A DNA stretch of 64,000 nt from Winslowiella toletana. Its GTDB lineage: Bacteria > Pseudomonadota > Gammaproteobacteria > Enterobacterales > Enterobacteriaceae. Of the stretch, positions 1-64,000 are shown in pieces. Location: positions 1,488,001 to 1,552,000 of the forward strand of contig NZ_JAGGMQ010000001.1 in NCBI RefSeq assembly GCF_017875465.1. The letters are read 5' to 3'. The notes beneath the pieces were generated by a model. The model did no database searches. It was not told where the DNA came from and saw only the letters and a program-made list of their open reading frames with translations. Positions within the stretch are counted from its first letter, which is position 1, and each line of letters starts with the position of its first letter. A program made the position numbers and the translations under genes.

Positions 1-591
1 CTGATGGGCGGCGGCGGCGATTATCCGCCAAAGGATGAAGCCGGTTTTCTTAATTTTGCCCACAGTCTGCGCGATCCCGGGCTGTATCAGGCGCTGCAAG
101 ATGCTGAACCGGTCTCACCTGTATGGCATTACCGGCGGACAGAAAACCGCTGGATCCATTATGAGCGCCAGGCGAAATGGCCTGCTGGTTTGATTGTGAT
201 GGGTGATGCAGTTTGTGGATTTAATCCAATATATGGTCAGGGTATGACGGTTGCGGCCCTCTCTGCTGAGCTTCTGGACAAGACGTTACACTCACGCGCC
301 GGACTGGCCGATATCACCACCTCATTTCAGCAACAACTTGCGGCGCTATGTGCGTGGCCATGGACCATGGCGACAGGGGCAGACCTGCTGTATCCCACCA
401 CTGAAGGCGGTGAGAACGCATGGCATGCCCGACTTGCACAGCATTACCTTAATCAGGTTCTGATAATGGCGACAAAATACCCTGATATTTATCAGCGCTT
501 CGTGCGGGTGATGAATATGGTCGATCCGCCGTCAGTGCTGTTTGCGCCCTCTGTTGCGGCGCGCATGGCAATCGGCTGGTTCAGGAGATAA
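1..591 (+). CDS. FAD-dependent monooxygenase/epoxidase-like protein, C-terminal part (5' end outside window)
   Basis: This is the C-terminal part of a flavoprotein monooxygenase. The frame is open from base 1, so the gene starts outside the window. The visible protein carries the second FAD-binding motif of the family at about residues 62-80: GLIVMGDAVCGFNPIYGQGM, a GD followed by P..GQG. The phrase 'RW.HYE' before it and 'FNP.YGQGM' resemble the single-component flavin epoxidases of the squalene-epoxidase and polyether-epoxidase type. That subfamily placement is from memory. The stop lies 2 nt before the terpene synthase start, whose AGGAG ribosome site is inside this gene, so the two are translationally coupled. 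Inferred role: oxygenation or epoxidation of the terpene made by the next gene. The Rossmann N-terminus is not visible. Confidence 0.75.
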   Translation: MMGGGGDYPPKDEAGFLNFAHSLRDPGLYQALQDAEPVSPVWHYRRTENRWIHYERQAKWPAGLIVMGDAVCGFNPIYGQGMTVAALSAELLDKTLHSRAGLADITTSFQQQLAALCAWPWTMATGADLLYPTTEGGENAWHARLAQHYLNQVLIMATKYPDIYQRFVRVMNMVDPPSVLFAPSVAARMAIGWFRR

Positions 592-593
592 TC

Positions 594-1568
594 ATGCATG
601 CGTTTGATTTAGCTGAATTCTATATTCCATTTACCACTCGCCTGAACCGGCACCAGCAGATTGCCACCCAAAACGCACTGGCCTGGCTGCAAGTAACCGC
701 ACTGGTGGATGCCGAAAATGACCGCGACCGTTTGCAGCAATTCGTCACTTTCGGCGATCTTGCCGCCAGAACCTATCCTGATGTCGGCGCAGCCGAATTA
801 GAACAAATTATTAACTGGATCAACTGGCTGTTTATTCTGGATGACCAGGTGGATGAGCCGGGCGGCCAGTCAGCCGCCGATGATACGCTGGCGATGCTTG
901 AACATTTACGCCAGCTGATTAAAGCTGACGCGCAGGTCACCGCCCGGACCACGCTTGAGACGGCGTGGGAAATATTGTGGCAGAAACTCGCGGCGGGTAT
1001 GGGCCAGCATGCGCAACAACGCTTTCTGCTGACGGTTGACCAGTACCTGGTTTCGCTGCAACAAGAGATTGCCATGACGGCGGAGGGCTATATTCCCGAC
1101 TTACTGACCTTTGCCGAAATACGGCGCAATACCGGCGCGGTGAAAACCACCCTCAGCATCAATGAATACGCCTGGCATAAAGAGCTGCCGCCGGGATTCT
1201 TTGAAAGCGATCTCAACCGCGTGCTGACCGATGTCACCTGTGATGTAACCGGCATGACCAACGATATCTGGTCTTATGCTAAAGAGATCGACCATCCATC
1301 CAGTAACAGCTATGTGGTTATTTTTGCGCATCATATGGGCTGCGATATCAGCAGTGCGATGGTTATGGTTAATCATTTAATCACCTCACGCGTGAAATGT
1401 TTTCTGCATGCCCGTACACAACTCTCCGCGTTTTTGTACAAACTTCACCTCTCTGCTGTAGATCGGAAAATTGTGCTGCGTTATATCGCCGGCATGGAAC
1501 ACTGGATGCGGGGTAATCTCGAATGGTCTTCTGCTACGCCGCGCTACAATCACCAGCAAAAAGAGTAG
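594..1568 (+). CDS. class I terpene synthase (terpene cyclase)
   Basis: A 324-residue protein with the metal-binding signatures of bacterial class I terpene cyclases. The aspartate-rich DDQVDE is at residues 83-88, the NSE/DTE-type motif NDIWSYAKE at 223-231, the effector-region arginine and glycine (RRNTG) at 177-181, and the C-terminal RY pair at 317-318. These motifs bind the Mg-diphosphate of a prenyl diphosphate and start carbocation cyclisation. Length and motif spacing fit sesquiterpene-type synthases using farnesyl diphosphate, but substrate and product cannot be read from the sequence. The start has an AGGAG site at the end of the upstream flavoprotein gene. An IPP isomerase gene follows, which suggests a dedicated terpenoid operon. 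It is not a phytoene or geranylgeranyl synthase. Confidence 0.85.
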   Translation: MHAFDLAEFYIPFTTRLNRHQQIATQNALAWLQVTALVDAENDRDRLQQFVTFGDLAARTYPDVGAAELEQIINWINWLFILDDQVDEPGGQSAADDTLAMLEHLRQLIKADAQVTARTTLETAWEILWQKLAAGMGQHAQQRFLLTVDQYLVSLQQEIAMTAEGYIPDLLTFAEIRRNTGAVKTTLSINEYAWHKELPPGFFESDLNRVLTDVTCDVTGMTNDIWSYAKEIDHPSSNSYVVIFAHHMGCDISSAMVMVNHLITSRVKCFLHARTQLSAFLYKLHLSAVDRKIVLRYIAGMEHWMRGNLEWSSATPRYNHQQKE

Positions 1569-1628
1569 CCTCCGCGCGACCATCGCTGCCGGGGGCAATC
1601 CGCTAACCCCATTTTCGGGAGGTCTCTT

Positions 1629-2195
1629 GTGATCATGCATGATAAGGGGTCACCAGACGACGAATCGCTTATTCTGGTTGATGACAGTGATTGCCAGATC
1701 GGCGTTGCCGGTAAGTTACAGGTTCACCAGCTCGGGATATTGCACCGCGCCTTCTCCATTTTCGTGTTCGATGATGCGGGACGCCTGCTGCTGCAGCAAC
1801 GTGCATCAGGCAAGTATCATTCGGCGGGATTATGGAGCAATACCTGTTGTGGTCATCCGCGCGCGCAGGAAGAGACCCACTGCGCCGCCTTACGTCGTCT
1901 GCAGGAGGAGATGGGATTTCAGTGTAAATTACAGTGGGTAACGGCTTTTATCTATCGCGCAGAGCTGGCGAATGGCCTGATTGAACATGAGTATGATCAT
2001 CTGTATATCGGCGTCTTCGGCGGCACGCCGCAGCCCGACCCTGCCGAAGTAGCTGACTGGGCATGGCGCAGCCCCGATGAAGTCGGGCAGGCGCTGAGCG
2101 CTCATCCCGCTGATTTCACCATCTGGTTTACCAAAATTGTCCGCCAGCAGCCACGGCTGTTACGATCAGGGTGGAAGGATTTCCACCCTGATTAA
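1629..2195 (+). CDS. idi: isopentenyl-diphosphate delta-isomerase, type I
   Basis: Nudix-fold isomerase interconverting isopentenyl and dimethylallyl diphosphate, 188 residues. Catalytic signatures are present: the NTCCGHP cysteine motif at about 71-77, the Nudix-like helix following GHP with REE-type acidic residues (RRLQEEMGF), and EHEYDHLY near 119-126 with the second catalytic acid. I chose the GTG start at 1629 because GGGAGG lies about 7 nt upstream; ATG at 1635 is the alternative. It lies 60 nt after the terpene synthase and probably raises the dimethylallyl diphosphate supply for it. In Erwiniaceae idi is often found in carotenoid clusters, but no crt gene is visible here. A perfect 12-bp inverted repeat ends at its stop codon. 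Confidence 0.9.
   Translation: MIMHDKGSPDDESLILVDDSDCQIGVAGKLQVHQLGILHRAFSIFVFDDAGRLLLQQRASGKYHSAGLWSNTCCGHPRAQEETHCAALRRLQEEMGFQCKLQWVTAFIYRAELANGLIEHEYDHLYIGVFGGTPQPDPAEVADWAWRSPDEVGQALSAHPADFTIWFTKIVRQQPRLLRSGWKDFHPD
2165..2192. terminator. 12-bp perfect hairpin at the idi/speB convergent junction
   Basis: ATCAGGGTGGAA and its exact complement flank a 4-nt loop (GGAT). The hairpin covers the last idi codons and stops just before the TAA. No U-tract follows on either strand, so it may be a bidirectional attenuating hairpin rather than a classical intrinsic terminator. It separates the convergent idi and speB genes. Confidence 0.5.
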
Positions 2196-2202
2196 AGCGG
2201 AT

Positions 2203-3126
2203 TTATTCGCCTTTATTTACCGCCTGTACATGCAGCATATCCAGCGCCAGCGTGGCCGCGGCCAGCGCGGTCAAATCCGACTGGTCATAGCCAGGCGCGA
2301 CTTCAACGATATCCATGCCGACAATATTCAGCCCCTGCAATCCACGCACCAGTTTCAGCGCTTTATCCGAGGTCAGGCCACCAATCACCGGCGTGCCGGT
2401 GCCTGGCGCATGGGCCGGATCAAGACAGTCGATATCAAAGGTCAGATAAACCGGCAGGTCGCCGACAATCTGCTTCACCTGCGCCAGAATATCGTCAACG
2501 CCGCGATCGTTAACCTGCGCCGCATCCAGCACGTGATAACCCAGATCTTTATCAAACTCAGTGCGAATACCGATCTGCACGGAGTGATCGGGATCGATCA
2601 AGCCTTCAGCTGGCGCATGGTGGAACATGGTGCCGTGATCAAACTTAGCGCCATTGGAGTAGGTATCGGTATGCGCATCGAAGTGCACCAGCGCCATTTT
2701 GCCAAAGTATCTGGCATGGGCGCGCAGCAGCGGCAGCGTGACATAGTGATCGCCACCAAAGCTCAGCATGCGCTTGCCATTGGCCAGCAGTTTTTCCGCG
2801 TGCGCCTGCAGTTTGTCGGTCAGATCCTGTGAATCACCAAAGGCATACACCAGATCGCCGCAGTCGATCACTTTCAGACGCTTACGCAGATCGAAATTCC
2901 ACGGATAACGGCACCCCTCCCACGCCAGATTAGTCGAGATCTGGCGGATGGCGTTCGGCCCCAGACGGCTGCCCGGACGACCGGAGGTGGCGGCATCGAA
3001 AGGAATACCGGTAATCACCCATTCGGCGTCAGCGTCGTATGGCTGGAAGTTTACCGGGAAGCGCATAAAACCAAAGGCGTTAGAAACCAGTGAGTTATCG
3101 TACTCATTGCCCAGGGTGTTATTCAT
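2203..3126 (-). CDS. speB: agmatinase
   Basis: Ureohydrolase-family enzyme that hydrolyses agmatine to putrescine and urea in the cytoplasm, the second step of the arginine decarboxylase route. The binuclear manganese ligands are visible: GGDHYVT at 124-130, HFDAHTD at 148-154 and [12 protein letters not shown] from 231. The 307-residue length is typical. It lies directly downstream of speA in the same orientation, as in E. coli, but an intrinsic terminator sits between them, so independent or read-through expression is likely. It converges on the terpenoid operon. Identity is secure. Confidence 0.97.
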
Positions 3127-3164
3127 AATACTGTCCTCTTTAAATCTATTATTCAGCTATAGAT

Positions 3165-3210
3165 GAAAAAAATCCCCTCCGCGTCGTTAACCCGACGAGG
3201 AAGGGATTTA
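3165..3210 (-). terminator. intrinsic terminator after speA
   Basis: Read on the minus strand, AAATCCCTTCCTCGTCG pairs with CGACGCGGAGGGGATTT around a short GTTAA loop. It is followed by a run of seven T. It lies between speA and speB and should limit speA transcripts from reaching speB. Confidence 0.8.
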
Positions 3211-3259
3211 GGGGTATACATATTCAGGGGCAGCGTAATCACCGCCCGTTACTGGCAGT

Positions 3260-5236
3260 TTATTCGTCTTCCAGGTAAGTATAGCCGTACAGACCACTTT
3301 CAAACTCTTCGAGGAACTGCGCGCGCAGCTCTTCATCAAGATCGGTCTCTTTTACCTGGTTATGGAAGTGACGCAGCAGCTCTTTCGGATCCAGCTGCAC
3401 ATACTCCAGCATATCCGCGACCGTATCGCCTTCATCGGAAAGCTGTACTTCCACGCTGCCATCAGCAAAGGCAAATACATCCACCGCTTCGGTATCACCG
3501 AACAGGTTATGCATATTGCCAAGGATCTCCTGATAAGCCCCGACCATAAAGAAGCCCAGCATCGGTGGATTTTCCACATCATATTCCGGCATTGGCATGG
3601 TGGTTGCGATGCCGTCGCCATCAATGTAGTGGTCAATCGTACCGTCAGAGTCACAGGTAATATCCAGCAACACCGCACGACGTTCCGGGGATTTATTCAG
3701 CCCTTCCAGCGGCAGTACCGGGAACAGCTGATCGATACCCCATGCATCCGGCATTGACTGGAACAGCGAGAAGTTGACGTAAATCTTATCCGCCATACGC
3801 TCCTGCAACTCATCAATAATCGGCCGGTGCGCACGATTGCTTGGATCCAGATGCAGCTGGATATAGTGGCAAATGCTGAGATAGAGCTGTTCAGCCCAGG
3901 CGCGCTGCGTCAGATCGTAGGTGCCCTGCGAGTAGCCACTGTGGATATCAAACAGGTCCATCTGACTGTCGTGCAGCCATTCGCGCAGTGAGCGACGGTT
4001 ATTCGGCTCATGCATCTCCTGCCAGGTATCCCACATGCTGACGATTGGGCGCGGTGAGTCCGCGTTTGGCGCCAGTGGCGTGCTGAACTCGTTACGCTCA
4101 ACACCGATAATATTCGACACCAGCACCGTGTGGTGCGCGGTGACCGCACGGCCCGACTCGGTGATCACCGTTGGATGCGGCAGATTATGCTCTTCACAGG
4201 CATCGCCAATCGCCCAGATCACGTTATTGGCGTATTCGTTCAGGCCATAGTTCACCGAGCAGTCCGACTGCGAACGGGTGCCTTCATAATCCACGCCCAG
4301 CCCGCCGCCGACATCGAAGCACTGGATATTAACGCCCAGCTTAGCCAGTTCCACATAGAAGCGCGCCGATTCACGCACACCGGTGGCGATATCACGGATG
4401 TTGGCCATCTGTGAGCCAAGATGGAAGTGCAGCAGTTGCAGGCTGTCGATACGACCCGCTGCACGCATAATCTCCACCAGCTTCAATACCTGAGTCGCTG
4501 ACAGACCAAACTTCGATTTCTCGCCGCCGCTTGACTGCCATTTACCCGAGCCTTGCGAAGCCAGACGCGCACGGATGCCAAGACGCGGTACTACATTCAG
4601 GCGCTCTGCTTCTTCCAGCACCAGCTTCACTTCGGTCATTTTTTCCAGCACCAGGTACACTTTGTGTCCCAGCTTTTCGCCAATCAGCGCCAGACGAATA
4701 TATTCACGGTCTTTATAACCATTACAGACAATCACCGAACGCGTCATACCGGCATGCGCCAGCACCGCCATCAGTTCGGCTTTGGATCCGGCTTCCAGAC
4801 CCAGCGGCTCACCAGAGTTGATCAGCGATTCGATCACACGTTTGTGCTGGTTTACTTTGATCGGATAAACGAGGAAGTAATCCCCTTTATAGCCGTAAGA
4901 TTCACGCGCACGTTTAAACGCCGCATTGATCGAGCGCAGGCGGTGCTGCAGGATCTGCGGGAAGCAGAACAGCGCTGGCAGACGCTGGCCGTCAGCCTCA
5001 CGCTCTTTAACCAGTTTCGCCAGATCGACACGCGCTTCCGGCACATCGGGATCCGGGCAAACACTGATATGGCCCAGCTCATTGACGTCGTAGTAGTTAT
5101 TGCCCCACCAGGCAATATTGTAGGTGCGCAGCATTTTGCTGGCGTCTTGATCACTCATGGCCACCTCCTGCATTGAGCGGAGTACACCCTGTTCGCCTGC
5201 TGACGAACCCTTAATTGTCTTCATGTCGTCAGACAT
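3260..5236 (-). CDS. speA: biosynthetic arginine decarboxylase
   Basis: PLP-dependent fold III decarboxylase converting arginine to agmatine, feeding SpeB. I chose the ATG at 5236, giving 658 residues starting MSDDMK. A GAGG site is 6-7 nt upstream and the length and N-terminus equal those of E. coli SpeA. A longer frame begins with TTG at 5248. The PLP-lysine region [10 protein letters not shown] lies near residue 127, and the C-terminal catalytic region contains '[13 protein letters not shown]', carrying the active-site cysteine. The short yqgB-like frame overlaps the start by a few codons, so translation may be coupled. An intrinsic terminator follows. Confidence 0.97.
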
Positions 5237-5387
5237 CGCGAACCTCAATTTTAAGTAATGATGCGGAACAGTTAACCACTATCGCAGGTCGATCCTGCCA
5301 GAACAACCCGCAGGCTGTCGATAAACCCGGCATCAATGACTTTGTCAGCGCACAGTGCGGGTTAAATGATTTTTCAGTATAAAACAC
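5229..5387 (-). CDS. yqgB: YqgB-like small protein overlapping the speA start
   Basis: A frame of about 52 codons whose stop (TGA) overlaps the first codons of speA. Its stretch '[13 protein letters not shown]' resembles the 'AIVVNCFTLNKII' end of E. coli YqgB, encoded at the same place upstream of speA (recalled, not searched). The protein continues six residues past that point into speA. I propose the GTG start at 5387 because GGAG lies about 9 nt upstream. The internal ATG at 5333 has no ribosome site. E. coli YqgB is a small acid- and host-related protein with no settled biochemical role. The overlap suggests a leader or coupling role for speA translation. Confidence 0.5.
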
Positions 5388-5896
5388 GTCGCCGAACTCC
5401 GTTAAACGGGTCAGAAAAAGCGGCAGTCGACCCACAGTAAACTGAGAGTCCCCTTGCAAAACTGTAGCAAAAGGTTAACCGGCGCAGGTGTCGTGAAGAT
5501 TACCGAAACGAATATAACTTCGGCGAGAGAGCAGAATCGACGGAGAAACAGAAAGGGATTGAAGTACGCCAGTGTGGCGCAGCGAACCGTGCATAGCGAA
5601 AACGTGGTTCATTACTCGTATCACCTCCACATATGCCCTGTAAGCATATGGAAAAAAACGGGTCAGAGGGTGCAGACCAGCAACGCGCTGGTTGTCTGAC
5701 TGAGGCCACACCGCAGCGGCGCAGCGCCCTTATCTGCCTGAAAGGCAGCGGCGTTTTATACAGCTCCGGACGGCAAAATGCAAAGTTAAAATGTGCTGAC
5801 TGAGACTGCTGTCAGGAAAATTTGCCACTCCGGCAGAGGCCAAAAATGCGCAACGGCAAAAATCGCTGGCAATTCGATTAACGAGTAACCTAAAAT
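5388..5896. other. speA-metK intergenic region
   Basis: About 500 bases between the divergent speA/yqgB and metK units, rich in stop codons on both strands. Short open frames around 5454-5711 show no recognisable protein and no good ribosome sites. The region presumably holds the speA promoter and a long speA leader. I see no insertion sequence or RNA gene that I can name. Confidence 0.4.
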
Positions 5897-5944
5897 AGCC
5901 GTCCAGATGTTAATCCGTCTATACTGGCTAACTTCTGGACTGCT
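5897..5944 (+). promoter_or_regulatory. MetJ operator array (tandem met boxes) upstream of metK
   Basis: Six consecutive 8-mers align to the met box AGACGTCT with partial matches: AGCCGTCC, AGATGTTA, ATCCGTCT, ATACTGGC, TAACTTCT, GGACTGCT. The arrangement and first boxes closely match the known E. coli metK control region. MetJ with SAM is expected to repress metK here. The array is about 150 bp before the start codon. Confidence 0.7.
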
Positions 5945-6096
5945 ATGCCGCTGTAAGGCTGTCAGTACTACTGTGACATTACTGCCTGCACCAATGAACT
6001 GCTCACGGCTTTGCCTGAGGGGGCGTGGATTCAGGCTAACCTGTCTCTTCGCTATGCAGTTGTTATTCCACCCGTTTTAGTAAGGTAAAGAATAAA

Positions 6097-7248
6097 ATGG
6101 CTAAACACCTTTTTACGTCCGAGTCTGTATCAGAAGGACATCCTGACAAAATCGCCGACCAGATTTCCGATGCCGTGCTGGATGCCATCCTCGAACAGGA
6201 TCCAAAAGCACGCGTTGCCTGTGAAACCTACGTCAAAACCGGCATGGTTCTGGTTGGCGGCGAAATTACGACCAGCGCCTGGGTCGATATCGAAGAGATC
6301 ACCCGTAATACGGTGCGTGAAATCGGCTATGTCCATTCCGATATGGGCTTTGACGCCAACTCTTGTGCGGTGTTAAACGCCATTGGCAAACAGTCCCCGG
6401 ATATCAATCAGGGTGTTGACCGCGCCGATCCGCTGGAGCAAGGCGCTGGCGACCAGGGCCTGATGTTTGGTTACGCCACCAACGAAACCGATGTGCTGAT
6501 GCCTGCGCCAGTAACCTATGCGCACCGTCTGGTACAGCGTCAGGCAGAAGTGCGTAAGAACGGCACCCTGCCATGGTTACGCCCTGATGCGAAAAGCCAG
6601 GTCACTTTCCAGTACGATAACGGCAATATTGTCGGCATCGACGCGGTAGTGCTGTCAACTCAGCACGCGGAAGAGATTGGCCTGAAAGATCTGCAGGAAG
6701 CGGTGATGGAAGAGATCATCAAGCCAGTTCTGCCGACCGAGTGGCTGACCGCCAGCACCAAATTCTTTATTAACCCGACTGGCCGTTTTGTTATCGGTGG
6801 CCCGATGGGCGACTGCGGTCTGACCGGTCGTAAAATCATCGTGGATACCTACGGCGGCATGGCGCGTCACGGTGGCGGTGCATTCTCCGGTAAAGATCCA
6901 TCGAAAGTTGACCGCTCAGCAGCCTACGCTGCACGCTACGTGGCGAAGAACATCGTTGCCGCTGGTCTGGCGGATCGCTGTGAGATTCAGGTTTCCTACG
7001 CTATCGGTGTGGCTGAACCGACATCAATCATGGTGGAAACCTTCGGTACTGAGAAAATCGCCAGCGAGCAGCTGACCCTGCTGGTGCGCGAGTTCTTTGA
7101 CCTGCGTCCTTACGGTCTGATCCAGATGCTCGATCTGCTGCACCCAATCTACCGCGAGACGGCAGCTTATGGTCACTTTGGCCGTGAGCACTTCCCGTGG
7201 GAAAAAACCGACAAAGCTGCGCAGTTGCGCGACGCTGCGGGTCTGTAA
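6097..7248 (+). CDS. metK: S-adenosylmethionine synthetase
   Basis: Methionine adenosyltransferase making SAM from ATP and methionine, 383 residues, the usual family length. Signature sequences are intact: [13 protein letters not shown] near the N-terminus (ATP and Mg binding), the [12 protein letters not shown] hexapeptide region near residue 115, and the P-loop-like [19 protein letters not shown] near 260. A TAAGGTAAAG-type ribosome site precedes ATG. Upstream met boxes indicate MetJ repression. An intrinsic terminator follows. SAM links to the polyamine genes beside it because decarboxylated SAM feeds spermidine synthesis. Confidence 0.98.
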
Positions 7249-7284
7249 TTTTCGATAACATTCATATCTGTAACACCATTGTAG

Positions 7285-7310
7285 GGGAGCCGTTTTCGGC
7301 TCCCTTTTTT
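7285..7310 (+). terminator. metK intrinsic terminator, built on a dispersed palindrome
   Basis: GGGAGCCG and CGGCTCCC flank a TTTT loop and are followed by six T. The preceding GTAGG matches the left flank of the REP-like family seen elsewhere in the window, and the same GGGAGCCG stem recurs at 25328-25347. The terminator therefore appears to be a member of that repeat family. Confidence 0.9.
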
Positions 7311-7339
7311 ATGCTGCCTCGGCGCCAGACTTTCGCGCA

Positions 7340-7404
7340 GGCGGCGAGAACGCCGTCAGCATAATGAGTGCAAATCTTTAACACGGGCGGCGAGAACGCC
7401 GCCC
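7340..7404. repeat. two REP-like GC palindromes (metK-galP gap)
   Basis: GGCGGCGAGAACGCCGTC at 7340-7357 and GGGCGGCGAGAACGCCGCCC at 7385-7404 are copies of a dispersed family. The second is followed by CTACAG, the complement of the CTGTAG flank of the family. They are intergenic, between metK and the galP control region. Confidence 0.75.
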
Positions 7405-7439
7405 CTACAGAGGTTTTTTACCGTTTGACACCAAACAGA

Positions 7440-7453
7440 TGATAACGATTACA
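7440..7453 (+). promoter_or_regulatory. candidate distal GalR/GalS operator
   Basis: TGATAACGATTACA matches 10 of the 12 fixed positions of the gal operator core TGTAANCGNTTACA. It lies about 200 bp upstream of the stronger operator at 7643, a spacing that could allow a repression loop. Weak evidence on its own. Confidence 0.4.
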
Positions 7454-7642
7454 TTTTGAAACGCTTTATTTATCGGTAATTTAGGATTTTTACGGCGTAT
7501 TAATCAGCCAGAAAATGCGCTATTTTCAGCGTCGTCTGATTGCCAATAACTGGAATAATGTCAGAAACTTATCAGGTGCTATAACTTAGTGGTTAATTAA
7601 CCTGGAAAGAGTGAAAAATGCTGGTTTACAGGGTTCCGGCGA

Positions 7643-7658
7643 GTGTAACCGATTACAC
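7643..7658 (+). promoter_or_regulatory. GalR/GalS operator upstream of galP
   Basis: GTGTAACCGATTACAC is an exact match to the gal operator palindrome GTGTAANCGNTTACAC. It is 3 bp from a CRP site, the arrangement expected for galactose-induced, glucose-repressed galP. Confidence 0.85.
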
Positions 7659-7661
7659 TAG

Positions 7662-7677
7662 TGTGATCGACCTCACT
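7662..7677 (+). promoter_or_regulatory. CRP-binding site upstream of galP
   Basis: TGTGATCGACCTCACT fits the CRP consensus TGTGA-N6-TCACA except for the last base. It lies about 63 bp before the galP start codon, so cAMP-CRP control of galP is likely. Confidence 0.75.
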
Positions 7678-7739
7678 TTTCACCCGCTAAAGGTTCTCTA
7701 ACATTGATAAAAACAACATAGTTACTTCGTGGAGGCTAC

Positions 7740-9137
7740 ATGCCTGGCAATACACATAAAAGCAGAACTTCAAATAAGGCAATGACCTTGTTTGTCTGCT
7801 TTCTTGCAGCTCTCGCAGGGCTGCTGTTTGGACTGGATATCGGCGTGATTGCCGGAGCTCTGCCCTTTATCGCTAAAGATTTTGACGTCACCAATCATCA
7901 GCAGGAGTGGATCGTTAGCTCAATGATGTTTGGCGCCGCTGTTGGCGCCGTAGTGAGCGGCTGGATGTCCTCCAGCCTTGGCCGTAAAAAAAGCCTGATG
8001 GCTGGCGCCATCCTGTTTGTTATCGGTTCACTGTGGTCAGCCTTTTCCCCGAACCCGGAGATGCTGATTGTGGCGCGCGTGCTGCTGGGTCTGGCGGTAG
8101 GTATCGCTTCCTACACTGCCCCGCTGTATCTCTCGGAAATCGCACCGGAGAAAATTCGCGGCAGTATGATCTCGCTGTACCAGCTGATGATTACCATCGG
8201 TATTCTGGGCGCTTATCTCTCTGATACCGCTTTCAGCTATACCGGAAACTGGCGCTGGATGCTGGGCGTGATCACCATTCCTGCCCTGCTGCTGCTGATT
8301 GGCGTCTGCTTCCTGCCAAACAGTCCACGCTGGCTGGCGGCGAAAGGTAACTTCCGCGACGCCCAGCGCGTGCTTGATCGCCTGCGTGATACCAGCGAAC
8401 AGGCAAAACGTGAACTGGATGAGATTCGTGAAAGCCTGAAAGTAAAGCAGTCTGGCTGGAGTCTGTTTAAAGACAACAGTAACTTCCGTCGTGCGGTGTT
8501 CCTTGGCGTACTGTTACAGGTGATGCAACAGTTCACCGGTATGAACGTCATTATGTATTACGCGCCGAAAATCTTTGAAATTGCTGGCTTTACCAACACC
8601 ACTCAGCAGATGTGGGGCACCGTAATCGTTGGCCTGATCAACGTACTGGCGACCTTTATCGCTATCGGTCTGGTGGATCGCTGGGGACGCAAACCAACCC
8701 TGACGCTGGGCTTCCTGGTGATGGCGGTAGGTATGGGTATTCTTGGCACCATGCTGCATATCGGCATTCACAGTGTTGGCGCACAGTACTTTGCAGTGGC
8801 CATGCTGCTGATGTTTATCATCGGCTTTGCGATGAGCGCCGGACCGCTGATTTGGGTGCTCTGTTCAGAGATCCAGCCGCTGAAAGGACGTGATTTTGGT
8901 ATCACTGTCTCAACCGCGACCAACTGGATTGCCAACATGATTGTCGGAGCAACCTTCCTGACCATGCTGAACACGCTGGGGAATGCCAACACCTTCTGGG
9001 TGTATGCCGGTCTGAATGTCTTCTTTATTCTGCTGACCCTGTGGCTGATTCCTGAAACTAAAGGTGTGTCGCTGGAGCATATCGAGCGCAACCTGTTGTC
9101 TGGTAAAAAACTACGCGAAATCGGTTCACGCGATTAA
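7740..9137 (+). CDS. galP: galactose/proton symporter
   Basis: Twelve-helix sugar porter of the major facilitator superfamily, 465 residues against 464 in E. coli GalP, with near-identical stretches. Family motifs are present: GRKKS after helix 2, SRxLLG-type region 'RVLLGLAVG', '[11 protein letters not shown]' after helix 6, 'QQFTGMN' in helix 7, DRWGRKP after helix 8 and 'PETKGVSLE' at the end of helix 12. It imports galactose and other hexoses with protons across the inner membrane. GalR/GalS and CRP sites upstream support regulation as in E. coli. A GGAGGC ribosome site precedes the ATG. Confidence 0.95.
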
Positions 9138-9145
9138 TCGTGGCA

Positions 9146-9171
9146 GTACGGGTGGCGCAAGCTGCCCGTAC
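9146..9171 (+). terminator. hairpin after galP
   Basis: GTACGGG and CCCGTAC form an exact inverted repeat with a partly pairing loop 9 nt after the galP stop. No T-run follows, so termination strength is doubtful. Confidence 0.35.
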
Positions 9172-9215
9172 GTCATCAGTTGCATCCCTTCCCTGCCCGA
9201 ATTATTCTTCCCGAT

Positions 9216-9728
9216 ATGAAATCTTCCCGACTCCCCATCGCTTTACAGCAGTCTGTGATGCGCGCTTTGCGTAGCAACCTGCAACAGGCCAACCAGCGCC
9301 TTGAGCGCGACTATCCGGAACCGAAGCTGGTTTATCAGCAGCGCGGCACTGCGGCTGGCACCGCATGGCTGCAAAGCTGGGAAATCCGCCTCAATCCGAT
9401 ATTACTGCTGGAAAATCAGCAGGCATTTATCGATGAAGTGATCCCGCATGAACTGGCGCATCTGCTGGTATGGAAATATTTTGGCCGCGTGGCGCCGCAC
9501 GGAAAAGAGTGGAAATGGATGATGGCAACCGTGCTGGAGGTCGCCCCACGCCGCACGCATCAGTTTGAGCTGGACTCCGTCCGCAGCCGCGCTTTCCCCT
9601 ATCGCTGTAGCTGCCAGCAGCATCAGCTATCAATACGCCGCCACAACCGCGTACTACGCGGTGAGAGCGAGTATCGCTGTCTGCGCTGTGGCGATATTCT
9701 GCAACCCGGCGACTTCCTCAATTCTTAA
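9216..9728 (+). CDS. sprT: SprT family zinc metalloprotease-like protein
   Basis: A 170-residue protein with the zinc-binding HELAH sequence in '[11 protein letters not shown]' and a C-terminal zinc-ribbon-like cysteine set (CSCQQHQ ... CLRC). It matches E. coli SprT throughout. I chose ATG 9216, giving the MKSSRLPIA start of the E. coli protein, although the frame is open upstream to 9180. The ribosome site is weak. It lies between galP and endA as in E. coli. The bacterial role is poorly defined; the SprT/Spartan domain family includes DNA-protein crosslink proteases in eukaryotes. Confidence 0.9.
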
Positions 9729-9848
9729 AAATGCTGAATGCTGGCTAAAAATTAAACGTTAACTCTCTGATTGCTATCGGTGTAATGCGCAATTATGGCG
9801 CTATCTGTTAACCTGCGCGCTGTTTTTCGGAATAGTAAAAAACGGATT

Positions 9849-10562
9849 ATGTCGCGTAAAATATCCCCCTCATTTGCACTGATATTGCTGCTTACGTCGT
9901 TTGCGGCGCAAAGCCTCAGCCTTGATAACTACCATCAGAATAACTTCTCGCAGGCGAAAGCCTATGCCGCGCAAATTAATGCCGATGCCCCGGGCAGCTT
10001 TTACTGCGGCTGCAAAATAGCGTGGCGCGGCAAAAAAGGGGTTCCTGACCTCGCCTCCTGCGGCTATCAGGTGCGTAAAAGCGCCAACCGCGCCGAACGT
10101 ATCGAGTGGGAACATGTGGTTCCCGCCTGGCAATTTGGTCATCAGCGTCAGTGCTGGCAGAATGGCGGCCGCAAAAACTGCAGTAAAGATCCGCTCTATC
10201 GCAAGATAGAAACCGATCTGCACAATCTGCAACCGGCGGTGGGTGAAGTGAATGGCGACCGCGGTAACTTTATGTATAGTCAGTGGCAAGGCGGCGCACA
10301 ACAGTATGGTCGCTGCGAGATGAAAGTCGACTTTAAACAGAAACTGGCCGAGCCACCGGCGCGGGCCCGTGGCGCAATTGCCCGCACTTATTTCTATATG
10401 CGCGATCAATACCAGCTGCAACTGTCAAAGCAGCAAAGCCAGTTAATGACCGCCTGGAACAAGCTCTATCCGGTGACGCCATGGGAGTGTGAACGCGATA
10501 AACGCATCGCCCGAGTGCAGGGCAACCACAATCCATATGTACAGCAAGCTTGCCAGCGGTAA
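9849..10562 (+). CDS. endA: periplasmic deoxyribonuclease I (endonuclease I)
   Basis: A 237-residue exported nuclease. ATG 9849 gives a clear signal peptide ([20 protein letters not shown]). The ORF is open upstream to 9795, but that extension would bury the signal. The mature protein holds the endonuclease I core '[20 protein letters not shown]', '[18 protein letters not shown]' and 'GNHNPYVQ', with several cysteines for periplasmic disulfides. It cleaves double-stranded DNA non-specifically in the periplasm. Position between sprT and rsmE is as in E. coli. Confidence 0.95.
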
Positions 10563-10596
10563 AATCACTCCTCTAAACTAAGCCATTCATCTTTAT

Positions 10597-10619
10597 GCCG
10601 TGCGGTTGTGCCGCGCGGC
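10597..10619 (+). repeat. GC-rich hairpin between endA and rsmE
   Basis: GCCGTGCGG and CCGCGCGGC pair with one G-T around a short loop. It lies 35 nt after endA and 19 nt before rsmE. Without a strong T-run it could be a weak terminator or an mRNA-stabilising element. Confidence 0.35.
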
Positions 10620-10637
10620 TAATTATTCAGGATCAGT

Positions 10638-11369
10638 ATGCGTATACCCCGCATTTACCATCCCGACAGCTTGCAGGTCGGCAGTGAAATTGCCCTGTTC
10701 GAAGATGCCGCGAACCATATTGGCCGCGTTCTGCGGATGAGCAGTGGCCAGGCGCTGGAATTGTTTGATGGCAGTAATCTGACTTTTGCCGCCGAGATTA
10801 TTCAGGCCGATAAAAAAAACGTCAAAGTTAAGATCGTCTCAAGCCGCGCTGACAGCCGTGAATCACCGCTTCATCTCCATCTGGGTCAGGTAATGTCGCG
10901 TGGTGAGAAGATGGAATTCACCATCCAGAAATCGATTGAACTGGGGGTAAATGTGATTACCCCCTTGTTTTCTGAGCGCTGTGGCGTAAAGCTGGATGCA
11001 GAACGCTTAGCGAAAAAGATTCAGCAGTGGCAAAAAATTGCGGTAGCCGCCTGTGAGCAGTGCGGCCGTAATGCGGTGCCGGAAGTACGCGCAGCGATGA
11101 CGCTGGAGAGCTGGTGCGCGGAAAGCGACAGCGGTTTGAAACTTAATCTGCATCCGCGCGCGCAGCACAGCATTAATACCCTGCCACAGCCTGTTGAGCG
11201 CGTACGCTTATTGATTGGCCCGGAAGGCGGCTTATCGGCGGAAGAGATCGCCATGACCGCGCAACATGACTTTACCGATATTCTGTTAGGACCGCGCGTA
11301 CTGCGCACCGAAACCACCGCGCTGACGGCGATAACTGCCTTGCAAGTGCGTTTTGGTGACCTTGGCTAG
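10638..11369 (+). CDS. rsmE: 16S rRNA m3U1498 methyltransferase
   Basis: SPOUT-class methyltransferase of 243 residues that methylates U1498 of 16S rRNA with SAM. The knotted C-terminal SAM site is visible as '[14 protein letters not shown]' and '[16 protein letters not shown]', both hallmark RsmE motifs. The N-terminal PUA-like domain starts MRIPRIYH. It lies between endA and gshB as in E. coli. A TATAAT sequence at 11393-11398 just downstream could belong to a gshB promoter. Confidence 0.95.
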
Positions 11370-11463
11370 AGCGCTCACTGTAGCCCGATGGGTATAATAT
11401 CAGTGACGATTTTGTGTCAGGCTGCGGCAGCGTAAATAAAAGAGATGTGCTGATAATAAGCAC

Positions 11464-11483
11464 GGGCGGCAGCAATACCGCCC
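11464..11483. repeat. REP-like palindrome before gshB
   Basis: GGGCGG and CCGCCC flank CAGCAATA, a degenerate relative of the dispersed GGCGGCG palindromes. It is in the rsmE-gshB gap. Confidence 0.5.
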
Positions 11484-11507
11484 ATACCGGCGAATTCAGG
11501 AGAACAG

Positions 11508-12452
11508 ATGATTAAGCTTGGCATTGTGATGGACCCGATTACCTCCATCAATATTAAAAAAGACACCAGCTTCGCTATGTTGCTGGAAGCACAGCGCCGC
11601 GGTTACGAAATTCATTATATGGAGATGAACGATCTCTATCTGCGTGCCGGTGAAGGTCGTGCCCGCACCCGCACCCTGAGCGTTGAGCAGAACTACGACA
11701 AATGGTTCGAGTTTGGCAGCGAGCAGGATATTGCGCTGGCCGATCTTAACGTGATCCTGATGCGTAAAGATCCGCCGTTCGATACTGAATTTATCTATGC
11801 CACCTATATTCTTGAGCGCGCGGAAGAGCAGGGCACGCTCATTGTTAACAAACCGCAGAGCCTGCGCGACTGTAACGAGAAGCTGTTTACCGCCTGGTTT
11901 GCCGAACTGACTCCGGATACGCTGGTGACGCGTAATGCGCACCAGATCCGCGAATTCTGGCAGCAACACGGCGATATTATCCTGAAACCACTTGATGGCA
12001 TGGGTGGCGCGTCGATTTTCCGCATCAAGCAGGAAGATCCGAATCTGTCAGTGATTATCGAGACCCTGACCGAACACGGCAATTTCTACTGTATGGCGCA
12101 AAACTATCTGCCAGCGATTAAAGATGGCGATAAGCGCGTGTTAGTGGTGGACGGTGAGCCGGTGCCTTACTGCCTGGCGCGCATCCCGAAATCAGGCGAA
12201 ACCCGTGGCAATCTGGCGGCCGGTGGACGTGGTGAAGCGCGTCCGTTAAGCGAAAGCGACTGGGAAATTGCCCGCCGCGTTGGCCCGACGCTGAAAGCCA
12301 AAGGTCTGATCTTTGTCGGTCTGGATATTATCGGCGACAAGCTGACCGAGATTAACGTCACCAGTCCAACCTGCGTGCGTGAAATCGAAGCGGCGTTCCC
12401 GATCTCTGTTACCGGCATGCTGATGGATGCGATTGAAAAACGTCTGGCGTGA
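11508..12452 (+). CDS. gshB: glutathione synthetase
   Basis: ATP-grasp ligase of 314 residues joining gamma-glutamylcysteine and glycine. The N-terminus MIKLGIVMDP and the ATP-grasp segments 'ILKPLDGMGGASIF' (near residue 160), 'RVLVVDGEPVPYCLARIP' and 'GLDIIGDKLTEINVTSPT' are typical of GshB. A CAGGAG site lies 6-7 nt before ATG. It leads the gshB-yqgE-ruvX unit seen in enterobacteria. Confidence 0.97.
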   Translation: MIKLGIVMDPITSINIKKDTSFAMLLEAQRRGYEIHYMEMNDLYLRAGEGRARTRTLSVEQNYDKWFEFGSEQDIALADLNVILMRKDPPFDTEFIYATYILERAEEQGTLIVNKPQSLRDCNEKLFTAWFAELTPDTLVTRNAHQIREFWQQHGDIILKPLDGMGGASIFRIKQEDPNLSVIIETLTEHGNFYCMAQNYLPAIKDGDKRVLVVDGEPVPYCLARIPKSGETRGNLAAGGRGEARPLSESDWEIARRVGPTLKAKGLIFVGLDIIGDKLTEINVTSPTCVREIEAAFPISVTGMLMDAIEKRLA

Positions 12453-12545
12453 TTGTTTACACGGGGCGCAAGCCCCGCTGCTAACCCGTTAACAGTACTG
12501 TGCGCGAACGCCGTTGCTGTTAACCAAAACACAGAACGAGTGACA

Positions 12546-13109
12546 ATGAATTTACAGCACCACTTTTTGATTGCGATGCCTGGATTACAGGACCCTTTGT
12601 TTAAGCGCTCAGTAGTCTATATCTGCGAGCACAATGACGACGGGGCCATGGGTTTGATCGTCAATAAACCGATGGATAACTTAACGGTTGACGGGATTCT
12701 TAAAAAACTAAAAATCTCCCCGACGCTACGCGATCCTGAAATCAAACTGGATAAACCGGTATTTTCCGGCGGCCCGCTGGCGGAAGATCGCGGCTTTATT
12801 CTGCACTCGGCGCAGAGGGTGTTCTCCTCCAGTATCCGGGTTTCCGATAACACGGTGATCACCACCTCACGCGATGTGCTGGAATCGATCGGCACTCCCG
12901 AGCAACCCGAACAGGTGCTGGTTGCGCTGGGTTACTGCGCGTGGGAAAAGGATCAGCTGGAAGATGAGCTGCTGGAAAATGCGTGGCTCACCACCCCGGC
13001 GAACAGCAATATCCTGTTCCATACGCCCATCGCCGAACGCTGGCGCGAAGCGGCGAAAAGCATTGGGGTCGATATCCATAATATCACCAGTGAAGCAGGC
13101 CACGCCTGA
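12546..13109 (+). CDS. yqgE: UPF0301 family protein YqgE
   Basis: A 187-residue UPF0301 (AlgH-like) protein. The start ATG at 12546 gives the family N-terminus [17 protein letters not shown]; the frame is open further upstream without homology. Conserved segments '[19 protein letters not shown]', 'FSGGPL' and '[15 protein letters not shown]' are visible. The biochemical function is unknown. The stop TGA overlaps the ruvX ATG by one base (ATGA-type junction), so the two are coupled. Confidence 0.93.
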
Positions 13110-13525
13110 TGTCGACCATGACGCTACTGTCGTTTGATTTCGGCACCAAAAGTATTGGCGTGGCGGTTGGCCAGCAACTTACCGGCACCGCACGCCCGCT
13201 GACAGCAATCAAAGCCAATGACGGCATTCCCGACTGGAACACTATCGAGCGTCTGCTGAAAGAGTGGCAACCCGATCGGGTGGTGGTTGGCCTGCCGCTG
13301 AATATGGATGGCACCGAACAGCCGCTTACCGCCAGAGCGCGTAAGTTCGCCAACCGCCTGCATGGCCGCTTTGGGGTGCAGGTTGAACTGCATGACGAAC
13401 GCCTGAGCACCGTGGAAGCGCGTGCCGATCTGTTTGCCCGCGGCGGTTTTCGCGCGCTGACCAAAGGCAGCGTCGACTCACTCTCTGCGGTGATTATCCT
13501 GGAAAGCTGGTTCGAGAATCACTAA
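13109..13525 (+). CDS. ruvX: RuvX/YqgF RNase H-fold nuclease (pre-16S rRNA processing)
   Basis: A 138-residue RNase H-like protein, the same length as E. coli YqgF. The first catalytic aspartate is in '[15 protein letters not shown]'. '[13 protein letters not shown]' and '[11 protein letters not shown]' carry other conserved acids. The family processes the 5' end of 16S rRNA. The start overlaps the yqgE stop. The 3' end overlaps the convergent yggR gene by 32 bases. Confidence 0.95.
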
Positions 13526-14555
13526 AACGCCCACTCCCCTGCCCGCGATCCACGGCACAATCCACCACCGCACCTTCGGCAATACGCTCACGCCAGCTCT
13601 GCTCAAAGGTGCGCATACCGGCCAGCATCCCGGTCTGTAACAGTCCGGGCAGCTGGTGGTTTTTGCCTTCGCGGATCAGATTCGCCACCGCCGGAGTATT
13701 AATCAGCACCTCAAACAGCGCCACCCGGCCCGCAACAACGCCAGGCACCAGACGCTGGGCAATAACCGCCCGCAGGCTGCCCGCCAGCTGGCAGCGCACC
13801 AGGTTTTTTTCCTGCGCCGGAAACACATCCACCAGCCGATCGACAGCCTGCGACGCACCGCGGGTATGCAAGGTCGCCAGCACCAGATGACCGGTTTCCG
13901 CCGCAGTCAGCGCCAGGCGGATACTCTCACTGTCGCGCAGCTCACCGAGTAAAATCACATCGGGATCTTCCCGCAACGCCGCGCGCAGTCCCTCACAAAA
14001 CGAGCTGCAGTGCTGGCCAATTTCCCGCTGCTGGATCAATGACTGCTTGCTGTGATGGATAAACTCGATCGGATCCTCAAGGGTGAGGATATGCAGATCG
14101 TGCTGCTGATTAAGCAGATCAATCATCGCCGCCAGCGTGGTAGATTTTCCGCTGCCGGTGGCGCCGGTGATCAGCAACAGGCCGTCCTGCTGCTGTAACA
14201 ATGTCGGGATAATATCAGGAAGTCCCAGCGTCTCCAGCGGCGGACAGTGGCTGGCGATCAGGCGCAACGCCAGCGACACCCCATGGCGTTGCTGAAACAG
14301 ATTGGCGCGCAGACGAACGCCGCAGCTTAACGTAAGCGCGAAATCGACATGGCCGGTAGATGCGAAACAGGCGCGCTGACTGCTGTCCAGCCAGCCCATC
14401 GCCAGCGATTCCAGCGCGCCAGCACTGATTTTTGCTTGTCCGGGAATCGCTGACAGGCGTCCCTGACAGCGCCACTTTGGCGAATGACCACTGCACAGGT
14501 GCAGATCGGCGGCGTTATGCTTTACACTAAGGGCCACAATTTCTTCCATATCCAT
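13494..14555 (-). CDS. yggR: PilT-like type IV pilus retraction ATPase family protein
   Basis: Secretion-superfamily ATPase of about 353 residues. I chose ATG 14555, with GGGAGA just upstream; the open frame runs further back without homology. Walker [10 protein letters not shown] is at about residues 131-139. The Asp box 'TLEDPIEF', Walker B '[10 protein letters not shown]' and His box 'LATLHTRGA' follow, as in PilT/PilU. It presumably powers retraction of type IV pili or of a competence-like pilus. The C-terminal tail is longer than the 326 residues I recall for E. coli YggR and overlaps ruvX by 32 bases. Its start is only 16 bases from the divergent yggS start. Confidence 0.9.
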
Positions 14556-14571
14556 AAAGTTCTCCCTGACT

Positions 14572-15285
14572 ATGATCTCAATCCAGCAAAACCTACAGGA
14601 AGTTCGCCAGCGAATCTCAGCGGCGTCCGAACGTTGCGGCCGCGATCCAGCAGAAGTTACGCTGCTTGCAGTCAGTAAAACCAAACCTGCGAGCGCGGTC
14701 GAAGAAGCAGTCGCCGCCGGTCAAATCGCATTTGGTGAGAATTATGTGCAGGAAGGGGTCGATAAGATTCAGGCGCTGGCCGCTTACCCGCAGCTGGTCT
14801 GGCACTTTATCGGCCCGCTGCAATCCAACAAGAGCCGGCTGGTAGCAGAAAACTTTGCCTGGTGTCATACCGTGGATCGGCTGCGCATCGCGACGCGTCT
14901 GAACGAGCAGCGCCCTGCGCATCTGGCGCCATTAAACGTGCTGATTCAAATAAACATCAGTGACGAACAGAGCAAATCTGGCATCATGCTGGATGCGTTA
15001 CCTGATCTGGCGCGGGAAATCGCTCAGCTGCCGCATTTGCAGTTGCGCGGCTTAATGGCTATTCCGGCGCCGGAAAGTGATTATGCGCGCCAGCTGGCGG
15101 TGTGCCAGCAGATGGCCGCCGCGCTGGAACAGCTTAAGCAGGACTATCCGGCCGTCGATACGCTCTCTCTGGGAATGAGCGACGATATGGATGCCGCAAT
15201 CGCGGCTGGCAGCACCATGGTGCGTATTGGCACCGCAATTTTTGGCGCGCGGGATTACTCGCACGCCACTCACAACAATAACTGA
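14572..15285 (+). CDS. yggS: PLP homeostasis protein YggS
   Basis: A 237-residue fold III PLP-binding protein (PLPBP/YggS/PROSC family). The PLP lysine is in 'LLAVSKTKPA' (about residue 38), followed by 'FGENYVQEGVDKI' and the phosphate-binding 'LSLGMSDDMDAAI'. It buffers vitamin B6 and affects amino acid pools; it has no known catalytic activity. It starts a yggS-yggT-rdgB-hemW unit. The promoter must lie inside the divergent yggR gene because only 16 bases separate the starts. Confidence 0.95.
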   Translation: MISIQQNLQEVRQRISAASERCGRDPAEVTLLAVSKTKPASAVEEAVAAGQIAFGENYVQEGVDKIQALAAYPQLVWHFIGPLQSNKSRLVAENFAWCHTVDRLRIATRLNEQRPAHLAPLNVLIQINISDEQSKSGIMLDALPDLAREIAQLPHLQLRGLMAIPAPESDYARQLAVCQQMAAALEQLKQDYPAVDTLSLGMSDDMDAAIAAGSTMVRIGTAIFGARDYSHATHNNN

Positions 15286-15293
15286 GGAACCCC

Positions 15294-15845
15294 ATGCTGA
15301 CGTTGACTTTTCTGGTAACAACGATATTTAACCTGTACGTCAAAGTGTTGTTACTGCGCATCTGGATGCAGTGGGCAAGATGTGATTTCTACAACCCATT
15401 CTCCCAATTTGTGGTGAAAATTACCCAACCGGTAGTCAAGCCGCTGCGACGTGTGATCCCATCAATTGGACCGCTCGACAGCGCCTCGCTGCTGCTGGCG
15501 TATGTGATTAGCGTGCTGTCGTTTACGCTGGTGTTCGCCATTCAGAGCCGGGTCTTTATCTTTGATCCCATCTTCCTCTATTTTGGCCTGGTTTCCGTGG
15601 TGAAAGCGGCAGGTGTGCTGGTGTTCTGGGTGATTATTATCCGTTCCCTGATGAGCTGGATCAGCCAGGGGCGCAACCCGGTTGATTACGTGCTGATTCA
15701 GCTGACCGAGCCGCTGATGGCGCCGGTACGCAGAATTATCCCGGCCATGGGCGGCATCGATTTCTCGGCGATGGCGGTTATTCTGATTCTGTATATGCTG
15801 AACTATCTGGGTATGGATTTTATTCCTGGCTGGGCGCAGCTGTAA
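15294..15845 (+). CDS. yggT: YggT family integral membrane protein
   Basis: A 183-residue membrane protein with two YggT repeats, each a pair of hydrophobic helices around a conserved 'P.....RRVIP' loop ('PVVKPLRRVIPSIG' and 'PLMAPVRRIIPAMG'). The function is not settled; links to osmotic or potassium stress have been suggested for the family. It lies 8 nt after yggS with a GAGG-type ribosome site. Confidence 0.92.
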   Translation: MLTLTFLVTTIFNLYVKVLLLRIWMQWARCDFYNPFSQFVVKITQPVVKPLRRVIPSIGPLDSASLLLAYVISVLSFTLVFAIQSRVFIFDPIFLYFGLVSVVKAAGVLVFWVIIIRSLMSWISQGRNPVDYVLIQLTEPLMAPVRRIIPAMGGIDFSAMAVILILYMLNYLGMDFIPGWAQL

Positions 15846-15878
15846 TTTTATTTTGTCGTCAACGATTGTGGATCTGTT

Positions 15879-16472
15879 ATGCAAAAAGTTGTTCTCGCAA
15901 CCGGTAACCCGGGCAAAGTCCGCGAACTGGCCGACCTTCTGGCGGCCTTTGGCCTCGATATCGTGGCGCAGACCGATCTCGGTGTAGAGTCTGCCGAAGA
16001 GACCGGTTTAACCTTTATCGAAAACGCCATTCTGAAGGCGCGTCATGCGGCGCAGATCACCGGTTTACCGGCGATTGCCGATGACTCCGGCCTCGCGGTC
16101 GATGCGCTGGGTGGCGCACCGGGGATCTATTCGGCGCGTTACGCCGGAGAAGATGCCAGCGACCAGCAGAATCTGGAAAAACTGCTGGTGGCGCTGCAGG
16201 ATGTGCCGGACGAACGTCGTCAGGCACAGTTTCACTGCGTGCTGGTTTATCTGCGTCACGCTGCGGATCCGACCCCGCTGGTGTTTCACGGCAGCTGGGA
16301 AGGGGTAATCACCCGCAGCGCCGCCGGTGAAGGCGGTTTTGGTTATGATCCGATCTTCCATGTTCCGGCGCTGGGTAAAACCGCCGCGGAACTGACTAAG
16401 GATGAGAAACGCGCGGTTTCCCATCGGGGTAAAGCATTGACGCTGCTGCTGGATGCTATGCGTAATGTCTGA
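15879..16472 (+). CDS. rdgB: dITP/XTP pyrophosphatase (RdgB/HAM1)
   Basis: Non-canonical purine NTPase, 197 residues, hydrolysing dITP, ITP and XTP to keep them out of DNA. The start '[14 protein letters not shown]', the acidic '[13 protein letters not shown]', '[24 protein letters not shown]' and the C-terminal 'SHRGKAL' are diagnostic. It overlaps the hemW start by 8 bases. Confidence 0.96.
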
Positions 16473-17601
16473 GCGTCCACCACTTAGCCTGTATATTCAT
16501 ATTCCGTGGTGTGTGCAGAAGTGCCCCTACTGCGATTTCAACTCGCATGCGTTAAAGGGCGAGGTGCCGCACGAAGAGTATGTGCGCCACCTGCTGGCCG
16601 ATCTGGATAACGATCTGCCGTTAACCGGCGGCCGGGAAGTTGGCACCATTTTTATCGGTGGCGGCACCCCCAGCCTGCTGAGCAGTGAAGCGATGATGCT
16701 GCTGATGGACGGCGTGCGCGCGCGCCTGCCGCTGGCGCCCGGGGCGGAAATTACCATGGAAGCCAATCCGGGGACGGTGGAAGCCGATCGCTTCAGCGGC
16801 TATCAGCGTGCCGGCATCAACCGTATCTCCATTGGCGTGCAGAGCTTTAACCCGCAGAAGCTGCAGCGTCTGGGACGTATTCACGGCCCGGAAGAGGCAG
16901 TGCGCGCGGCGCATCTGGCCGCCGATCTCGGCCTGCGCAGTTTTAACCTCGATTTGATGCACGGCCTGCCGGACCAGACGCTGGAAGAGGCGCTGGACGA
17001 TCTGCGCAAGGCAATTGCGCTGAATCCACCGCATCTCTCGTGGTATCAGCTGACGATTGAACCTAATACCCTGTTCAGCTCGCGCCCGCCGGTACTGCCG
17101 GATGACGACGCGCTGTGGGATATTTTCGAACAGGGTGACCAGCTGCTGACCGCTGCCGGTTATCAGCAGTATGAAACCTCTGCCTATGCCAAAGCTGGCT
17201 ATCGCTGCGAACATAACCTTAACTACTGGCGCTTTGGTGATTACCTCGGCATTGGTTGTGGCGCGCACGGCAAGCTGACGCAGGAAGATGGGCGGATTAT
17301 TCGCACCACCAAGACACGCCATCCGCGTGGCTTTATGGCCGGAAAATATCTTGACCGTCAGCATGAAGTGGAAGCCAGTGAGAAGCCGTTTGAGTTCTTT
17401 ATGAACCGCTTCCGCCTGCTGGAAGCTGCGCCGCGTGAGGAGTTTGTACGCTATACCGGATTAGATGAGTCAGTGATTCGCCCGCAAATCAATCAGGCGC
17501 TGGCGAAAGGATATCTGACGGAAACGCCGGAACACTGGCAGATCACCCATCAAGGTAAGTTGTTTCTTAATTCATTGCTGGAACTGTTTCTGGCGGATTG
17601 A
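16465..17601 (+). CDS. hemW: heme chaperone HemW (radical SAM)
   Basis: A 378-residue radical SAM protein. The cluster cysteines are in '[10 protein letters not shown]' (CX3CX2C), near residue 20. 'GGGTPSLL' and 'EANPGT' follow as in HemN-like enzymes. HemW lacks coproporphyrinogen oxidase activity and acts as a heme chaperone. I chose ATG 16465 ([10 protein letters not shown]), which matches the E. coli length; the frame also contains an ATG at 16453. It overlaps the rdgB stop. Confidence 0.95.
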
Positions 17602-17611
17602 CAATATTGAC

Positions 17612-17635
17612 GCGGGCGGCGTTCTCGCCGCCCGC
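17612..17635. repeat. REP-like palindrome after hemW
   Basis: GCGGGCGGCG and CGCCGCCCGC pair exactly around TTCT. It lies in the convergent hemW-yggN gap and may stabilise or end both transcripts. Confidence 0.75.
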
Positions 17636-17647
17636 TGGCAAAACAAA

Positions 17648-18361
17648 TTATTTCACGCCCGCTAACACCTCTTTGCGCTGCGTTTCCAGCACGGTAACGC
17701 GGTTGCAGACTTCATGACCAAAGTTCTGGAAATCCTGCTCCTGCTTGCTCCACTCGTCTTTTACCGCCTGCTGCAAACCGCCCAGATTGCCCATAATCGC
17801 CTGTAACGGATTATCGCTGGCGCCCGCCTGCTTTTTGCCCATCTCATTCAGACTGTCCTGCACCAGACCACCCAGCGCATTCTGCGCCAGACGTTCTCCG
17901 TCCTGACGCACCTGGTCAATCGCCTGGTGGTGGAAGGTCAGACCGTCGCTGCGATGCTCAATAATACGGTTCATCTGCTGCTTCAGCTGGCTGCTCAGAG
18001 TGGTCAGACGCGAACGCGCATGGCTTTCACTGCCCAGTTTCTCGACAATCACGCCATCCAGCGCCACACGCCCTTTTTCCAGACGCTGTGTAGCGCCCTG
18101 ATCGATCCATGGCAGATCGCGACGCAGGGCATTCTGATAATCAATCGCTTTCTGGCGGGTCGCGGTATCCACGTCCACCTGCTTACCATTAAACTGCAGA
18201 TTACCCTCAGGAGAGATCACCAGATTGCCGCTGGCGCCAACCACCTGCACACTTTGTGGTTTAATGACCACATCATCCTGTGGCTTCACACTACACTCAT
18301 AAGCGGCCTGCGCCTGACCTGCGGCCAGCAACAGTGTGATAACCAGTGCTTTACGAATCAT
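17648..18361 (-). CDS. yggN: DUF2884 family exported protein YggN
   Basis: A 237-residue protein with a cleavable signal peptide (MIRKALVITLLLAAGQAQA) and a mature start 'AYECSVKPQDDVVIKPQSV'. It matches E. coli YggN along its length, including 'LPWIDQGA', 'MNRIIEHRSDGLTFH' and 'WSKQEQDFQNFG'. It is likely periplasmic. The function is unknown. AGGAG lies 6 nt before ATG. It is followed by a REP-like palindrome shared with hemW; a head-to-head palindrome pair lies upstream. Confidence 0.9.
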   Translation of the reverse strand: MIRKALVITLLLAAGQAQAAYECSVKPQDDVVIKPQSVQVVGASGNLVISPEGNLQFNGKQVDVDTATRQKAIDYQNALRRDLPWIDQGATQRLEKGRVALDGVIVEKLGSESHARSRLTTLSSQLKQQMNRIIEHRSDGLTFHHQAIDQVRQDGERLAQNALGGLVQDSLNEMGKKQAGASDNPLQAIMGNLGGLQQAVKDEWSKQEQDFQNFGHEVCNRVTVLETQRKEVLAGVK

Positions 18362-18386
18362 GAACTCTCCTGAATGAAAATATTAA

Positions 18387-18446
18387 GGGCGGCGATAACG
18401 CCGCCCCTACGGCAGATCCAATGCAGGGGCGGCGTTATCGCCGCCC
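18387..18446. repeat. head-to-head pair of REP-like palindromes (BIME-like)
   Basis: GGGCGGCGATAACGCCGCCC at 18387-18406 and GGGCGGCGTTATCGCCGCCC at 18427-18446 face each other, separated by 20 bases. Their CCTACGG and GCAGGGG flanks are inverted relative to each other. This mosaic arrangement lies between yggL and yggN. Confidence 0.8.
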
Positions 18447-18454
18447 ACAGTTAA

Positions 18455-18781
18455 TTAGTCCCACCAAACGTCAAACAGTTCAGAAACACGCACATCTTTC
18501 AGCTCGCGTGCTTCCAGCCATTTGCGTACCAGCGCCTGGTGTTCTTCAGTACATTTGCCGATCTTCTCCAGACAGATCAGCCCTTCCCACTGCAGGTAGC
18601 CGCTACCATCAAACGCCAGACCGTTCGGCTCGATCACTTCATTAATCAGTGCATCAACGGTGGTATCGATCTCTTCTTCGCTGCTGCCTTCCGGGAAGGT
18701 GAAGTTAACGGAGAAACCGAGTTCCTGGAACTCATCGATATGCATTTTCTTACGAAGACGACGACTGCGTTGTGTAGCCAT
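18455..18781 (-). CDS. yggL: YggL family protein (DUF469)
   Basis: A 108-residue protein equal in length to E. coli YggL and similar throughout ('RRLRKKMHIDEFQELGFSV', 'NEVIEPNGLAFDGSGYLQW', ending ELFDVWWD). The family has been linked to ribosomes, probably the 50S subunit, but the exact role is unclear. Its ATG overlaps the trmB stop by one base (TAATG), so it is translated from the trmB message. Confidence 0.93.
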   Translation of the reverse strand: MATQRSRRLRKKMHIDEFQELGFSVNFTFPEGSSEEEIDTTVDALINEVIEPNGLAFDGSGYLQWEGLICLEKIGKCTEEHQALVRKWLEARELKDVRVSELFDVWWD

Positions 18782-19500
18782 TATTTAACCCTCTCAAACA
18801 TCAGATCCCAAACACCGTGACCTAAACGCTGGCCACGCTGTTCAAATTTGGTCAATGGCCGCGATTCAGGACGCGGCACATAGTTATTCTCTTCCGACTG
18901 ATTCTTGTAACCTTCAATGCTGCTCATCACTTCCAGCATATGTTCTGCATAGGCTTCCCAGTCGGTGGCCATATGGAAAGTACCGCCCAGCTTCAGCTTA
19001 CGCATCACCAGCTCAGCAAAGGGCACCTGCACAATACGGCGTTTGTTGTGACGCGCTTTGTGCCACGGATCCGGGAAGAACAGCTGCACCATCCGCAGCG
19101 AATTATCCGGGATCATATGCTCCAGCACTTCCACCGCGTCATGACACATCACGCGCAGGTTATCGGCGCCCGCTTCATGGGCGGTAGCCAGACAAGCGCC
19201 GACGCCCGGCGAATGCACTTCAATACCGAGGAAGTTCTGCTGCGGATTATTTTCCGCCATCGTCACCAGCGAAGCGCCCATGCCGAAACCGATCTCCAGC
19301 ACCACCGGCGCTTCGCGGCCAAACAGCCCGACCAGGTCAACAGGCTCCGCCTGATACTCAACCCCCATCACCGGCCAGTAGTTATCCAGCGCCAGCTGCT
19401 GGCCTTTGGTTAACCGGCCCTGACGGCGGACAAAACTGCGGATACGGCGCATCGCGCGCCCGTTTTCATCAAAATCGGGTGAAATGACGTCATTCTTCAT
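18781..19500 (-). CDS. trmB: tRNA (guanine-N7-)-methyltransferase
   Basis: A Rossmann-fold SAM methyltransferase of 239 residues that makes m7G46 in tRNA. Conserved parts include '[14 protein letters not shown]' (SAM site), '[13 protein letters not shown]', '[19 protein letters not shown]' (catalytic and tRNA-binding) and '[11 protein letters not shown]'. I chose ATG 19500 ([14 protein letters not shown]), matching the E. coli start; the frame is open eight codons further. It is divergent from mutY. Confidence 0.96.
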
Positions 19501-19658
19501 GTGGCTGCCTGTTAATCTGCGCATTCAGGAATATGCGGGCATTATGCAAAGTTAAGGCTGAGAAGCAAGCCCCACAAAGTTCCGGTTTACAGCATCCGGC
19601 GTCTGTGCTGCAATTCCAGCCTGAGTGTAGAGTAATAACGGAAAATTTCCTCCTGATG

Positions 19659-20744
19659 ATGCAAGCGCAACAGTTCGCGCAACAAGTGCTGGACTGGTAT
19701 CAGCGCTTCGGTCGCAAAACCCTGCCATGGCAGTTAGAAAAAACGCCTTACAAAGTATGGCTCTCGGAAGTGATGCTGCAGCAAACCCAGGTTGCTACGG
19801 TGATCCCCTACTTTGAGCGCTTTATGGCGCGATTCCCGACGGTGACCGATCTGGCGGCAGCGCCGCTGGATGAAGTGCTGCATCTGTGGACCGGTCTCGG
19901 CTACTACGCCCGTGCGCGCAATCTGCACAAAGCGGCAAAACAGGTTGTGGAGCTGCATGGCGGAAAATTCCCGCAGACCTTCGAAGCGGTCGCCGACCTG
20001 CCGGGCGTCGGCCGCTCAACGGCAGGCGCAATCCTGTCGCTGGCGCTGGGTCAGCACTATCCGATTCTGGATGGCAACGTTAAACGTGTGCTGGCGCGCT
20101 GCTACGCCATTGATGGCTGGCCGGGCAAGAAAGATGTCGAAAAGCAGTTATGGGATATCAGCGAGCAGGTGACGCCAGCCGCTGGCGTCAGCCAGTTTAA
20201 TCAGGCGATGATGGATCTGGGCGCGATGGTCTGCACCCGATCAAAACCAAAATGCGAGATCTGCCCGGTAAACCTCGGTTGTGTGGCATATGCCAACAGC
20301 AGCTGGGCGCAGTACCCGGGCAAGAAGCCGAAACAGACGCTGCCAGAACGCACCGGCTGGTTTTTACTGATGCAGCGTGGCAGCGGCGTCTGGCTGGAAC
20401 AGCGCCCGCCTGTCGGCCTGTGGGGCGGCCTGTATTGCTTCCCGCAATTTACCACCCTGCCAGAACTGCAACAGTGGTTAACCAGCCGCGCGATTGATGG
20501 CAGCCAGTTAAGCCAGATGGTAGCCTTCCGCCACACTTTCAGCCATTTTCATCTGGATATCGTGCCAATGTGGCTGGAACTGCCTTCTGCACGTGGAGCC
20601 ATGGATGAAGGCGCGGGTCTCTGGTATAACTTAGCGCAGCCGCCGTCTGTGGGACTGGCCGCTCCGGTTGAGCGGCTGCTGCATGAATTACGGCAACCAC
20701 AGCAAATGACGCTGAATACACGCGCGACACAAGAGGAAGAGTAA
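19659..20744 (+). CDS. mutY: adenine DNA glycosylase MutY
   Basis: Removes adenine mispaired with 8-oxoguanine. Starting at ATG 19659 places the catalytic residues at the E. coli numbers: E37 in 'SEVMLQQTQ' and D138 in '[12 protein letters not shown]'. The helix-hairpin-helix is '[14 protein letters not shown]', the 4Fe-4S loop is '[17 protein letters not shown]', and the C-terminal Nudix-like domain contains '[16 protein letters not shown]'. ATG 19656 directly before is an equal alternative. Neither has a strong ribosome site. The stop overlaps the yggX start (TAATG). Confidence 0.97.
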
Positions 20745-21016
20745 TGAGCCGCACAATTTTTTGCACGTTTCTGCAACGCGATGCCGAGGGACAGGACTTC
20801 CAGCTCTATCCGGGCGAACTGGGCAAACGCATCTATAACGACATTTCTAAAGAGGCCTGGTCGCAGTGGATGACCAAGCAGACCATGTTGATCAATGAGA
20901 AAAAGCTCAGCATGATGAACCCCGACGATCGCAAACAGCTGGAACAGGAGATGGTGAAATTCCTGTTCGAAGGCAAAGATGTGCATATCGAAGGCTATAC
21001 CCCGCCAGAAGAATAA
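20744..21016 (+). CDS. yggX: Fe(2+)-trafficking protein YggX
   Basis: A 90-residue small cytosolic protein beginning '[19 protein letters not shown]', with the conserved Cys7 and '[14 protein letters not shown]'. The family protects Fe-S clusters from oxidative damage and is proposed to traffic iron. Translation is coupled to mutY by a TAATG overlap, which suits MutY's own iron-sulfur cluster. An intrinsic terminator follows. Confidence 0.95.
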
Positions 21017-21023
21017 CGAATCA

Positions 21024-21048
21024 GGGCCTGTCGCAGGCCCCATTTTTT
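21024..21048 (+). terminator. intrinsic terminator between yggX and mltC
   Basis: GGGCCTG and CAGGCCC pair around TCG and are followed by CATTTTTT. It lies 8 nt after the yggX stop and just before the mltC start region, so it may act as an attenuator for mltC. Confidence 0.7.
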
Positions 21049-21066
21049 GGGCTAAACATTGTCAAA

Positions 21067-22146
21067 ATGAAAAAAAAATTTATTGCCTTGCTACTGTTAG
21101 CACCGCTGTTGATCTCCTGCTCAAGTAATAAAAAAGATGCATTCCACGAAGAATGGGTAAAGGACACCAACGGTTTTGATATTTTGATGGGTCAGTTTGC
21201 CCATAACATTGAGAATATTTGGGGTATCAATGAGGTTTTGATCGCCGGTCCGAAGGACTACGTCAAATACAGCGATCAGTACTATACCCGCAGCCATATC
21301 AACTTTGATTCGGGCAGCATTACCATTGAAACCATTGCCGGCACCAATCCGACAGCCAGCCTGCGCCAGGCGATTATCACCACCCTGCTGATCGGTGAAG
21401 ATCCGGGCAATGTCGATCTCTACTCTGACGCCAACGATATTCAGATCAGTAAAGAGCCGCTGCTGTACGGTCAGGTGCTGGATAACACCGGCCAGCCGAT
21501 CCGCTGGCAGGGTCGCGCCGCCAGCTTTGCTGATTATCTGATTCAGAATAAGCTGCAACGCCGCAACTCCGGTCTGCATGTGATCTGGTCGGTTACCATT
21601 CCGATGGTGCCAAACCATCTGGATAAACGTGCGCATAAATATCTGCCAATGGTACGCAAAGCGGCGGAGAAATATGGCGTCGATCAGTCGCTGATTCTGG
21701 CGATTATGCAGATTGAATCAAGCTTCAACCCCTATGCGGTCAGCCATGCGGATGCGCTGGGCCTGATGCAGGTGGTGCAGCATACCGCAGGTGTCGATGT
21801 GTTCCGTCTGAAAGGAAAATGGGGCAAACCGAGCCGCAGCTATCTGTTCGATCCGGAAAACAATATTGATGCCGGTACGGCTTACCTGTCGATTTTGCAG
21901 GGCAGCTATCTGTCCGGTATTTCCGACCCGACTTCACGTCGTTATGCGGTGATTACCGCTTATAACGGTGGCGCGGGCAGCGTATTGCGCACCTTCTCCA
22001 GCGATAAGAACAGCGCTTTCAGTAAGATTAACGGAATGTCGTCGGGGGATGTCTATCAGACCCTGGCCAACGACCACCCGTCGGCGGAATCACGTCGTTA
22101 TCTGGTGAAAGTCAGTAAGGCGCAGAAAGCCTATCGTTTTTACTGA
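21067..22146 (+). CDS. mltC: membrane-bound lytic murein transglycosylase C
   Basis: Outer-membrane lipoprotein of 359 residues. The N-terminal signal ends in a lipobox LISC (Cys18). A C-terminal SLT domain starts near residue 195; the catalytic glutamate is in '[10 protein letters not shown]', followed by 'ALGLMQVV' and 'AYNGGAGSV', all typical of family 1 transglycosylases. It cleaves peptidoglycan to 1,6-anhydro products. It is preceded by a terminator hairpin and followed by one. Confidence 0.96.
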
Positions 22147-22158
22147 TAGCGCAGCAAT

Positions 22159-22187
22159 AAAAACGGCGAGCATTAGCTCGCCGTTTT
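22159..22187 (+). terminator. intrinsic terminator after mltC
   Basis: AAAACGGCGAG and CTCGCCGTTTT form an exact 11-bp stem around a short loop (CATTAG), with flanking A and T tracts that could let it work in both directions. Confidence 0.85.
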
Positions 22188-22257
22188 GCTTACGGGAAAA
22201 TTCCCCTGGTGTTGGCATCAAAGTGATGTAGAAATGGGTAGCTGGTGCAAATTCCTG

Positions 22258-22283
22258 GCGCGGGCGGCGTTCTCGCCGCCCGC
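22258..22283. repeat. REP-like palindrome upstream of the Tm-1-like operon end
   Basis: GCGGGCGGCG and CGCCGCCCGC around TTCT, identical in core to the copy at 17612-17635. It is 8 nt from the stop of the minus-strand TIM-barrel gene. Confidence 0.75.
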
Positions 22284-22290
22284 ATGCTTG

Positions 22291-23121
22291 TTAGCGATTA
22301 ATCTTTTTAAACTGCCTGGTGGTATCCGTCAATGCCACTTCTGTCGGCAGACGCTCCATCGAGCTGGCGCCGTAGAAACCATCGCAAAGCGGGCAGTTAT
22401 CGAGAATATATTGCGCGTCTTGCGGCGTTGAAATCGGGCCGCCATGACAAAGTACAATCACGTCCTCACGCACCGCTTTAGCGGCCTGCGCCCACTGGTT
22501 AATCAGCGGTACACAATCTTTTAATTTCAGTGCGGTTTCAGCGCCGATATTGCCGCCGGTAGTCAGTCCCATATGCGGCACGATAATATCTGCACCGGCT
22601 TCGGTCATCGCCACCGCATCCTGCTGGCTAAACACATACGGCGTGGTCAGCATATCTTTCTGATGCGCCAGGCGGATCATCTCCACTTCCAGCGCATAGC
22701 CCATACCGGTCTCTTCCAGATTGGCGCGGAAGTTGCCGTCAATCAGGCCAACCGTTGGAAAGTTCTGCACGCCGGAAAAACCCAGCGCTTTAAGTTCGTC
22801 AAGAAAGCGGTCGAACTGGCAAAAGGGGTCGGTGCCGTTAACGCCCGCCAGTACCGGGGTGCGCTTCACCACCGGCAACACCTCTTTCGCCATATCGACC
22901 ACAATCTCGTTGGCGTTGCCATACGCCAGCAGACCAGCCAGCGAACCGCGTCCCGCCATGCGATAGCGTCCGGAGTTGTAGATCACAATCAAATCGATCC
23001 CACCCGCTTCTTCGCATTTTGCCGACAGGCCAGTGCCTGCGCCGCCGCCGATAATCGGTTCACGGCGCGCGATCATTGCCTGAAATCTGGCCAGTAACTC
23101 CTGGCGCGTAAATCCAGCCAT
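22291..23121 (-). CDS. phosphoenolpyruvate hydrolase-like TIM-barrel protein (Tm-1 C-terminal half)
   Basis: A 276-residue TIM-barrel protein of the PEP-hydrolase/TIM-barrel signal-transduction family. Recognisable stretches are '[20 protein letters not shown]', '[19 protein letters not shown]', '[13 protein letters not shown]' and '[14 protein letters not shown]'. It starts 2 nt after the UPF0261 gene, whose last codons supply its GGGAGA ribosome site. In plants and fungi this domain is fused C-terminal to a UPF0261 domain, as in tomato Tm-1. The bacterial substrate is not established. A TetR gene lies divergently upstream of the pair. Confidence 0.8.
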
Positions 23122-23123
23122 AA

Positions 23124-24344
23124 CTATTTCTCCCGGGCTACGAGGGCGCGAAACGCCGCCACCGCTGCTTCTGCAAACAACCGATCGTTGATGTTGTAAG
23201 GCAGATAATGAATTTTGCGCTGGTCAGTCTGTAACAGTTCCGCCTCCAGCGTGCTGATAAACGCCTGATTCGCCTGCGGCGACCAGAACGGCTGATCGTG
23301 CGCATCCAGCGCCGAGAACCCACCCTGTGGGATCAGAAAGCGCACCTCGCCTTGACAGCGATTAAGTTTGGCCGCGATCCACTTCGCCATCGCCACATTC
23401 TCTTCAGGCGTGGTGCGCATCAGGGTAACCTGCGCGTTGTGGTGGTAGAACAGCCGGTCGGCATATCTGGCGGGTATCGTCGACGGATGGCCAAAATTAA
23501 CCATATCCAGCGCGCCACAGGAGATAACACAAGGCGCCGCCGAACGGGCAATGGCGTCAAAACGATCTTCGCCACAGGCCAGTACGCCACCAGACAGTAA
23601 ATCACACACCTCGGTGGTAGTCAGATCGAGGACACCAGCCAGCATTCCGCTGTCCGCCAGTTTCTCCATCGCCTTACCGCCGCTACCGGTCGCGTGAAAC
23701 ACCAGGCAGTCATAATCCCCTTCCAGCGCCTGACTCACCGCCTGAATACAGGGGGTGGTGACGCCAAACATGGTGAGCCCCAGCGCCGGTTTATCACTGG
23801 CGTCAGGTTCAACCTGAAACAGTACCGCCCCGGCAATCTGATGCGCCGCATTGCCCAGTACCTGGCGCGAAATGCGATTAAGGCCGGAAACATCGGTTAC
23901 CGAATAGAGCATGCTGATATCGCTGGCGCCGACGTAACCGGAAATATCGCCGGAAGCCATAGTCGACACCATCACTTTAGGAATACCCACCGGCAATGCC
24001 TGCATCGCTGGCGTAATCAGCGCCGTGCCGCCGGAGCCGCCAAGACCAATAATGCCGGCAATATCCTCACGCTGACTAAGGAAAATATCAAATGCGTCAG
24101 CCATGGCGTTAATCGCACGGCCACGGTCGCCACAGAACACTGCGGCCCTGCCCTGCGGGTGGAAATCCGCCACGGTTTCGGCGCTAAAATCGGCCGCTGA
24201 GTCGCTGCTAAGTGTCTGAGTGGACAGATCAACTGTAACCACTTTCGCGCCACAGGCAGCAATCAGATCGCGAACGAAATACAGTTCCTTTCCTTTAGTA
24301 TCTGCCGTTGCCACGGCGTAGATGTAGCCGGTACTCTCTTTCAT
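23124..24344 (-). CDS. Tm-1-like ATP-binding domain protein (UPF0261)
   Basis: A 406-residue UPF0261 protein. Visible features are '[20 protein letters not shown]' at the N-terminus, '[22 protein letters not shown]' (nucleotide-binding glycine loop, about 100-120), '[20 protein letters not shown]' and '[14 protein letters not shown]'. The Tm-1 domain of this family binds ATP. It is first in a two-gene operon with the TIM-barrel protein; together they equal one plant Tm-1 polypeptide. A divergent TetR regulator and two similar inverted repeats between the genes suggest ligand-controlled expression. The pathway is unknown. Confidence 0.85.
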
Positions 24345-24423
24345 TTCTTTGGCTCAATCCTGTTATTTATGTTAATAAAGAGTTGATAAACCTGAAATAA
24401 AAACCACAATATCCTTTGTGATA

Positions 24424-24438
24424 GAAACTGTCACTTTC
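24424..24438. promoter_or_regulatory. candidate TetR operator 1
   Basis: GAAACTGTCACTTTC is an imperfect inverted repeat that shares GAAACTGT with the stronger repeat at 24483-24500. It is in the divergent gap between the Tm-1-like operon and the TetR gene. Confidence 0.4.
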
Positions 24439-24482
24439 AGCCGGGATTACAGTACCACCCATTTAATTGATAAATCAATAGA

Positions 24483-24500
24483 ATGAAACTGTAGTCTCAT
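24483..24500. promoter_or_regulatory. candidate TetR operator 2
   Basis: ATGAAACTGTAGTCTCAT is an 18-bp inverted repeat (ATGA.ACT / AGT.TCAT). It lies about 110 bp before the TetR start and about 140 bp before the UPF0261 start. Its position and similarity to the repeat at 24424 suggest binding by the adjacent regulator. Confidence 0.5.
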
Positions 24501-24609
24501 TCATTATTACACCGAGCCTGAAACGCTATCAGTACAGGACAGGGCACAGTTTATCATTGCCAGCATCCATTAAGTAACTGAAATCAGGCACATTTATACA
24601 GAGGTTATT

Positions 24610-25263
24610 GTGGTTCAAAAGGAAAACCAAGAAGCTATGTCGATGACATCTACTCGCGCACGAACGCGCCGCCTGCTGATCAATACTGCCATGCAACTGT
24701 TTGATGGAGGCGCGTTTCCCTCGATCAGTGAAGTTGCTCAGGCAGCGCAGCTGTCGCGTGCTACTGCCTATCGTTACTTCCCAACGCAAAGCGCACTGGT
24801 GACCGCGATTGTCGGCGAAACCCTGAGTCCGATGAATAGCTGGCAGCCAAGTCAGAAAGAAGCCAGTGCGCGCATTGATGAATTGATGACCTTCGCCTTT
24901 CCGCGAATGTTGCAGCATGAAGGCACGCTGCGCGCGGCATTGCATCTGTCGCTGACCCAGTGGGCGCAATCGCAGTCACAGGATGCGATTCCGATCAAAG
25001 AGCGACTGGTGCGCGGCAACCGTAAACAGTTACTGCAGAAGGTGGTGGAGCCGCTGGCCAGCGAGCTGCCGCCGGAACTGATGCAACGCGTACTGCATGC
25101 GCTATCGCTGGTGTATGGCTCAGAGATTTTTCTGGTTATGAAGGATATCTGGGGCTGTGATAACGCTGAGTTGCAGGATGTGGCGAAATGGATGGCGAAA
25201 GCCATTGTGCGTCAGGCGCGGGAAGATGCGGAGGCGTTATCGCCCTGCAATACCGGCTCGTAA
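24610..25263 (+). CDS. TetR/AcrR family transcriptional regulator
   Basis: A 217-residue regulator with an N-terminal helix-turn-helix at about residues 18-62 ('RRLLINTAMQLFDGGAFPSISEVAQAAQ', 'SRATAYRYFPTQSALV') and a helical ligand domain. I accept the GTG start at 24610 because GAGG is 6 nt upstream; internal ATGs at codons 10 and 12 are alternatives. It is divergent from the UPF0261/TIM-barrel operon and presumably represses it. The inducer is unknown. Confidence 0.85.
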   Translation: MVQKENQEAMSMTSTRARTRRLLINTAMQLFDGGAFPSISEVAQAAQLSRATAYRYFPTQSALVTAIVGETLSPMNSWQPSQKEASARIDELMTFAFPRMLQHEGTLRAALHLSLTQWAQSQSQDAIPIKERLVRGNRKQLLQKVVEPLASELPPELMQRVLHALSLVYGSEIFLVMKDIWGCDNAELQDVAKWMAKAIVRQAREDAEALSPCNTGS

Positions 25264-25272
25264 AACTGTAGA

Positions 25273-25347
25273 GGCGGCGTTAACGCCGCCCGTATTGCTG
25301 GCGGGTGTTTTTGTCTGTCAGCCAGACGGGAGCCGATAACGGCTCCC
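25273..25347. repeat. paired palindromes between the TetR gene and speC
   Basis: GGCGGCGTTAACGCCGCC (25273-25290) is preceded by CTGTAGA, and GGGAGCCGATAACGGCTCCC (25328-25347) is followed by CTACAG. The outer CTGTAG and CTACAG are inverted, so the two palindromes form a symmetric unit between convergent genes. The second stem matches the metK terminator. Confidence 0.75.
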
Positions 25348-25370
25348 CTACAGATTTATGCAGCAGCGTT

Positions 25371-27512
25371 TTACGCCATCACATAACCGCACAAACGCTT
25401 CACACCGCGCTCATCGGCTTCGGCGTAAACACCCTGCAGCTCCGGTGAAAAACCTGGCAGCAGGTTAATTCCCTCTTCCAGCGCGAGGAAATAGCGCTGC
25501 ACCGCGCCGCCCCACACTTCGCCAGGCACCACGCACAACACGCCCGGAGGATAAGGCAGCGCGCCTTCCGCGGCGATACGCCCTTCGGCTTTGGCGATCG
25601 GCACCAGCTCGACGTTGCCGCGAATAAATTCGATATTGGCATCCTGCGGATTCATCGCCACTTTCGGCAGACTCTCCTGACGGAACATCGCTTTCTGCAG
25701 ATCTTTCACCCCGTAGCTGACATAGAGATCGTGCATCTCCTGACACAGACGGCGCAGGGTGTAACCCTGATAACGCGCAGCGTTTTTGCGATACACCGTT
25801 GGCAGCACATCACACAGCAAGGCATCATCTTTCACATGCTGCTCAAACTGCACCAGTTTCGCCACCAGATGCGCCATTTTATCGGCGCTTTCCGCTGGCG
25901 TCAGCAGGAACAGAATCGAGTTAAGATCGCACTTCTCCGGCACCACGCCATTCTCACGCAGATAGCTGGCGAGGATGGTGGCCGGAATACCAAATGAAGC
26001 ATATTCGCCAGTGGCCGCATCAATGCCCGGCGTGGTCAGCAGCAGCTTGCACGGATCGATAATATATTGATCGCGTGCGTAGCCGTCGAAGCCGTGCCAT
26101 TTTGCCTTCGGCGCAAAGCTGAAGTAGCGCGCATCGCTGGCGATAGTTTCCGTCGGCGCATCCTGCCACGGCTTGCCGTCGACGCTGTCCGGCAGAAACG
26201 GCTGAATCATCTCGCAGTGCGTCAGAATCGCTTTACGCGCATCAATACCGAGCGTAACGCACTCATGCCACAAACGACGCCCCGCCGCGCCCTGGTGTAT
26301 TTTGGCATTGACGTCGAGCGCGGCGAACAGCGGATAGAACGGACTGGTTGAGGCGTGCAACATAAAGGCATTGTTCAGGCGTTTATGGCTGCAAAAACGC
26401 TGCTGACCGCGAATATGGTTATCTTTTTTGTGAATCTGTGAAGTCTGCGAGAAACCGGCCTGCTGTTTATGCACCGACTGAGTAACAAAAATACCTGGAT
26501 CTTCGGGTTTAAGATCGAGTAACAGCGGCGAACAGGCTTCCATAACCGGAATAAACTGCTCGTAGCCAACCCATGCCGAATCAAACAGAATGTAGTCGCA
26601 GAGATGGCCGATACGGTCAACCACCTGACGGGCGTTATACACCGTGCCGTCATAGGTGCCGAGCTGGATCACCGCCAGACGGAACGGACGAGCTTCCGCA
26701 GCGCGTTCCGGCGCGACTTCTTTGATCTGCTGGCGCAGATAGCGCTCGTCAAAACAGTGCGCATCAATACCGCCAATAAAACCAAACGGATTGCGCGCGG
26801 TTTCCAGATAGACCGGCGTCGCGCCCGCCTGGATCAGTGCGCCATGGTGATTGGATTTATGGTTATTACGGTCAAACAGCACCAGATCACCACGCGTCAG
26901 CAGGGCGTTAGTCACCACTTTGTTGGCGCTGGACGTGCCGTTCAGCACAAAATAGGTTTTATCGGCGTTAAATACCTTGGCGGCAAATTTCTGCGCATGT
27001 TTGGCGGAGCCTTCATGAATCAGCAGATCGCCAAGCTTAACGTCGGCATTGCACATATCAGCGCGAAACACATTCTCGCCAAAGAAATCAAAAAACTGAC
27101 GTCCGGCCGGATGCTTTTTAAAGAACGCCCCGCCCTGATGACCGGGACAGGCGAAGGTGCTGTTCCCCATCGCGACGTATTTGGTCAGCGTATCGAAAAA
27201 CGGTGGCAGCAGCGCGGCTTCATATTGCGCGGCGGCAGCTTCCAGTCGCGCGGCAGACTCAGCGTCGCCGGTCAGTAAACCGGTGACTTCCGGCAGCGCC
27301 TGACGCTGCTCTGCGCCGTCCAGCGCGATAAACACCGGCAGATTAAAACCGGTGTGGCGCAGCAACGCCAGCATGCCGCTGCGGGAATCCGCAACGGAGA
27401 CGACCACCGCCGCCACATCGGTAAAATCGGTACTATCCAGCGCAACGATGTCGCGGGTGGTGTGGAGGTTCGGCGCAATGGCGGCGCTGGCGGCAATTTT
27501 CAGTGTTGTCAT
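25371..27512 (-). CDS. speC: ornithine decarboxylase (biosynthetic)
   Basis: PLP fold I decarboxylase turning ornithine into putrescine, 713 residues against 711 in E. coli SpeC, with long near-identical stretches. The PLP lysine is in 'SVHKQQAGFSQTSQIHKKD'. 'NSTFACPGHQGGAFFKKHP' and 'WVGYEQFIP' are further hallmarks. The N-terminal wing domain is present. A leader of about 300 nt contains a 37-codon ORF with a good ribosome site, so translational control is possible. Neither potE nor another transporter follows, which favours SpeC over the inducible SpeF. It is convergent with the TetR gene. Confidence 0.96.
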   Translation of the reverse strand: MTTLKIAASAAIAPNLHTTRDIVALDSTDFTDVAAVVVSVADSRSGMLALLRHTGFNLPVFIALDGAEQRQALPEVTGLLTGDAESAARLEAAAAQYEAALLPPFFDTLTKYVAMGNSTFACPGHQGGAFFKKHPAGRQFFDFFGENVFRADMCNADVKLGDLLIHEGSAKHAQKFAAKVFNADKTYFVLNGTSSANKVVTNALLTRGDLVLFDRNNHKSNHHGALIQAGATPVYLETARNPFGFIGGIDAHCFDERYLRQQIKEVAPERAAEARPFRLAVIQLGTYDGTVYNARQVVDRIGHLCDYILFDSAWVGYEQFIPVMEACSPLLLDLKPEDPGIFVTQSVHKQQAGFSQTSQIHKKDNHIRGQQRFCSHKRLNNAFMLHASTSPFYPLFAALDVNAKIHQGAAGRRLWHECVTLGIDARKAILTHCEMIQPFLPDSVDGKPWQDAPTETIASDARYFSFAPKAKWHGFDGYARDQYIIDPCKLLLTTPGIDAATGEYASFGIPATILASYLRENGVVPEKCDLNSILFLLTPAESADKMAHLVAKLVQFEQHVKDDALLCDVLPTVYRKNAARYQGYTLRRLCQEMHDLYVSYGVKDLQKAMFRQESLPKVAMNPQDANIEFIRGNVELVPIAKAEGRIAAEGALPYPPGVLCVVPGEVWGGAVQRYFLALEEGINLLPGFSPELQGVYAEADERGVKRLCGYVMA

Positions 27513-27707
27513 AGCTCAAATCCCTGCCGGTCAAGGATGAGGGGTGCCATAGGCACATCCCAGGAACAGGCTCCAGCCGGAGGCCATTCCTGACGTAATA
27601 TGTCAGCGTTCGACTAAGCAGAATTGGCTTCAGCTATAACCGATAGACATCAGTAAAATCAGATCGCGTCTGTTTTTACTCATGTCCAACAGCAAGCACA
27701 GACGGCC

Positions 27708-27821
27708 TCACCGCATGGTGAGAGAGTGTATCGATGGGGTGTTGCAGTGTGACGATCGCGCGTAGTGCGACATCCGAAGATGGCGGGAACAAGTGCTCTT
27801 TTTCAGCATTGAACCGTTCAT
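27708..27821 (-). CDS. candidate leader peptide ORF upstream of speC
   Basis: A 37-codon ORF with ATG at 27821 and TGAGG about 9 nt upstream. It ends 195 nt before the speC start. The product is rich in His, Arg, Ser and Thr (core SRHLRMSHYARSSH) and ends in Arg. Size, composition and position recall SpeFL, the 34-residue ornithine-sensing arrest peptide upstream of speF, whose core I recall as HIRRTTH. The similarity is weak and from memory. The function is inferred. Confidence 0.4.
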   Translation of the reverse strand: MNGSMLKKSTCSRHLRMSHYARSSHCNTPSIHSLTMR

Positions 27822-28040
27822 GGCGGCGACCTCAAATGAATGGTGATGATATGGCTGCAAAATTTGCGCAATAATGGCATTATTTTTTTTCAGACACAAC
27901 CCGCTAAAGTGAATTAAATCCCAAAAACGACAAACCACTAACTCTTTGATTAATAATGATAGTTATCAAATAAACGCAATATAAATGTTTATTAATCCGT
28001 TAGTTATGCAAATTCCAGTCAGTTTCCGATCCAGGCAGAT

Positions 28041-28319
28041 TTACCGTTCAGCTAACCGCCAGCAGCGGGAAACCGCCTCCGTTACGAGGATTTTCGGATC
28101 GGGCCGCACCGATGCGGCAATCCACTCGACCTGCTTAAGTACCTGCTGCGCCGAACTGTTACTGGTAAGCACATACTCTTTCAGCGGCAAATAAAAGCGC
28201 GCACCTGAGACATCTTCAATTAAATTGGAATAGCCCGCCGCCAGCAGCAGATCGTGCATCCGTTCAAGATCGTCATAGGTGGCCTGATTCAGTTCTATAC
28301 GAACAGTAAAATTAGCCAT
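28041..28319 (-). CDS. DUF2622/GhoS-like small protein
   Basis: A 92-residue protein. The pattern 'FTVRIEL..A..DDLERMH', 'YLPLKEYV' and 'ILVTEAV' fits the DUF2622 family, grouped with the ferredoxin-like (Cas2-like) fold of the antitoxin GhoS. No GhoT-like toxin gene is visible beside it, so I do not call it an antitoxin. It sits between the speC leader and the AT-rich polysaccharide cassette. The function is unknown. Confidence 0.55.
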   Translation of the reverse strand: MANFTVRIELNQATYDDLERMHDLLLAAGYSNLIEDVSGARFYLPLKEYVLTSNSSAQQVLKQVEWIAASVRPDPKILVTEAVSRCWRLAER

Positions 28320-28347
28320 TGTAATATCCTTTTTTTAATAGCAGCGA

Positions 28348-29184
28348 TTAAAGTCTGGCTTTGCGCAGTTTAAAAAAAGCGTTAATTTTTTTCATGGCAG
28401 TATCATTATTCGATATCGCAAAACCAAAATAACCCATCATTATATAATATATTTTTCTGACGATTTTATTTATCAGGGTATGTTGTAGTGAAATGATCGT
28501 ATTGCTATGACTGAGTGCATTATTGCTGTGGTTAATTTCCAGCACATGATCCATTGCCTCGGGAGAACAGGTTACCGTAGTACCCGATAATTCGATAATT
28601 TTGCTAATCCACAAATCGTCAGTTTTAGGCGCTACTTCAATAAAAGCATCAATATTAAGTAATTCGCGACGAACATGCCGACGGGCAATCACACACCCCC
28701 CGACACCGGTGATAATAAAGTTAGCGGTGAAATTGGTCGGCGTCGCGCAAATCTTATAATGATTGTAGCTTTTATCAAATCCCAGCACATTTTTACTCTT
28801 TACCCGAATCCGCGCGGCGATGACATGTTTACCCTGATGCTGATGGTAAGATTTCAGCAAGGTTTCCAGCCACATGCTGCCATAGATAACATCATCATCG
28901 GCGTAAATAAGCACATCATCAAGTTCTGCTGCACGCAGCGCCGGAATAATTTTTCGATAAGGCCCTGTGTTTCTTACATGGACGATTTTGACGATATTTT
29001 TAATCCGGTTAATTTCCGGCAGCCAGCCTGGATATTCATTAATACCTTCATCAGACATATAAGGCTCACGCGAGACCCAGATAATAATAGTGTCTGGCGT
29101 AAACGTCTGATGTATCAACGACCACACTGTGGCTGAACATAAATCCAGCCGACCGCGTGTCGTGGTTAAGTTTAGGTTATACAT
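28348..29184 (-). CDS. glycosyltransferase (GT-A type), polysaccharide cassette
   Basis: A 278-residue protein resembling family 2-like glycosyltransferases. The N-terminus 'LNLTTTRGRLDLCSATVWSL', then 'IIIWVS', gives a nucleotide-binding beta strand. 'LIYADDDVIYG' at about residues 92-102 is the DxD metal/sugar-nucleotide motif. The C-terminal third has an uncharged stretch near 'YYIMMGYFGFAIS'. It is the last gene of a three-gene AT-rich unit (flippase, GT, GT). Donor and acceptor sugars cannot be read from sequence. Confidence 0.7.
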   Translation of the reverse strand: MYNLNLTTTRGRLDLCSATVWSLIHQTFTPDTIIIWVSREPYMSDEGINEYPGWLPEINRIKNIVKIVHVRNTGPYRKIIPALRAAELDDVLIYADDDVIYGSMWLETLLKSYHQHQGKHVIAARIRVKSKNVLGFDKSYNHYKICATPTNFTANFIITGVGGCVIARRHVRRELLNIDAFIEVAPKTDDLWISKIIELSGTTVTCSPEAMDHVLEINHSNNALSHSNTIISLQHTLINKIVRKIYYIMMGYFGFAISNNDTAMKKINAFFKLRKARL

Positions 29185-29209
29185 TATGCTTTCCGCCCTG
29201 ATTGATAAG

Positions 29210-30136
29210 CTAACGTAAAAATCGTTGATACATCATTTTCTTAACCGTCCGTGATACATGACTGCGATCGCGCCAGATAAACAGATATAAATTTCGTTGT
29301 ACTAATAGTGAGTCAATCATCGCCAGCGGATTACTGAAACAGAGGCTAATTAACGATCGTACTGACCATTCAGCATAGAGCGCCACCGCCTGCTGGCTGA
29401 ATTTTTGCACCATATCTTTCCGCGCTTCCTGGAAAGCGGATAAGCGGTCATCAATATATTGTCCATCTTTAACCGAATTGGTCAGGGAACCCTCGGTGAT
29501 ATACTGGAAATATAATCTTTTGCTGATCACTATAATTTTCGCCGCATGGGCAATCAGGCGCAAAGTAAACAGATGATCTTCATGGGACTTACGCGGCGTA
29601 AAACAGGCATCACTCTCCTGCGCCAGCCTGCGGCGGAATACATAGGTCCACACCGCCGCGGTATAGGCTTTGCGATCCAGCAACCAGCGCAAAAAACCAT
29701 CGGCGTCAGACCATACCCGGTCTTCAGCAAAGCATATTTTGTCGCTGATCCGCTGCTGCGCCCCCTTGCCATACACCCTCACCGAACTGAAATAGAGCAG
29801 ATCAGGCTGCTGAGCAATCTGCTCCAGCACGGTAATCACAAAGTCCGGCGCGACAGCATCATCAGCGTCGCAAAAAAACAGATATTCTCCGCAGGCCAGC
29901 ATCATTCCCCGGGTGCGCGCCGCCGCCGCACCGGCGTTAGCGGTGGTATATAAATTAAAGTTTCCCTGCTGATGCCTGGCGATAAAGCTTTTAATCACGC
30001 GCTCGCTGGCATCGCTTGATCCATCATTAATCAGAATCACTTCCAGCAGAGGGTCACGCTGCCGCCAGAGAGATTCCAGCAACGAGAGGATAGTGCCAGC
30101 ACAGTTATAACAGGGGATAACGATGGATAACCTCAT
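29210..30136 (-). CDS. family 2 glycosyltransferase
   Basis: A 308-residue GT2 enzyme with the classic N-terminus 'LSIVIPCYNCAGTILSLLES', 'VILINDGSSDAS' and the DxD motif in 'FFCDADDAVAPDF' near residue 90. It probably transfers a sugar during synthesis of a surface polysaccharide. Its ATG overlaps the end of the flippase gene by 4 bases (ATGA), so the two are coupled. Confidence 0.88.
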   Translation of the reverse strand: MRLSIVIPCYNCAGTILSLLESLWRQRDPLLEVILINDGSSDASERVIKSFIARHQQGNFNLYTTANAGAAAARTRGMMLACGEYLFFCDADDAVAPDFVITVLEQIAQQPDLLYFSSVRVYGKGAQQRISDKICFAEDRVWSDADGFLRWLLDRKAYTAAVWTYVFRRRLAQESDACFTPRKSHEDHLFTLRLIAHAAKIIVISKRLYFQYITEGSLTNSVKDGQYIDDRLSAFQEARKDMVQKFSQQAVALYAEWSVRSLISLCFSNPLAMIDSLLVQRNLYLFIWRDRSHVSRTVKKMMYQRFLR

Positions 30137-31605
30137 GTTACCGCCCTCTTTATCATTACCGCCTGGATGGCGAGCTGGCGAAACTCGCGTACGCTCTGGC
30201 TGGGGGATAACAGAATGGTCAGGGTATAAACCATGACGCCGGTAAAAATGGTTAGCGCCAGTAGTTCACTGTGCCGCAGTGCAGCGGCTTGCTGATTTAT
30301 CAGGCTGCATATCACCAGCATCGGCATAACATGCAGTACCGGCACGCTAATCGCACGGAAATATGCCACGCCGATATTGCCAATACAGGGGCGTAGCAGT
30401 AAAAAATAGCCAAGCGAGGTATTAACAACCTGAATAATCAGGAATGAGCAGACAATGCCCGGCAGACCAAAGGTGGTGCCCATAAACCAGGTCAGCGGGA
30501 TGCCAGCCAGTAATTTAACAATGCCAAACCGTACATTGAGATACATTTTGGCCTTCACCAGCAGTACCGCAATCACCGCGGTATCAATCGATCGCACTGC
30601 GCCGACAATACAAAGCAACTGGATTACCGGAATAATAAAATGCCATTTATCGGCAAAAAATACCTTTACCAATGGATCGGCGATCAGCAACATACCGGTT
30701 AATAACGGGAAATTAACCAGCGCGCTAAAGGTCGTCACTTTTAAAAAAGTCTCTTTCAGCCGCGACGCATTATGACCAATCTGGGAAAAAGCGGGAAACA
30801 AGGCGTGTGACAGTACCGGGTTTAACTTTTCAAATAAGGCGATACTGATACTGTATGCGATACTATAACCGCCAATCGCGGTAATACTGATTAACCGGGA
30901 CATCAGCACCGGATAGGTATTAATACTGATCTGATTAATCAACGAATCCATCACCAGTTGTGTGCCGTAATGCAGATGGTTGTTAATCGCACCGATACGA
31001 AAGCGGAACTGCCAGGCCATTAATGGCCGTGCAGCCCAGCCCGATGCGACGGCATTCACCATTGAACTGACCAGAAAGGCCAGCGCGATGCACCAGCTGG
31101 TGTGGTAAATCAAGGCCAGACTAATGGCGACAATAAAGTTGGTGATCGTCGCGGCGATGTTAATTTGCGCCAGCGGGCGGAACTGCATCTCACGGGTCAG
31201 TAACGCCCGTGGCTGCAGGCCAAATGAGAGAATAATAAAGCCCAACGCCATCAGGCGAATCTGGCTGGTTAGCATTGCGTCTGCTTTAAATAAAGCCGTA
31301 ATCTGCGAACTTAACAGCAGGATCACTACGCAGATAACCACACCCAGCACCACATTAACCACATACAACGATGATAACTCATCCGCCTGCAACGATCGGC
31401 TGCGGATAATGGAATTGGAAATACCAAAATCAATTAACATCATGCAAAATGTACTGACAATCAATGCGGCGCTGACCACGCCATACTGCTGAGTGGTTAA
31501 TAAGTGAGAAAGCGCCCACAGTAATATGATACCCAATGATGTGGTAATCAGGGTGGCAAGCAGATTCCATTTTACTGCACTAAGTGTTTTATTTCTTAAT
31601 GACAT
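30133..31605 (-). CDS. polysaccharide flippase (MOP/Wzx family)
   Basis: A 490-residue protein with about twelve to fourteen hydrophobic helices and the oligosaccharide flippase signature at the N-terminus ('KTLSAVKWNLLATLITTSLG', 'ALSHLLTTQQYGVVSAALI', 'FGISNSIIRS'). It resembles WzxC/AmsL-type exporters of lipid-linked sugar repeats. I chose ATG 31605, with AGGA upstream, over a start at 31632. It leads the cassette. No polymerase or initiating transferase is present, so the cassette probably modifies a glycan made elsewhere. Confidence 0.85.
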   Translation of the reverse strand: MSLRNKTLSAVKWNLLATLITTSLGIILLWALSHLLTTQQYGVVSAALIVSTFCMMLIDFGISNSIIRSRSLQADELSSLYVVNVVLGVVICVVILLLSSQITALFKADAMLTSQIRLMALGFIILSFGLQPRALLTREMQFRPLAQINIAATITNFIVAISLALIYHTSWCIALAFLVSSMVNAVASGWAARPLMAWQFRFRIGAINNHLHYGTQLVMDSLINQISINTYPVLMSRLISITAIGGYSIAYSISIALFEKLNPVLSHALFPAFSQIGHNASRLKETFLKVTTFSALVNFPLLTGMLLIADPLVKVFFADKWHFIIPVIQLLCIVGAVRSIDTAVIAVLLVKAKMYLNVRFGIVKLLAGIPLTWFMGTTFGLPGIVCSFLIIQVVNTSLGYFLLLRPCIGNIGVAYFRAISVPVLHVMPMLVICSLINQQAAALRHSELLALTIFTGVMVYTLTILLSPSQSVREFRQLAIQAVMIKRAVT

Positions 31606-32111
31606 AATAAATCCTGGTTGGTGGTCAAACAATGGGCAAGCGAAGCCGTTATACCAGCCAAATCAGTAGCAGGCGTTAAACTGCAAAGCATAGTTAAAAA
31701 TGATATTAAAAGGTGGTGACAGACTTTCCCTCTTACGCCAATATCAGCATATTTTTAATGCGAATCAATACAGGGGTTATTTTTTAGGACAAATGATTAA
31801 ATGCATTAATCTTAAAATAGCTATAGGGAATTATGATTTAAGTCTGTTTTAATTTAAATTTTATTGGTTAACTTTGCTATTAGCTGGAGCTTAATTCCAG
31901 AAAACACTTCTGTGTTTTAGTAATGATATAATTGTTATGATTTTTATTATTACTGGCGCTGTTATTAAGCGCTGGTTTCATCCATAAATGATGCATACTT
32001 TTTAAACGGCGGGGTTTCGTGCCAAAAAACACACATCGCAGGGTAATCTGTCGATTTTCGCGGCAAAGGGATGAAAAAGAAAGCAATCGCGCTTTCTGCC
32101 GGGAAAAGTAT
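31606..32111. other. AT-rich gap between the flippase and tRNA-Phe
   Basis: About 500 bases of low GC. Two small inverted repeats sit side by side: CTGGA/TCCAG at 31884-31900 and AAAACAC/GTGTTTT around TTCT at 31901-31918. A 68-codon minus-strand frame at 31880-32086 shows no family resemblance or ribosome site. No integrase, insertion sequence or JUMPstart/ops element (GGCGGTAG) is visible. Confidence 0.4.
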
Positions 32112-32140
32112 TTGACGCTCCGGCCTGCATAAGGTTTAAT
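32112..32140 (+). promoter_or_regulatory. sigma-70 promoter of tRNA-Phe
   Basis: TTGACG and TTTAAT are separated by exactly 17 bp and are followed by a GC-rich discriminator (GCGCCCC), as in growth-rate-controlled stable RNA promoters. The mature tRNA starts 10 bases downstream of the -10. Confidence 0.8.
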
Positions 32141-32150
32141 GCGCCCCGTT

Positions 32151-32226
32151 GCCCGAATAGCTCAGTCGGTAGAGCAGGGGATTGAAAATCCCCGTGTCCC
32201 TGGTTCGATTCCGGGTTCGGGCACCA
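32151..32226 (+). tRNA. pheV: tRNA-Phe (anticodon GAA)
   Basis: A 76-base cloverleaf: acceptor GCCCGAA/TTCGGGC, D arm GCTC/GAGC, anticodon stem GGGGA/TCCCC with loop TTGAAAA (GAA at 32184-32186), T arm CCTGG/CCGGG with TTCGATT, and an encoded CCA. It is next to the speC region, as pheV is in E. coli, where it is a well-known integration site. No integrase or repeat of its 3' end is seen here. Confidence 0.97.
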
Positions 32227-32234
32227 TCATTTAT

Positions 32235-32262
32235 AAACGGACGTCTTCGGACGTCCGTTTTG
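32235..32262 (+). terminator. intrinsic terminator after tRNA-Phe
   Basis: AAACGGACGTC and GACGTCCGTTT pair fully around TTCG, followed by TTGCGTTTT. It is a strong tetraloop terminator 8 bases after the tRNA. Confidence 0.9.
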
Positions 32263-32306
32263 CGTTTTAGCGTCACCAGGTTATGTTGCGTTGCCGGAAA
32301 GCAGAT

Positions 32307-33131
32307 TTAATGCGCAGATACGCTAAACGGATAAACCCCATTTAACATATCATCGATAACATCCAGTACCGCTTCATCATTGTGATCCCCGGCCTGATAG
32401 CGCGCGGCCTGGCGAATCTCCTCGCTGGCGTTGGCCATACTAAAACTGTACCCCGCCTGCAGCAGCATTTCGCGATCATTACCGCTGTCGCCAATCGCCA
32501 TCACCTCTTCATCGGCAATACCCCAGCGCTGCTGCAAGATTTTCAGCCCGTGCGCTTTATGGATACCGGGAATAATCAGATCAACAAAGCCAAAGCCGCT
32601 GGTCACCGGAGTCAGGTCGCCATTCAGCGCCTGACTCAGATGCGCCTTAAGCTGCGGAATGCGCGTATCTTCCAGCGTCAGGGCAATTTTAAAAATATCA
32701 TCGCCGATCTCATCCACTGACTGATAACGCTGCAACCGATGGTAATGCCGCGACATCAGCGCCACCACCTTTTCCGGCGCACGCTGATGTAACCATGCGG
32801 TCTGTTTACCGCACACCACGGTGTAAATATCGCTAAACGGCTCAAGTTCGCTGAGAATGCTGACCACCAGCGACTGTGGAATATGGCCGCAGTAGATCTC
32901 TTCCCCTTCGCTTACTACACAGGCGCCATTCTCGGCAACAAAGGAAATCTCACCGGCAATCTGCGGGAAAAAGCTCAGCAATTGCCAGAACTGATTGCCA
33001 CTGGCCACCACAAAACGTATCCCCTGCTCGCGCATCGCCAGGTACTGTTGCTGAAAACGTTCACGGTTATAGTTTTTTGAGGCATTGAGGAAGGTTCCGT
33101 CCATATCAACTGCGACTAATTTTACTGACAC
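32307..33131 (-). CDS. Cof-type HAD sugar phosphatase (YbiV/SupH-like)
   Basis: A 274-residue HAD-superfamily IIB phosphatase. The nucleophile loop is 'VAVDMDGTFL' (Asp9/Asp11 region), with 'VVASGNQFWQLLSFFP', 'FVAENGA' and the C-terminal 'AIGDSGNDREML' acidic loop. 'PVTSGFGFVDLIIPGIHKAHGL' in the cap region matches E. coli YbiV, a sugar phosphatase active on phosphosugars. It is divergent from an RpiR regulator gene, though no specific pathway link is shown. Confidence 0.9.
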   Translation of the reverse strand: MSVKLVAVDMDGTFLNASKNYNRERFQQQYLAMREQGIRFVVASGNQFWQLLSFFPQIAGEISFVAENGACVVSEGEEIYCGHIPQSLVVSILSELEPFSDIYTVVCGKQTAWLHQRAPEKVVALMSRHYHRLQRYQSVDEIGDDIFKIALTLEDTRIPQLKAHLSQALNGDLTPVTSGFGFVDLIIPGIHKAHGLKILQQRWGIADEEVMAIGDSGNDREMLLQAGYSFSMANASEEIRQAARYQAGDHNDEAVLDVIDDMLNGVYPFSVSAH

Positions 33132-33349
33132 GCCTGCACCTGCTGATTAAGTAAGATGGGGGAAGTACGTTTATCCTATCCAGAAAAGGGGTGGCGTAAC
33201 AGGGATGTCTCTGCCGGTTTCGATCCCCTTTTAAGGTTTTGTGTGGATTGTCGATGCAGCTAATAGCCAATCACTAATCAATCTCATTTTTTACATGACA
33301 AGCCCGCCCGCTCTGTGCAGGATGGATTTTATTTTTCCAGGGTAAACAA

Positions 33350-34201
33350 ATGAGCGCCAAAACGGTTTCGCTTGAAAGCCGCATTCGCCAGTATTGGGAT
33401 CAACTCTCCAGCCATGAACAGCGTCTGGCGGATGTGGTCCTCGCGGCGCCGGGTCAGCTGGCGATGAATACCGCCACGGAACTGGCGATCAGCGCCGGCG
33501 TATCGAAAGCCACCACCACGCGTTTTTTTCGCCACCTCGGTTATGAAAACTATGAAGAAGCGCGGCGCCAGGCGCGGGAAATGCAAAACAGCGGCTCACC
33601 ACTCTACCTGCAGGACTTTCAGAGCGGCTCGCCGCTGGATACGCTGATCCAGAGCCATCTGGAACGCGAGGTCGCCAATCTGGTTAACTCTTATCGCGCT
33701 CTTGATACGCAACAGCTGGATCAGGTGATCAGGACGATTGCCGGCGCGCGGCGCATTGTGCTGCTTGGCTGGCGTCACAGCCAGACCATCGCCGCCCTGA
33801 TGTACCGCGATCTGGTTCATGTGCATAACGATGTGCGCCTGCTGCCGCGCGCCGGGGATTCACTGGCGGAATATCTGGCCGCATTAGGGCCTGAGGATGT
33901 GGCGATCTGCATCGGCTTACGCCGCCGTATGCCAGCGCTGGAAGCGGCGATGAACGCCATGAGCGAACTTAAAGTACCGATGCTCTATCTCTCCGATGTG
34001 CTGCCCGGCAAAGCGGCAAAACAGGCGACCTGGGTGATTCGTTGCCATACTGACGGCAGCCTGATTTTTGACAGCACCGCCTCACTCTCCGGAGTATGTA
34101 ATCTGATCTGCTCGCTGGTGGCGCGTGAGCGCGGCAAAGTCAGCAACGACCAGCTGACGTTAATCGAATCGGTTCATCAGTGGCTTGATGAGCTGGAGTA
34201 A
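33350..34201 (+). CDS. RpiR/MurR family transcriptional regulator
   Basis: A 283-residue regulator with an N-terminal RpiR helix-turn-helix ('TATELAISAGVSKATTTRFFRHLG', about residues 44-67) and a C-terminal SIS domain (about 130-260) that would bind a phosphosugar-like or other ligand. It lies immediately upstream of, and co-oriented with, the six-gene DUF1989/ABC operon, but a hairpin, an NtrC-like site and a sigma-54 promoter separate them. It may regulate that operon or the divergent phosphatase. A GTAAACAAATGAG context precedes ATG. Confidence 0.85.
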   Translation: MSAKTVSLESRIRQYWDQLSSHEQRLADVVLAAPGQLAMNTATELAISAGVSKATTTRFFRHLGYENYEEARRQAREMQNSGSPLYLQDFQSGSPLDTLIQSHLEREVANLVNSYRALDTQQLDQVIRTIAGARRIVLLGWRHSQTIAALMYRDLVHVHNDVRLLPRAGDSLAEYLAALGPEDVAICIGLRRRMPALEAAMNAMSELKVPMLYLSDVLPGKAAKQATWVIRCHTDGSLIFDSTASLSGVCNLICSLVARERGKVSNDQLTLIESVHQWLDELE

Positions 34202-34209
34202 CCCAGAGC

Positions 34210-34234
34210 TGCACCATGCTATCGCGATGGTGCA
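34210..34234 (+). terminator. hairpin after the RpiR gene, TGCACCAT/ATGGTGCA
   Basis: Exact 8-bp arms TGCACCAT and ATGGTGCA around a 9-nt loop, 9 bases after the RpiR gene stop. There is no T-run. The arms carry the TGCAC/GTGCA half-sites of NtrC, but the spacing is 8 bp longer than a standard NtrC site, so it may be a hairpin or two half-sites. Confidence 0.4.
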
Positions 34235-34249
34235 ACTGCTCACTTACTG

Positions 34250-34266
34250 CGCACCATTTTAGTGCG
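34250..34266 (+). promoter_or_regulatory. candidate NtrC-binding site
   Basis: CGCACCATTTTAGTGCG fits the NtrC palindrome TGCACC-N5-GGTGCA in spacing and in most positions (GCACC-N5-AGTGC). It lies about 155 bp upstream of a sigma-54 promoter, a usual enhancer distance. Confidence 0.6.
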
Positions 34267-34410
34267 CAACAATGTTCCGCCGCCCCGTGCTTTTCACGCC
34301 ACATGAAACCAATGAAAAATAATTTTACGATAATGAAACACGTGTTTCTCGGTGATTCTTAAGGATTATTACTTTTCTCTGCCACTCCGCTGCCTGCTGT
34401 GCTGCATAAT

Positions 34411-34427
34411 CTGGCACGAAACCTGCC
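34411..34427 (+). promoter_or_regulatory. sigma-54 promoter of the DUF1989/ABC operon
   Basis: CTGGCACGAAACCTGCC matches the -24/-12 consensus YTGGCACGRNNNTTGCW apart from the first T of TTGC and the final base, with exact spacing. Predicted transcription starts near 34438, about 30 bases before the binding-protein ATG. With the upstream NtrC-like site it implies induction under nitrogen limitation. Confidence 0.75.
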
Positions 34428-34467
34428 TTACTCCTGATGTATCTCACCAACATCAGGGAACACCATA

Positions 34468-35313
34468 ATGAAAAAAATCACATTACTTATTGCTGCAGCT
34501 GCACTGCTCACCGCGGGATCCCTCAGTGGCTTCGCCCGCGCCGATACGCTGGCGGATATTAAATCCAGCGGCACCATGACCGTCGGCGTCGATCCTACCT
34601 TTCCCCCATATGAGTACACCAACGATAAGGGTGAAGTGGTGGGTTACAGCGCCGAAATTATGAAGTCAGTGGCCAAAGCGCTGGGCGTGAAACTGGAGTT
34701 TCAGAAGACGGCCTTTAGCGGCATCATTCCCGGCCTGATTTCCGGTTCCTTCCATGCTGAAGGCTCCTCGCTTAACGTCACTGCCGAGCGCGCGAAAAAA
34801 GTGCTGTTTACCGTGCCGTTCAGTAAAACCGTCAACGCCGTACTGGTACGCCATGACGAAGCAGGAAAATTCGCCAGCAAGCCGCTGAAGATTGAAGATC
34901 TTGCCGGTCTGCGCGGCGCCGCCAAAAGCGCCAGCGTGCCTGAGCAGCTGCTGAAAACCTTTAATGAAACGCTGCAAAGCAAGGGGCTGAAGCCGATCAC
35001 CATTATCAGCGTTGATACGCTGGATCAGACGGTCAGCACGCTGATGACCAAACGCGCCGACTTTGTGATCGACGATATCTCGGTGCTGGCGCCAGTGGTG
35101 AAGAAATATCCGGCAAAAGTGGCGCAGGTCGGCGACATCGGTCCGTCACAGTGGATGGCGTGGGCAACGCGTAAAGATGACAGCGCACTGAACAAAGCCA
35201 TCAGCGACCACATTCTGGCGATGCAGAAATCCGGCGAACTCGGCGCACTGCAAACGCAATATCTTGGCACCACCTTTACGGTTCCGGCCGACAACTTCAT
35301 TCCTCAGGAGTAA
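34468..35313 (+). CDS. ABC transporter substrate-binding protein (polar amino acid family)
   Basis: A 281-residue periplasmic binding protein (SBP_bac_3). The signal peptide is about residues 1-25 (MKKITLLIAAAALLTAGSLS...). The mature part begins with 'IKSSGTMTVGVDPTFPPYEY', the family hallmark, then 'GYSAEIMKSVAKALGVKLEF'. It would deliver a small nitrogen-rich solute to the two permeases downstream. It is the first gene behind the sigma-54 promoter; GGGAA precedes ATG. DUF1989 genes follow within 5 nt. The ligand is unknown. Confidence 0.92.
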   Translation: MKKITLLIAAAALLTAGSLSGFARADTLADIKSSGTMTVGVDPTFPPYEYTNDKGEVVGYSAEIMKSVAKALGVKLEFQKTAFSGIIPGLISGSFHAEGSSLNVTAERAKKVLFTVPFSKTVNAVLVRHDEAGKFASKPLKIEDLAGLRGAAKSASVPEQLLKTFNETLQSKGLKPITIISVDTLDQTVSTLMTKRADFVIDDISVLAPVVKKYPAKVAQVGDIGPSQWMAWATRKDDSALNKAISDHILAMQKSGELGALQTQYLGTTFTVPADNFIPQE

Positions 35314-35317
35314 GGCC

Positions 35318-35929
35318 ATGTGTCAGCATCATGTGCATGTTACCGCCGGGCACGGCCAGGCGTTTACTGTCCGTCAGGGGCAATATCTGACCATCATTGA
35401 TAGCGAAGGTCAGCAGGCTGCGGATTTTGTCGCGGTAAACGCGGCGAACCCGGCGGAAAAGCTGTCGCCAGTCCATACCCGCCAGCATCTGCGCTCGCTG
35501 TTCTTTAAGCCGGGTGATGCACTCTGGTCGAGCGAAAACCGCGCCATGCTGGAGATTATCGCCGACAGCATCGGCATTCACGATGCCAATGTTCCGGCCT
35601 GCGACCGCACCCGCTTTAGCATCGATTTCGGTGTCGAGGGGCATCGCAACTGCGTCGACAATATGCTGGAAGGGATGCGCGCTTACGGCGTGAATTACTT
35701 CACCCTGCCGGAGCCGTTTAACCTGTTCCAGAACGGTCCGGTTACTCCGGATGGCCGCATGGAAGTTACCGATCCCAACAGCCGTGCTGGCGATCGCGTC
35801 ACTTTCCGCGCGCTGTGCGATCTGATTTGCGCCGTCTCCTCCTGTCCGCAGGACATTATTCCGGGCAACGGTCTGCAGGTGACACCGATTGATATCCATA
35901 TTTCCGATACTCTGACCACTGAGGCCTGA
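35318..35929 (+). CDS. DUF1989 family protein A (UAAP-like)
   Basis: A 203-residue DUF1989 protein, of the group first named urea amidolyase-associated proteins. It carries 'GHRNCVDNM' (about residues 107-115) and 'AVSSCPQDI' near 180, cysteine/histidine motifs shared with paralogue C. DUF1989 pairs act as carboxyguanidine deiminase subunits (CgdAB) in guanidine degradation. I chose ATG 35318 with AGGAG upstream over an earlier in-frame start. No urea or guanidine carboxylase gene is present in the window. Substrate is inferred only as a guanidino- or urea-like nitrogen compound. Confidence 0.85.
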   Translation: MCQHHVHVTAGHGQAFTVRQGQYLTIIDSEGQQAADFVAVNAANPAEKLSPVHTRQHLRSLFFKPGDALWSSENRAMLEIIADSIGIHDANVPACDRTRFSIDFGVEGHRNCVDNMLEGMRAYGVNYFTLPEPFNLFQNGPVTPDGRMEVTDPNSRAGDRVTFRALCDLICAVSSCPQDIIPGNGLQVTPIDIHISDTLTTEA

Positions 35930-35930
35930 A

Positions 35931-36584
35931 ATGTTATTAATGAAAGAAGGCTTCACCAGTGAAGAAGCGCCACGTACTGTTGCCAGCACCGTTACCGTCG
36001 CGCCGGGAACCGCCGGTTCGATTCGCGTATTGCGCGGCCAGTTGCTGCGGATTACCGCGCTTGGCGACGGCGCCGTGGCATCGCTGTTTGGTTTCAGCAT
36101 TGCCGACCCGGCGGTCTGGCTGTCAGTGCATCACACCCGGGTATTCAGCAACAGCTATCTGCTCGGTTCCGGCATGCGTATGGTGAACAACCGCCGCCGT
36201 CCGATGATGGTGTTAGGTAAAGACAGCGTGCGGCGTCACGATCTGCTGCTGCCAGCATCTACCAGCGCATGGCTGGCGGAACGCGGCTACCACGGTCAGC
36301 AGGGCTGTGTTGAATCTCTGCACGCAGAACTGGCGCGCGTCGGTATGGTGGCGCCAAAGCTGCCGGATCCGATCAATCTGTTTATGCATGTCGATCTGGC
36401 GCGGAATGGCGATATTACGCCACAGCCCAATCTGACCAAACGCGGTGACAGCATTACCTGTCGCGTGGTGGTCGATACCCTGTTTATCGTTTCGGCTTGC
36501 TGTACCGGGATTGAAGGCAACGATCGCCCCGCCCCGCTCAGCCTGTCGGTGGCGGAAGATCTGACGGCTTTCCCGTCTGAGTGA
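35931..36584 (+). CDS. DUF1989 family protein B (divergent)
   Basis: A 217-residue DUF1989 protein whose gene begins just after that of A. It lacks the key pattern of A and C: instead of HRNC.DN it has 'HGQQGCVESLH', and instead of SxCPQD it has 'SACCTGIEGND'. It may therefore be the non-catalytic partner in a heteromeric complex, as one subunit is in two-component DUF1989 enzymes. That is inference. ATG 35931 and ATG 35940 are both possible starts. Confidence 0.8.
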   Translation: MLLMKEGFTSEEAPRTVASTVTVAPGTAGSIRVLRGQLLRITALGDGAVASLFGFSIADPAVWLSVHHTRVFSNSYLLGSGMRMVNNRRRPMMVLGKDSVRRHDLLLPASTSAWLAERGYHGQQGCVESLHAELARVGMVAPKLPDPINLFMHVDLARNGDITPQPNLTKRGDSITCRVVVDTLFIVSACCTGIEGNDRPAPLSLSVAEDLTAFPSE

Positions 36585-36591
36585 GGCAATA

Positions 36592-37242
36592 ATGTGGCTG
36601 GATGCGCAAGTCAGCGCCGGATTACCGGAGTTAGCCAAAGGGCTGCTGGTCACCCTCGAACTGACTGTGCTGGCGGCACTGTTAAGCCTGGTGCTGGGGC
36701 AGGCTGGTTGCTATCTGCAACTGCATCGTCGCCTGTTGCCGCGTCTGCTGGGACGGCTGTATATCAGCCTGATGCGCGGCACTCCGGCGATTGTGCAGCT
36801 GTTTGTGGTGTTCTTTACCCTGCCGCTACTCGGACTGGGCGGACAGCCGCTGCTGGCGGCGGTGATTACTATCGGTATGAACAGCGGCGCTTACGTAGCG
36901 GAGATTCTGCGCGTCAATCGCCGTCTGGTCACTGCGGGTCAGCTGGAAGCCTGCCGCACGCTGGGGCTGGGCCGCTTCCTGACCTGGTGGTATGTGGTGA
37001 ATCCGCAGGTGCTGCGCGCCAGCCTGCCAATGCTGGTCAATGAGTTCACTATCCTGCTGAAAACCACGCCGCTGGCCTCGGTGGTCGCATTAACCGAGCT
37101 GACCTATGCCGGGCAGATTGTCATTGCCCGCAGTTATGAAGCCACTCAGGTATTGCTGCTGGTGGCAGTGGGCTATCTGCTGATTGCGCTGCCGATGATT
37201 GGCCTCGCACGTTATCTGGAAGGCAAAGGGAGGTGGGCATAA
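36592..37242 (+). CDS. amino acid-type ABC transporter permease 1
   Basis: A 216-residue HisM/GlnP-family inner-membrane permease with about five helices. The cytoplasmic EAA loop that contacts the ATPase is 'GQLEACRTLGLGRFLTWWYVVNPQVLR'. 'SLMRGTPAIVQLFVVFF' is a family signature. It pairs with the next gene, whose ATG overlaps this stop (TAATG). No ATPase gene accompanies the pair. Confidence 0.9.
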   Translation: MWLDAQVSAGLPELAKGLLVTLELTVLAALLSLVLGQAGCYLQLHRRLLPRLLGRLYISLMRGTPAIVQLFVVFFTLPLLGLGGQPLLAAVITIGMNSGAYVAEILRVNRRLVTAGQLEACRTLGLGRFLTWWYVVNPQVLRASLPMLVNEFTILLKTTPLASVVALTELTYAGQIVIARSYEATQVLLLVAVGYLLIALPMIGLARYLEGKGRWA

Positions 37243-37907
37243 TGGACTGGCAGGCAGTTATCTCATCGGCGCCGTCGCTGTGGCAGGGATTACAAATCAC
37301 CCTGCAACTCTGTGTTATCGCCGCAATCTGTTCGTTACTGGCGGGAGCATTACTGGCGCTGCTGCTGATGCGCGGACCGCCGCTGCTGCAATCGCTGTTA
37401 CGTATCTGGACCGCCGTAACGCTCGGATTACCGCTGCTGGTGGTGATCTATCTGCTCTATTTTGTGCTGCCGGAATACGACATCACCTTCTCTTCGCCGG
37501 TGGTGGGCGTGCTGGCGCTGACGCTGTATTACGCGCCCTATATTGCCCAGGTGATTCGTGCGGCAATTGGCGCGTTGCCTGCTGGCCAGTGGGAGGCCTG
37601 CCGGGTGCTGGGGCTGGGCCATTTTCGTGCTATGAGCGACGTGGTATTGCCGCAAACCCTGCCGCAAATGCTGTCGCCGCTAATGGGTCTGCTGATTGGC
37701 CTGATTAAAGACTCGGCGCTGCTGTCGATTGTCTCGGTGCCGGAGTTTATGTACGAGGCGAAGCAGGCGATCTCCGCCACCTATGCGCCGCTGGAGATCT
37801 ATCTGGCTGTGGCGCTCTGCTACTGGCTGCTTAACACCTTTATCGATTTGCTGGCACGCCGCCTTGAACAGCGGATGACGCGTTACAGCCTGCGCGTGCC
37901 ACATTAA
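37242..37907 (+). CDS. amino acid-type ABC transporter permease 2
   Basis: A 221-residue permease of the same family, with EAA loop 'AGQWEACRVLGLGHFRAMSDVVLPQTL'. I chose ATG 37242, overlapping the preceding stop, with GGGAGGTGG upstream; a GTG at 37233 is in frame. With permease 1 and the binding protein it makes an importer that must borrow an ATP-binding subunit from elsewhere in the genome. Confidence 0.9.
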   Translation: MDWQAVISSAPSLWQGLQITLQLCVIAAICSLLAGALLALLLMRGPPLLQSLLRIWTAVTLGLPLLVVIYLLYFVLPEYDITFSSPVVGVLALTLYYAPYIAQVIRAAIGALPAGQWEACRVLGLGHFRAMSDVVLPQTLPQMLSPLMGLLIGLIKDSALLSIVSVPEFMYEAKQAISATYAPLEIYLAVALCYWLLNTFIDLLARRLEQRMTRYSLRVPH

Positions 37908-37920
37908 CCAGGAGAATAAT

Positions 37921-38601
37921 ATGACGACTACAACAAACTGCCGTGCTGAGCAGTTAATCCCCGCACGCCACGGCAAAGCGGTGTTTCTCGCCGCCGGTGA
38001 AGCGCTGCAGGTGATTAATCTGCACGGTACTCAGGTGGTGGATTGCTGGGCTTATAATGCCGCCGACGTCAGTGAATATATGTGTATGGAAGCGACGCGC
38101 GTGTGGAATCAGCGGCTTAATCCGCGCGTGGGCGACAGTTTTATCACCAATATGCGCCATCCGATTCTGACGCTGGTGGAAGACACCTCACCCGGCGTAC
38201 ACGATACCTTTATGGCCGCCTGCGATGCGCGTCGCTATGAGCTGCTGGGTTGCCGCGAGCCGCATCGTAACTGTCACGATAATCTGCATGAAGGTCTGGC
38301 GGCGCTGAATGTCACGCTGCCGCACGGCAATCTGGCGTCATTTAATATCTTTATGAATATTCAGGTGCAGCCGGATGGTATTACGCTGAAGACGCTGCCA
38401 ACCGTCACCCAGCCCGGCGATTATATTACTCTGCGCGCCGAGATGGACTGCTATGTAGCGCTCTCCGCCTGTCCGCAGGATATTGTCAGTATTCAGGGTC
38501 AGGGGGATAACACCCCGCGTGATGCGCAACTGCGTATTCTGACCGGTGGTTTCCCTGACGCCGTCGTGAAAGGGGCATGGGTGCCGGAAAAAAGCGCCTG
38601 A
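37921..38601 (+). CDS. DUF1989 family protein C
   Basis: A 226-residue DUF1989 protein, last in the operon. It has the same apparent active motifs as A: 'EPHRNCHDNLHEGL' near residues 117-130 and 'ALSACPQDIVS' near 180. 'DACDARRYELLGC'-like sequence precedes them. With AGGAGA upstream it is expressed with the ABC genes. The presence of two motif-bearing paralogues (A, C) and one divergent (B) in one operon is unusual for this family. Confidence 0.85.
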   Translation: MTTTTNCRAEQLIPARHGKAVFLAAGEALQVINLHGTQVVDCWAYNAADVSEYMCMEATRVWNQRLNPRVGDSFITNMRHPILTLVEDTSPGVHDTFMAACDARRYELLGCREPHRNCHDNLHEGLAALNVTLPHGNLASFNIFMNIQVQPDGITLKTLPTVTQPGDYITLRAEMDCYVALSACPQDIVSIQGQGDNTPRDAQLRILTGGFPDAVVKGAWVPEKSA

Positions 38602-38611
38602 TTTTGGCGTA

Positions 38612-38646
38612 AAAAAATGCCGGCTGACAATTATTGCCAGCCGGCG
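38612..38646 (-). terminator. terminator between the DUF1989 operon and the MFS gene
   Basis: GCCGGCTG and CAGCCGGC form an 8-bp stem with partial pairing inside the loop. On the minus strand the stem is followed by ATTTTTTTACG, making a good terminator for the MFS gene. On the plus strand it may also slow the DUF1989 message. Confidence 0.75.
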
Positions 38647-38713
38647 ATCTAACAAAGCAACAGCGCCGCTCTCCAGTTACCCCCCGGAAGCTGGCTGAAC
38701 GGCCTGTTGCCGT

Positions 38714-40162
38714 TTAAGGTTTAAGCTGCCCGGCGCGGCTTACCGGCAGCTGATCCGCTGGCACCTCGACATTGAACTTCTCCAGTACCAGACCATGAAT
38801 TTTTTCCAGTGACACGCCCGCGGTTTCCGGCAGGAAGCGGTAAGTGAAGAAATACATACCCAGAGAGAAAATCGCGAACAGCAGCAGCGGGAAACCACCA
38901 TGGAACAGTTCCAGCAGGTAAGGATTGCTGTTCATAATCGGGAAAGTGGTGCTGATAATAAAGTTCGCCAGCGACATCATACAGATAGAGATACCAACGC
39001 AGACCGCGCGGATCTCCGTCGGGAACAGCTCACCCAGCACCGTCCAGACAATCTGCCCCCAGGTAATGCCGAAGAACACCATATAAGCGAACAGGCCGAT
39101 CACCGCCAGCATGCCCGGCAAATGGTAGTAGAAGGCGATAAACGAATAGGTAAGAAATACGCAGGAGGAGATCGCCCCCAGTAACAGCAGTTTGCGACGC
39201 CCGACTTTATCAATCATCGACATCCCAATTAATACGCCAATAAACTGACAGATCGACAGCCAGAAGGTCTGCAACAGCGCCGAGCCGGAGTCAGGAAATA
39301 CATTTTTCAGCAGCGAAGGACCAAAATATTGAATCACATTGATGCCGCTAATCTGGTTGCCGACTGCCAGACCGACACCGACAATCAGCAGTGGCACGGT
39401 GGTTTTATTAAAGCTGAAGCGGGTTTTATGACTGTTGGCTGCGGAGTGCTTGAGTGAAATTTTAATCTCATTGAAGACGCTCTGCGCATGCTCAGCATTG
39501 GAGATTTTGGTCAGGGTATCCAGCGCCGGTTTCTCACGCCCTTTCAGCATATTCCAGCGTGGTGATTCCGGAATAAACAGAACAAACAGAATAAACAGCG
39601 CGCAGGGCAGCAGCGCGGTGGCCAGAATATAGCGCCAGCCAGTATCGACCATCGCCTCTGCCGCCATAAACTGGTGAATATAGTAGTTAGTCAGCAGCAC
39701 CACGCACTGACCGCCAACGCAACAGACCGAATAGAGCGCGGTGGTGCGCCCACGGAATTTCGAGGGTGAAAGCTCGGCAAGATAGATCGGTGAAATCACC
39801 GAAGCCAGCCCAATCGCCAGCCCGCCGAGCATGCGGGCGATGACAAAGACGGTAAAGTTATGCGCGATAACCGTTCCCACCACCGAGACAGTAAATACCA
39901 GCGCGGTAATGGCGAGGGATTTTTTACGCCCCAGCTTGTCACTGAGTTTCGGCGCGATAAAGCACCCTATCAGACTGCCCAGCAGGATATTCGACACCGC
40001 CCAGCCGGTTTCTGCCGGAGAGAGCCGGAAATGTTCACTGAGCGGTTCAATTGCCCCGGAGATAATCGAGGAGTCATAGCCCAATAGCAGCCCGCCAAAG
40101 GCCGCCACCGTACAGCAGAGCATGACGTACTTCATGTTGTAACGCGTTTTCCTGGTATCCAT
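38714..40162 (-). CDS. MFS sugar porter family transporter
   Basis: A 482-residue twelve-helix sugar porter. Motifs: 'LLLGYDSSIISGAI' in helix 1, 'DKLGRKKSLA' after helix 2, 'PESPRWNMLKG' after helix 6, 'GNQISGINVIQYFGPSLL' in helix 7, 'DKVGRRKLLL' after helix 8 and 'PETAGVSLEKI' after helix 12. It resembles arabinose, xylose and galactose symporters, but the substrate is not clear. It is divergent from the UPF0303 gene. It lies near sugar-oxidising genes, so a sugar substrate is plausible. Confidence 0.88.
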   Translation of the reverse strand: MDTRKTRYNMKYVMLCCTVAAFGGLLLGYDSSIISGAIEPLSEHFRLSPAETGWAVSNILLGSLIGCFIAPKLSDKLGRKKSLAITALVFTVSVVGTVIAHNFTVFVIARMLGGLAIGLASVISPIYLAELSPSKFRGRTTALYSVCCVGGQCVVLLTNYYIHQFMAAEAMVDTGWRYILATALLPCALFILFVLFIPESPRWNMLKGREKPALDTLTKISNAEHAQSVFNEIKISLKHSAANSHKTRFSFNKTTVPLLIVGVGLAVGNQISGINVIQYFGPSLLKNVFPDSGSALLQTFWLSICQFIGVLIGMSMIDKVGRRKLLLLGAISSCVFLTYSFIAFYYHLPGMLAVIGLFAYMVFFGITWGQIVWTVLGELFPTEIRAVCVGISICMMSLANFIISTTFPIMNSNPYLLELFHGGFPLLLFAIFSLGMYFFTYRFLPETAGVSLEKIHGLVLEKFNVEVPADQLPVSRAGQLKP

Positions 40163-40467
40163 CTTGCTGGCCCTTATCGCTGTTCTCTGACCCGCTTTGC
40201 GGTCAAAAATGACATGATTGTTATGAGCATGTGCCCGCAGGTTGCAGAATCCTGAACTGGAATATATTTTCTAAATTATTAAATATCGAATTATTTATTC
40301 TTGATATGTGAGCCGGTTAAAATTATTTTTTTACCAGCAAAGTGAGGGGGAGACAGAAAAAAGCGGACATTACCAGCAGGTTAAGCGATTGTGATGAAGA
40401 TCATATGCAAAATATTTTTTTTGATGATAAATTTATTGAAAATAAAATTTCATCATTAAGGATGCTT
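40163..40467. other. divergent control region of the MFS and UPF0303 genes
   Basis: Three hundred bases with an AT-rich centre. An imperfect palindrome TGACCCGCTTTGCGGTCA is at 40188-40205 near the MFS start, a possible operator. No further gene or RNA is visible. Confidence 0.35.
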
Positions 40468-40935
40468 ATGTCTGATGCTCTCGCGCCTGCCCTGTTGCTG
40501 CAACAGGAAGCAGACAGCCGTCTGCGCCATTTTGATTTTCAGTCAGCCTGGCGGCTGGGCCAGCTCATCCAGGCACGCGCCGCTGAGCAACAGTTACCAG
40601 TGGCGATTGAAGTCTACGCTTTTGGTCAGCAACTGTTTCTCGCCGCCCTGCCAGGTTCCGCCGCCAACAATCTGGAGTGGATGCGACGCAAGCGCAATAC
40701 CGTGTTGCGCTATGGCAACTCGTCAATGTATGTCGGGGTAATCAATACGCAAAATGGCGAACCGATGGCGATCCAGTCGTTTATTAATCAGTATGATTAT
40801 ACTGACCATGGTGGCGCCTTCCCGCTGCTTAATCAGAGTGGCGCGGTGATAGGGGCGGTCAGCGTCAGTGGCCTGCCCTCGGCAGACGATCATGCCCTGG
40901 CGCTATGGGGGATCCGTCAGTTACAGCAACGCTGA
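40468..40935 (+). CDS. UPF0303 family protein (heme-degrading domain-like)
   Basis: A 155-residue protein of the UPF0303/COG4702 group ('heme-degrading domain' in many annotations). Conserved parts are 'AWRLGQLIQARAAEQ', 'LPVAIEVYAFGQQLF', 'DNLEWMRRKRNTV'-like sequence, and 'HGGAFPLL...GAVIGAVSVSGLP' at the C-terminus. I chose ATG 40468 because AAGGA precedes it; the frame extends upstream to 40342. The biochemical role is not established. It probably shares a transcript with the amidohydrolase 49 bases downstream, though a REP-like palindrome intervenes. Confidence 0.75.
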   Translation: MSDALAPALLLQQEADSRLRHFDFQSAWRLGQLIQARAAEQQLPVAIEVYAFGQQLFLAALPGSAANNLEWMRRKRNTVLRYGNSSMYVGVINTQNGEPMAIQSFINQYDYTDHGGAFPLLNQSGAVIGAVSVSGLPSADDHALALWGIRQLQQR

Positions 40936-40944
40936 TTCTGCACA

Positions 40945-40962
40945 GGCGGCGTAAACGCCGCC
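40945..40962. repeat. REP-like palindrome between UPF0303 and amidohydrolase genes
   Basis: GGCGGCG and CGCCGCC around TAAA, 9 bases after the UPF0303 gene stop. It is a member of the dispersed family. Confidence 0.7.
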
Positions 40963-40984
40963 CTTCCCTGTTTATCCGGAGCTG

Positions 40985-42334
40985 ATGATGTATTCAAAAC
41001 GATTGTTACTTCTCCTCATCTTGCTGTGCAGCTTTCCAGGCATAGCGGCGACTAACGACACCCTGCTAATCCGCAATGGCTATATCCTCACCATGAAAGC
41101 TGGCGAGGCAGATTTGCAGGATGCCGATTTACTGATCCGCGGTAATCAGATCGCCCGGATCGGCAACGATCTGGCGGCGCCCGGCGCACAAGTAATTAAT
41201 GCTAAAGGAAAAATGGTGCTGCCCGGTTTTGTTGACGCGCACTCGCATCTGTCAGTCACCACCATGCGCGGTCAGTTTCGCAACCAGCAGGGTAAGTTTT
41301 TCCCGGTCAGCAACCGCCTCGCGCAGGTGATGCAACCCGATGATATCTATACCGCCATGTACAGTGGCGCGCTGGAACTGTTGCAGGGCGGGATCACCAC
41401 CAGCGGCGATTTCTTTGACAATATCCAGGGGCCAGCCTGGGGCGATGCGGGATTTAAAGCACTGAAACAGAGCGGTATTCGCGCGATAATGTATTACGGC
41501 GGACCGGACAAAACCACCAGACAGCCGATCGATCTTAAACATCTTGCCACCCTGACGGCGCAGGAGGACGAGCGTGTACAGCCGGGACTGGCCTGGCGTC
41601 TGCCGCGCGACCTGAACGATCAGAGCAACTGGACACTACGCAAACAGGAGTATCAGTTTGCTCAGGCGCATAAACTACCGCTACAGGTTCATGTCAGCGG
41701 CGATGCCGACGCGATGTTTAACGCATTAATTCGCGGCAACTACCTTAATCCATCGATGACGGTAGTCCATGCCACCGACGCCACACCGCAGCAGCTGGCG
41801 GCACTGGAAAAGGCTGGCGGCAGCCTGGCGCTGACGCCACTCAGTGAACAGCGCGTTGGTTACGGCCTGACGCGGCTCGACCATTTCAGTACGGTGACGC
41901 GTCAGGGACTGGGGATCGACGGCAACTCGCTGGCGGGCAGCGCGGATATGTTCGCCAGTATGCGCCTGCTGGCTCTGACGCTCAGCGGCGCGACAACCGA
42001 CGAAACCCGTCCGCAGCCGCGCCAGTTGCTGGAACTGGTAACGCGTCGTGCGGCGCAGACGCTCGGACTGGGGACGATTACCGGCACGCTGGAGAGCGCT
42101 AAACGTGCCGATGTGCAGATTATTAATCCACAGGCGCTGAATATGAGCGGTTTTGCTGGCGGCGATCCGGCGGCGTTTATTGTTTACTCGGCCAGACCAG
42201 AAAATGTCGAGACAGTGATTGTCGATGGCAAAATAGTAAAACATCACGGTGAAATGCAGGGAATCAATATGGCTGAGGTGTTAAGCGAGGCACAGCAATC
42301 TGCCGAAAGTATGCGGCAACGCGCAGCAGATTAA
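40985..42334 (+). CDS. exported amidohydrolase family protein
   Basis: A 449-residue metal-dependent hydrolase of the ATZ/TRZ-type amidohydrolase superfamily with an N-terminal signal peptide (residues 1-22). Metal ligands: HSH at 86-88, His236 in 'LQVHVSGD', His262 in 'VVHATDA' and Asp312 in 'GIDGNS'. The glutamate usually found three residues after the third histidine (HxxE) is missing. Periplasmic location would set it apart from cytosolic deaminases. It may act on a compound taken up by neighbouring transporters. The substrate is unknown. GGAG lies before ATG. Confidence 0.82.
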   Translation: MMYSKRLLLLLILLCSFPGIAATNDTLLIRNGYILTMKAGEADLQDADLLIRGNQIARIGNDLAAPGAQVINAKGKMVLPGFVDAHSHLSVTTMRGQFRNQQGKFFPVSNRLAQVMQPDDIYTAMYSGALELLQGGITTSGDFFDNIQGPAWGDAGFKALKQSGIRAIMYYGGPDKTTRQPIDLKHLATLTAQEDERVQPGLAWRLPRDLNDQSNWTLRKQEYQFAQAHKLPLQVHVSGDADAMFNALIRGNYLNPSMTVVHATDATPQQLAALEKAGGSLALTPLSEQRVGYGLTRLDHFSTVTRQGLGIDGNSLAGSADMFASMRLLALTLSGATTDETRPQPRQLLELVTRRAAQTLGLGTITGTLESAKRADVQIINPQALNMSGFAGGDPAAFIVYSARPENVETVIVDGKIVKHHGEMQGINMAEVLSEAQQSAESMRQRAAD

Positions 42335-42375
42335 CACTGACAGCCTGCCGCATCAGCGACAGGCTGTCAGACTGG

Positions 42376-43689
42376 CTACTGAGCGGCAGGGGTTTTTAGC
42401 TTATCGCCTGCGCCGGTCTGTTTACGTAGCGCCGCCACATTCTCCGCCGTCACTTCGTTGCCTTTATTACCCCAGCTGTTGCGCACGTAGTTGAGGATAT
42501 CCGCCATCTGCTGGTCATTCATTTTCCAGTCAAATGCTGGCATCCCGGCAGCAGTCTGACGCTCCTCCGTGTGAGGCGCACGCGCGCCGCGCAGCATAGC
42601 GTGGATCATATTGGTCGGATCATTCTGCATCGCATTATTACCGGTAAAAGCAGGCACCATCCCTTTTATCCCCTCGCCGTGCAATCCGTGACAGGCTGAG
42701 CAGTTCACTTCGTAGCTCAGCGCCGCCTGCTTGCGACGCGGTGCAGCCAGCGTATAGCCCTGCGATGCTGGCGTAGCTGAAGCCGGCACCCCGCGCAGGT
42801 AAGTGGCGATTGCCTGCAGATCGTCATTGGTAAAGTATTGCGTTGAATGCTCAACCGCTTCCGCCATTGGACCTGCGGCGACACTTTCGCCATTCGATCC
42901 GCTCTTCAGATAGTCCGCAATCTGCTCATCACTCCAGTTGCCGATACCGCTATGCGGGTTGGGTGAAATATCTGGCGCATACCAGTCGCCGAGGCTGCCG
43001 CCTTGCAGATAACCGTCGCTGACTTCGCCGCCCAGCAAGTTGCGCGCGGTGTGGCATACGCTACAGTGCGCCGGGCCATCAACGATATATTTGCCGCGAT
43101 TCCACTCACTGCTTTGTGCGCTCTCCGCGCTGAAGCTGCTGTTATCGAAGAACAACATATTCCAGCCCGCCATCGCCAGACGAATGTTATAGGGGAAATT
43201 CATCCCGACATTTTCATCAATCTCACGCTTTACCGCCGGAACGGTCGACATATACGCCCAGAGATCATGCATTTCGTCGTCGCTGATTTTGCTATAAGCG
43301 GTATACGGCATCGCCGGATAGAGGAAACCATGATCGCCGCGCCCCTGACGTACGGCATTAAAGAAATCGCGCTCGGTCATCTTACCGATACCAGTCGCGC
43401 TATCCGGGGTGATATTAGAGGTCAGCAGCTCACCAAACGGCGTATTGATTTTATAGCCGCCGGAGAAGTCGGTCTGATGGCAGGCGGCGCAGTCAGACAG
43501 GCGCATCACATACTCGCCGCGCTTAATCGCATCCCGATCCTGACTATGGAAATCCGCCAGCTTTACACTATCGTCAGCCACCGCCGAACGCGAACTGTCC
43601 ATCACCATCCACAATCTGCCGAACGCGCCAATGCCGGCCATAACCGCCAGCGCCGCCAGGCTCAGGACTATTTTCTTCTTTTTGCTCAT
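42376..43689 (-). CDS. triheme cytochrome c subunit of a membrane-bound dehydrogenase
   Basis: A 437-residue protein with an N-terminal membrane anchor/signal (about 6-26) and three CXXCH heme sites: CAACH 67-71, CSVCH 209-213 and CSACH 330-334. This is the cytochrome subunit of gluconate 2-dehydrogenase, sorbitol or alcohol dehydrogenase complexes that pass electrons to ubiquinone. It follows the GMC gene by 2 nt on the same strand. It would sit on the periplasmic face of the inner membrane. Confidence 0.92.
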   Translation of the reverse strand: MSKKKKIVLSLAALAVMAGIGAFGRLWMVMDSSRSAVADDSVKLADFHSQDRDAIKRGEYVMRLSDCAACHQTDFSGGYKINTPFGELLTSNITPDSATGIGKMTERDFFNAVRQGRGDHGFLYPAMPYTAYSKISDDEMHDLWAYMSTVPAVKREIDENVGMNFPYNIRLAMAGWNMLFFDNSSFSAESAQSSEWNRGKYIVDGPAHCSVCHTARNLLGGEVSDGYLQGGSLGDWYAPDISPNPHSGIGNWSDEQIADYLKSGSNGESVAAGPMAEAVEHSTQYFTNDDLQAIATYLRGVPASATPASQGYTLAAPRRKQAALSYEVNCSACHGLHGEGIKGMVPAFTGNNAMQNDPTNMIHAMLRGARAPHTEERQTAAGMPAFDWKMNDQQMADILNYVRNSWGNKGNEVTAENVAALRKQTGAGDKLKTPAAQ

Positions 43690-43691
43690 GA

Positions 43692-45461
43692 TTACGCCTC
43701 CACCAGCGGGGCCGGATTTTTCATATACGTCTGATAAATCGCCTGTGCCGCACGGATAGCCAGCGCACCAACCGTCACCGTTGGGTTATAGCCGCCATTA
43801 TTCGGGAACGCGGACGCGCCAACCACAAACAGATTGTGCGCATCCCAGCTTTGCAGGAACGGATTCAACGCCGAGGTGGTGGGATCGGCGCCCATCACCA
43901 CGCCGCCAATGGTATGCGAGCTGTGCTGCATATAGGGGTTCCAGCTCTTCTCCGACTGATTATCAATCGTCAGATGCTGGCCGCCGGTTTGTTTCATAAT
44001 CTCAACTGCGCGATCGGTAACGTACTTCGCCATATTGATATCGTTCTGGTTCCAGTCGAAGGTCATGCGGATCAGCGGCTGACCGTGACGATCTTTATAG
44101 CGCGGGTCGAGATCGAGGTAGGCATCACGCACCGGCATTGAGGTGCCCTGACAGAAAATGGTGCCCGCAGTCTGATAATCACGGGCATAACCCGCTTTCC
44201 ATTCACTGCCCCAGCGCGGCGTGCCCGGGCGCAGAGCATTCATATTCTGAATTGGCCGTCCGTTGGTGGAGAAGCCCATAATTCCGGCGCCGCCAATAAA
44301 GTCCAGATTGCTGTGATCAAAGTTATCGCCGTTGAAATCGTCGATCTGCACCGCCAGCGCGCCGCCGCCGATAAACGGGTTCATATGTTCGCCATCAAAG
44401 AAGCCGGTCACCGTCGAACAGGTTTGATAGTTATAGTTGCGGCCAATGGTGCCTTTACCGGTGCGCGGATCGTATTTTTCGCCGATATCCGACAGCAGCA
44501 TCAGGCGTACATTGTCCATCTGATAAGCGGTAATGCAGACGATATCCGCCGGCTGGAATCCGACCTCGCCGTCTCTGGTGATAAAGTTCACCCCTTTCAC
44601 TGTCTTGCCATCGTCGTGTTTTACCGCATGCAGCACTTCGGTTTCCGTTAGCAGGGTAAAGTTTTTACGCCGCATCAGCGCGGGCAAAATACAGGCCTGC
44701 GGCGACGATTTAGAGAAGTTGCCGCAACCGTGGAAATCACAGAAGCCGCAATAGGTGCAGGGACCCATGGTCACGCCAAGCGGATTAACATAAGCCTGTG
44801 AAATATTGCCCGCCGGAATGGTAAACGGGTGATAGCCCATCTGTTCGGTGGTCTGGCGATAGCGGCGCATCCAGTGGGTATCTTTTAGCGGCGGCGTCGG
44901 GTAATCCCGTGAACGTGGTCCCTCAAAAACGTTGCCGCCTTTCTGCGGCTGGCCATTAAGATTTCCGGCAATGCCGGATGTCCCGGCAATACGTTCAAAG
45001 CGGTCGTAAAACGGCGCCATTTCGTCGTAGGTCACACCCCAGTCCTGCAGTTGCAGACCTTTCATTTTCGCCGCGCCATAGCGTTCGCGCGTCTGCGTGG
45101 CGGCTGCAAAATCCCACGGTGTGAAGCGCCAGGACATCCCGGCCCAGTGTGTCCCGGCGCCGCCGACGTTCCAGCCATACTGAAACGCGGACCAGTTACG
45201 CACCGGAGCGGCCTGCTGATCGCTGCGGTTACGGAAAGTGGTGGTTTCCACGCTCATCGGCTGCATGATTTTGCGGCGTGTATGCCAGCGCAACTCATCG
45301 GGATCCACCGCAGGCGGGAAATCGGTGGAGGTATCACGCCACGCGCCGCGCTCAATCCCTACCACTTCAAGACCGGCACGAGTAAGTTCTTCGGCCATAA
45401 CTGAGCCAGCCCAACCCATCCCGACAATCACCACATCGACTCTTTTTCTTATTTGTGACAT
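43692..45461 (-). CDS. GMC oxidoreductase, FAD catalytic subunit (gluconate 2-dehydrogenase-like)
   Basis: A 589-residue FAD protein. The N-terminal dinucleotide fold 'VVIVGMGWAGSVMAEELTRAG' is at about 10-30. 'GGAGTHWAGMSWR' lies near 100, 'CTYCGFCDFHGCGN' near 230 may bind a cluster or metal, and the C-terminal 'SSHTIGGVVMGADPTTS' and 'NPTVTVGALAIRAA' are GMC signatures. It has no signal peptide, so it probably crosses the membrane piggyback with the Tat-bearing small subunit. With the triheme cytochrome it makes a periplasmic dehydrogenase for gluconate, 2-ketogluconate or a polyol; the exact substrate is not decidable. Confidence 0.92.
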   Translation of the reverse strand: MSQIRKRVDVVIVGMGWAGSVMAEELTRAGLEVVGIERGAWRDTSTDFPPAVDPDELRWHTRRKIMQPMSVETTTFRNRSDQQAAPVRNWSAFQYGWNVGGAGTHWAGMSWRFTPWDFAAATQTRERYGAAKMKGLQLQDWGVTYDEMAPFYDRFERIAGTSGIAGNLNGQPQKGGNVFEGPRSRDYPTPPLKDTHWMRRYRQTTEQMGYHPFTIPAGNISQAYVNPLGVTMGPCTYCGFCDFHGCGNFSKSSPQACILPALMRRKNFTLLTETEVLHAVKHDDGKTVKGVNFITRDGEVGFQPADIVCITAYQMDNVRLMLLSDIGEKYDPRTGKGTIGRNYNYQTCSTVTGFFDGEHMNPFIGGGALAVQIDDFNGDNFDHSNLDFIGGAGIMGFSTNGRPIQNMNALRPGTPRWGSEWKAGYARDYQTAGTIFCQGTSMPVRDAYLDLDPRYKDRHGQPLIRMTFDWNQNDINMAKYVTDRAVEIMKQTGGQHLTIDNQSEKSWNPYMQHSSHTIGGVVMGADPTTSALNPFLQSWDAHNLFVVGASAFPNNGGYNPTVTVGALAIRAAQAIYQTYMKNPAPLVEA

Positions 45462-45479
45462 CTGTTCTGCTCCGGGAAA

Positions 45480-46208
45480 TTAATTGTCAGGAATAAGGCT
45501 GACGGGAATAAGTGCCAGATTTTCATTGCGACGTTCGATATAAGGACGGTAGTCATAGCGTGCGCCGGGAAAACCAATCATTTTCCAGCCAGCCATATTT
45601 TTATTGCCACCATAAATCGGATCGGACAGATATCCTTCGCGGGCGTTTTGCAGCATCAGTTCAAAAAACGCCTGACTGTTTACCTGCTCACTAAGATTAA
45701 TTTTCCCGGTCTCCATCGCGCGCAGAAACTCATCGATTTGATCGGCCTGCAGAGTATGGAATGAAGCTTGATGATGCACCTGCGCCCAGGCTTCCAGCGC
45801 TTTAAGTCCGGTCATATAGCGTTCTTTCGGCGTCGCCAGAAATTGCGGGCTGCCCATCAGCTGCTCTTCATTTTCACGCTGCATTGGGCCATCAAGATAG
45901 AGTGCAGCGCCCGCGCCATACTCACCCGCCAGTTCACCATCGATAAACTCGATGCATCCCGCTTCACTGGCGGAAGGACCGTGCTGGTCGGCTGGAATTA
46001 AGCGGTCAAAGATCGCCGTAAGGTTCTGGCGATCAGTCTCATTGGTCAGTACCCGATAGCCCTGTTGCCATAGCGGCTGCGGCAGGTGATCGGCATTCTG
46101 CGACGTCTCTAACGGCACGTTATGCATTTCGCGTGCGCTAAGCTTTGGCGTCACCGCCAGCGCAGTCACGACAGTGGTTAGCGAAAATATCGCCTCTCTA
46201 CGGTTCAT
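45480..46208 (-). CDS. gluconate 2-dehydrogenase subunit 3 family protein (small subunit)
   Basis: A 242-residue small subunit. ATG 46208 gives an N-terminus MNRREAIFSLTTVVTALAVT, a twin-arginine-type signal (RR) that would carry the folded catalytic subunit through Tat; a longer frame exists upstream. 'IFDRLIPADQHGPSASEAGCIEFID' is the family core. It is first in the three-gene dehydrogenase operon, 18 bases before the GMC gene. GGGAA precedes ATG. Confidence 0.9.
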   Translation of the reverse strand: MNRREAIFSLTTVVTALAVTPKLSAREMHNVPLETSQNADHLPQPLWQQGYRVLTNETDRQNLTAIFDRLIPADQHGPSASEAGCIEFIDGELAGEYGAGAALYLDGPMQRENEEQLMGSPQFLATPKERYMTGLKALEAWAQVHHQASFHTLQADQIDEFLRAMETGKINLSEQVNSQAFFELMLQNAREGYLSDPIYGGNKNMAGWKMIGFPGARYDYRPYIERRNENLALIPVSLIPDN

Positions 46209-46385
46209 TCTGTTTCCCTTAAATATCACGACATGCTTTATGGGTTTTCGGCTCGCGGGCATAACGACGCCTTGCCAGAGAAATGGCAATAAGCGATCGG
46301 CCCTGCACGAATATAGGGTTTTATACGTTCTCAGAGTGTAATTATATTGGCGCTCTTTATTAACCCGAGGAAATTAATTAATGCG

Positions 46386-46421
46386 ATCACTTGCCGACAG
46401 ATTATCCTCTGTCGGTGTGAT
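46386..46421. terminator. hairpin between the epimerase gene and the dehydrogenase operon
   Basis: CCGACAGA and TCTGTCGG with outer ATCAC/GTGAT arms form a long hairpin around TTATCC. It lies downstream of the minus-strand epimerase-like gene and has only weak T-runs, so it is a possible terminator that insulates the dehydrogenase operon. Confidence 0.5.
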
Positions 46422-46485
46422 ATTTATAATATTGACAGGGTACAAAGTTTATTGTCTGAATAACTGATCTGGTTTATGCGTGATA

Positions 46486-47313
46486 TTATGCCACGCCATA
46501 ATGGCTCAGACTTTCCCGGCTCTGACGGCCAGTCTCCCAGAGATCCTGTTCCCAGCACCGCGGGCTGAGCCATTCCGGCGACCAGACGCCGCTATAACCG
46601 GTGGCTTTCACCGCTTCGACCCAACGCGGAATATCCACCTCGCCCTCGCCCGGCGCATAGTTACGCTGTACCCACTCGTCCCAGGCTTCACCCGCATCAG
46701 CGGCGCGGCCGTCGCAGAAATGGACGCCATAAATCAGCTGTTTATCCATCGCCGCCACTTCAGCTGGCTGGGTTTTGCCACCAGCATGCAGGTGCCAGAA
46801 ATCGATCACCAGCCCGACATTGTCTTTGCCGCTCTGCGCAATAATGTTCAGCGCCTGGCTCAGAGAGTTAAAGGCGGTAAAGGCGACCACTTCGATCTGG
46901 AATTTGATGCCCATCGGCTTGCCGATATCGGCAATGGCGGAGATATTTTCCAGCAGGATACGGTTTCGTTCTGACTCAGAGAGATGATCAAGTTCCGTCA
47001 GCGCCATAATCTGCACCACCGGGCATCCCAGCTCCACCGCCGCACGGCAGATTTTCTCTGCTTCCTGCAGCATCGCCGCCCGCTCTTCCGGCTGGTGGCG
47101 ACCGATGCGCTTCAGAGCGTTGATGCAGGTGATCTCGATCTGGTATTGCGCCATCAGCTGGCGATAAGCGGCGAAACTGCCACCATTTTCCAGATAACGA
47201 AACAGATGCTCAGGCAGCAGTTCCAGCCCGCTAAAATCAGCATCACGGGCAACACGTAACTGGGTGACAGCATTGCTGTACCACAGCGAAACGCCGTGCA
47301 ATGACAACTTCAT
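46486..47313 (-). CDS. sugar phosphate isomerase/epimerase family TIM-barrel protein
   Basis: A 275-residue xylose isomerase-like TIM barrel (AP_endonuc_2 family). Metal-binding acids and histidines are plausible in 'FQIEVVAF', 'LVIDFWHLHAGG', 'YGVHFCDGRA' and 'WSPEWLSP'. Relatives isomerise or epimerise keto sugars or inositol derivatives. The gene lies 17 bases downstream of the LacI gene and is presumably co-transcribed with it. A sugar or sugar-acid function would fit the nearby dehydrogenase, but the substrate is unknown. Confidence 0.82.
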   Translation of the reverse strand: MKLSLHGVSLWYSNAVTQLRVARDADFSGLELLPEHLFRYLENGGSFAAYRQLMAQYQIEITCINALKRIGRHQPEERAAMLQEAEKICRAAVELGCPVVQIMALTELDHLSESERNRILLENISAIADIGKPMGIKFQIEVVAFTAFNSLSQALNIIAQSGKDNVGLVIDFWHLHAGGKTQPAEVAAMDKQLIYGVHFCDGRAADAGEAWDEWVQRNYAPGEGEVDIPRWVEAVKATGYSGVWSPEWLSPRCWEQDLWETGRQSRESLSHYGVA

Positions 47314-47330
47314 CTCTATTCCTTGCCGGT

Positions 47331-48350
47331 TTACGTTTTCAGATGAGACCGTCTGACGCGCAGTTCCCCCTTACGCCACTCACCCTCTTCACTGGCTTCA
47401 CCATCAATCAGACGGTTAAGCGCTTCATGAATAAGCCTGCCCGTGCCCTGACTGTAACTGGTCAGTTGCCAGTCTGGCGCGCTGGCTTCGTCAATATCAT
47501 CAAAGCCCACGATGCCCATCGTGCTTTGCTGCCCGGCGGTGCGCAGCGCGCCCATTGCGCCCAGCGCCAGAATATCGTTCTCACAGAACATCGCGTCGAC
47601 ACGCTCTGCAACCGGCGTTATACGCAAATAATCCGCCATCGTCTGATACGCCCGCTGGCGATCATAATGCCCGGCGATCAGCTCGGTATTGAGCTGCCGG
47701 CCGGCCGCCTGCAGGGCATCGCGATACCCGTCCATGCGCAGCAGATGGCTGGAGGGGGTATCTGGCCCTTTCATATAACCAAAGCTTTGATAGCCCTGAT
47801 CCAGCAGCAGCCTGGCGATCTGTTGCCCGGCCTGATAGCCATCGACATTGACCATATCCAGATCCTGGCCATCGGTGTTACGTCCCACCTGCACCAGCGG
47901 AATATGGTGCATATCATGGGCAATGGTAATCAGCTCATCGGTCAGGATGGTGCCGAGAAACAGGATGCCATCCACCTGCAACTGATCGGCCATCGCCATT
48001 ATCGACTGATAATGTTTGCCTTCGGTGATATTCATCAGCAACGCCATATAGCCGCGCAGCTGCAGCTGCTTTGACACCTCATCAAGCAATAACATCGCAT
48101 GCGGGTTTTGCAGCTGATCGATAGCAACGCCGACAATATGAGTACGCTTCTGCGAAAGGCTGCGCGCCAGCAGATTAGGGCGATAGCCTAAGCGCTTCGC
48201 CGCCGCCAGCACCTGAACACGCGCGTTGTCGGATATCGATGCGCCTGCGGTAAACGCCCGCGACACCGTCCATTTCGATACGCCTGCCAGCTGCGCCACA
48301 TCAGTGGCAGTCGCTTTTTTATGCGGTACTGCTGCGGATTTCTTCGTCAT
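47331..48350 (-). CDS. LacI family transcriptional regulator
   Basis: A 339-residue repressor with the N-terminal LacI HTH 'ATDVAQLAGVSKWTVSRAF' (about residues 14-33), a hinge 'YRPNLLARSLSQKRT' and a periplasmic-binding-like domain. ATG 48350 has AGGGAA upstream; the frame is open further back without HTH homology. Two matching palindromes with central CG upstream at 48493 and 48517 suggest autoregulation together with the epimerase-like gene. The inducer is unknown, likely a sugar acid or related compound. Confidence 0.9.
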   Translation of the reverse strand: MTKKSAAVPHKKATATDVAQLAGVSKWTVSRAFTAGASISDNARVQVLAAAKRLGYRPNLLARSLSQKRTHIVGVAIDQLQNPHAMLLLDEVSKQLQLRGYMALLMNITEGKHYQSIMAMADQLQVDGILFLGTILTDELITIAHDMHHIPLVQVGRNTDGQDLDMVNVDGYQAGQQIARLLLDQGYQSFGYMKGPDTPSSHLLRMDGYRDALQAAGRQLNTELIAGHYDRQRAYQTMADYLRITPVAERVDAMFCENDILALGAMGALRTAGQQSTMGIVGFDDIDEASAPDWQLTSYSQGTGRLIHEALNRLIDGEASEEGEWRKGELRVRRSHLKT

Positions 48351-48492
48351 ATTCCCTGCATTTTGCTGTTCGGCTTTATCTTTAAGACATTGAACGCGAA
48401 ACACAGCGGAAAAACTACTTCCAGCATCAACCTTCATCATAAAAACGCAGGTCATTCTCCTTACCTGCCATCATGTTGCGATTATGTTGCCG

Positions 48493-48510
48493 TTTGCACC
48501 CGATTGCAAA
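48493..48510. promoter_or_regulatory. LacI-type operator 1
   Basis: TTTGCACCCGATTGCAAA is a palindrome with central CG (TTTGCA-N2-CG-N2-TGCAAA), the standard form of LacI-family operators. It is upstream of the LacI gene. Confidence 0.7.
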
Positions 48511-48516
48511 TACTTC

Positions 48517-48532
48517 TTGCAACCGGGTGCAA
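48517..48532. promoter_or_regulatory. LacI-type operator 2
   Basis: TTGCAACCGGGTGCAA shares TTGCA-N2-CG-N2-TGCAA with operator 1. The centres are 23 bp apart, about two helical turns, consistent with paired repressor binding. Confidence 0.65.
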
Positions 48533-48550
48533 AGTTTATCGTCAGAGTGT

Positions 48551-48573
48551 GGGCGGCATAGATCATACCGCCC
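48551..48573. repeat. palindrome after the DadA-like gene
   Basis: GGGCGG and CCGCCC flank a nearly symmetric AT core (CATAGATCATA). It is 7 bases from the stop of the minus-strand oxidoreductase and is a looser member of the GC palindrome family. Confidence 0.5.
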
Positions 48574-48579
48574 TTGTCC

Positions 48580-49908
48580 TTACAACCAGTGCTGAGCCTT
48601 AATCGCTTCGCCATCGCTAAAACGGCTAAAGCGGAAAGCATGGGCATCAACGGATGGCGTACTGCTGGTCACCAGATCCGCCATTAACTGACCCGCGCCC
48701 GGCGCGATGCCAAAACCATGACCGGAGAAGCCGGTAGCCAGATATAAGCCGGGACGCGCATCGATGGCCGAAATCACCGGAATCGCATCCGGCATAGTAT
48801 CGATCAAACCACCCCAGCTCTGCTCAATCGCCAGCGACGCCAGACCCGGCAGGGTATCCACCAGATTCTGCCGGATGGCGCGCACCACTCTGGCTTCCGG
48901 ATGGGGATCGAGTACGCGAATGCGTTCATACAGCGAGATTTTATCCGGCTCACCGGCACGCCAGCGCGTCAGTTCTTCCCAGAAACGACTCCCCAAACGC
49001 AGATTGATGCTCTGGCGCTCTTCACGGTAAGCGGGCATATACAACCGGCTGAACCGCACACTGTCCGGCGTCAGATCGGTAATACTGGTGGCGGAACTGG
49101 CAACGGTCAGCCCCTGGTCGCGCCGTTTGCGTAACGCCACTTTGCCGAAGCTGACACAGATCCCCGGATCGTAATCGGTCGGGCTGGTGCGATAAACCGC
49201 ACTCAGTACTTTTAACTGTGGCAGCGTCAGACCGCAGCCCTGCATCAGCAGGCGCGACCAGGCGCCACCGGCCACTACCACCGCACGGCAGCGGATAGCG
49301 CCGCGCTCCGTCACCACTTCACTGACCTGCCCCGCCGCCTGTTCGATGCTGCGCACCGCACAGTGCTGTTGCAGATTTAATCCCAGATCTTTCGCCGCCA
49401 TCACCATCGCCGGCGCCGCTTTTTGCGGTTCCGCACGCCCATCCAGCGCGGTAAACAGCGCGCCGTTAAACGCTCCCTGCAGATCGGGAAAACGCGCCTG
49501 CAGCTGATCGCCATCAAGTAACTCGCTATGAATATCGTGCTGCCGCGCCGCTTCACGCCACTGCTGATGGCGCTGCCACTGCTTCTCGCTGCGCGCAGCG
49601 TAGGCAATACCGGTGACGCTAAAGCCGGTTTCACGCCCCAGCCGCTGATTCATTCCTTCCCACAGCTGCATACTGAGATTAATCAGCGGCAATTCACGCA
49701 GATCGCGCCCGGTGCGGCGACACCAGCCCCAGTTGCGACTCGACTGCTCGGCGGCTACCAGCCCTTTTTCCAGCAGCACCGTCGGCACGCCGCGTGATAC
49801 CAGCGATAGCGCGGTTGCCACACCGATAATCCCGCCGCCAATCACCACCACCTCGGTTTCTTTGGGAAACTCCGCTGACGAGGTGACTAAATCCACATTT
49901 GGTCCCAT
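48580..49908 (-). CDS. FAD-dependent oxidoreductase, DadA type (paralogue 1)
   Basis: A 442-residue D-amino-acid-dehydrogenase-like flavoprotein. The FAD fold 'VVVIGGGIIGVATALSLVSRG' is at about 20-40, then 'EQSSRNWGWCRRTGRDLREL'. The C-terminal 'GLYLATGFSGHGFGIAPGAG' is the substrate/FAD closing motif. It is highly similar to the product of 55585-56916, including the final HAFRFSRFSDG, so the two are paralogues at opposite ends of one locus. The family oxidises amino acids, sarcosine-like amines or opines. The exact substrate is unknown. Confidence 0.88.
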   Translation of the reverse strand: MGPNVDLVTSSAEFPKETEVVVIGGGIIGVATALSLVSRGVPTVLLEKGLVAAEQSSRNWGWCRRTGRDLRELPLINLSMQLWEGMNQRLGRETGFSVTGIAYAARSEKQWQRHQQWREAARQHDIHSELLDGDQLQARFPDLQGAFNGALFTALDGRAEPQKAAPAMVMAAKDLGLNLQQHCAVRSIEQAAGQVSEVVTERGAIRCRAVVVAGGAWSRLLMQGCGLTLPQLKVLSAVYRTSPTDYDPGICVSFGKVALRKRRDQGLTVASSATSITDLTPDSVRFSRLYMPAYREERQSINLRLGSRFWEELTRWRAGEPDKISLYERIRVLDPHPEARVVRAIRQNLVDTLPGLASLAIEQSWGGLIDTMPDAIPVISAIDARPGLYLATGFSGHGFGIAPGAGQLMADLVTSSTPSVDAHAFRFSRFSDGEAIKAQHWL

Positions 49909-49916
49909 TATCTACC

Positions 49917-50621
49917 TCAGTAATTGTCTTCAACCGTCCAGTTAACCGGAATTTCGGCGATGCTGGCGCTATTGGGTAAGTGCAGTAAGGTGCGAACCAG
50001 CACGGCGATATCTTGCGGCTGGGTCATTTTTTCGGCGGGCACTTCGGTCAGCGCGGTGCCCATATCGGTGGCGACAAACCCCGGGCAGATGGCGCTGCTG
50101 CGAATCCCCTCCTCATCGCCCAGTCGTCGCAATGCATGAGCCAGCGCCAGTGCGGCAAACTTGCTCATGGCGTACAGGCTGGACTGCGCCGATTTCACCC
50201 GTTTTCCTGAGAGGGAAACCAGCATCACAATCCGTCCGCTGCCGCTCTGTTTCAGATATGGCCAAACTTTGCGACTCAGACGCATCGGCGCTTTCACGTT
50301 AACCGCAAACAGCTGATCAAACTCCTCGTCGCTGGCCTCCAGCACCGAGCGCGGGATCATCATGCCGGCGTTATGGATCACCGCATCAATACGGCCAAAG
50401 GCGTTCAGGGTTTCCGCAATCCAGCGCGCATCGCTGTCGGCATCCAGCGCATCGTAGTGGCAGTTAATCTGCTGGCCGGGGTGATCATTCGCCACGGCGT
50501 GCGGCGTGCGACAACCAAGACTGACCGCCCAGCCATGGGCTAGCAGATCGCTGGCAATAGCAGCGCCAATGCCGCGGCTGCCTCCGCTGATCATGGCAAC
50601 GCGTGTGATGCTTTGCGACAT
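49917..50621 (-). CDS. short-chain dehydrogenase/reductase
   Basis: A 234-residue SDR. The cofactor motif is 'MISGGSRGIGAAIASDLL' (GxxxGxG) at about 10-27, with 'HNAGMM' near 85 and the catalytic 'SLYAMSKFAALALA' (YxxxK) near 150. It probably uses NAD(P)H to reduce or oxidise a carbonyl intermediate released by the neighbouring flavoproteins. It lies between two FAD oxidoreductase genes on the same strand. Confidence 0.9.
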   Translation of the reverse strand: MSQSITRVAMISGGSRGIGAAIASDLLAHGWAVSLGCRTPHAVANDHPGQQINCHYDALDADSDARWIAETLNAFGRIDAVIHNAGMMIPRSVLEASDEEFDQLFAVNVKAPMRLSRKVWPYLKQSGSGRIVMLVSLSGKRVKSAQSSLYAMSKFAALALAHALRRLGDEEGIRSSAICPGFVATDMGTALTEVPAEKMTQPQDIAVLVRTLLHLPNSASIAEIPVNWTVEDNY

Positions 50622-50647
50622 AACGTCCTCTTTGCAGTTTTCAGTTA

Positions 50648-51970
50648 TCAGGCGTGCGGCGGCAACTGCGATCTCTGCGCTTTACTGCGCATCCAGTCAC
50701 GCACCCGGTAATAACGCAGAGTTAAATGTGGGCCAAACCCCATCCAGAACGGCGCGCGATGCAGTGGTTCAATTTTTAGCGCCAGTTGATTTTGCGGTAC
50801 ATCCAGCGCCCATTCACTGAGAATGCTGCCCAGCATGCTGCCGGTAGGCACGCCGCGGCCGGAAAGACCGGTTAACGCCACCACGCCGGGTGCCAGCTGA
50901 TAGAGTCGCGGGATGGTGCGCTGTTGCATATCCAGCTCGCCAAACCACAGATAATCCCAGCGGATCGGCTCACTGATTTGCGGATGCAGCCACTGCAGAC
51001 GATCGCTCATGATCTTATGGGTCAGCGCCAGATCGCGCCCGCGCTGGCCCATCGGGAACATGGAGGCGACAATCCGCCCTTCGGCGTTGTATTTATAGAC
51101 ATAGATATCACCGCGGCCGTCATGAATGGTGGTGTTCGCGGGCAGAACCTGACGCCGTGTGGCGTCAGCTAACGGCTGCGTGGCGGCGACAAACACCTTC
51201 ATGATTTTGAAACTCTCTGCCAGACCCGGCCAGCCATTAACCGTATAAGCGCCGGTGGCGAAAATTACTTTTTCCGCCAGCACGCTGCCGCGCTCAGTCG
51301 CCACTCGCCAGCGCTGTCCCTGTTTTGTCACCTGACTGACGGCGGAGCGGGTAAAAATGCGTCCGCCTTCCGCCATCACTGCCCGCGCCAGCCCACGCGC
51401 GTAACCCAGTGGATTAAGGTGTCCACCTTCGGGATGAAACCAGCCGCCATAAAAACGCGGACTGCCGCTAAGGGTTTCCACTTCCTGCGCCGACAACAAC
51501 CGGGTCTGCGCGCCAGCGGCGTTATAATCGCGCACTTTCTGTCTGATGGTTTTCACCGCGCCGGGCCACGCGGCAGCCTGGATATAACCGTTCTGCTGCC
51601 ATTCGCAGGCAATCTGATAGCGTTCAATCATCGCCGCTACCCGCTTATTGGCTTGCGTCTGGCGCGCAATCAGTCGTTCGGCCCAGGGCGCGCCAAGCAG
51701 CTTATGCAATTCCGGCAAACTGTAGTGGGTAAATGTCGGTGTACAGTGCCCGGCATTGCGCCCTGAACCACCAAATCCCGCTTCCTGCGCCTCCAGCAGC
51801 ACCACCGCGACGCCCTGACGCGCCAGCTCCAGCGCGGTAGTCAGGCCGGTATAACCGCCGCCGACCACACAGACATCCGCCTGCACTTCCCCCTCCAGCA
51901 TGCTGCCAGCAGCGGCATCTGGCGCAGTGGCAAACCATAACGACTGCTCAAACGGTGAAAATATCGCCAT
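50648..51970 (-). CDS. FAD-dependent oxidoreductase (PuuB-like amine oxidase)
   Basis: A 440-residue DAO-family flavoprotein with 'VCVVGGGYTGLTTALELARQG' at about 31-51, 'GFGGSGRNAGHCTPTF' next (the GxSGRNxG motif of gamma-glutamylputrescine oxidase and related oxidases), and 'VVALTGLSGRGVPTGSMLG' at the C-terminus. It differs clearly from the two DadA-like paralogues of the locus. Likely substrate: an amine or N-substituted amino acid. It is 24 bases from the permease gene upstream. Confidence 0.88.
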   Translation of the reverse strand: MAIFSPFEQSLWFATAPDAAAGSMLEGEVQADVCVVGGGYTGLTTALELARQGVAVVLLEAQEAGFGGSGRNAGHCTPTFTHYSLPELHKLLGAPWAERLIARQTQANKRVAAMIERYQIACEWQQNGYIQAAAWPGAVKTIRQKVRDYNAAGAQTRLLSAQEVETLSGSPRFYGGWFHPEGGHLNPLGYARGLARAVMAEGGRIFTRSAVSQVTKQGQRWRVATERGSVLAEKVIFATGAYTVNGWPGLAESFKIMKVFVAATQPLADATRRQVLPANTTIHDGRGDIYVYKYNAEGRIVASMFPMGQRGRDLALTHKIMSDRLQWLHPQISEPIRWDYLWFGELDMQQRTIPRLYQLAPGVVALTGLSGRGVPTGSMLGSILSEWALDVPQNQLALKIEPLHRAPFWMGFGPHLTLRYYRVRDWMRSKAQRSQLPPHA

Positions 51971-51994
51971 CTCTTCTCACTCCCGTGACCAGAA

Positions 51995-52879
51995 CTATTG
52001 CTGGCTGCGACTATCCAGTGCATCACGCAGGCCATCGCCGATACAGTTAAAACAGGTTACCGCGAGGGTAATCGCCAGTCCGGGCGCCAGCGCCAGCCAG
52101 GGTGCGCGCACCAGATATTGCTGCGCGCCATTCAGCATATTGCCCCAGCTGGGCAATGGCGGCTGAATGCCATAACCAAGAAAGCTGATATAGGCCTCCA
52201 GCAGGATGGCGCGGGCTACGGTCAGCGTCGCCGCGACAATAATCGGCCCGACCACGTTTGGCAGCAGCTCGCGGAACATAATCCAGCGTCCGGACAAGCC
52301 GAGCATTTTCGCCGCCAGAATAAATTCACGCTCGCGCAGTGAACGCACTTCGGTCTCGACAATACGCGCCACTTCCATCCAGCTGGTTATGGCAATAATC
52401 ACCGTAATCATCATTGGGCTGGGTTTCAGAAACGCCGCCAGCGCCAGCAGCAGAAACACGCTGGGAAACGACAGAAACGCATCGACAATACGCATTAAGA
52501 CACTGCCAGTCCGTCCGCCGTAATAACCGGCAATAATGCCGATGACCGCGCCAAAGGCGATGCTCAGCAGCATCGAGAAGAAGCCCACCAGCAGTGAAAT
52601 GCGCCCGGCCATCAGCAGACGCGCGAGGGTATCGCGCCCTAACGGATCGCTGCCAAGGATATGCCAGCCGGTCAGCGGCGGGGCAAAACGGTTGCGCAAA
52701 TCGATATGCAGATCGTCAAACGGCAGCAGCAGCGGGCCAAAGGCACAGGCCAGCGCCATCAGGATAATCAGAATCAGGCCGGCGCAGGCCATACGATGAC
52801 GCAGGAAACGGCGCAGCGTACGGTTCTGCCACCAGCGCGCCGCGCCAGCGGGCGAGGCCAAAACGCCAGATACAACCAT
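51995..52879 (-). CDS. Opp/Dpp-type ABC permease (DppC-like)
   Basis: A 294-residue inner-membrane permease of the peptide/nickel family. The N-terminal 'RRFLRHRMACAGLILII' helix, 'GWHILGSDPLGRDTLARLL' (the LGTDxxGRD motif) and the EAA loop 'REREFILAAKMLGLSGRWIMFRELLPNV' are diagnostic. It follows the DppB-like gene by 10 nt. Substrate is set by the binding protein and is not known. Confidence 0.93.
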   Translation of the reverse strand: MVVSGVLASPAGAARWWQNRTLRRFLRHRMACAGLILIILMALACAFGPLLLPFDDLHIDLRNRFAPPLTGWHILGSDPLGRDTLARLLMAGRISLLVGFFSMLLSIAFGAVIGIIAGYYGGRTGSVLMRIVDAFLSFPSVFLLLALAAFLKPSPMMITVIIAITSWMEVARIVETEVRSLREREFILAAKMLGLSGRWIMFRELLPNVVGPIIVAATLTVARAILLEAYISFLGYGIQPPLPSWGNMLNGAQQYLVRAPWLALAPGLAITLAVTCFNCIGDGLRDALDSRSQQ

Positions 52880-52889
52880 AGTCAGCTCC

Positions 52890-53840
52890 TTAAGCGGGAC
52901 GGATGCGCGGATCGACCAGCGCGGTAATGATGTCTGCCGCCAGATTGCCCAGCAGCACTAAAATTGCCGAGAACATCAACAGCCCCATCACCACCGGATA
53001 ATCACTGTAGCCAAGGCTGTCGAGGAACAGGCGTCCCATACCGGGCCAGGTGAAGACGGTTTCCGCCACCAGCGCGCCGCCCAGAATGGTCGGCAGCTGC
53101 ATACCGGCCAGCGCAATCATCGGCAGCATCGCGTTGCCGACCACATGGCGCAGCAGTACCCGGCGCGGCGCCAGACCTTTGGCGCGCGCGGTTTTCACAA
53201 AGTCCTGATTGATGGTCTCCAGCGTGGCGCTGCGCATATAACGGCTCCATACCGCCACATCGACAAAGGTCAGCACCATCACCGGCAGCACCAGATGATG
53301 CAGCACATCCAGCACCGAGCCGTCGCCCATGGTGTACATATTGCCCGCCGGGAACCACTGTAATTTCAGGGCAAAGAAATAGATCGCCACCAGTCCGAAC
53401 CAGAAAGTGGGAATCGACAGCGCAATCATCGACGCCATGGTCGCCACGTCATCAAACAGGCTATAGCGTTTGACCGCGCTTTTAACCCCTACCCAGGCGC
53501 CAATACCGATCGCCAGAATGGTGGAGGTCACCATCAGCAGCAGGGTAGCGGGCAGATGGGAGAAGATCACCGCCAGCACCGGCTGACCATCGCGATAGGA
53601 CCGTCCCCAGTCGCCGCGCAGCAAATGGATTAGCCAGTCAAAATACTGCACCGGCAGCGGCCGGTTCAGCCCCATCTGCTCCGCCAGGCGATCCAGCGCC
53701 TGCTGGCTCATCCCGGGCGTCAGGGCGTATTGCGACAGCGGGCCGCCGGGGGCCAGCGTCAGCGCCGCAAAGCCAATCAGCGACACCAGAAACAGCAGCA
53801 CCACACTCTGGCCTAAGCGTCGTAGCAGAAAGTTCAGCAT
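52890..53840 (-). CDS. Opp/Dpp-type ABC permease (DppB-like)
   Basis: A 316-residue permease with the DppB N-terminus 'LLRRLGQSVVLLFLVSLIGF', 'LAPGGPL', 'RGDWGRSYRDGQPV' and the EAA loop 'VKTARAKGLAPRRVLLRHVVGNA'. It pairs with the DppC-like protein. The binding protein gene lies 21 bases upstream in the same operon. Confidence 0.93.
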   Translation of the reverse strand: MLNFLLRRLGQSVVLLFLVSLIGFAALTLAPGGPLSQYALTPGMSQQALDRLAEQMGLNRPLPVQYFDWLIHLLRGDWGRSYRDGQPVLAVIFSHLPATLLLMVTSTILAIGIGAWVGVKSAVKRYSLFDDVATMASMIALSIPTFWFGLVAIYFFALKLQWFPAGNMYTMGDGSVLDVLHHLVLPVMVLTFVDVAVWSRYMRSATLETINQDFVKTARAKGLAPRRVLLRHVVGNAMLPMIALAGMQLPTILGGALVAETVFTWPGMGRLFLDSLGYSDYPVVMGLLMFSAILVLLGNLAADIITALVDPRIRPA

Positions 53841-53861
53841 ATCAGTCCTCTCCTGCGGCGG

Positions 53862-55526
53862 TTACGCCCAATACCAGGTTCCCACATTCCAGCTGTCGAT
53901 ACGCACGTTGACGTTCGGGATCACATTGCTGGCGCCCTGCTTATGGCCGCGTACATTGGCAAACGGGAACAGGGGCAGAAACGGCATATCCTGGCGCACG
54001 ATTTCCTGAATTTTCAGATACACCGCTTTGCGCTCCTCCGGGACAAACAGCTTGCTGCCCTGCGTCAGCAGATCGTCGACCTGCGCGCTCTGGTACTGGA
54101 AAGTATTCTGTCCTGCGCCGCCTTTCGCCGGGATCGAACTGGATCGCAGATAGTCGGAGGTATCAGGATCGGCGCCGGTGAGGAAACTCATGCCGACAAT
54201 CACGCTGTCAAATTTCGACATCATCCAGTATTCGCCCCACATCACCGCCGGTGGCAGGTTGGCGATTTTCATCTCCATACCAATCTCCTGGAAGGTCTGT
54301 TGCAGGAACTGCTGCGTCTGTTCGCGCAGGTGGTTACCTGCAGTGGTGGAGTTGGTAAACGCTAAGCGCACGCCATTTTTCTGGCGGATGCCATCGGCGC
54401 CCGGTTTCCAGCCCGCGCTGTCCAGCAACGCTTTGGCTTTGTCGAGGTTAAACTCATGTTTTGGCAGCGCCGGATTGTAGTAATAAGAGCCGAGCGGCAT
54501 ATAGGTTTCGGTGGGCTTTGGCAGGCCGTAATAGAGCGAGTCGATAATCGTCTGTTTATCGATGGCGTAGTAGATGGCCTGACGCACCGCCAGCTCCTGA
54601 AACTGCGGACGGCCAAGGTTAAAGGCAAAGTTTTCGATGGTGGCGCTTGAAGAGACATCCACCTGTTTGCCCGGCAGCTTTTTCGCCTCATCGTAGTGAT
54701 CGGCGGAAATCCACTGTAAGCCCACCACATCAATATCGCCGGAAGCGAACTGGGTATACATCACATTGAGGTCGGGAATATATTTATACACCACGCGGTC
54801 AAGGTACGGCCCCGGCTTAAAGTAGTCGGTGTTGGCCGCCAGTTCGATATGATCGCCCGGCACGCGCTGCACCCATTTGAATGGCCCGGTGCCGACCGGC
54901 GCATTGTTGAATGGCGTGCTGTTTTTATCTTTTACCGCGCCGAGAATATGCTGCGGCACAATAAAGGTCGACGCCAGAATCGCCGGATAAGGGGCGAAAG
55001 GTTTATCCATCCGCCAGCTGATTTCCGTCGGCGAAATCACTTTAATATCGCGCACCAGATCATGGCCGGTTTTACGCCAGCTGCGGAAATCAGGATCGAC
55101 CAGCAGTTCAAGGGTGAACTTCACATCCTCAGCAGTAAAAGGCTTGCCGTCATGCCACTTCACCTTGTCGCGCAGTTTAATATGGAACTGTAAGCCATCG
55201 GCGGAGATGCCGCCGTTCTCCACCGTCGGCACTTCCAGCGCCAGCGAGGGAATAAACGCCCCTTTATCATCAATGGCAAACAGCGGGTCAAACACACTGA
55301 AGTGGATCCCTTCATCCACTTCAATATGCGGCATATGCGGATTAAACACCGTTGGCTCCTGAGAAAAGCCAATCACCATCTGACCTTTGCGCTGCGGCGT
55401 CACCGCCGCCTGCGCCATACCGATACCAAACAGATTGGGCAGCGCCAGCGAAGCCGCGCCCGCCGCCATATACACCAGCGCCTGACGCCGGGAGAGATGC
55501 AGCCTGTCGTTGAACTTGTTGGTCAT
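53862..55526 (-). CDS. ABC transporter substrate-binding protein, family 5 (peptide/nickel)
   Basis: A 554-residue periplasmic binding protein of SBP family 5. The N-terminus has a twin-arginine-like signal, 'HLSRRQALVYMAAGAASLAL', ending near AQA. Family segments include 'FSQEPTVFNPHMPHIEVDE', 'KWHDGKPFTAEDVKFTLELL' and 'PVGTGPFKWV'. It probably captures a peptide, opine or other modified amino acid for the DppBC-like permeases. Export by Tat is less usual for this family in enterobacteria. Confidence 0.92.
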   Translation of the reverse strand: MTNKFNDRLHLSRRQALVYMAAGAASLALPNLFGIGMAQAAVTPQRKGQMVIGFSQEPTVFNPHMPHIEVDEGIHFSVFDPLFAIDDKGAFIPSLALEVPTVENGGISADGLQFHIKLRDKVKWHDGKPFTAEDVKFTLELLVDPDFRSWRKTGHDLVRDIKVISPTEISWRMDKPFAPYPAILASTFIVPQHILGAVKDKNSTPFNNAPVGTGPFKWVQRVPGDHIELAANTDYFKPGPYLDRVVYKYIPDLNVMYTQFASGDIDVVGLQWISADHYDEAKKLPGKQVDVSSSATIENFAFNLGRPQFQELAVRQAIYYAIDKQTIIDSLYYGLPKPTETYMPLGSYYYNPALPKHEFNLDKAKALLDSAGWKPGADGIRQKNGVRLAFTNSTTAGNHLREQTQQFLQQTFQEIGMEMKIANLPPAVMWGEYWMMSKFDSVIVGMSFLTGADPDTSDYLRSSSIPAKGGAGQNTFQYQSAQVDDLLTQGSKLFVPEERKAVYLKIQEIVRQDMPFLPLFPFANVRGHKQGASNVIPNVNVRIDSWNVGTWYWA

Positions 55527-55584
55527 CTGGATTCCTCTGGTTACGTTTAATCAAACGAATAACTGCCTTCAGCGCCGCGCGCCG

Positions 55585-56916
55585 TCAGACACCGCTTAGA
55601 ATTTGAATTTTTGAGCCATCAGAAAAACGGGAAAAACGAAATGCATGGGGATCAACCACCGGTTGCCGGGCCAGCACCAGATCCGCCATCAGGCGTCCCG
55701 CCGCCGGGCCAATGCCAAAACCGTGGCCGGAAAAACCGGTGGCGATAAAAAAACCGGGCTGGCTGTCGACCGCCGAGATCACCGGCACCGCATCCGGCGT
55801 TACATCGATACAACCCGCCCAGTACTGGGCAATTTTCGCTTCGCGAAATAGCGGAAAATCACGTTGCAGCTTGCTGAGCGCGCCATCGGCCATCGGATAT
55901 GACGGCAGCGGATCCAGCACCCGGCAATACTCAAACGGCGACGCCTGATCCATACGCCAGTTGCGATTGAAGCGCGCTTCATCGAAGAAACGAGCGCCAA
56001 GGCGCAGACGTAACGCGCGCCATTCACTGCGCAACGCCGGGAAGAAATCAGCGGCGTAGCGGAAAGAGTCAGGGACAATATCGGCGATATTGGCATGACC
56101 ATCCGCCACGGTATAACCGCCATCCTGACGTTTGCGAATAGCAAAGTCATGACACCACAGCGCCTCTTCCGGTCCACCGCTAAGCGGTGCGGTGCGAATA
56201 ACCGAGTTCATCACTTTAAGCTGCGGCAAGCGGATACCGTGGCGCGCGGTAAACAGCGACGACCAGGCGCCACCCGCCAGCACCACGCTCTGGCAGGCGA
56301 TTTCGCCGCGCTCGGTGATCACCGCAGAAACCTTGCCCGCCTGGGTTTCGATGCCGCGCACTGCACATTCCGTCAGGATAAAAGCGCCTTTACGTCGTGC
56401 GGCTTCGGCAATCGCTGGCGCCACTTTCTGCGGTTCGGCGCGGCCATCTTCCGGTGTGTACAATGCACCTTTCACTGCCAGTCTGGCGCCCGGAAATTTT
56501 TGCCGGAACTGGCCCGCATCCAGCATCTGCGAGCTGACCGGATAATCCCTGACCTGCTCCAGCCACTGCTGATTCTGTTGCAGTTGCTGTTCATCGTGAC
56601 AGGCAAACACAATTCCCGCCCGGGTGTAGCCGCTATCGGCTTCAATACGGCGATCAAGGCCTTGCCAGATTGACAGCGCTTCAGCCATTAACGCCACTTC
56701 GCGCGGGTCGCGACGCGAGATGCGCACCCAGCCCCAGTTACGGCTCGACTGTTCATGACCAATCTGGCCCTTTTCACAAAGCGCGACGCGGATGCCCTGC
56801 TCCGCCAGCTCCAGTGCAGTTGAGACGCCAATAATGCCGCCGCCGATCACCACCACATCAACGCTTGCAGGTAAATCGTTATCGCCATAAACCGGCGTCA
56901 CACGTGGACCAGGCAT
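55585..56916 (-). CDS. FAD-dependent oxidoreductase, DadA type (paralogue 2)
   Basis: A 443-residue flavoprotein with 'VVVIGGGIIGVSTALELAEQG' at about 20-40, 'EQSSRNWGWVRISRRDPREV' and 'GFFIATGFSGHGFGIGPAAG'. It parallels the protein encoded at 48580-49908 in length and in all these motifs. It is the first gene of the minus-strand catabolic operon, upstream of the binding protein. Substrate probably related to that of paralogue 1. Confidence 0.88.
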   Translation of the reverse strand: MPGPRVTPVYGDNDLPASVDVVVIGGGIIGVSTALELAEQGIRVALCEKGQIGHEQSSRNWGWVRISRRDPREVALMAEALSIWQGLDRRIEADSGYTRAGIVFACHDEQQLQQNQQWLEQVRDYPVSSQMLDAGQFRQKFPGARLAVKGALYTPEDGRAEPQKVAPAIAEAARRKGAFILTECAVRGIETQAGKVSAVITERGEIACQSVVLAGGAWSSLFTARHGIRLPQLKVMNSVIRTAPLSGGPEEALWCHDFAIRKRQDGGYTVADGHANIADIVPDSFRYAADFFPALRSEWRALRLRLGARFFDEARFNRNWRMDQASPFEYCRVLDPLPSYPMADGALSKLQRDFPLFREAKIAQYWAGCIDVTPDAVPVISAVDSQPGFFIATGFSGHGFGIGPAAGRLMADLVLARQPVVDPHAFRFSRFSDGSKIQILSGV

Positions 56917-57027
56917 AAGCAGACTTTTCCCCAGGTTGCATTATTTATCAGGATGAAATCAGTAACCGATCTATTTAGCCAGCGGTGGATTAAATGTTAA
57001 TAACACTATTAATCGCCAGCCATAACG

Positions 57028-57603
57028 TTAATAGATTAAATAATTGGACTGCTGCTCACGATGACTGGCGAGTATTTTTTTACAGAGAGTAATCATCGTC
57101 GATTTATCCTGTGCGGATATGGCGTGAAAAAAATCACCATCCTGTTTCTGCGCCAGCAGAATAACCTTGCTGGCCAGCTTTTTTCCCTGCCCGGTAAGAT
57201 ATAACGCCTGCGATCGACTATCATCCGGCGCAACGGTGCGCCGCAGTAAACCCTGCAATTCCATTTTATCAATCAGTCGGCCCATTGATGAGCGGTCGCG
57301 CATAATCAGATCAGCAATACAGGAAGGACGGATGCCGGGATGGCGTGAGACAATCAGTAAGGTACTGATTTTACCGGTTCCTTTCGCCACATCCAGGCCG
57401 GATAGTTTTCTGTCGAGATCGCGTGAAACGACAATATTAAGGCAACGAATAGAGAAACTTAGCAGCTGTTCCAGCCCGCCTAAATCGGTAAAGTCAGGAG
57501 GTTTATTTTCTGCCGCACTTTCCACTTTCGTCATGGTTTCACCTTGCACAGAATAAGAGTTCTTTGCTTGCTGCTCCCCTGTGGCATTCGCCGGGAACAA
57601 CAT
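57028..57603 (-). CDS. MarR family transcriptional regulator
   Basis: A 191-residue winged-helix regulator. The DNA-binding region 'GTGKISTLLIVSRHPGIRPSCIADLIMRDRSSMGRLIDKMELQGLL' is at about 75-120, with the wing 'VAPDDSRSQALYLTGQGKKLA' following. It lies between the oxidoreductase operon and the divergent ATPase gene, so it is the likely regulator of the locus. The true start may be the ATG MTKVES at codon 24, since the first 23 residues are unlike the family. Confidence 0.85.
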   Translation of the reverse strand: MLFPANATGEQQAKNSYSVQGETMTKVESAAENKPPDFTDLGGLEQLLSFSIRCLNIVVSRDLDRKLSGLDVAKGTGKISTLLIVSRHPGIRPSCIADLIMRDRSSMGRLIDKMELQGLLRRTVAPDDSRSQALYLTGQGKKLASKVILLAQKQDGDFFHAISAQDKSTMITLCKKILASHREQQSNYLIY

Positions 57604-57740
57604 TAATGGCTTAATTGTGGCTGCAAATCGATTATTAACAGATTAGTGGACAGTCACAACCAGTTTTACCATACGATTTTGTGATTACATGGTGAACAGC
57701 AGGTTAAATTTATGATTTATGGCCGCCATAATAAAACGAT

Positions 57741-57758
57741 CTTATCGCACCAGATAAG
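57741..57758. promoter_or_regulatory. candidate MarR operator
   Basis: CTTATC-GCACCA-GATAAG has exact 6-bp inverted arms. It is in the gap between the MarR gene and the fused ABC ATPase gene, about 60 bp before the latter's ATG. It fits a MarR dimer site but is unproven. Confidence 0.45.
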
Positions 57759-57820
57759 CGGGTGATAATTTAACTTTCCGGCCCCCTGTATTTCTTCTGT
57801 CACCACCAGGATAGAGGTAA

Positions 57821-59452
57821 ATGACCATGGAACAGACCCAACCTTTGCATCAGCCGCCGCTACTGTCGGTTCGCCATTTAACGGTGTCATTGCCTGAAGG
57901 AATGGATCGCGCCTGTGCCGTTGAAGATATCTCTTTTGATCTGATTGCCGGCGAGATCCTGTGCATTATTGGTGAATCCGGTTCCGGAAAATCGGTCACC
58001 GCCCATGCCGCCATGGGATTGCTACCGGCAGCATTAACCGTCACCCGTGGTGAAATGGTGTTAACCGGCCAGGATATCCTTACCGCCTCACCCGCCATGC
58101 TGCGCAGCCTGCAAGGCAATACCATCTCCATGGTATTTCAGGATCCGCTTTCGGCGCTGAATCCGATTATGACCATCGGCAAGCAGATTGCCGAAGTGAT
58201 GTCGGCGCACAATGTTGGCACCGCCGCCAGTCGTCAGGAGAAAGTGCTGTCGCTGCTGGAAGAGGTGGGTTTGCCGGATCCCGCCAGTGTGCAACATCAG
58301 TACCCGTTTAATCTGTCAGGCGGTCAGCGCCAGCGCGTGATGATCGCCATGGCGCTGGCGCTTGATCCCGATGTGCTGATTGCCGATGAACCGACCACCG
58401 CGCTGGATGTCACCACCCAGGCGCAAATTTTGCAGCTGATCCGCACGCTGCAAAGCCGTAAACAGATGAGCGTGATGTTTATCACCCATGATTTTGGCGT
58501 GGTCGAAGAGATTGCCGATCGGGTTATTGTGATGCGCAGTGGCCAGATTGTTGAACAGGGCACGGCGCGCCAGCTGTTAACCGATCCAGCGCACCCTTAC
58601 ACCCGCCAGCTGCTTGATGCAGTACCACAGCTGAGAAATGCAGCCAGGTCGCGTCAGGTTAATCCACCGGTAGTGCTGAAAGTGGTGGATCTGTGTAAAA
58701 CCTACCAGAAAAATAGCGGCTTCTTCAGCCGTGGCCGCGAGGTCAGAGCGCTGAATAACGTCAGCTTTACGCTGCGCAAAGGGGAAACCCTCGGTGTGGT
58801 GGGCGAATCAGGCTCGGGTAAATCTTCACTGGGCCGCGTACTGGTCAAACTGCTGGCGGCGGATTCCGGGCAGATCTTCTTTGATGGCCGCGATATTGTG
58901 CCGATTAAGGAAAATGAGTTTCGTCCGCTGCGCCCGCTGATTCAGATGATCTTTCAGGATCCGTTCGCCTCACTGAATCCGCGCCATACCATCGGCACCA
59001 TTCTTTCGGTCGGCCCGCTGACCCATGGCGGCATGACCGCCGCTGAAGTACGGCAAAAGGCGCTGCGGTTGCTGGCGCTGGTCGGGCTGGAACCCGGTGC
59101 TTACGAGCGTTATCCGCATGAATTTTCCGGTGGCCAGCGCCAGCGAATTGGTATTGCGCGGGCGCTGATGTTCGATCCGCTGCTGCTGGTGGCGGATGAG
59201 TCGGTTTCAGCGCTGGATGTCTCGGTGCAGGCGCAGGTGCTGGCGTTACTGACTGAAGTACAACGCAAAACCCATGTCTCGATTCTGTTTATTACTCACG
59301 ATCTGCGTGTCGCCAGCCAGATTTGCGATGAAATTCTGGTATTGTATAAAGGCGATGTGGTGGAAACCGGTACGCCGGAAGCAGTGTTTACTGCGCCACA
59401 ACATCGCTATACGCAAACACTGGTCAGCGCGATACCGGGCAGTGACCGCTAA
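57821..59452 (+). CDS. fused double ABC transporter ATP-binding protein (DppD-DppF type)
   Basis: A 543-residue protein with two nucleotide-binding domains. Domain 1 (about 12-260): Walker A GESGSGKS, signature 'LSGGQRQRV', Walker B '[12 protein letters not shown]'. Domain 2 (about 285-540): Walker A GESGSGKS, signature 'FSGGQRQRI', Walker B '[12 protein letters not shown]' (DES in place of DEP). It would energise the DppBC-like permeases encoded on the other strand at 51995-53840. AGAGG is 5-6 nt before ATG. The divergent location relative to its permeases is odd, but no other permeases lie next to it. Confidence 0.92.
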
Positions 59453-59472
59453 GATGGCTTACAGGTGTTAAT

Positions 59473-59495
59473 ACAGGGCGACGTTAGCCGCCCTG
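59473..59495. terminator. palindrome between the ATPase and M20 genes
   Basis: ACAGGGCG.C and G.CGCCCTGT flank a short core (ACGTTAGC). It lies between convergent genes and probably ends both. It resembles the GC palindrome family. Confidence 0.55.
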
Positions 59496-59502
59496 TGAGG
59501 AT

Positions 59503-60606
59503 TTATCCCAGCACTTTACTGACCGCAGTTTTAAAAATCTTCACGCCGATTTCCAGCGAACTGAGATCAAAACGCATCTCAGGATGGTGCAGTCCTGGCG
59601 TCAGATTGGTACCTAAACCCCAGAATCCGGCTTTCACCTGCGGACGCTGTACCGCATAGTGGAAGAAGTCTTCGCTGCCCGGCGTCGTTTTCGCCTCAGT
59701 TAATCCCGCCGCGCCCAGCACTTCAACAATCGACTCACTTATCAGCGCGGTCATTTCCGGATGAATTTCCGCCGCCGGCATCTCTTTCAGCACCACCACT
59801 TCCGCACTGGCTCCCAGCGCAGCCACGCTCTGTTCAATGGCGCGGATAACTTTCGCTTTCAGCTCATCCATCGGCGCATTGCTCTGACTGCGCAGATCCC
59901 AGCAGACGCGCGCCAGATCCGGCACCGAATTCGTTACCCCGGCATCACACAGGAAGCGGGTCGCTTTGGCGCTCCAGCTTAAACCCGGCGCCAGATGGAT
60001 GGCATTAACCGCCTGCACCGCCATCACCGCCGCATCCAGCGCGTTCACCCCAAGGTGCGGGCGGGCGGCATGCGCAGGTACGCCTTTAATGGTGGCTTCG
60101 AGGGTACTGCATGCCGAGTAGATCATCGCTGGCACCGCCTGGCCGAGCGTACACTCCTCCAGCGGACGCAGATGAAAACCCAGCAGCATGTCGACATCGT
60201 CCAGTGCGCCACCTTCAACCATCGCCAGCGCTCCGGCTCCCAGCTCTTCAGCGGGCTGGAACAGAATTTTCAGGCGTCCTTTTTTAACCATGCCCTGACG
60301 GATAATCTCCTCGGCAGCGGTCAGCACCACGGATGAGTGTGCATCATGGCCGCAGGTATGGCGCGCGCAGGCAACACCATCAATCACATGACCAAGAGCA
60401 TCCATATCGGCGCGCAGCGCCAGCACCGGGCCGGGTACACCGCTATCCAGCTCCGCCACAATGCCGGTAGTTTGATTAATATTGCGCGTGACCTTAAATC
60501 CCGCCTGCTCCAGCGCCGCAGCGAGATAAGCGGAGGTTTTGAACTCCTGAAAACCCAGTTCAGGAATTTCATGTAAGTAGTGATAGTGCTGTAAAACATT
60601 CGACAC
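59503..60606 (-). CDS. M20 family amidohydrolase
   Basis: A 367-residue zinc amidohydrolase of the M20D/hippurate hydrolase group. Metal ligands are in 'CARHTCGHDAHSSVVL' (near 85-100), 'LFQPAEELGAGA', 'GFHLRP' and the C-terminal 'TPGSEDFFHYAVQ'. It would hydrolyse an N-acyl amino acid or a dipeptide. It is at the end of an operon with the YjiG/YjiH membrane proteins, which in E. coli neighbour the isoaspartyl dipeptidase gene. An import-and-cleave unit is a reasonable inference. Confidence 0.9.
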   Translation of the reverse strand: MSNVLQHYHYLHEIPELGFQEFKTSAYLAAALEQAGFKVTRNINQTTGIVAELDSGVPGPVLALRADMDALGHVIDGVACARHTCGHDAHSSVVLTAAEEIIRQGMVKKGRLKILFQPAEELGAGALAMVEGGALDDVDMLLGFHLRPLEECTLGQAVPAMIYSACSTLEATIKGVPAHAARPHLGVNALDAAVMAVQAVNAIHLAPGLSWSAKATRFLCDAGVTNSVPDLARVCWDLRSQSNAPMDELKAKVIRAIEQSVAALGASAEVVVLKEMPAAEIHPEMTALISESIVEVLGAAGLTEAKTTPGSEDFFHYAVQRPQVKAGFWGLGTNLTPGLHHPEMRFDLSSLEIGVKIFKTAVSKVLG

Positions 60607-60635
60607 GTAAGTTATCTCCTGGTGAGGTGGTGGCC

Positions 60636-61109
60636 TCAGGCGAAAAAGCGCATTACCACCATTGAGATGGCGGCGTTCAGGATGCTGGTCAGCATTAACA
60701 GCGGCCAGTATTTTTTCGGTACATCAGAAACGCCCAGCAGACGCCCCATATATTGCAGCTGCGAACCCATCAGGAAAATCGCCGGGGCAAGAATGGTGAT
60801 ATCGCCCCCGGCCAGCACGCCTTTCGCCAGCAGGCTGACCGCAACCCCGGTACCGGCAGATGACGAGAGCCATGCGGTTAACAGTACGGTGATCGCCTCG
60901 CCGGGTAAACCAAATAACCCCATCACCGGCGCAAAGATCTGGCCGATATAGCCCATAATCCCCAGCAGGTTCAGCACTTCGGCGATCACATACGCCATCA
61001 GCACATTGGGCAGCAGATTATTAATGGCGATATGGAAGCCTTTGCGCGCGCCAGTCACAAAAATATCAAATGGATTGTTACTGGTAGTAGCTGGATTATT
61101 ATTCGCCAT
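60636..61109 (-). CDS. yjiG: YjiG family membrane protein
   Basis: A 157-residue protein with about four helices, of the nucleoside-recognition/Gate (SpoVM-like) group. Parts such as 'NNLLPNVLMAYVIAEVLNLLG', 'LSSSAGTGVAVSLLAKGVL' and 'PAIFLMGSQLQYMGRLLG' match E. coli YjiG. It overlaps the YjiH-like gene by 11 bases. The pair is thought to form a transporter of unknown substrate. Confidence 0.85.
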   Translation of the reverse strand: MANNNPATTSNNPFDIFVTGARKGFHIAINNLLPNVLMAYVIAEVLNLLGIMGYIGQIFAPVMGLFGLPGEAITVLLTAWLSSSAGTGVAVSLLAKGVLAGGDITILAPAIFLMGSQLQYMGRLLGVSDVPKKYWPLLMLTSILNAAISMVVMRFFA

Positions 61110-61770
61110 GATTGAAGTCCTTTTTATATACGCTATTCAGTACCGCACGCACCAGCGCGGCGCCGACAAATTTCAGCACAAACATCACCACCAGCGGAAT
61201 AATAATCGGCAATGTCATGGAGGCAAACAGCGCCGAACCGATGGAGAAGTAGTTATTAATCAGTCCGGCGCCGGAATATTGCCAGGCACCCATTACCACC
61301 ACATCTTTTTTATTAATCTGCTGACTGTCATATAACTCTTTGGTCAACGCTGCACCGGCATCGGTACTTTGCAGATCGGTAATTAACGCCAGTCCGCAGC
61401 GACCCGGCAGACCTAATAACGGTTTTAGTAACGGAGTTAATAATTTATGTGCGGCACGAATCGCGCCGTAATGGGTAAAAATCTCCAGCAGCCCCAGCGC
61501 CAGCATCACCGTCGGCACCAGCGACAGCGCAAACAGGAAACCAGCTTTCGCACTGACGCCGCCGCTCCCCACAAAGGTACTGCTTCCGGCCTCTTTCATG
61601 GTGCCAAAGCTGCCGCCAAGCGTTGTGAAATCAAACGCTCCCAGCCACTGCATCCCCTCTACCTTAAAAAACAGTCCGGAGAAAAACAGAATCGCGGCGA
61701 TCAACGCCAGATAAGCCCCTTTCCCGGCGACCAGGCTCTCAGTTTGCGGCAATACTTTCTCATCTGACAT
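61099..61770 (-). CDS. yjiH: YjiH family membrane protein (Gate domain)
   Basis: A 223-residue membrane protein with about five helices. ATG 61770 is chosen (MSDEKVLPQTESL) with AGGGAA upstream; the frame is open to 61845. 'GSGGVSAKAGFLFALSLVPT', 'PLLKPLLGLPGRCGLALITD' and 'STDAGAALTKELYDS' are family features. Its 3' end overlaps yjiG. Together with YjiG and the M20 enzyme it forms a likely transport-and-hydrolysis operon. Confidence 0.85.
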   Translation of the reverse strand: MSDEKVLPQTESLVAGKGAYLALIAAILFFSGLFFKVEGMQWLGAFDFTTLGGSFGTMKEAGSSTFVGSGGVSAKAGFLFALSLVPTVMLALGLLEIFTHYGAIRAAHKLLTPLLKPLLGLPGRCGLALITDLQSTDAGAALTKELYDSQQINKKDVVVMGAWQYSGAGLINNYFSIGSALFASMTLPIIIPLVVMFVLKFVGAALVRAVLNSVYKKDFNHGE

Positions 61771-62311
61771 AATGCTATTCCCTGTGGCGATAAAAAAATG
61801 CTCAATGGTCTGTCGATAATTGCTGTCTGTAACTGGATAAAGCATCTTCTGTGCCAGAATGGGGTTAATCCGTGCGATTGTTGTTTTATTAAACAGAAAA
61901 ACCAGTCTGTATATTTAGTCGTTCAATAAGCACGCAATCAGCCGATCATTTTAGTGCATGATAATGGGGCAGCGGCACTATGGACGGGCGTGCTGAAATA
62001 ATAACCAGACTGATAATAAAATTATGCTTATCCTCTGCGGAAAAATAAATATAGCCCCCAGCGATTAATATTAATTCGCCGCTAAATATATTTATTTATC
62101 CGCGTGCGGTTTTCCCGTCTGCCGCCGGTTACCCGTAATCCAGGCAAAAATGAGAATCAATAGCATTCAACAAGTGAAGTAATTATATTTAAAAACAACA
62201 GATCTATTTGTGGTTTTTTCGTTAAAAATATATCTCTTTTATATTTACTGATGCATAATTCACTCTTAACCATTAAGAATAAATTCCCCTGTATAATTTT
62301 ATGGAGCTGCT
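61771..62311. other. AT-rich divergent region yjiH-ftnA
   Basis: 540 bases without a gene. It is AT-rich with several A/T tracts, fitting H-NS binding and intrinsic curvature. It contains the Fur-box candidate at 62146 and should hold promoters for both flanking genes. No small RNA can be identified by eye. Confidence 0.4.
62146..62164 (+). promoter_or_regulatory. candidate Fur box upstream of ftnA
   Basis: AAAAATGAGAATCAATAGC matches 14 of 19 positions of the Fur consensus GATAATGATAATCATTATC. It lies about 150 bp before the ftnA ATG in AT-rich DNA. In E. coli Fur activates ftnA from upstream by displacing H-NS, so the location is meaningful. Confidence 0.55.
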
Positions 62312-62824
62312 ATGCTGACCAATGAAATGACCGCGCGGTTGAATGACCAGCTGAATCTGGAGTTCTACTCCGCCAATCTTTATCTGCAGATGAGCGCATG
62401 GTGTGGTGATAAAGGCTTTGAAGGCGCAGCGGCGTTCCTCAGAGAACACTCACGCGAAGAGATGCAGCATATGCAGCGCCTGTTTGACTATCTGGCGGAT
62501 ACCGGCGCGATGCCGGTGCTGGGCACCATCACCGCACCACCGGTCTCATTTAACTCGCTGGGCGAAGTACTGAAAGAAGCTTACGAGCATGAAAAACTGA
62601 TCACCAGCAAAATTAATGAGCTGGCGCACTTCTCCATGACCTCTCAGGATTACTCCACTTTTAATTTCCTGCAGTGGTATGTCTCCGAGCAGCATGAAGA
62701 AGAGAAGCTGTTTAAATCGGTGCTGGATAAACTGGCATTGCTGGGCAACAGCGGCGAAGGCCTGTTCTTTATTGATAAAGATCTTGGCAAGATGGGCGGC
62801 GAAAATCACGGTCCTGCGGCCTGA
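62312..62824 (+). CDS. ftnA: non-heme ferritin FtnA
   Basis: A 170-residue ferritin that stores iron as a mineral in a 24-mer shell. The ferroxidase residues are all in place at E. coli numbers: E17, E50, H53, E94 and Q127, with E49, E129 and E130 for the third iron site. The tail ends in [12 protein letters not shown] precedes ATG by about 6 nt. A Fur-box candidate lies upstream. Confidence 0.96.
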
Positions 62825-62860
62825 TATCGGCTGGCCGGGGATCCCCGGCCAGCCCTGTGA

Positions 62861-64000
62861 CTACAAATCCTTTAACCGGGTTTCCGCGGGTTGCGGACGG
62901 CCAAACAGATAGCCCTGGAACAATGTGCAACCTTCAGCCTTCAGCTTTTCAAACTGTGCGGCGCTCTCCACCCCTTCGGCGGTAATCTGAATATCCAGGC
63001 TGCGACTCATACCGGTAATGGCGCGAATAATCGCCAGTGCTTCACGACTCTTGTGCATATCATTGATAAATGACTTATCAATTTTGATTTTGTCGAACGG
63101 AAACGAGCGCAGATAGCTCAGCGAAGAGTAGCCAGTACCAAAATCATCCAGCGCAATCAGCACGCCCAGACCTTTCAGCTGTTGCAGCACGCGCAAATTC
63201 CCCAGCGAATCATCCAGCAGCACCGACTCGGTGATCTCCAGCTCCAGACGATGCGGTTCCAGTCCGGACTCCTTAAGTGCAGCTTCTACCACCGATACCA
63301 GTTCACTATTTTTAAACTGCAACGGCGAAAGATTGACTGACACCGTCTGATGCGCAGGCCACTTCGCCGCTTCACGACAGGCTTCATACAGCGCATAGGC
63401 TCCGAGGCTGTGAATCAGCCCGGTCTCTTCGGCAATCGGGATAAAGTCATTGGGCATAATCAGCCCCTGCAACGGATGGTGCCAGCGCATCAGCGCCTCA
63501 TAGCCAATAATATCGCGCTGTTCGGCATTGGTGATGGGCTGATAGTACAACTTCAGCTGTCCGCTGGTGATCGCCTCTCGCAGATCGTTTTCCACGATAC
63601 GCCGTTTACGCGCCAGATTGTCCATCTCGAGGGTAAAATTCTCATAGCGATTACGCCCGTTACGCTTGGCTTCATACAACGCCATATCGGCGCAGCGCAG
63701 CAGATGATCGGGGGTTGTAAGATCAGCGCAGGCCAGCGCCACGCCAATACTTAGCCCGACGGCTAAATTATGCCCTTCAATATTCACCACCGGCCGCACC
63801 ACATCAATCAGGCGTATGGCAATCGCTTCAGCCTCTTCCTGATGGCTCAACGCTGGCAACACGATAGCAAACTCATCGCCGCCAATTCGCGCCAGCGTAT
63901 CTTCATCGCGCAGCACCCCACGCAGCCGTTTGGCCACCGCGCGCAGCAGTTCGTCGCCAATCTGATGTCCCAGCGAGTCATTAACGTTTTTAAAGTTGTC
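62861..64000 (-). CDS. GGDEF-EAL domain protein (cyclic di-GMP), N-terminus outside window
   Basis: The C-terminal 379 residues of a cyclic-di-GMP protein; the frame is open to the window edge, so the gene continues beyond it. The GGDEF domain is visible from 'DNFKNVNDSLGHQIGDELL' and has an intact 'RIGGDEFAIV'. The EAL domain starts about residue 135 and keeps its catalytic set: 'GYEALMRW', 'SVNLSPLQF', 'LELEITESVLL', 'DDFGTGYSSL', 'IKIDKSFI', 'AEGVES' and 'QGYLFGRP'. It could make, degrade or both make and degrade c-di-GMP. Sensor domains lie outside the window. It converges with ftnA. Confidence 0.92.
   Translation of the reverse strand, partial: DNFKNVNDSLGHQIGDELLRAVAKRLRGVLRDEDTLARIGGDEFAIVLPALSHQEEAEAIAIRLIDVVRPVVNIEGHNLAVGLSIGVALACADLTTPDHLLRCADMALYEAKRNGRNRYENFTLEMDNLARKRRIVENDLREAITSGQLKLYYQPITNAEQRDIIGYEALMRWHHPLQGLIMPNDFIPIAEETGLIHSLGAYALYEACREAAKWPAHQTVSVNLSPLQFKNSELVSVVEAALKESGLEPHRLELEITESVLLDDSLGNLRVLQQLKGLGVLIALDDFGTGYSSLSYLRSFPFDKIKIDKSFINDMHKSREALAIIRAITGMSRSLDIQITAEGVESAAQFEKLKAEGCTLFQGYLFGRPQPAETRLKDL

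Follow-up and report, generated by a model that had tools for sequence, protein, structure and literature searches.

The operon described here, from the plant-associated bacterium Winslowiella toletana, is an uncharacterised gene set whose probable role is to bring in a small acid rich in nitrogen and break it down into the recycling of purine waste. In our preferred, though still tentative, reading it serves the uptake and hydrolysis of a candidate guanidino or ureido acid, the product of which would pass into the purine-ureide (allantoate) pathway. In the stretch of 64,000 nucleotides that was analysed (the window), genes for an RpiR-family regulator, a binding protein, the DUF1989 proteins A and B, two permeases and the DUF1989 protein C follow one another in a single tight array (Table 1). 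The first-pass annotation had described six tightly arrayed genes behind a near-consensus sigma-54 promoter with an NtrC-like palindrome upstream, encoding an importer without its ATPase and three DUF1989 proteins without a carboxylase, of which A and C keep HRNCxDN and SxCPQD and B does not. This description holds throughout: the six genes occupy 34468–38601, all on the forward strand, their Pfam families were confirmed and the remaining points are borne out below. The regulator gene, which is part of the conserved array, was absent from that gene list. Permease 2 has a GTG start and overlaps the end of the permease 1 gene. Downstream in the window lie genes for an MFS protein (38714–40162), an HbpS-like protein and a TRZ/ATZ-type amidohydrolase; because these stand behind the operon only in a Winslowiella relative (L007), they were excluded from the system. 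No published account of the operon was found in the accessible parts of the literature on DUF1989, on allantoicase together with urea carboxylase-associated proteins and on allantoate transport with RpiR.

Table 1. Genes and control sites of the operon (window positions).
Feature	Position	Strand	Basis
RpiR/MurR-family regulator, HTH_6 + SIS	33350..34201	+	Pfam PF01418, PF01380
NtrC-like palindrome CGCACC-ATTTT-AGTGCG	34250..34266		
Sigma-54 promoter (-24/-12) TGGCACG-AAAC-CTGCC	34412..34427	+	10/12 consensus letters
Polar-amino-acid-type binding protein	34468..35313	+	PF00497 (SBP_bac_3), 114 bits
DUF1989 A, probable catalytic subunit, Cys95/Cys112/Cys176	35318..35929	+	PF09347
DUF1989 B, degenerate partner without three-cysteine site	35931..36584	+	PF09347
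Amino-acid-type ABC permease 1	36592..37242	+	PF00528 (BPD_transp_1), TIGR01726
Amino-acid-type ABC permease 2	37233..37907	+	PF00528 (BPD_transp_1), TIGR01726
DUF1989 C, separate probable metalloenzyme, Cys101/Cys118/Cys184	37921..38601	+	PF09347

A search for the gene order and its spread, with final gene counts based on tblastn, found the full order (type I) in 54 of the 77 loci recovered with C, distributed over gamma-, beta- and alphaproteobacteria. Wherever A and B are in view (55 loci) their genes are neighbours, and in the other 22 loci neither was seen, which makes the proposed A–B complex likely. The C–B complex proposed alongside it is unlikely, since 21 of the 77 loci have C but neither A nor B (some on short contigs; L047, which is of type I but truncated at a contig end, is not counted among them). 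No E. coli genome gave a DNA match to the operon with megablast. At more than 60% identity, only the W. toletana genome itself was found among 217 Enterobacterales, and that genome plus one other (85%) among 398 Pseudomonadota; order-wide and phylum-wide sampling for a profile test was dropped, there being too few carriers.

The sigma-54 site lies 56 bases ahead of the start codon of the binding protein. Upstream regions were compared for the window and 51 of the 54 type I loci (n = 52; L039 and L047 are truncated by the ends of their contigs, and gene calling failed to pick up L057). A match of at least 9 of 12 letters, 11–120 bases before the gene, is present in 47 of these 52 regions versus 2.8% of 2,080 dinucleotide shuffles, and palindromes of the NtrC-like type in 32 versus 5.5% of shuffles; since both counts are far above the shuffles, the two elements are not due to chance. 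An rpiR-type gene adjoins the operon in 52 of the 54 type I loci; the exceptions are the truncated L039 and L047.

To our knowledge, DUF1989 is a large family of mostly unknown role with two characterised activities. All three proteins exceed the Pfam cut-off of 27 bits (A 175.9, B 121.1, C 157.9). A carries HRNCVDN and SSCPQD and C carries HRNCHDN and SACPQD; alignment finds neither motif in B. The three cysteines are at least 95% conserved both in A (55 sequences) and in C (71 sequences). A and C thus retain a three-cysteine metal site that B has lost. An AlphaFold2 model of C (pLDDT 89.7) matched only DUF1989 structures at E below 0.001 in Foldseek, namely 3siy and 3oru (TM1040_0329) and 3di4 (SPO0365), which share the fold of C and were deposited without function; C is 42% identical to 3siy. 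Of 3,791 candidates, 3,622 are related to C with an E-value of at most 0.001.

The nearest solved structure to the binding protein is AncQR. Asp42, Arg108, Asp202 and Asp203 are at least 95% conserved (52 sequences); the protein thus retains the amino-acid-type Arg and Asp, which would also suit an ordinary alpha-amino acid. The operon has a binding protein and permeases and no cognate ATPase, and at E 1e-20 or better the window has no ABC ATPase matches except the two halves of a 543-residue protein at 57.8–59.5 kb, which share 36% and 34% identity with the ATPase of the betaproteobacterial operon. Between permease 2 and C an ATPase gene is present in 22 of 22 beta- and alphaproteobacterial loci, against none of 32 gammaproteobacterial loci; its retention in relatives was not noticed in the first-pass annotation. 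Of the paralogues of the missing ATPase, the two closest (58% and 54%) were rejected as trans partners, since each adjoins its own binding-protein and permease genes. In the same ranking the HpxI-like ATPase comes 12th (51%).

A link to ureide breakdown, a point absent from the first-pass annotation, emerges from the neighbours of C. An allantoicase gene (TIGR02961, 413.9 bits; cut-off 277.9) lies directly 3' of C in 13 loci: two of four from Pseudomonas and 11 of 19 betaproteobacterial ones, L038 and L045 among the latter coming from the same genome. Paraburkholderia xenovorans LB400 has the operon twice, with ATPase and allantoicase genes, as well as two other allantoicase paralogues. The operon copies do not form one clade (p-AU 5.4e-6), and a paralogous allantoicase was therefore recruited beside C at least twice; all eight first-set genomes (defined below) with an operon allantoicase have one or two further allantoicases. 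In 13 other loci C stands beside an HpxFGHI-like importer, seven with 54–66% identity per subunit and six from SAR116 with HpxF at 45–46%. In the one SAR116 genome followed further (L070, continued in L110), C and this importer lie within a purine-to-ammonia cluster with 8-oxoguanine deaminase (612 bits; cut-off 532), ureidoglycolate lyase, allantoicase, hydantoinase, urease, urate oxidase, OHCU decarboxylase and, judged by eye, xanthine dehydrogenase-like genes; the dehydrogenase part is shared by L066, L069 and L074 and absent from L064, and L067 ends at C.

Ureide enzymes were also sought genome-wide in two chosen sets, one made up of the genomes behind 30 of the 77 loci together with that of W. 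toletana (AllA and HpxJ; allantoicase without W. toletana), the other of the genomes of 26 loci, scored for AllA only. Every type I genome of the first set (25/25) has either HpxJ (11) or the ureidoglycolate lyase AllA (14); background frequencies are 38 of 217 Enterobacterales for HpxJ at 50% identity or more and 27 of 200 Burkholderiales for AllA. AllA occurs in six of ten second-set type I genomes, the four without it (L037, L047, L052, L056) all being MAGs, and in three of six type II genomes; it is absent from six of the seven genomes in which C adjoins the closer HpxFGHI-like importer. HpxJ was found in all ten operon-positive Enterobacterales and Vibrio genomes tested (W. toletana and nine of 28 loci); allantoicase is absent from those nine, and AllA from the nine and from W. 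toletana, so these bacteria would need the Hpx route. TIGR01879 (hydantoinase/carbamoylase) was discarded as a discriminating marker, being present in 30 of 31 genomes. As the compared genomes are related, shared ancestry or way of life may account for part of this co-occurrence.

Klebsiella pneumoniae reportedly has an hpxFGHIJK/hpxU gene cluster for allantoate. The hpx cluster is under nitrogen control and, like the operon, combines an RpiR-family regulator with a polar-amino-acid-type ABC importer. It differs in having the ureidoglycine aminotransferase HpxJ and the M20 enzyme HpxK (allantoate amidohydrolase) where the operon has DUF1989 proteins; moreover, the operon lacks an ATPase, its binding protein is 23% identical to HpxF and its regulator is 32% identical to HpxU (here the HpxU-like regulator of the W. 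toletana genome). W. toletana has a separate hpx-type allantoate cluster (L136), the genes of which are presumably hpx, as named with the help of Pfam.

Among more distant relatives, viewed in 14 genome loci and eight of 49 plasmid records (in L140, L142 and L147 gene calling overlooked C), proteins 44–48% identical to C occur with a PAAT importer, an M20 enzyme of the allantoate amidohydrolase family and an agmatinase-like gene (L143, L145, L158) or with the M20 enzyme alone (L153); L146 (41%) has a similar context. This M20–agmatinase pattern was present in only three of the 14 further loci fetched, with M20 in two of eight plasmid regions, and where tested these loci belong to a sister clade and not to C itself. 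A guanidino link is also suggested by the type II loci, in all six of which the importer is flanked by a pair of ureohydrolase genes.

An ordinary guanidine or urea assimilation operon with its carboxylase elsewhere might be suspected from the DUF1989 family and from a urea carboxylase-family gene in the genome, a circumstance named in the first-pass annotation as a possible refutation. That gene, however, lies in a separate locus with a guanidine-I riboswitch and its own UAAP1/UAAP2 DUF1989 pair, which exceeds the NCBIfam cut-offs (UAAP2 323.7 and UAAP1 273.4 bits; a positive control), and so needs no partner from the operon. The operon proteins miss the TIGR03424/TIGR03425 cut-offs (A 130.6 and C 87.9 against 284.7; B 59.5 against 205.95), no riboswitch family reached the Rfam gathering score in the window (guanidine-I scored 83.9 bits in the control locus L006), and a search of the 77 loci with the genome's own urea carboxylase gave no match over half of that protein. 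This explanation is already largely refuted. The deiminase of carboxyguanidine, CgdAB (UAAP1–UAAP2; Schneider et al., 2020, as cited in PMC12186494), is nevertheless like the operon in pairing a three-cysteine DUF1989 subunit with a degenerate one (B lacks the site, as UAAP1 does) and in its nitrogen-rich substrate, which we infer for the operon, and ABC importer; it differs in its carboxylase and guanidine riboswitch. The two systems form separate clades in a tree with long branches that does not group B with UAAP1, and the likeness is thus one of make-up, not of descent. A and C also resemble the DUF1989 domain, with three zinc cysteines, of the TMAO demethylase Tdm (structures 9q59, 9q5l and 9q5a; PMC12560246), 9q59 in particular. 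An N-oxide or N-methyl demethylase is nonetheless very improbable: the NF053776 scores (A 150.7, C 96.5, B 45.1 bits) are far below the cut-off of 1100, Pfam finds no second domain in A, B or C, hence no GcvT domain, and the neighbours are instead ureide and guanidino genes.

Closer to the preferred reading, A–B and C could act directly on allantoate, ureidoglycine or ureidoglycolate as non-homologous replacements of AllC, AllE or AllA, with no guanidino step. The allantoicase behind C, the HpxFGHI-like importer beside C in genomes mostly without AllA and the M20 enzymes beside the sister clade all agree with this, but it leaves the paired ureohydrolases and the retention of HpxJ or AllA in the first set unexplained, and W. 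toletana already has its hpx-type cluster; we consider it rather unlikely. Catabolism of alpha- or omega-guanidino amino acids (e.g. 4-guanidinobutyrate, guanidinoacetate or canavanine), with the ureide tie reflecting a common lifestyle and the allantoicase paralogue changed in function, would suit the ligand residues of the binding protein and the ureohydrolases and carbamoylase-type M20 enzymes of related clusters. Two separate allantoicase recruitments and the SAR116 purine cluster are, however, hard to ascribe to lifestyle, and this reading also seems on the unlikely side.

On the preferred reading of a guanidino or ureido acid feeding the allantoate pathway, nitrogen starvation would switch on the operon through NtrC and sigma-54, with the RpiR-family regulator. 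The ligand captured by the binding protein would be a small carboxylic acid with guanidino and/or ureido groups; it would enter through the two permeases, which in gammaproteobacteria would rely on an ATPase acting in trans. A with the degenerate B would, in the manner of CgdAB, convert a guanidino group to a ureido group and ammonia, and C would be a separate enzyme for a related step. The product would enter at or near allantoate, ureidoglycine or ureidoglycolate, the last steps falling to HpxK/HpxJ or to allantoicase/ureidoglycolate lyase. Nitrogen control and the import and hydrolysis of a nitrogen-rich compound, as originally proposed, fit the data; deimination we still infer. More speculatively, and in our estimate improbably, C-type DUF1989 proteins might be new, widely exchanged metalloenzymes of ureide catabolism and the A–B pair might have arisen apart from UAAP1/UAAP2, the two together converting guanidino analogues of allantoate (e.g. 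2-guanidino-2-ureidoacetate from oxidised guanine) to allantoate. A literature search for guanidinohydantoin turned up only work on DNA glycosylases.

The association of the C branch with allantoicase, an HpxFGHI-like importer and a purine cluster provides a short list of substrates for testing. It further points to a way of scavenging nitrogen in Pantoea, Rahnella, Paraburkholderia and their relatives, many of which are plant-associated. If the analogue reading were true, the waste of oxidised guanine would become a source of nitrogen.

The six genes described in the first-pass annotation (binding protein, DUF1989 proteins A and B, two permeases and DUF1989 protein C) are real and all lie in one direction, in a host genome of 5.3 Mb close to Winslowiella arboricola (Erwiniaceae; locus L007), whose C protein is 94% identical. 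The σ54 promoter is kept in 47 of 52 upstream regions, compared with 2.8% of shuffles, and the NtrC-like palindrome in 32 of 52, compared with 5.5%. The system is thus genuine and conserved, and its promoter sites place it under nitrogen control; no published account of the operon was found in the literature searched. Behind the operon (window 38714-42334) lie an MFS sugar transporter on the minus strand, an HbpS-like protein and a TRZ/ATZ-type amidohydrolase, genes that were seen in this place among relatives only in the W. arboricola locus.

Features of the operon region and of the hpx-type cluster in the same genome
Feature	Position	Location
RpiR/MurR-family regulator gene	33350-34201	Upstream of the six genes
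NtrC-like palindrome	34250-34266	In front of the binding protein gene
σ54 promoter	34412-34427	In front of the binding protein gene
hpx-type cluster (L136)	G000:C1:3447000-3466000	Own genome

A single scan of genome contigs using C as query gave 77 loci, which were sorted into four groups by tblastn. Type I (54 loci, with L039 and L047 truncated at contig ends) has the order binding protein-A-B-permease-permease-(ATPase)-C with an RpiR gene and comprises 28 Enterobacterales or Vibrio, four Pseudomonas, 19 betaproteobacterial and three alphaproteobacterial loci. An ATPase gene lies between permease 2 and C in 22/22 of the beta- and alphaproteobacterial loci as against 0/32 gammaproteobacterial loci, and its absence from the window is therefore a lineage feature rather than damage. 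In 13 loci C adjoins an importer closest to HpxFGHI (54-66% identity per subunit in seven; HpxF identity of 45-46% in the six from SAR116). Type II (six loci) reads ureohydrolase-binding protein-permeases-ATPase-ureohydrolase-C′-(A-B, in two of the six)-C, and four loci fall into a residual group. The single genome of Paraburkholderia xenovorans LB400 has two complete type I operons (L038, L045), each including ATPase and allantoicase genes; they lie on chromosome 2 and chromosome 3. In L042 (9033-13038) and L053 (7043-11111) a second PAAT importer directly follows the type I operon, together with another DUF1989 protein of 284 residues, a length like that of 3di4 (SPO0365).

A and B co-occur in 55 loci and never one without the other, while C stands without them in 21 (not counting the cut L047). 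Of the two complexes suggested earlier, A-B is thus favoured and C-B disfavoured. Three cysteines are kept in A and in C; in TMAO demethylase and the solved DUF1989 structures these are zinc ligands (PMC12560246). By alignment this site is lost in B, as it is in UAAP1 of the carboxyguanidine deiminase pair; A, B and C fall outside the UAAP1-UAAP2 pair in a tree with long branches. An AlphaFold2 model of C (pLDDT 89.7) matched only 3siy, 3oru and 3di4 below an E value of 0.001.

The own genome also holds an hpx-type cluster (RpiR regulator, importer, aminotransferase, M20 hydrolase, OHCU decarboxylase, HIUase, amidase and a γ-glutamyltranspeptidase-type gene), with gene names following the Klebsiella pneumoniae allantoate cluster. 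It further has a guanidine locus (L006), where a urea carboxylase-family gene (1812 bits) is accompanied by a guanidine-I riboswitch and by UAAP1 and UAAP2 genes that score above the cut-offs. The window operon is distinct from both and hence a third system. An importer with two polysaccharide-deacetylase-like proteins and an MmgE/PrpD-like protein, identified by eye (L152, 4021-9596; G000:C1:3484000-3494000), is possibly another cluster for a nitrogen compound.

Three lines of linkage (allantoicase, a purine cluster and genome content) support a tie between the system and ureide metabolism. An allantoicase gene follows C in 13 loci; the one copy among these scanned directly (L038) scored 413.9 bits where the cut-off is 277.9, and the operon copies of the eight first-set genomes pass this too. 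In the allantoicase tree (n = 30) the operon copies from Pseudomonas and from Burkholderiales each cluster with paralogues of their own taxon, and a single clade for operon allantoicases was rejected (p-AU 5.4e-6), so that recruitment beside C occurred at least twice. One SAR116 genome (L070, with its continuation L110) places C among purine-degradation genes: 8-oxoguanine deaminase (612 bits; cut-off 532), ureidoglycolate lyase by PF04115 (NCBIfam cut-offs were not reached), allantoicase, a hydantoinase-family gene, urease, urate oxidase, OHCU decarboxylase and, by eye, an HIUase-like gene and xanthine dehydrogenase-like genes. Among the other five SAR116 loci the dehydrogenase part recurs in L066, L069 and L074 and is absent from L064; L067 stops at C. 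The first set drew on the genomes belonging to 30 loci and on the own genome; all 25 of its type I genomes carry HpxJ (11) or AllA (14) and none both. Background frequencies were 38/217 Enterobacterales (10/15 in the own family) for HpxJ at a minimum of 50% identity and 27/200 Burkholderiales for AllA. AllA, the only gene tested in the second set, was present in six of ten type I genomes and not found in L037, L047, L052 and L056, all four MAGs. It occurs in three of four SAR116 genomes tested and three of six type II genomes, and is absent from six of the seven in which C adjoins the closer HpxFGHI-like importer. Being related, the genomes compared are not independent samples.

A guanidino link comes from type II, with two ureohydrolase genes per locus in 6/6 (tblastn); the three scanned (L073 and both of L060) lie under the agmatinase equivalog cut-off. 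In L143, L145 and L158 (the last from Caballeronia) a C relative is found together with a PAAT importer, an agmatinase-like gene and an M20 enzyme belonging to the allantoate amidohydrolase/carbamoylase family; this gene order suits a predicted guanidino to ureido to amine route. On a Klebsiella plasmid (L153) the C relative and importer come with the M20 enzyme alone, without the agmatinase-like gene. These C relatives are 44-48% identical to C; that of L146 (41%) lies in a similar array with a divergent M20 gene. L143, L153 and L158 form a clade beside C in the tree; L145 is 84% identical to L158, and L146 was outside the tree. Of the 14 loci fetched, three show the pattern. Eight plasmid regions comprised two with an M20 gene, one type I (L154), one type II-like (L160) and four different. 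In the one record examined (NZ_CP062999.1), the L153 PAAT importer-M20-DUF1989-cupin cassette (5658-11221) lies between IS elements and has the look of a mobile module for scavenging nitrogen; C relatives also turn up in a further 18 plasmid records from Klebsiella. In L155 (5614-8573), L159 (7887-10815) and L156 (7902-11015) C relatives adjoin an amidase or TRZ/ATZ-type amidohydrolase, together with a gene of the polysaccharide-deacetylase family that weakly resembles allantoinase PuuE, and with a cytosine permease nearby once; these sets possibly serve N-heterocycle ring opening.

Arg108 and Asp203 are retained in the binding protein, and their counterparts in an alignment with AncQR are likewise an Arg and an Asp; we take these residues to bind carboxylate and amino groups. 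HpxF, by eye, seemingly lacks this Asp, and the imported acid is therefore probably unlike the HpxF ligand. We infer the substrate of the system, as we do the reactions of A-B and of C; to judge from these residues, the acid probably bears an amino or guanidino group near its carboxylate.
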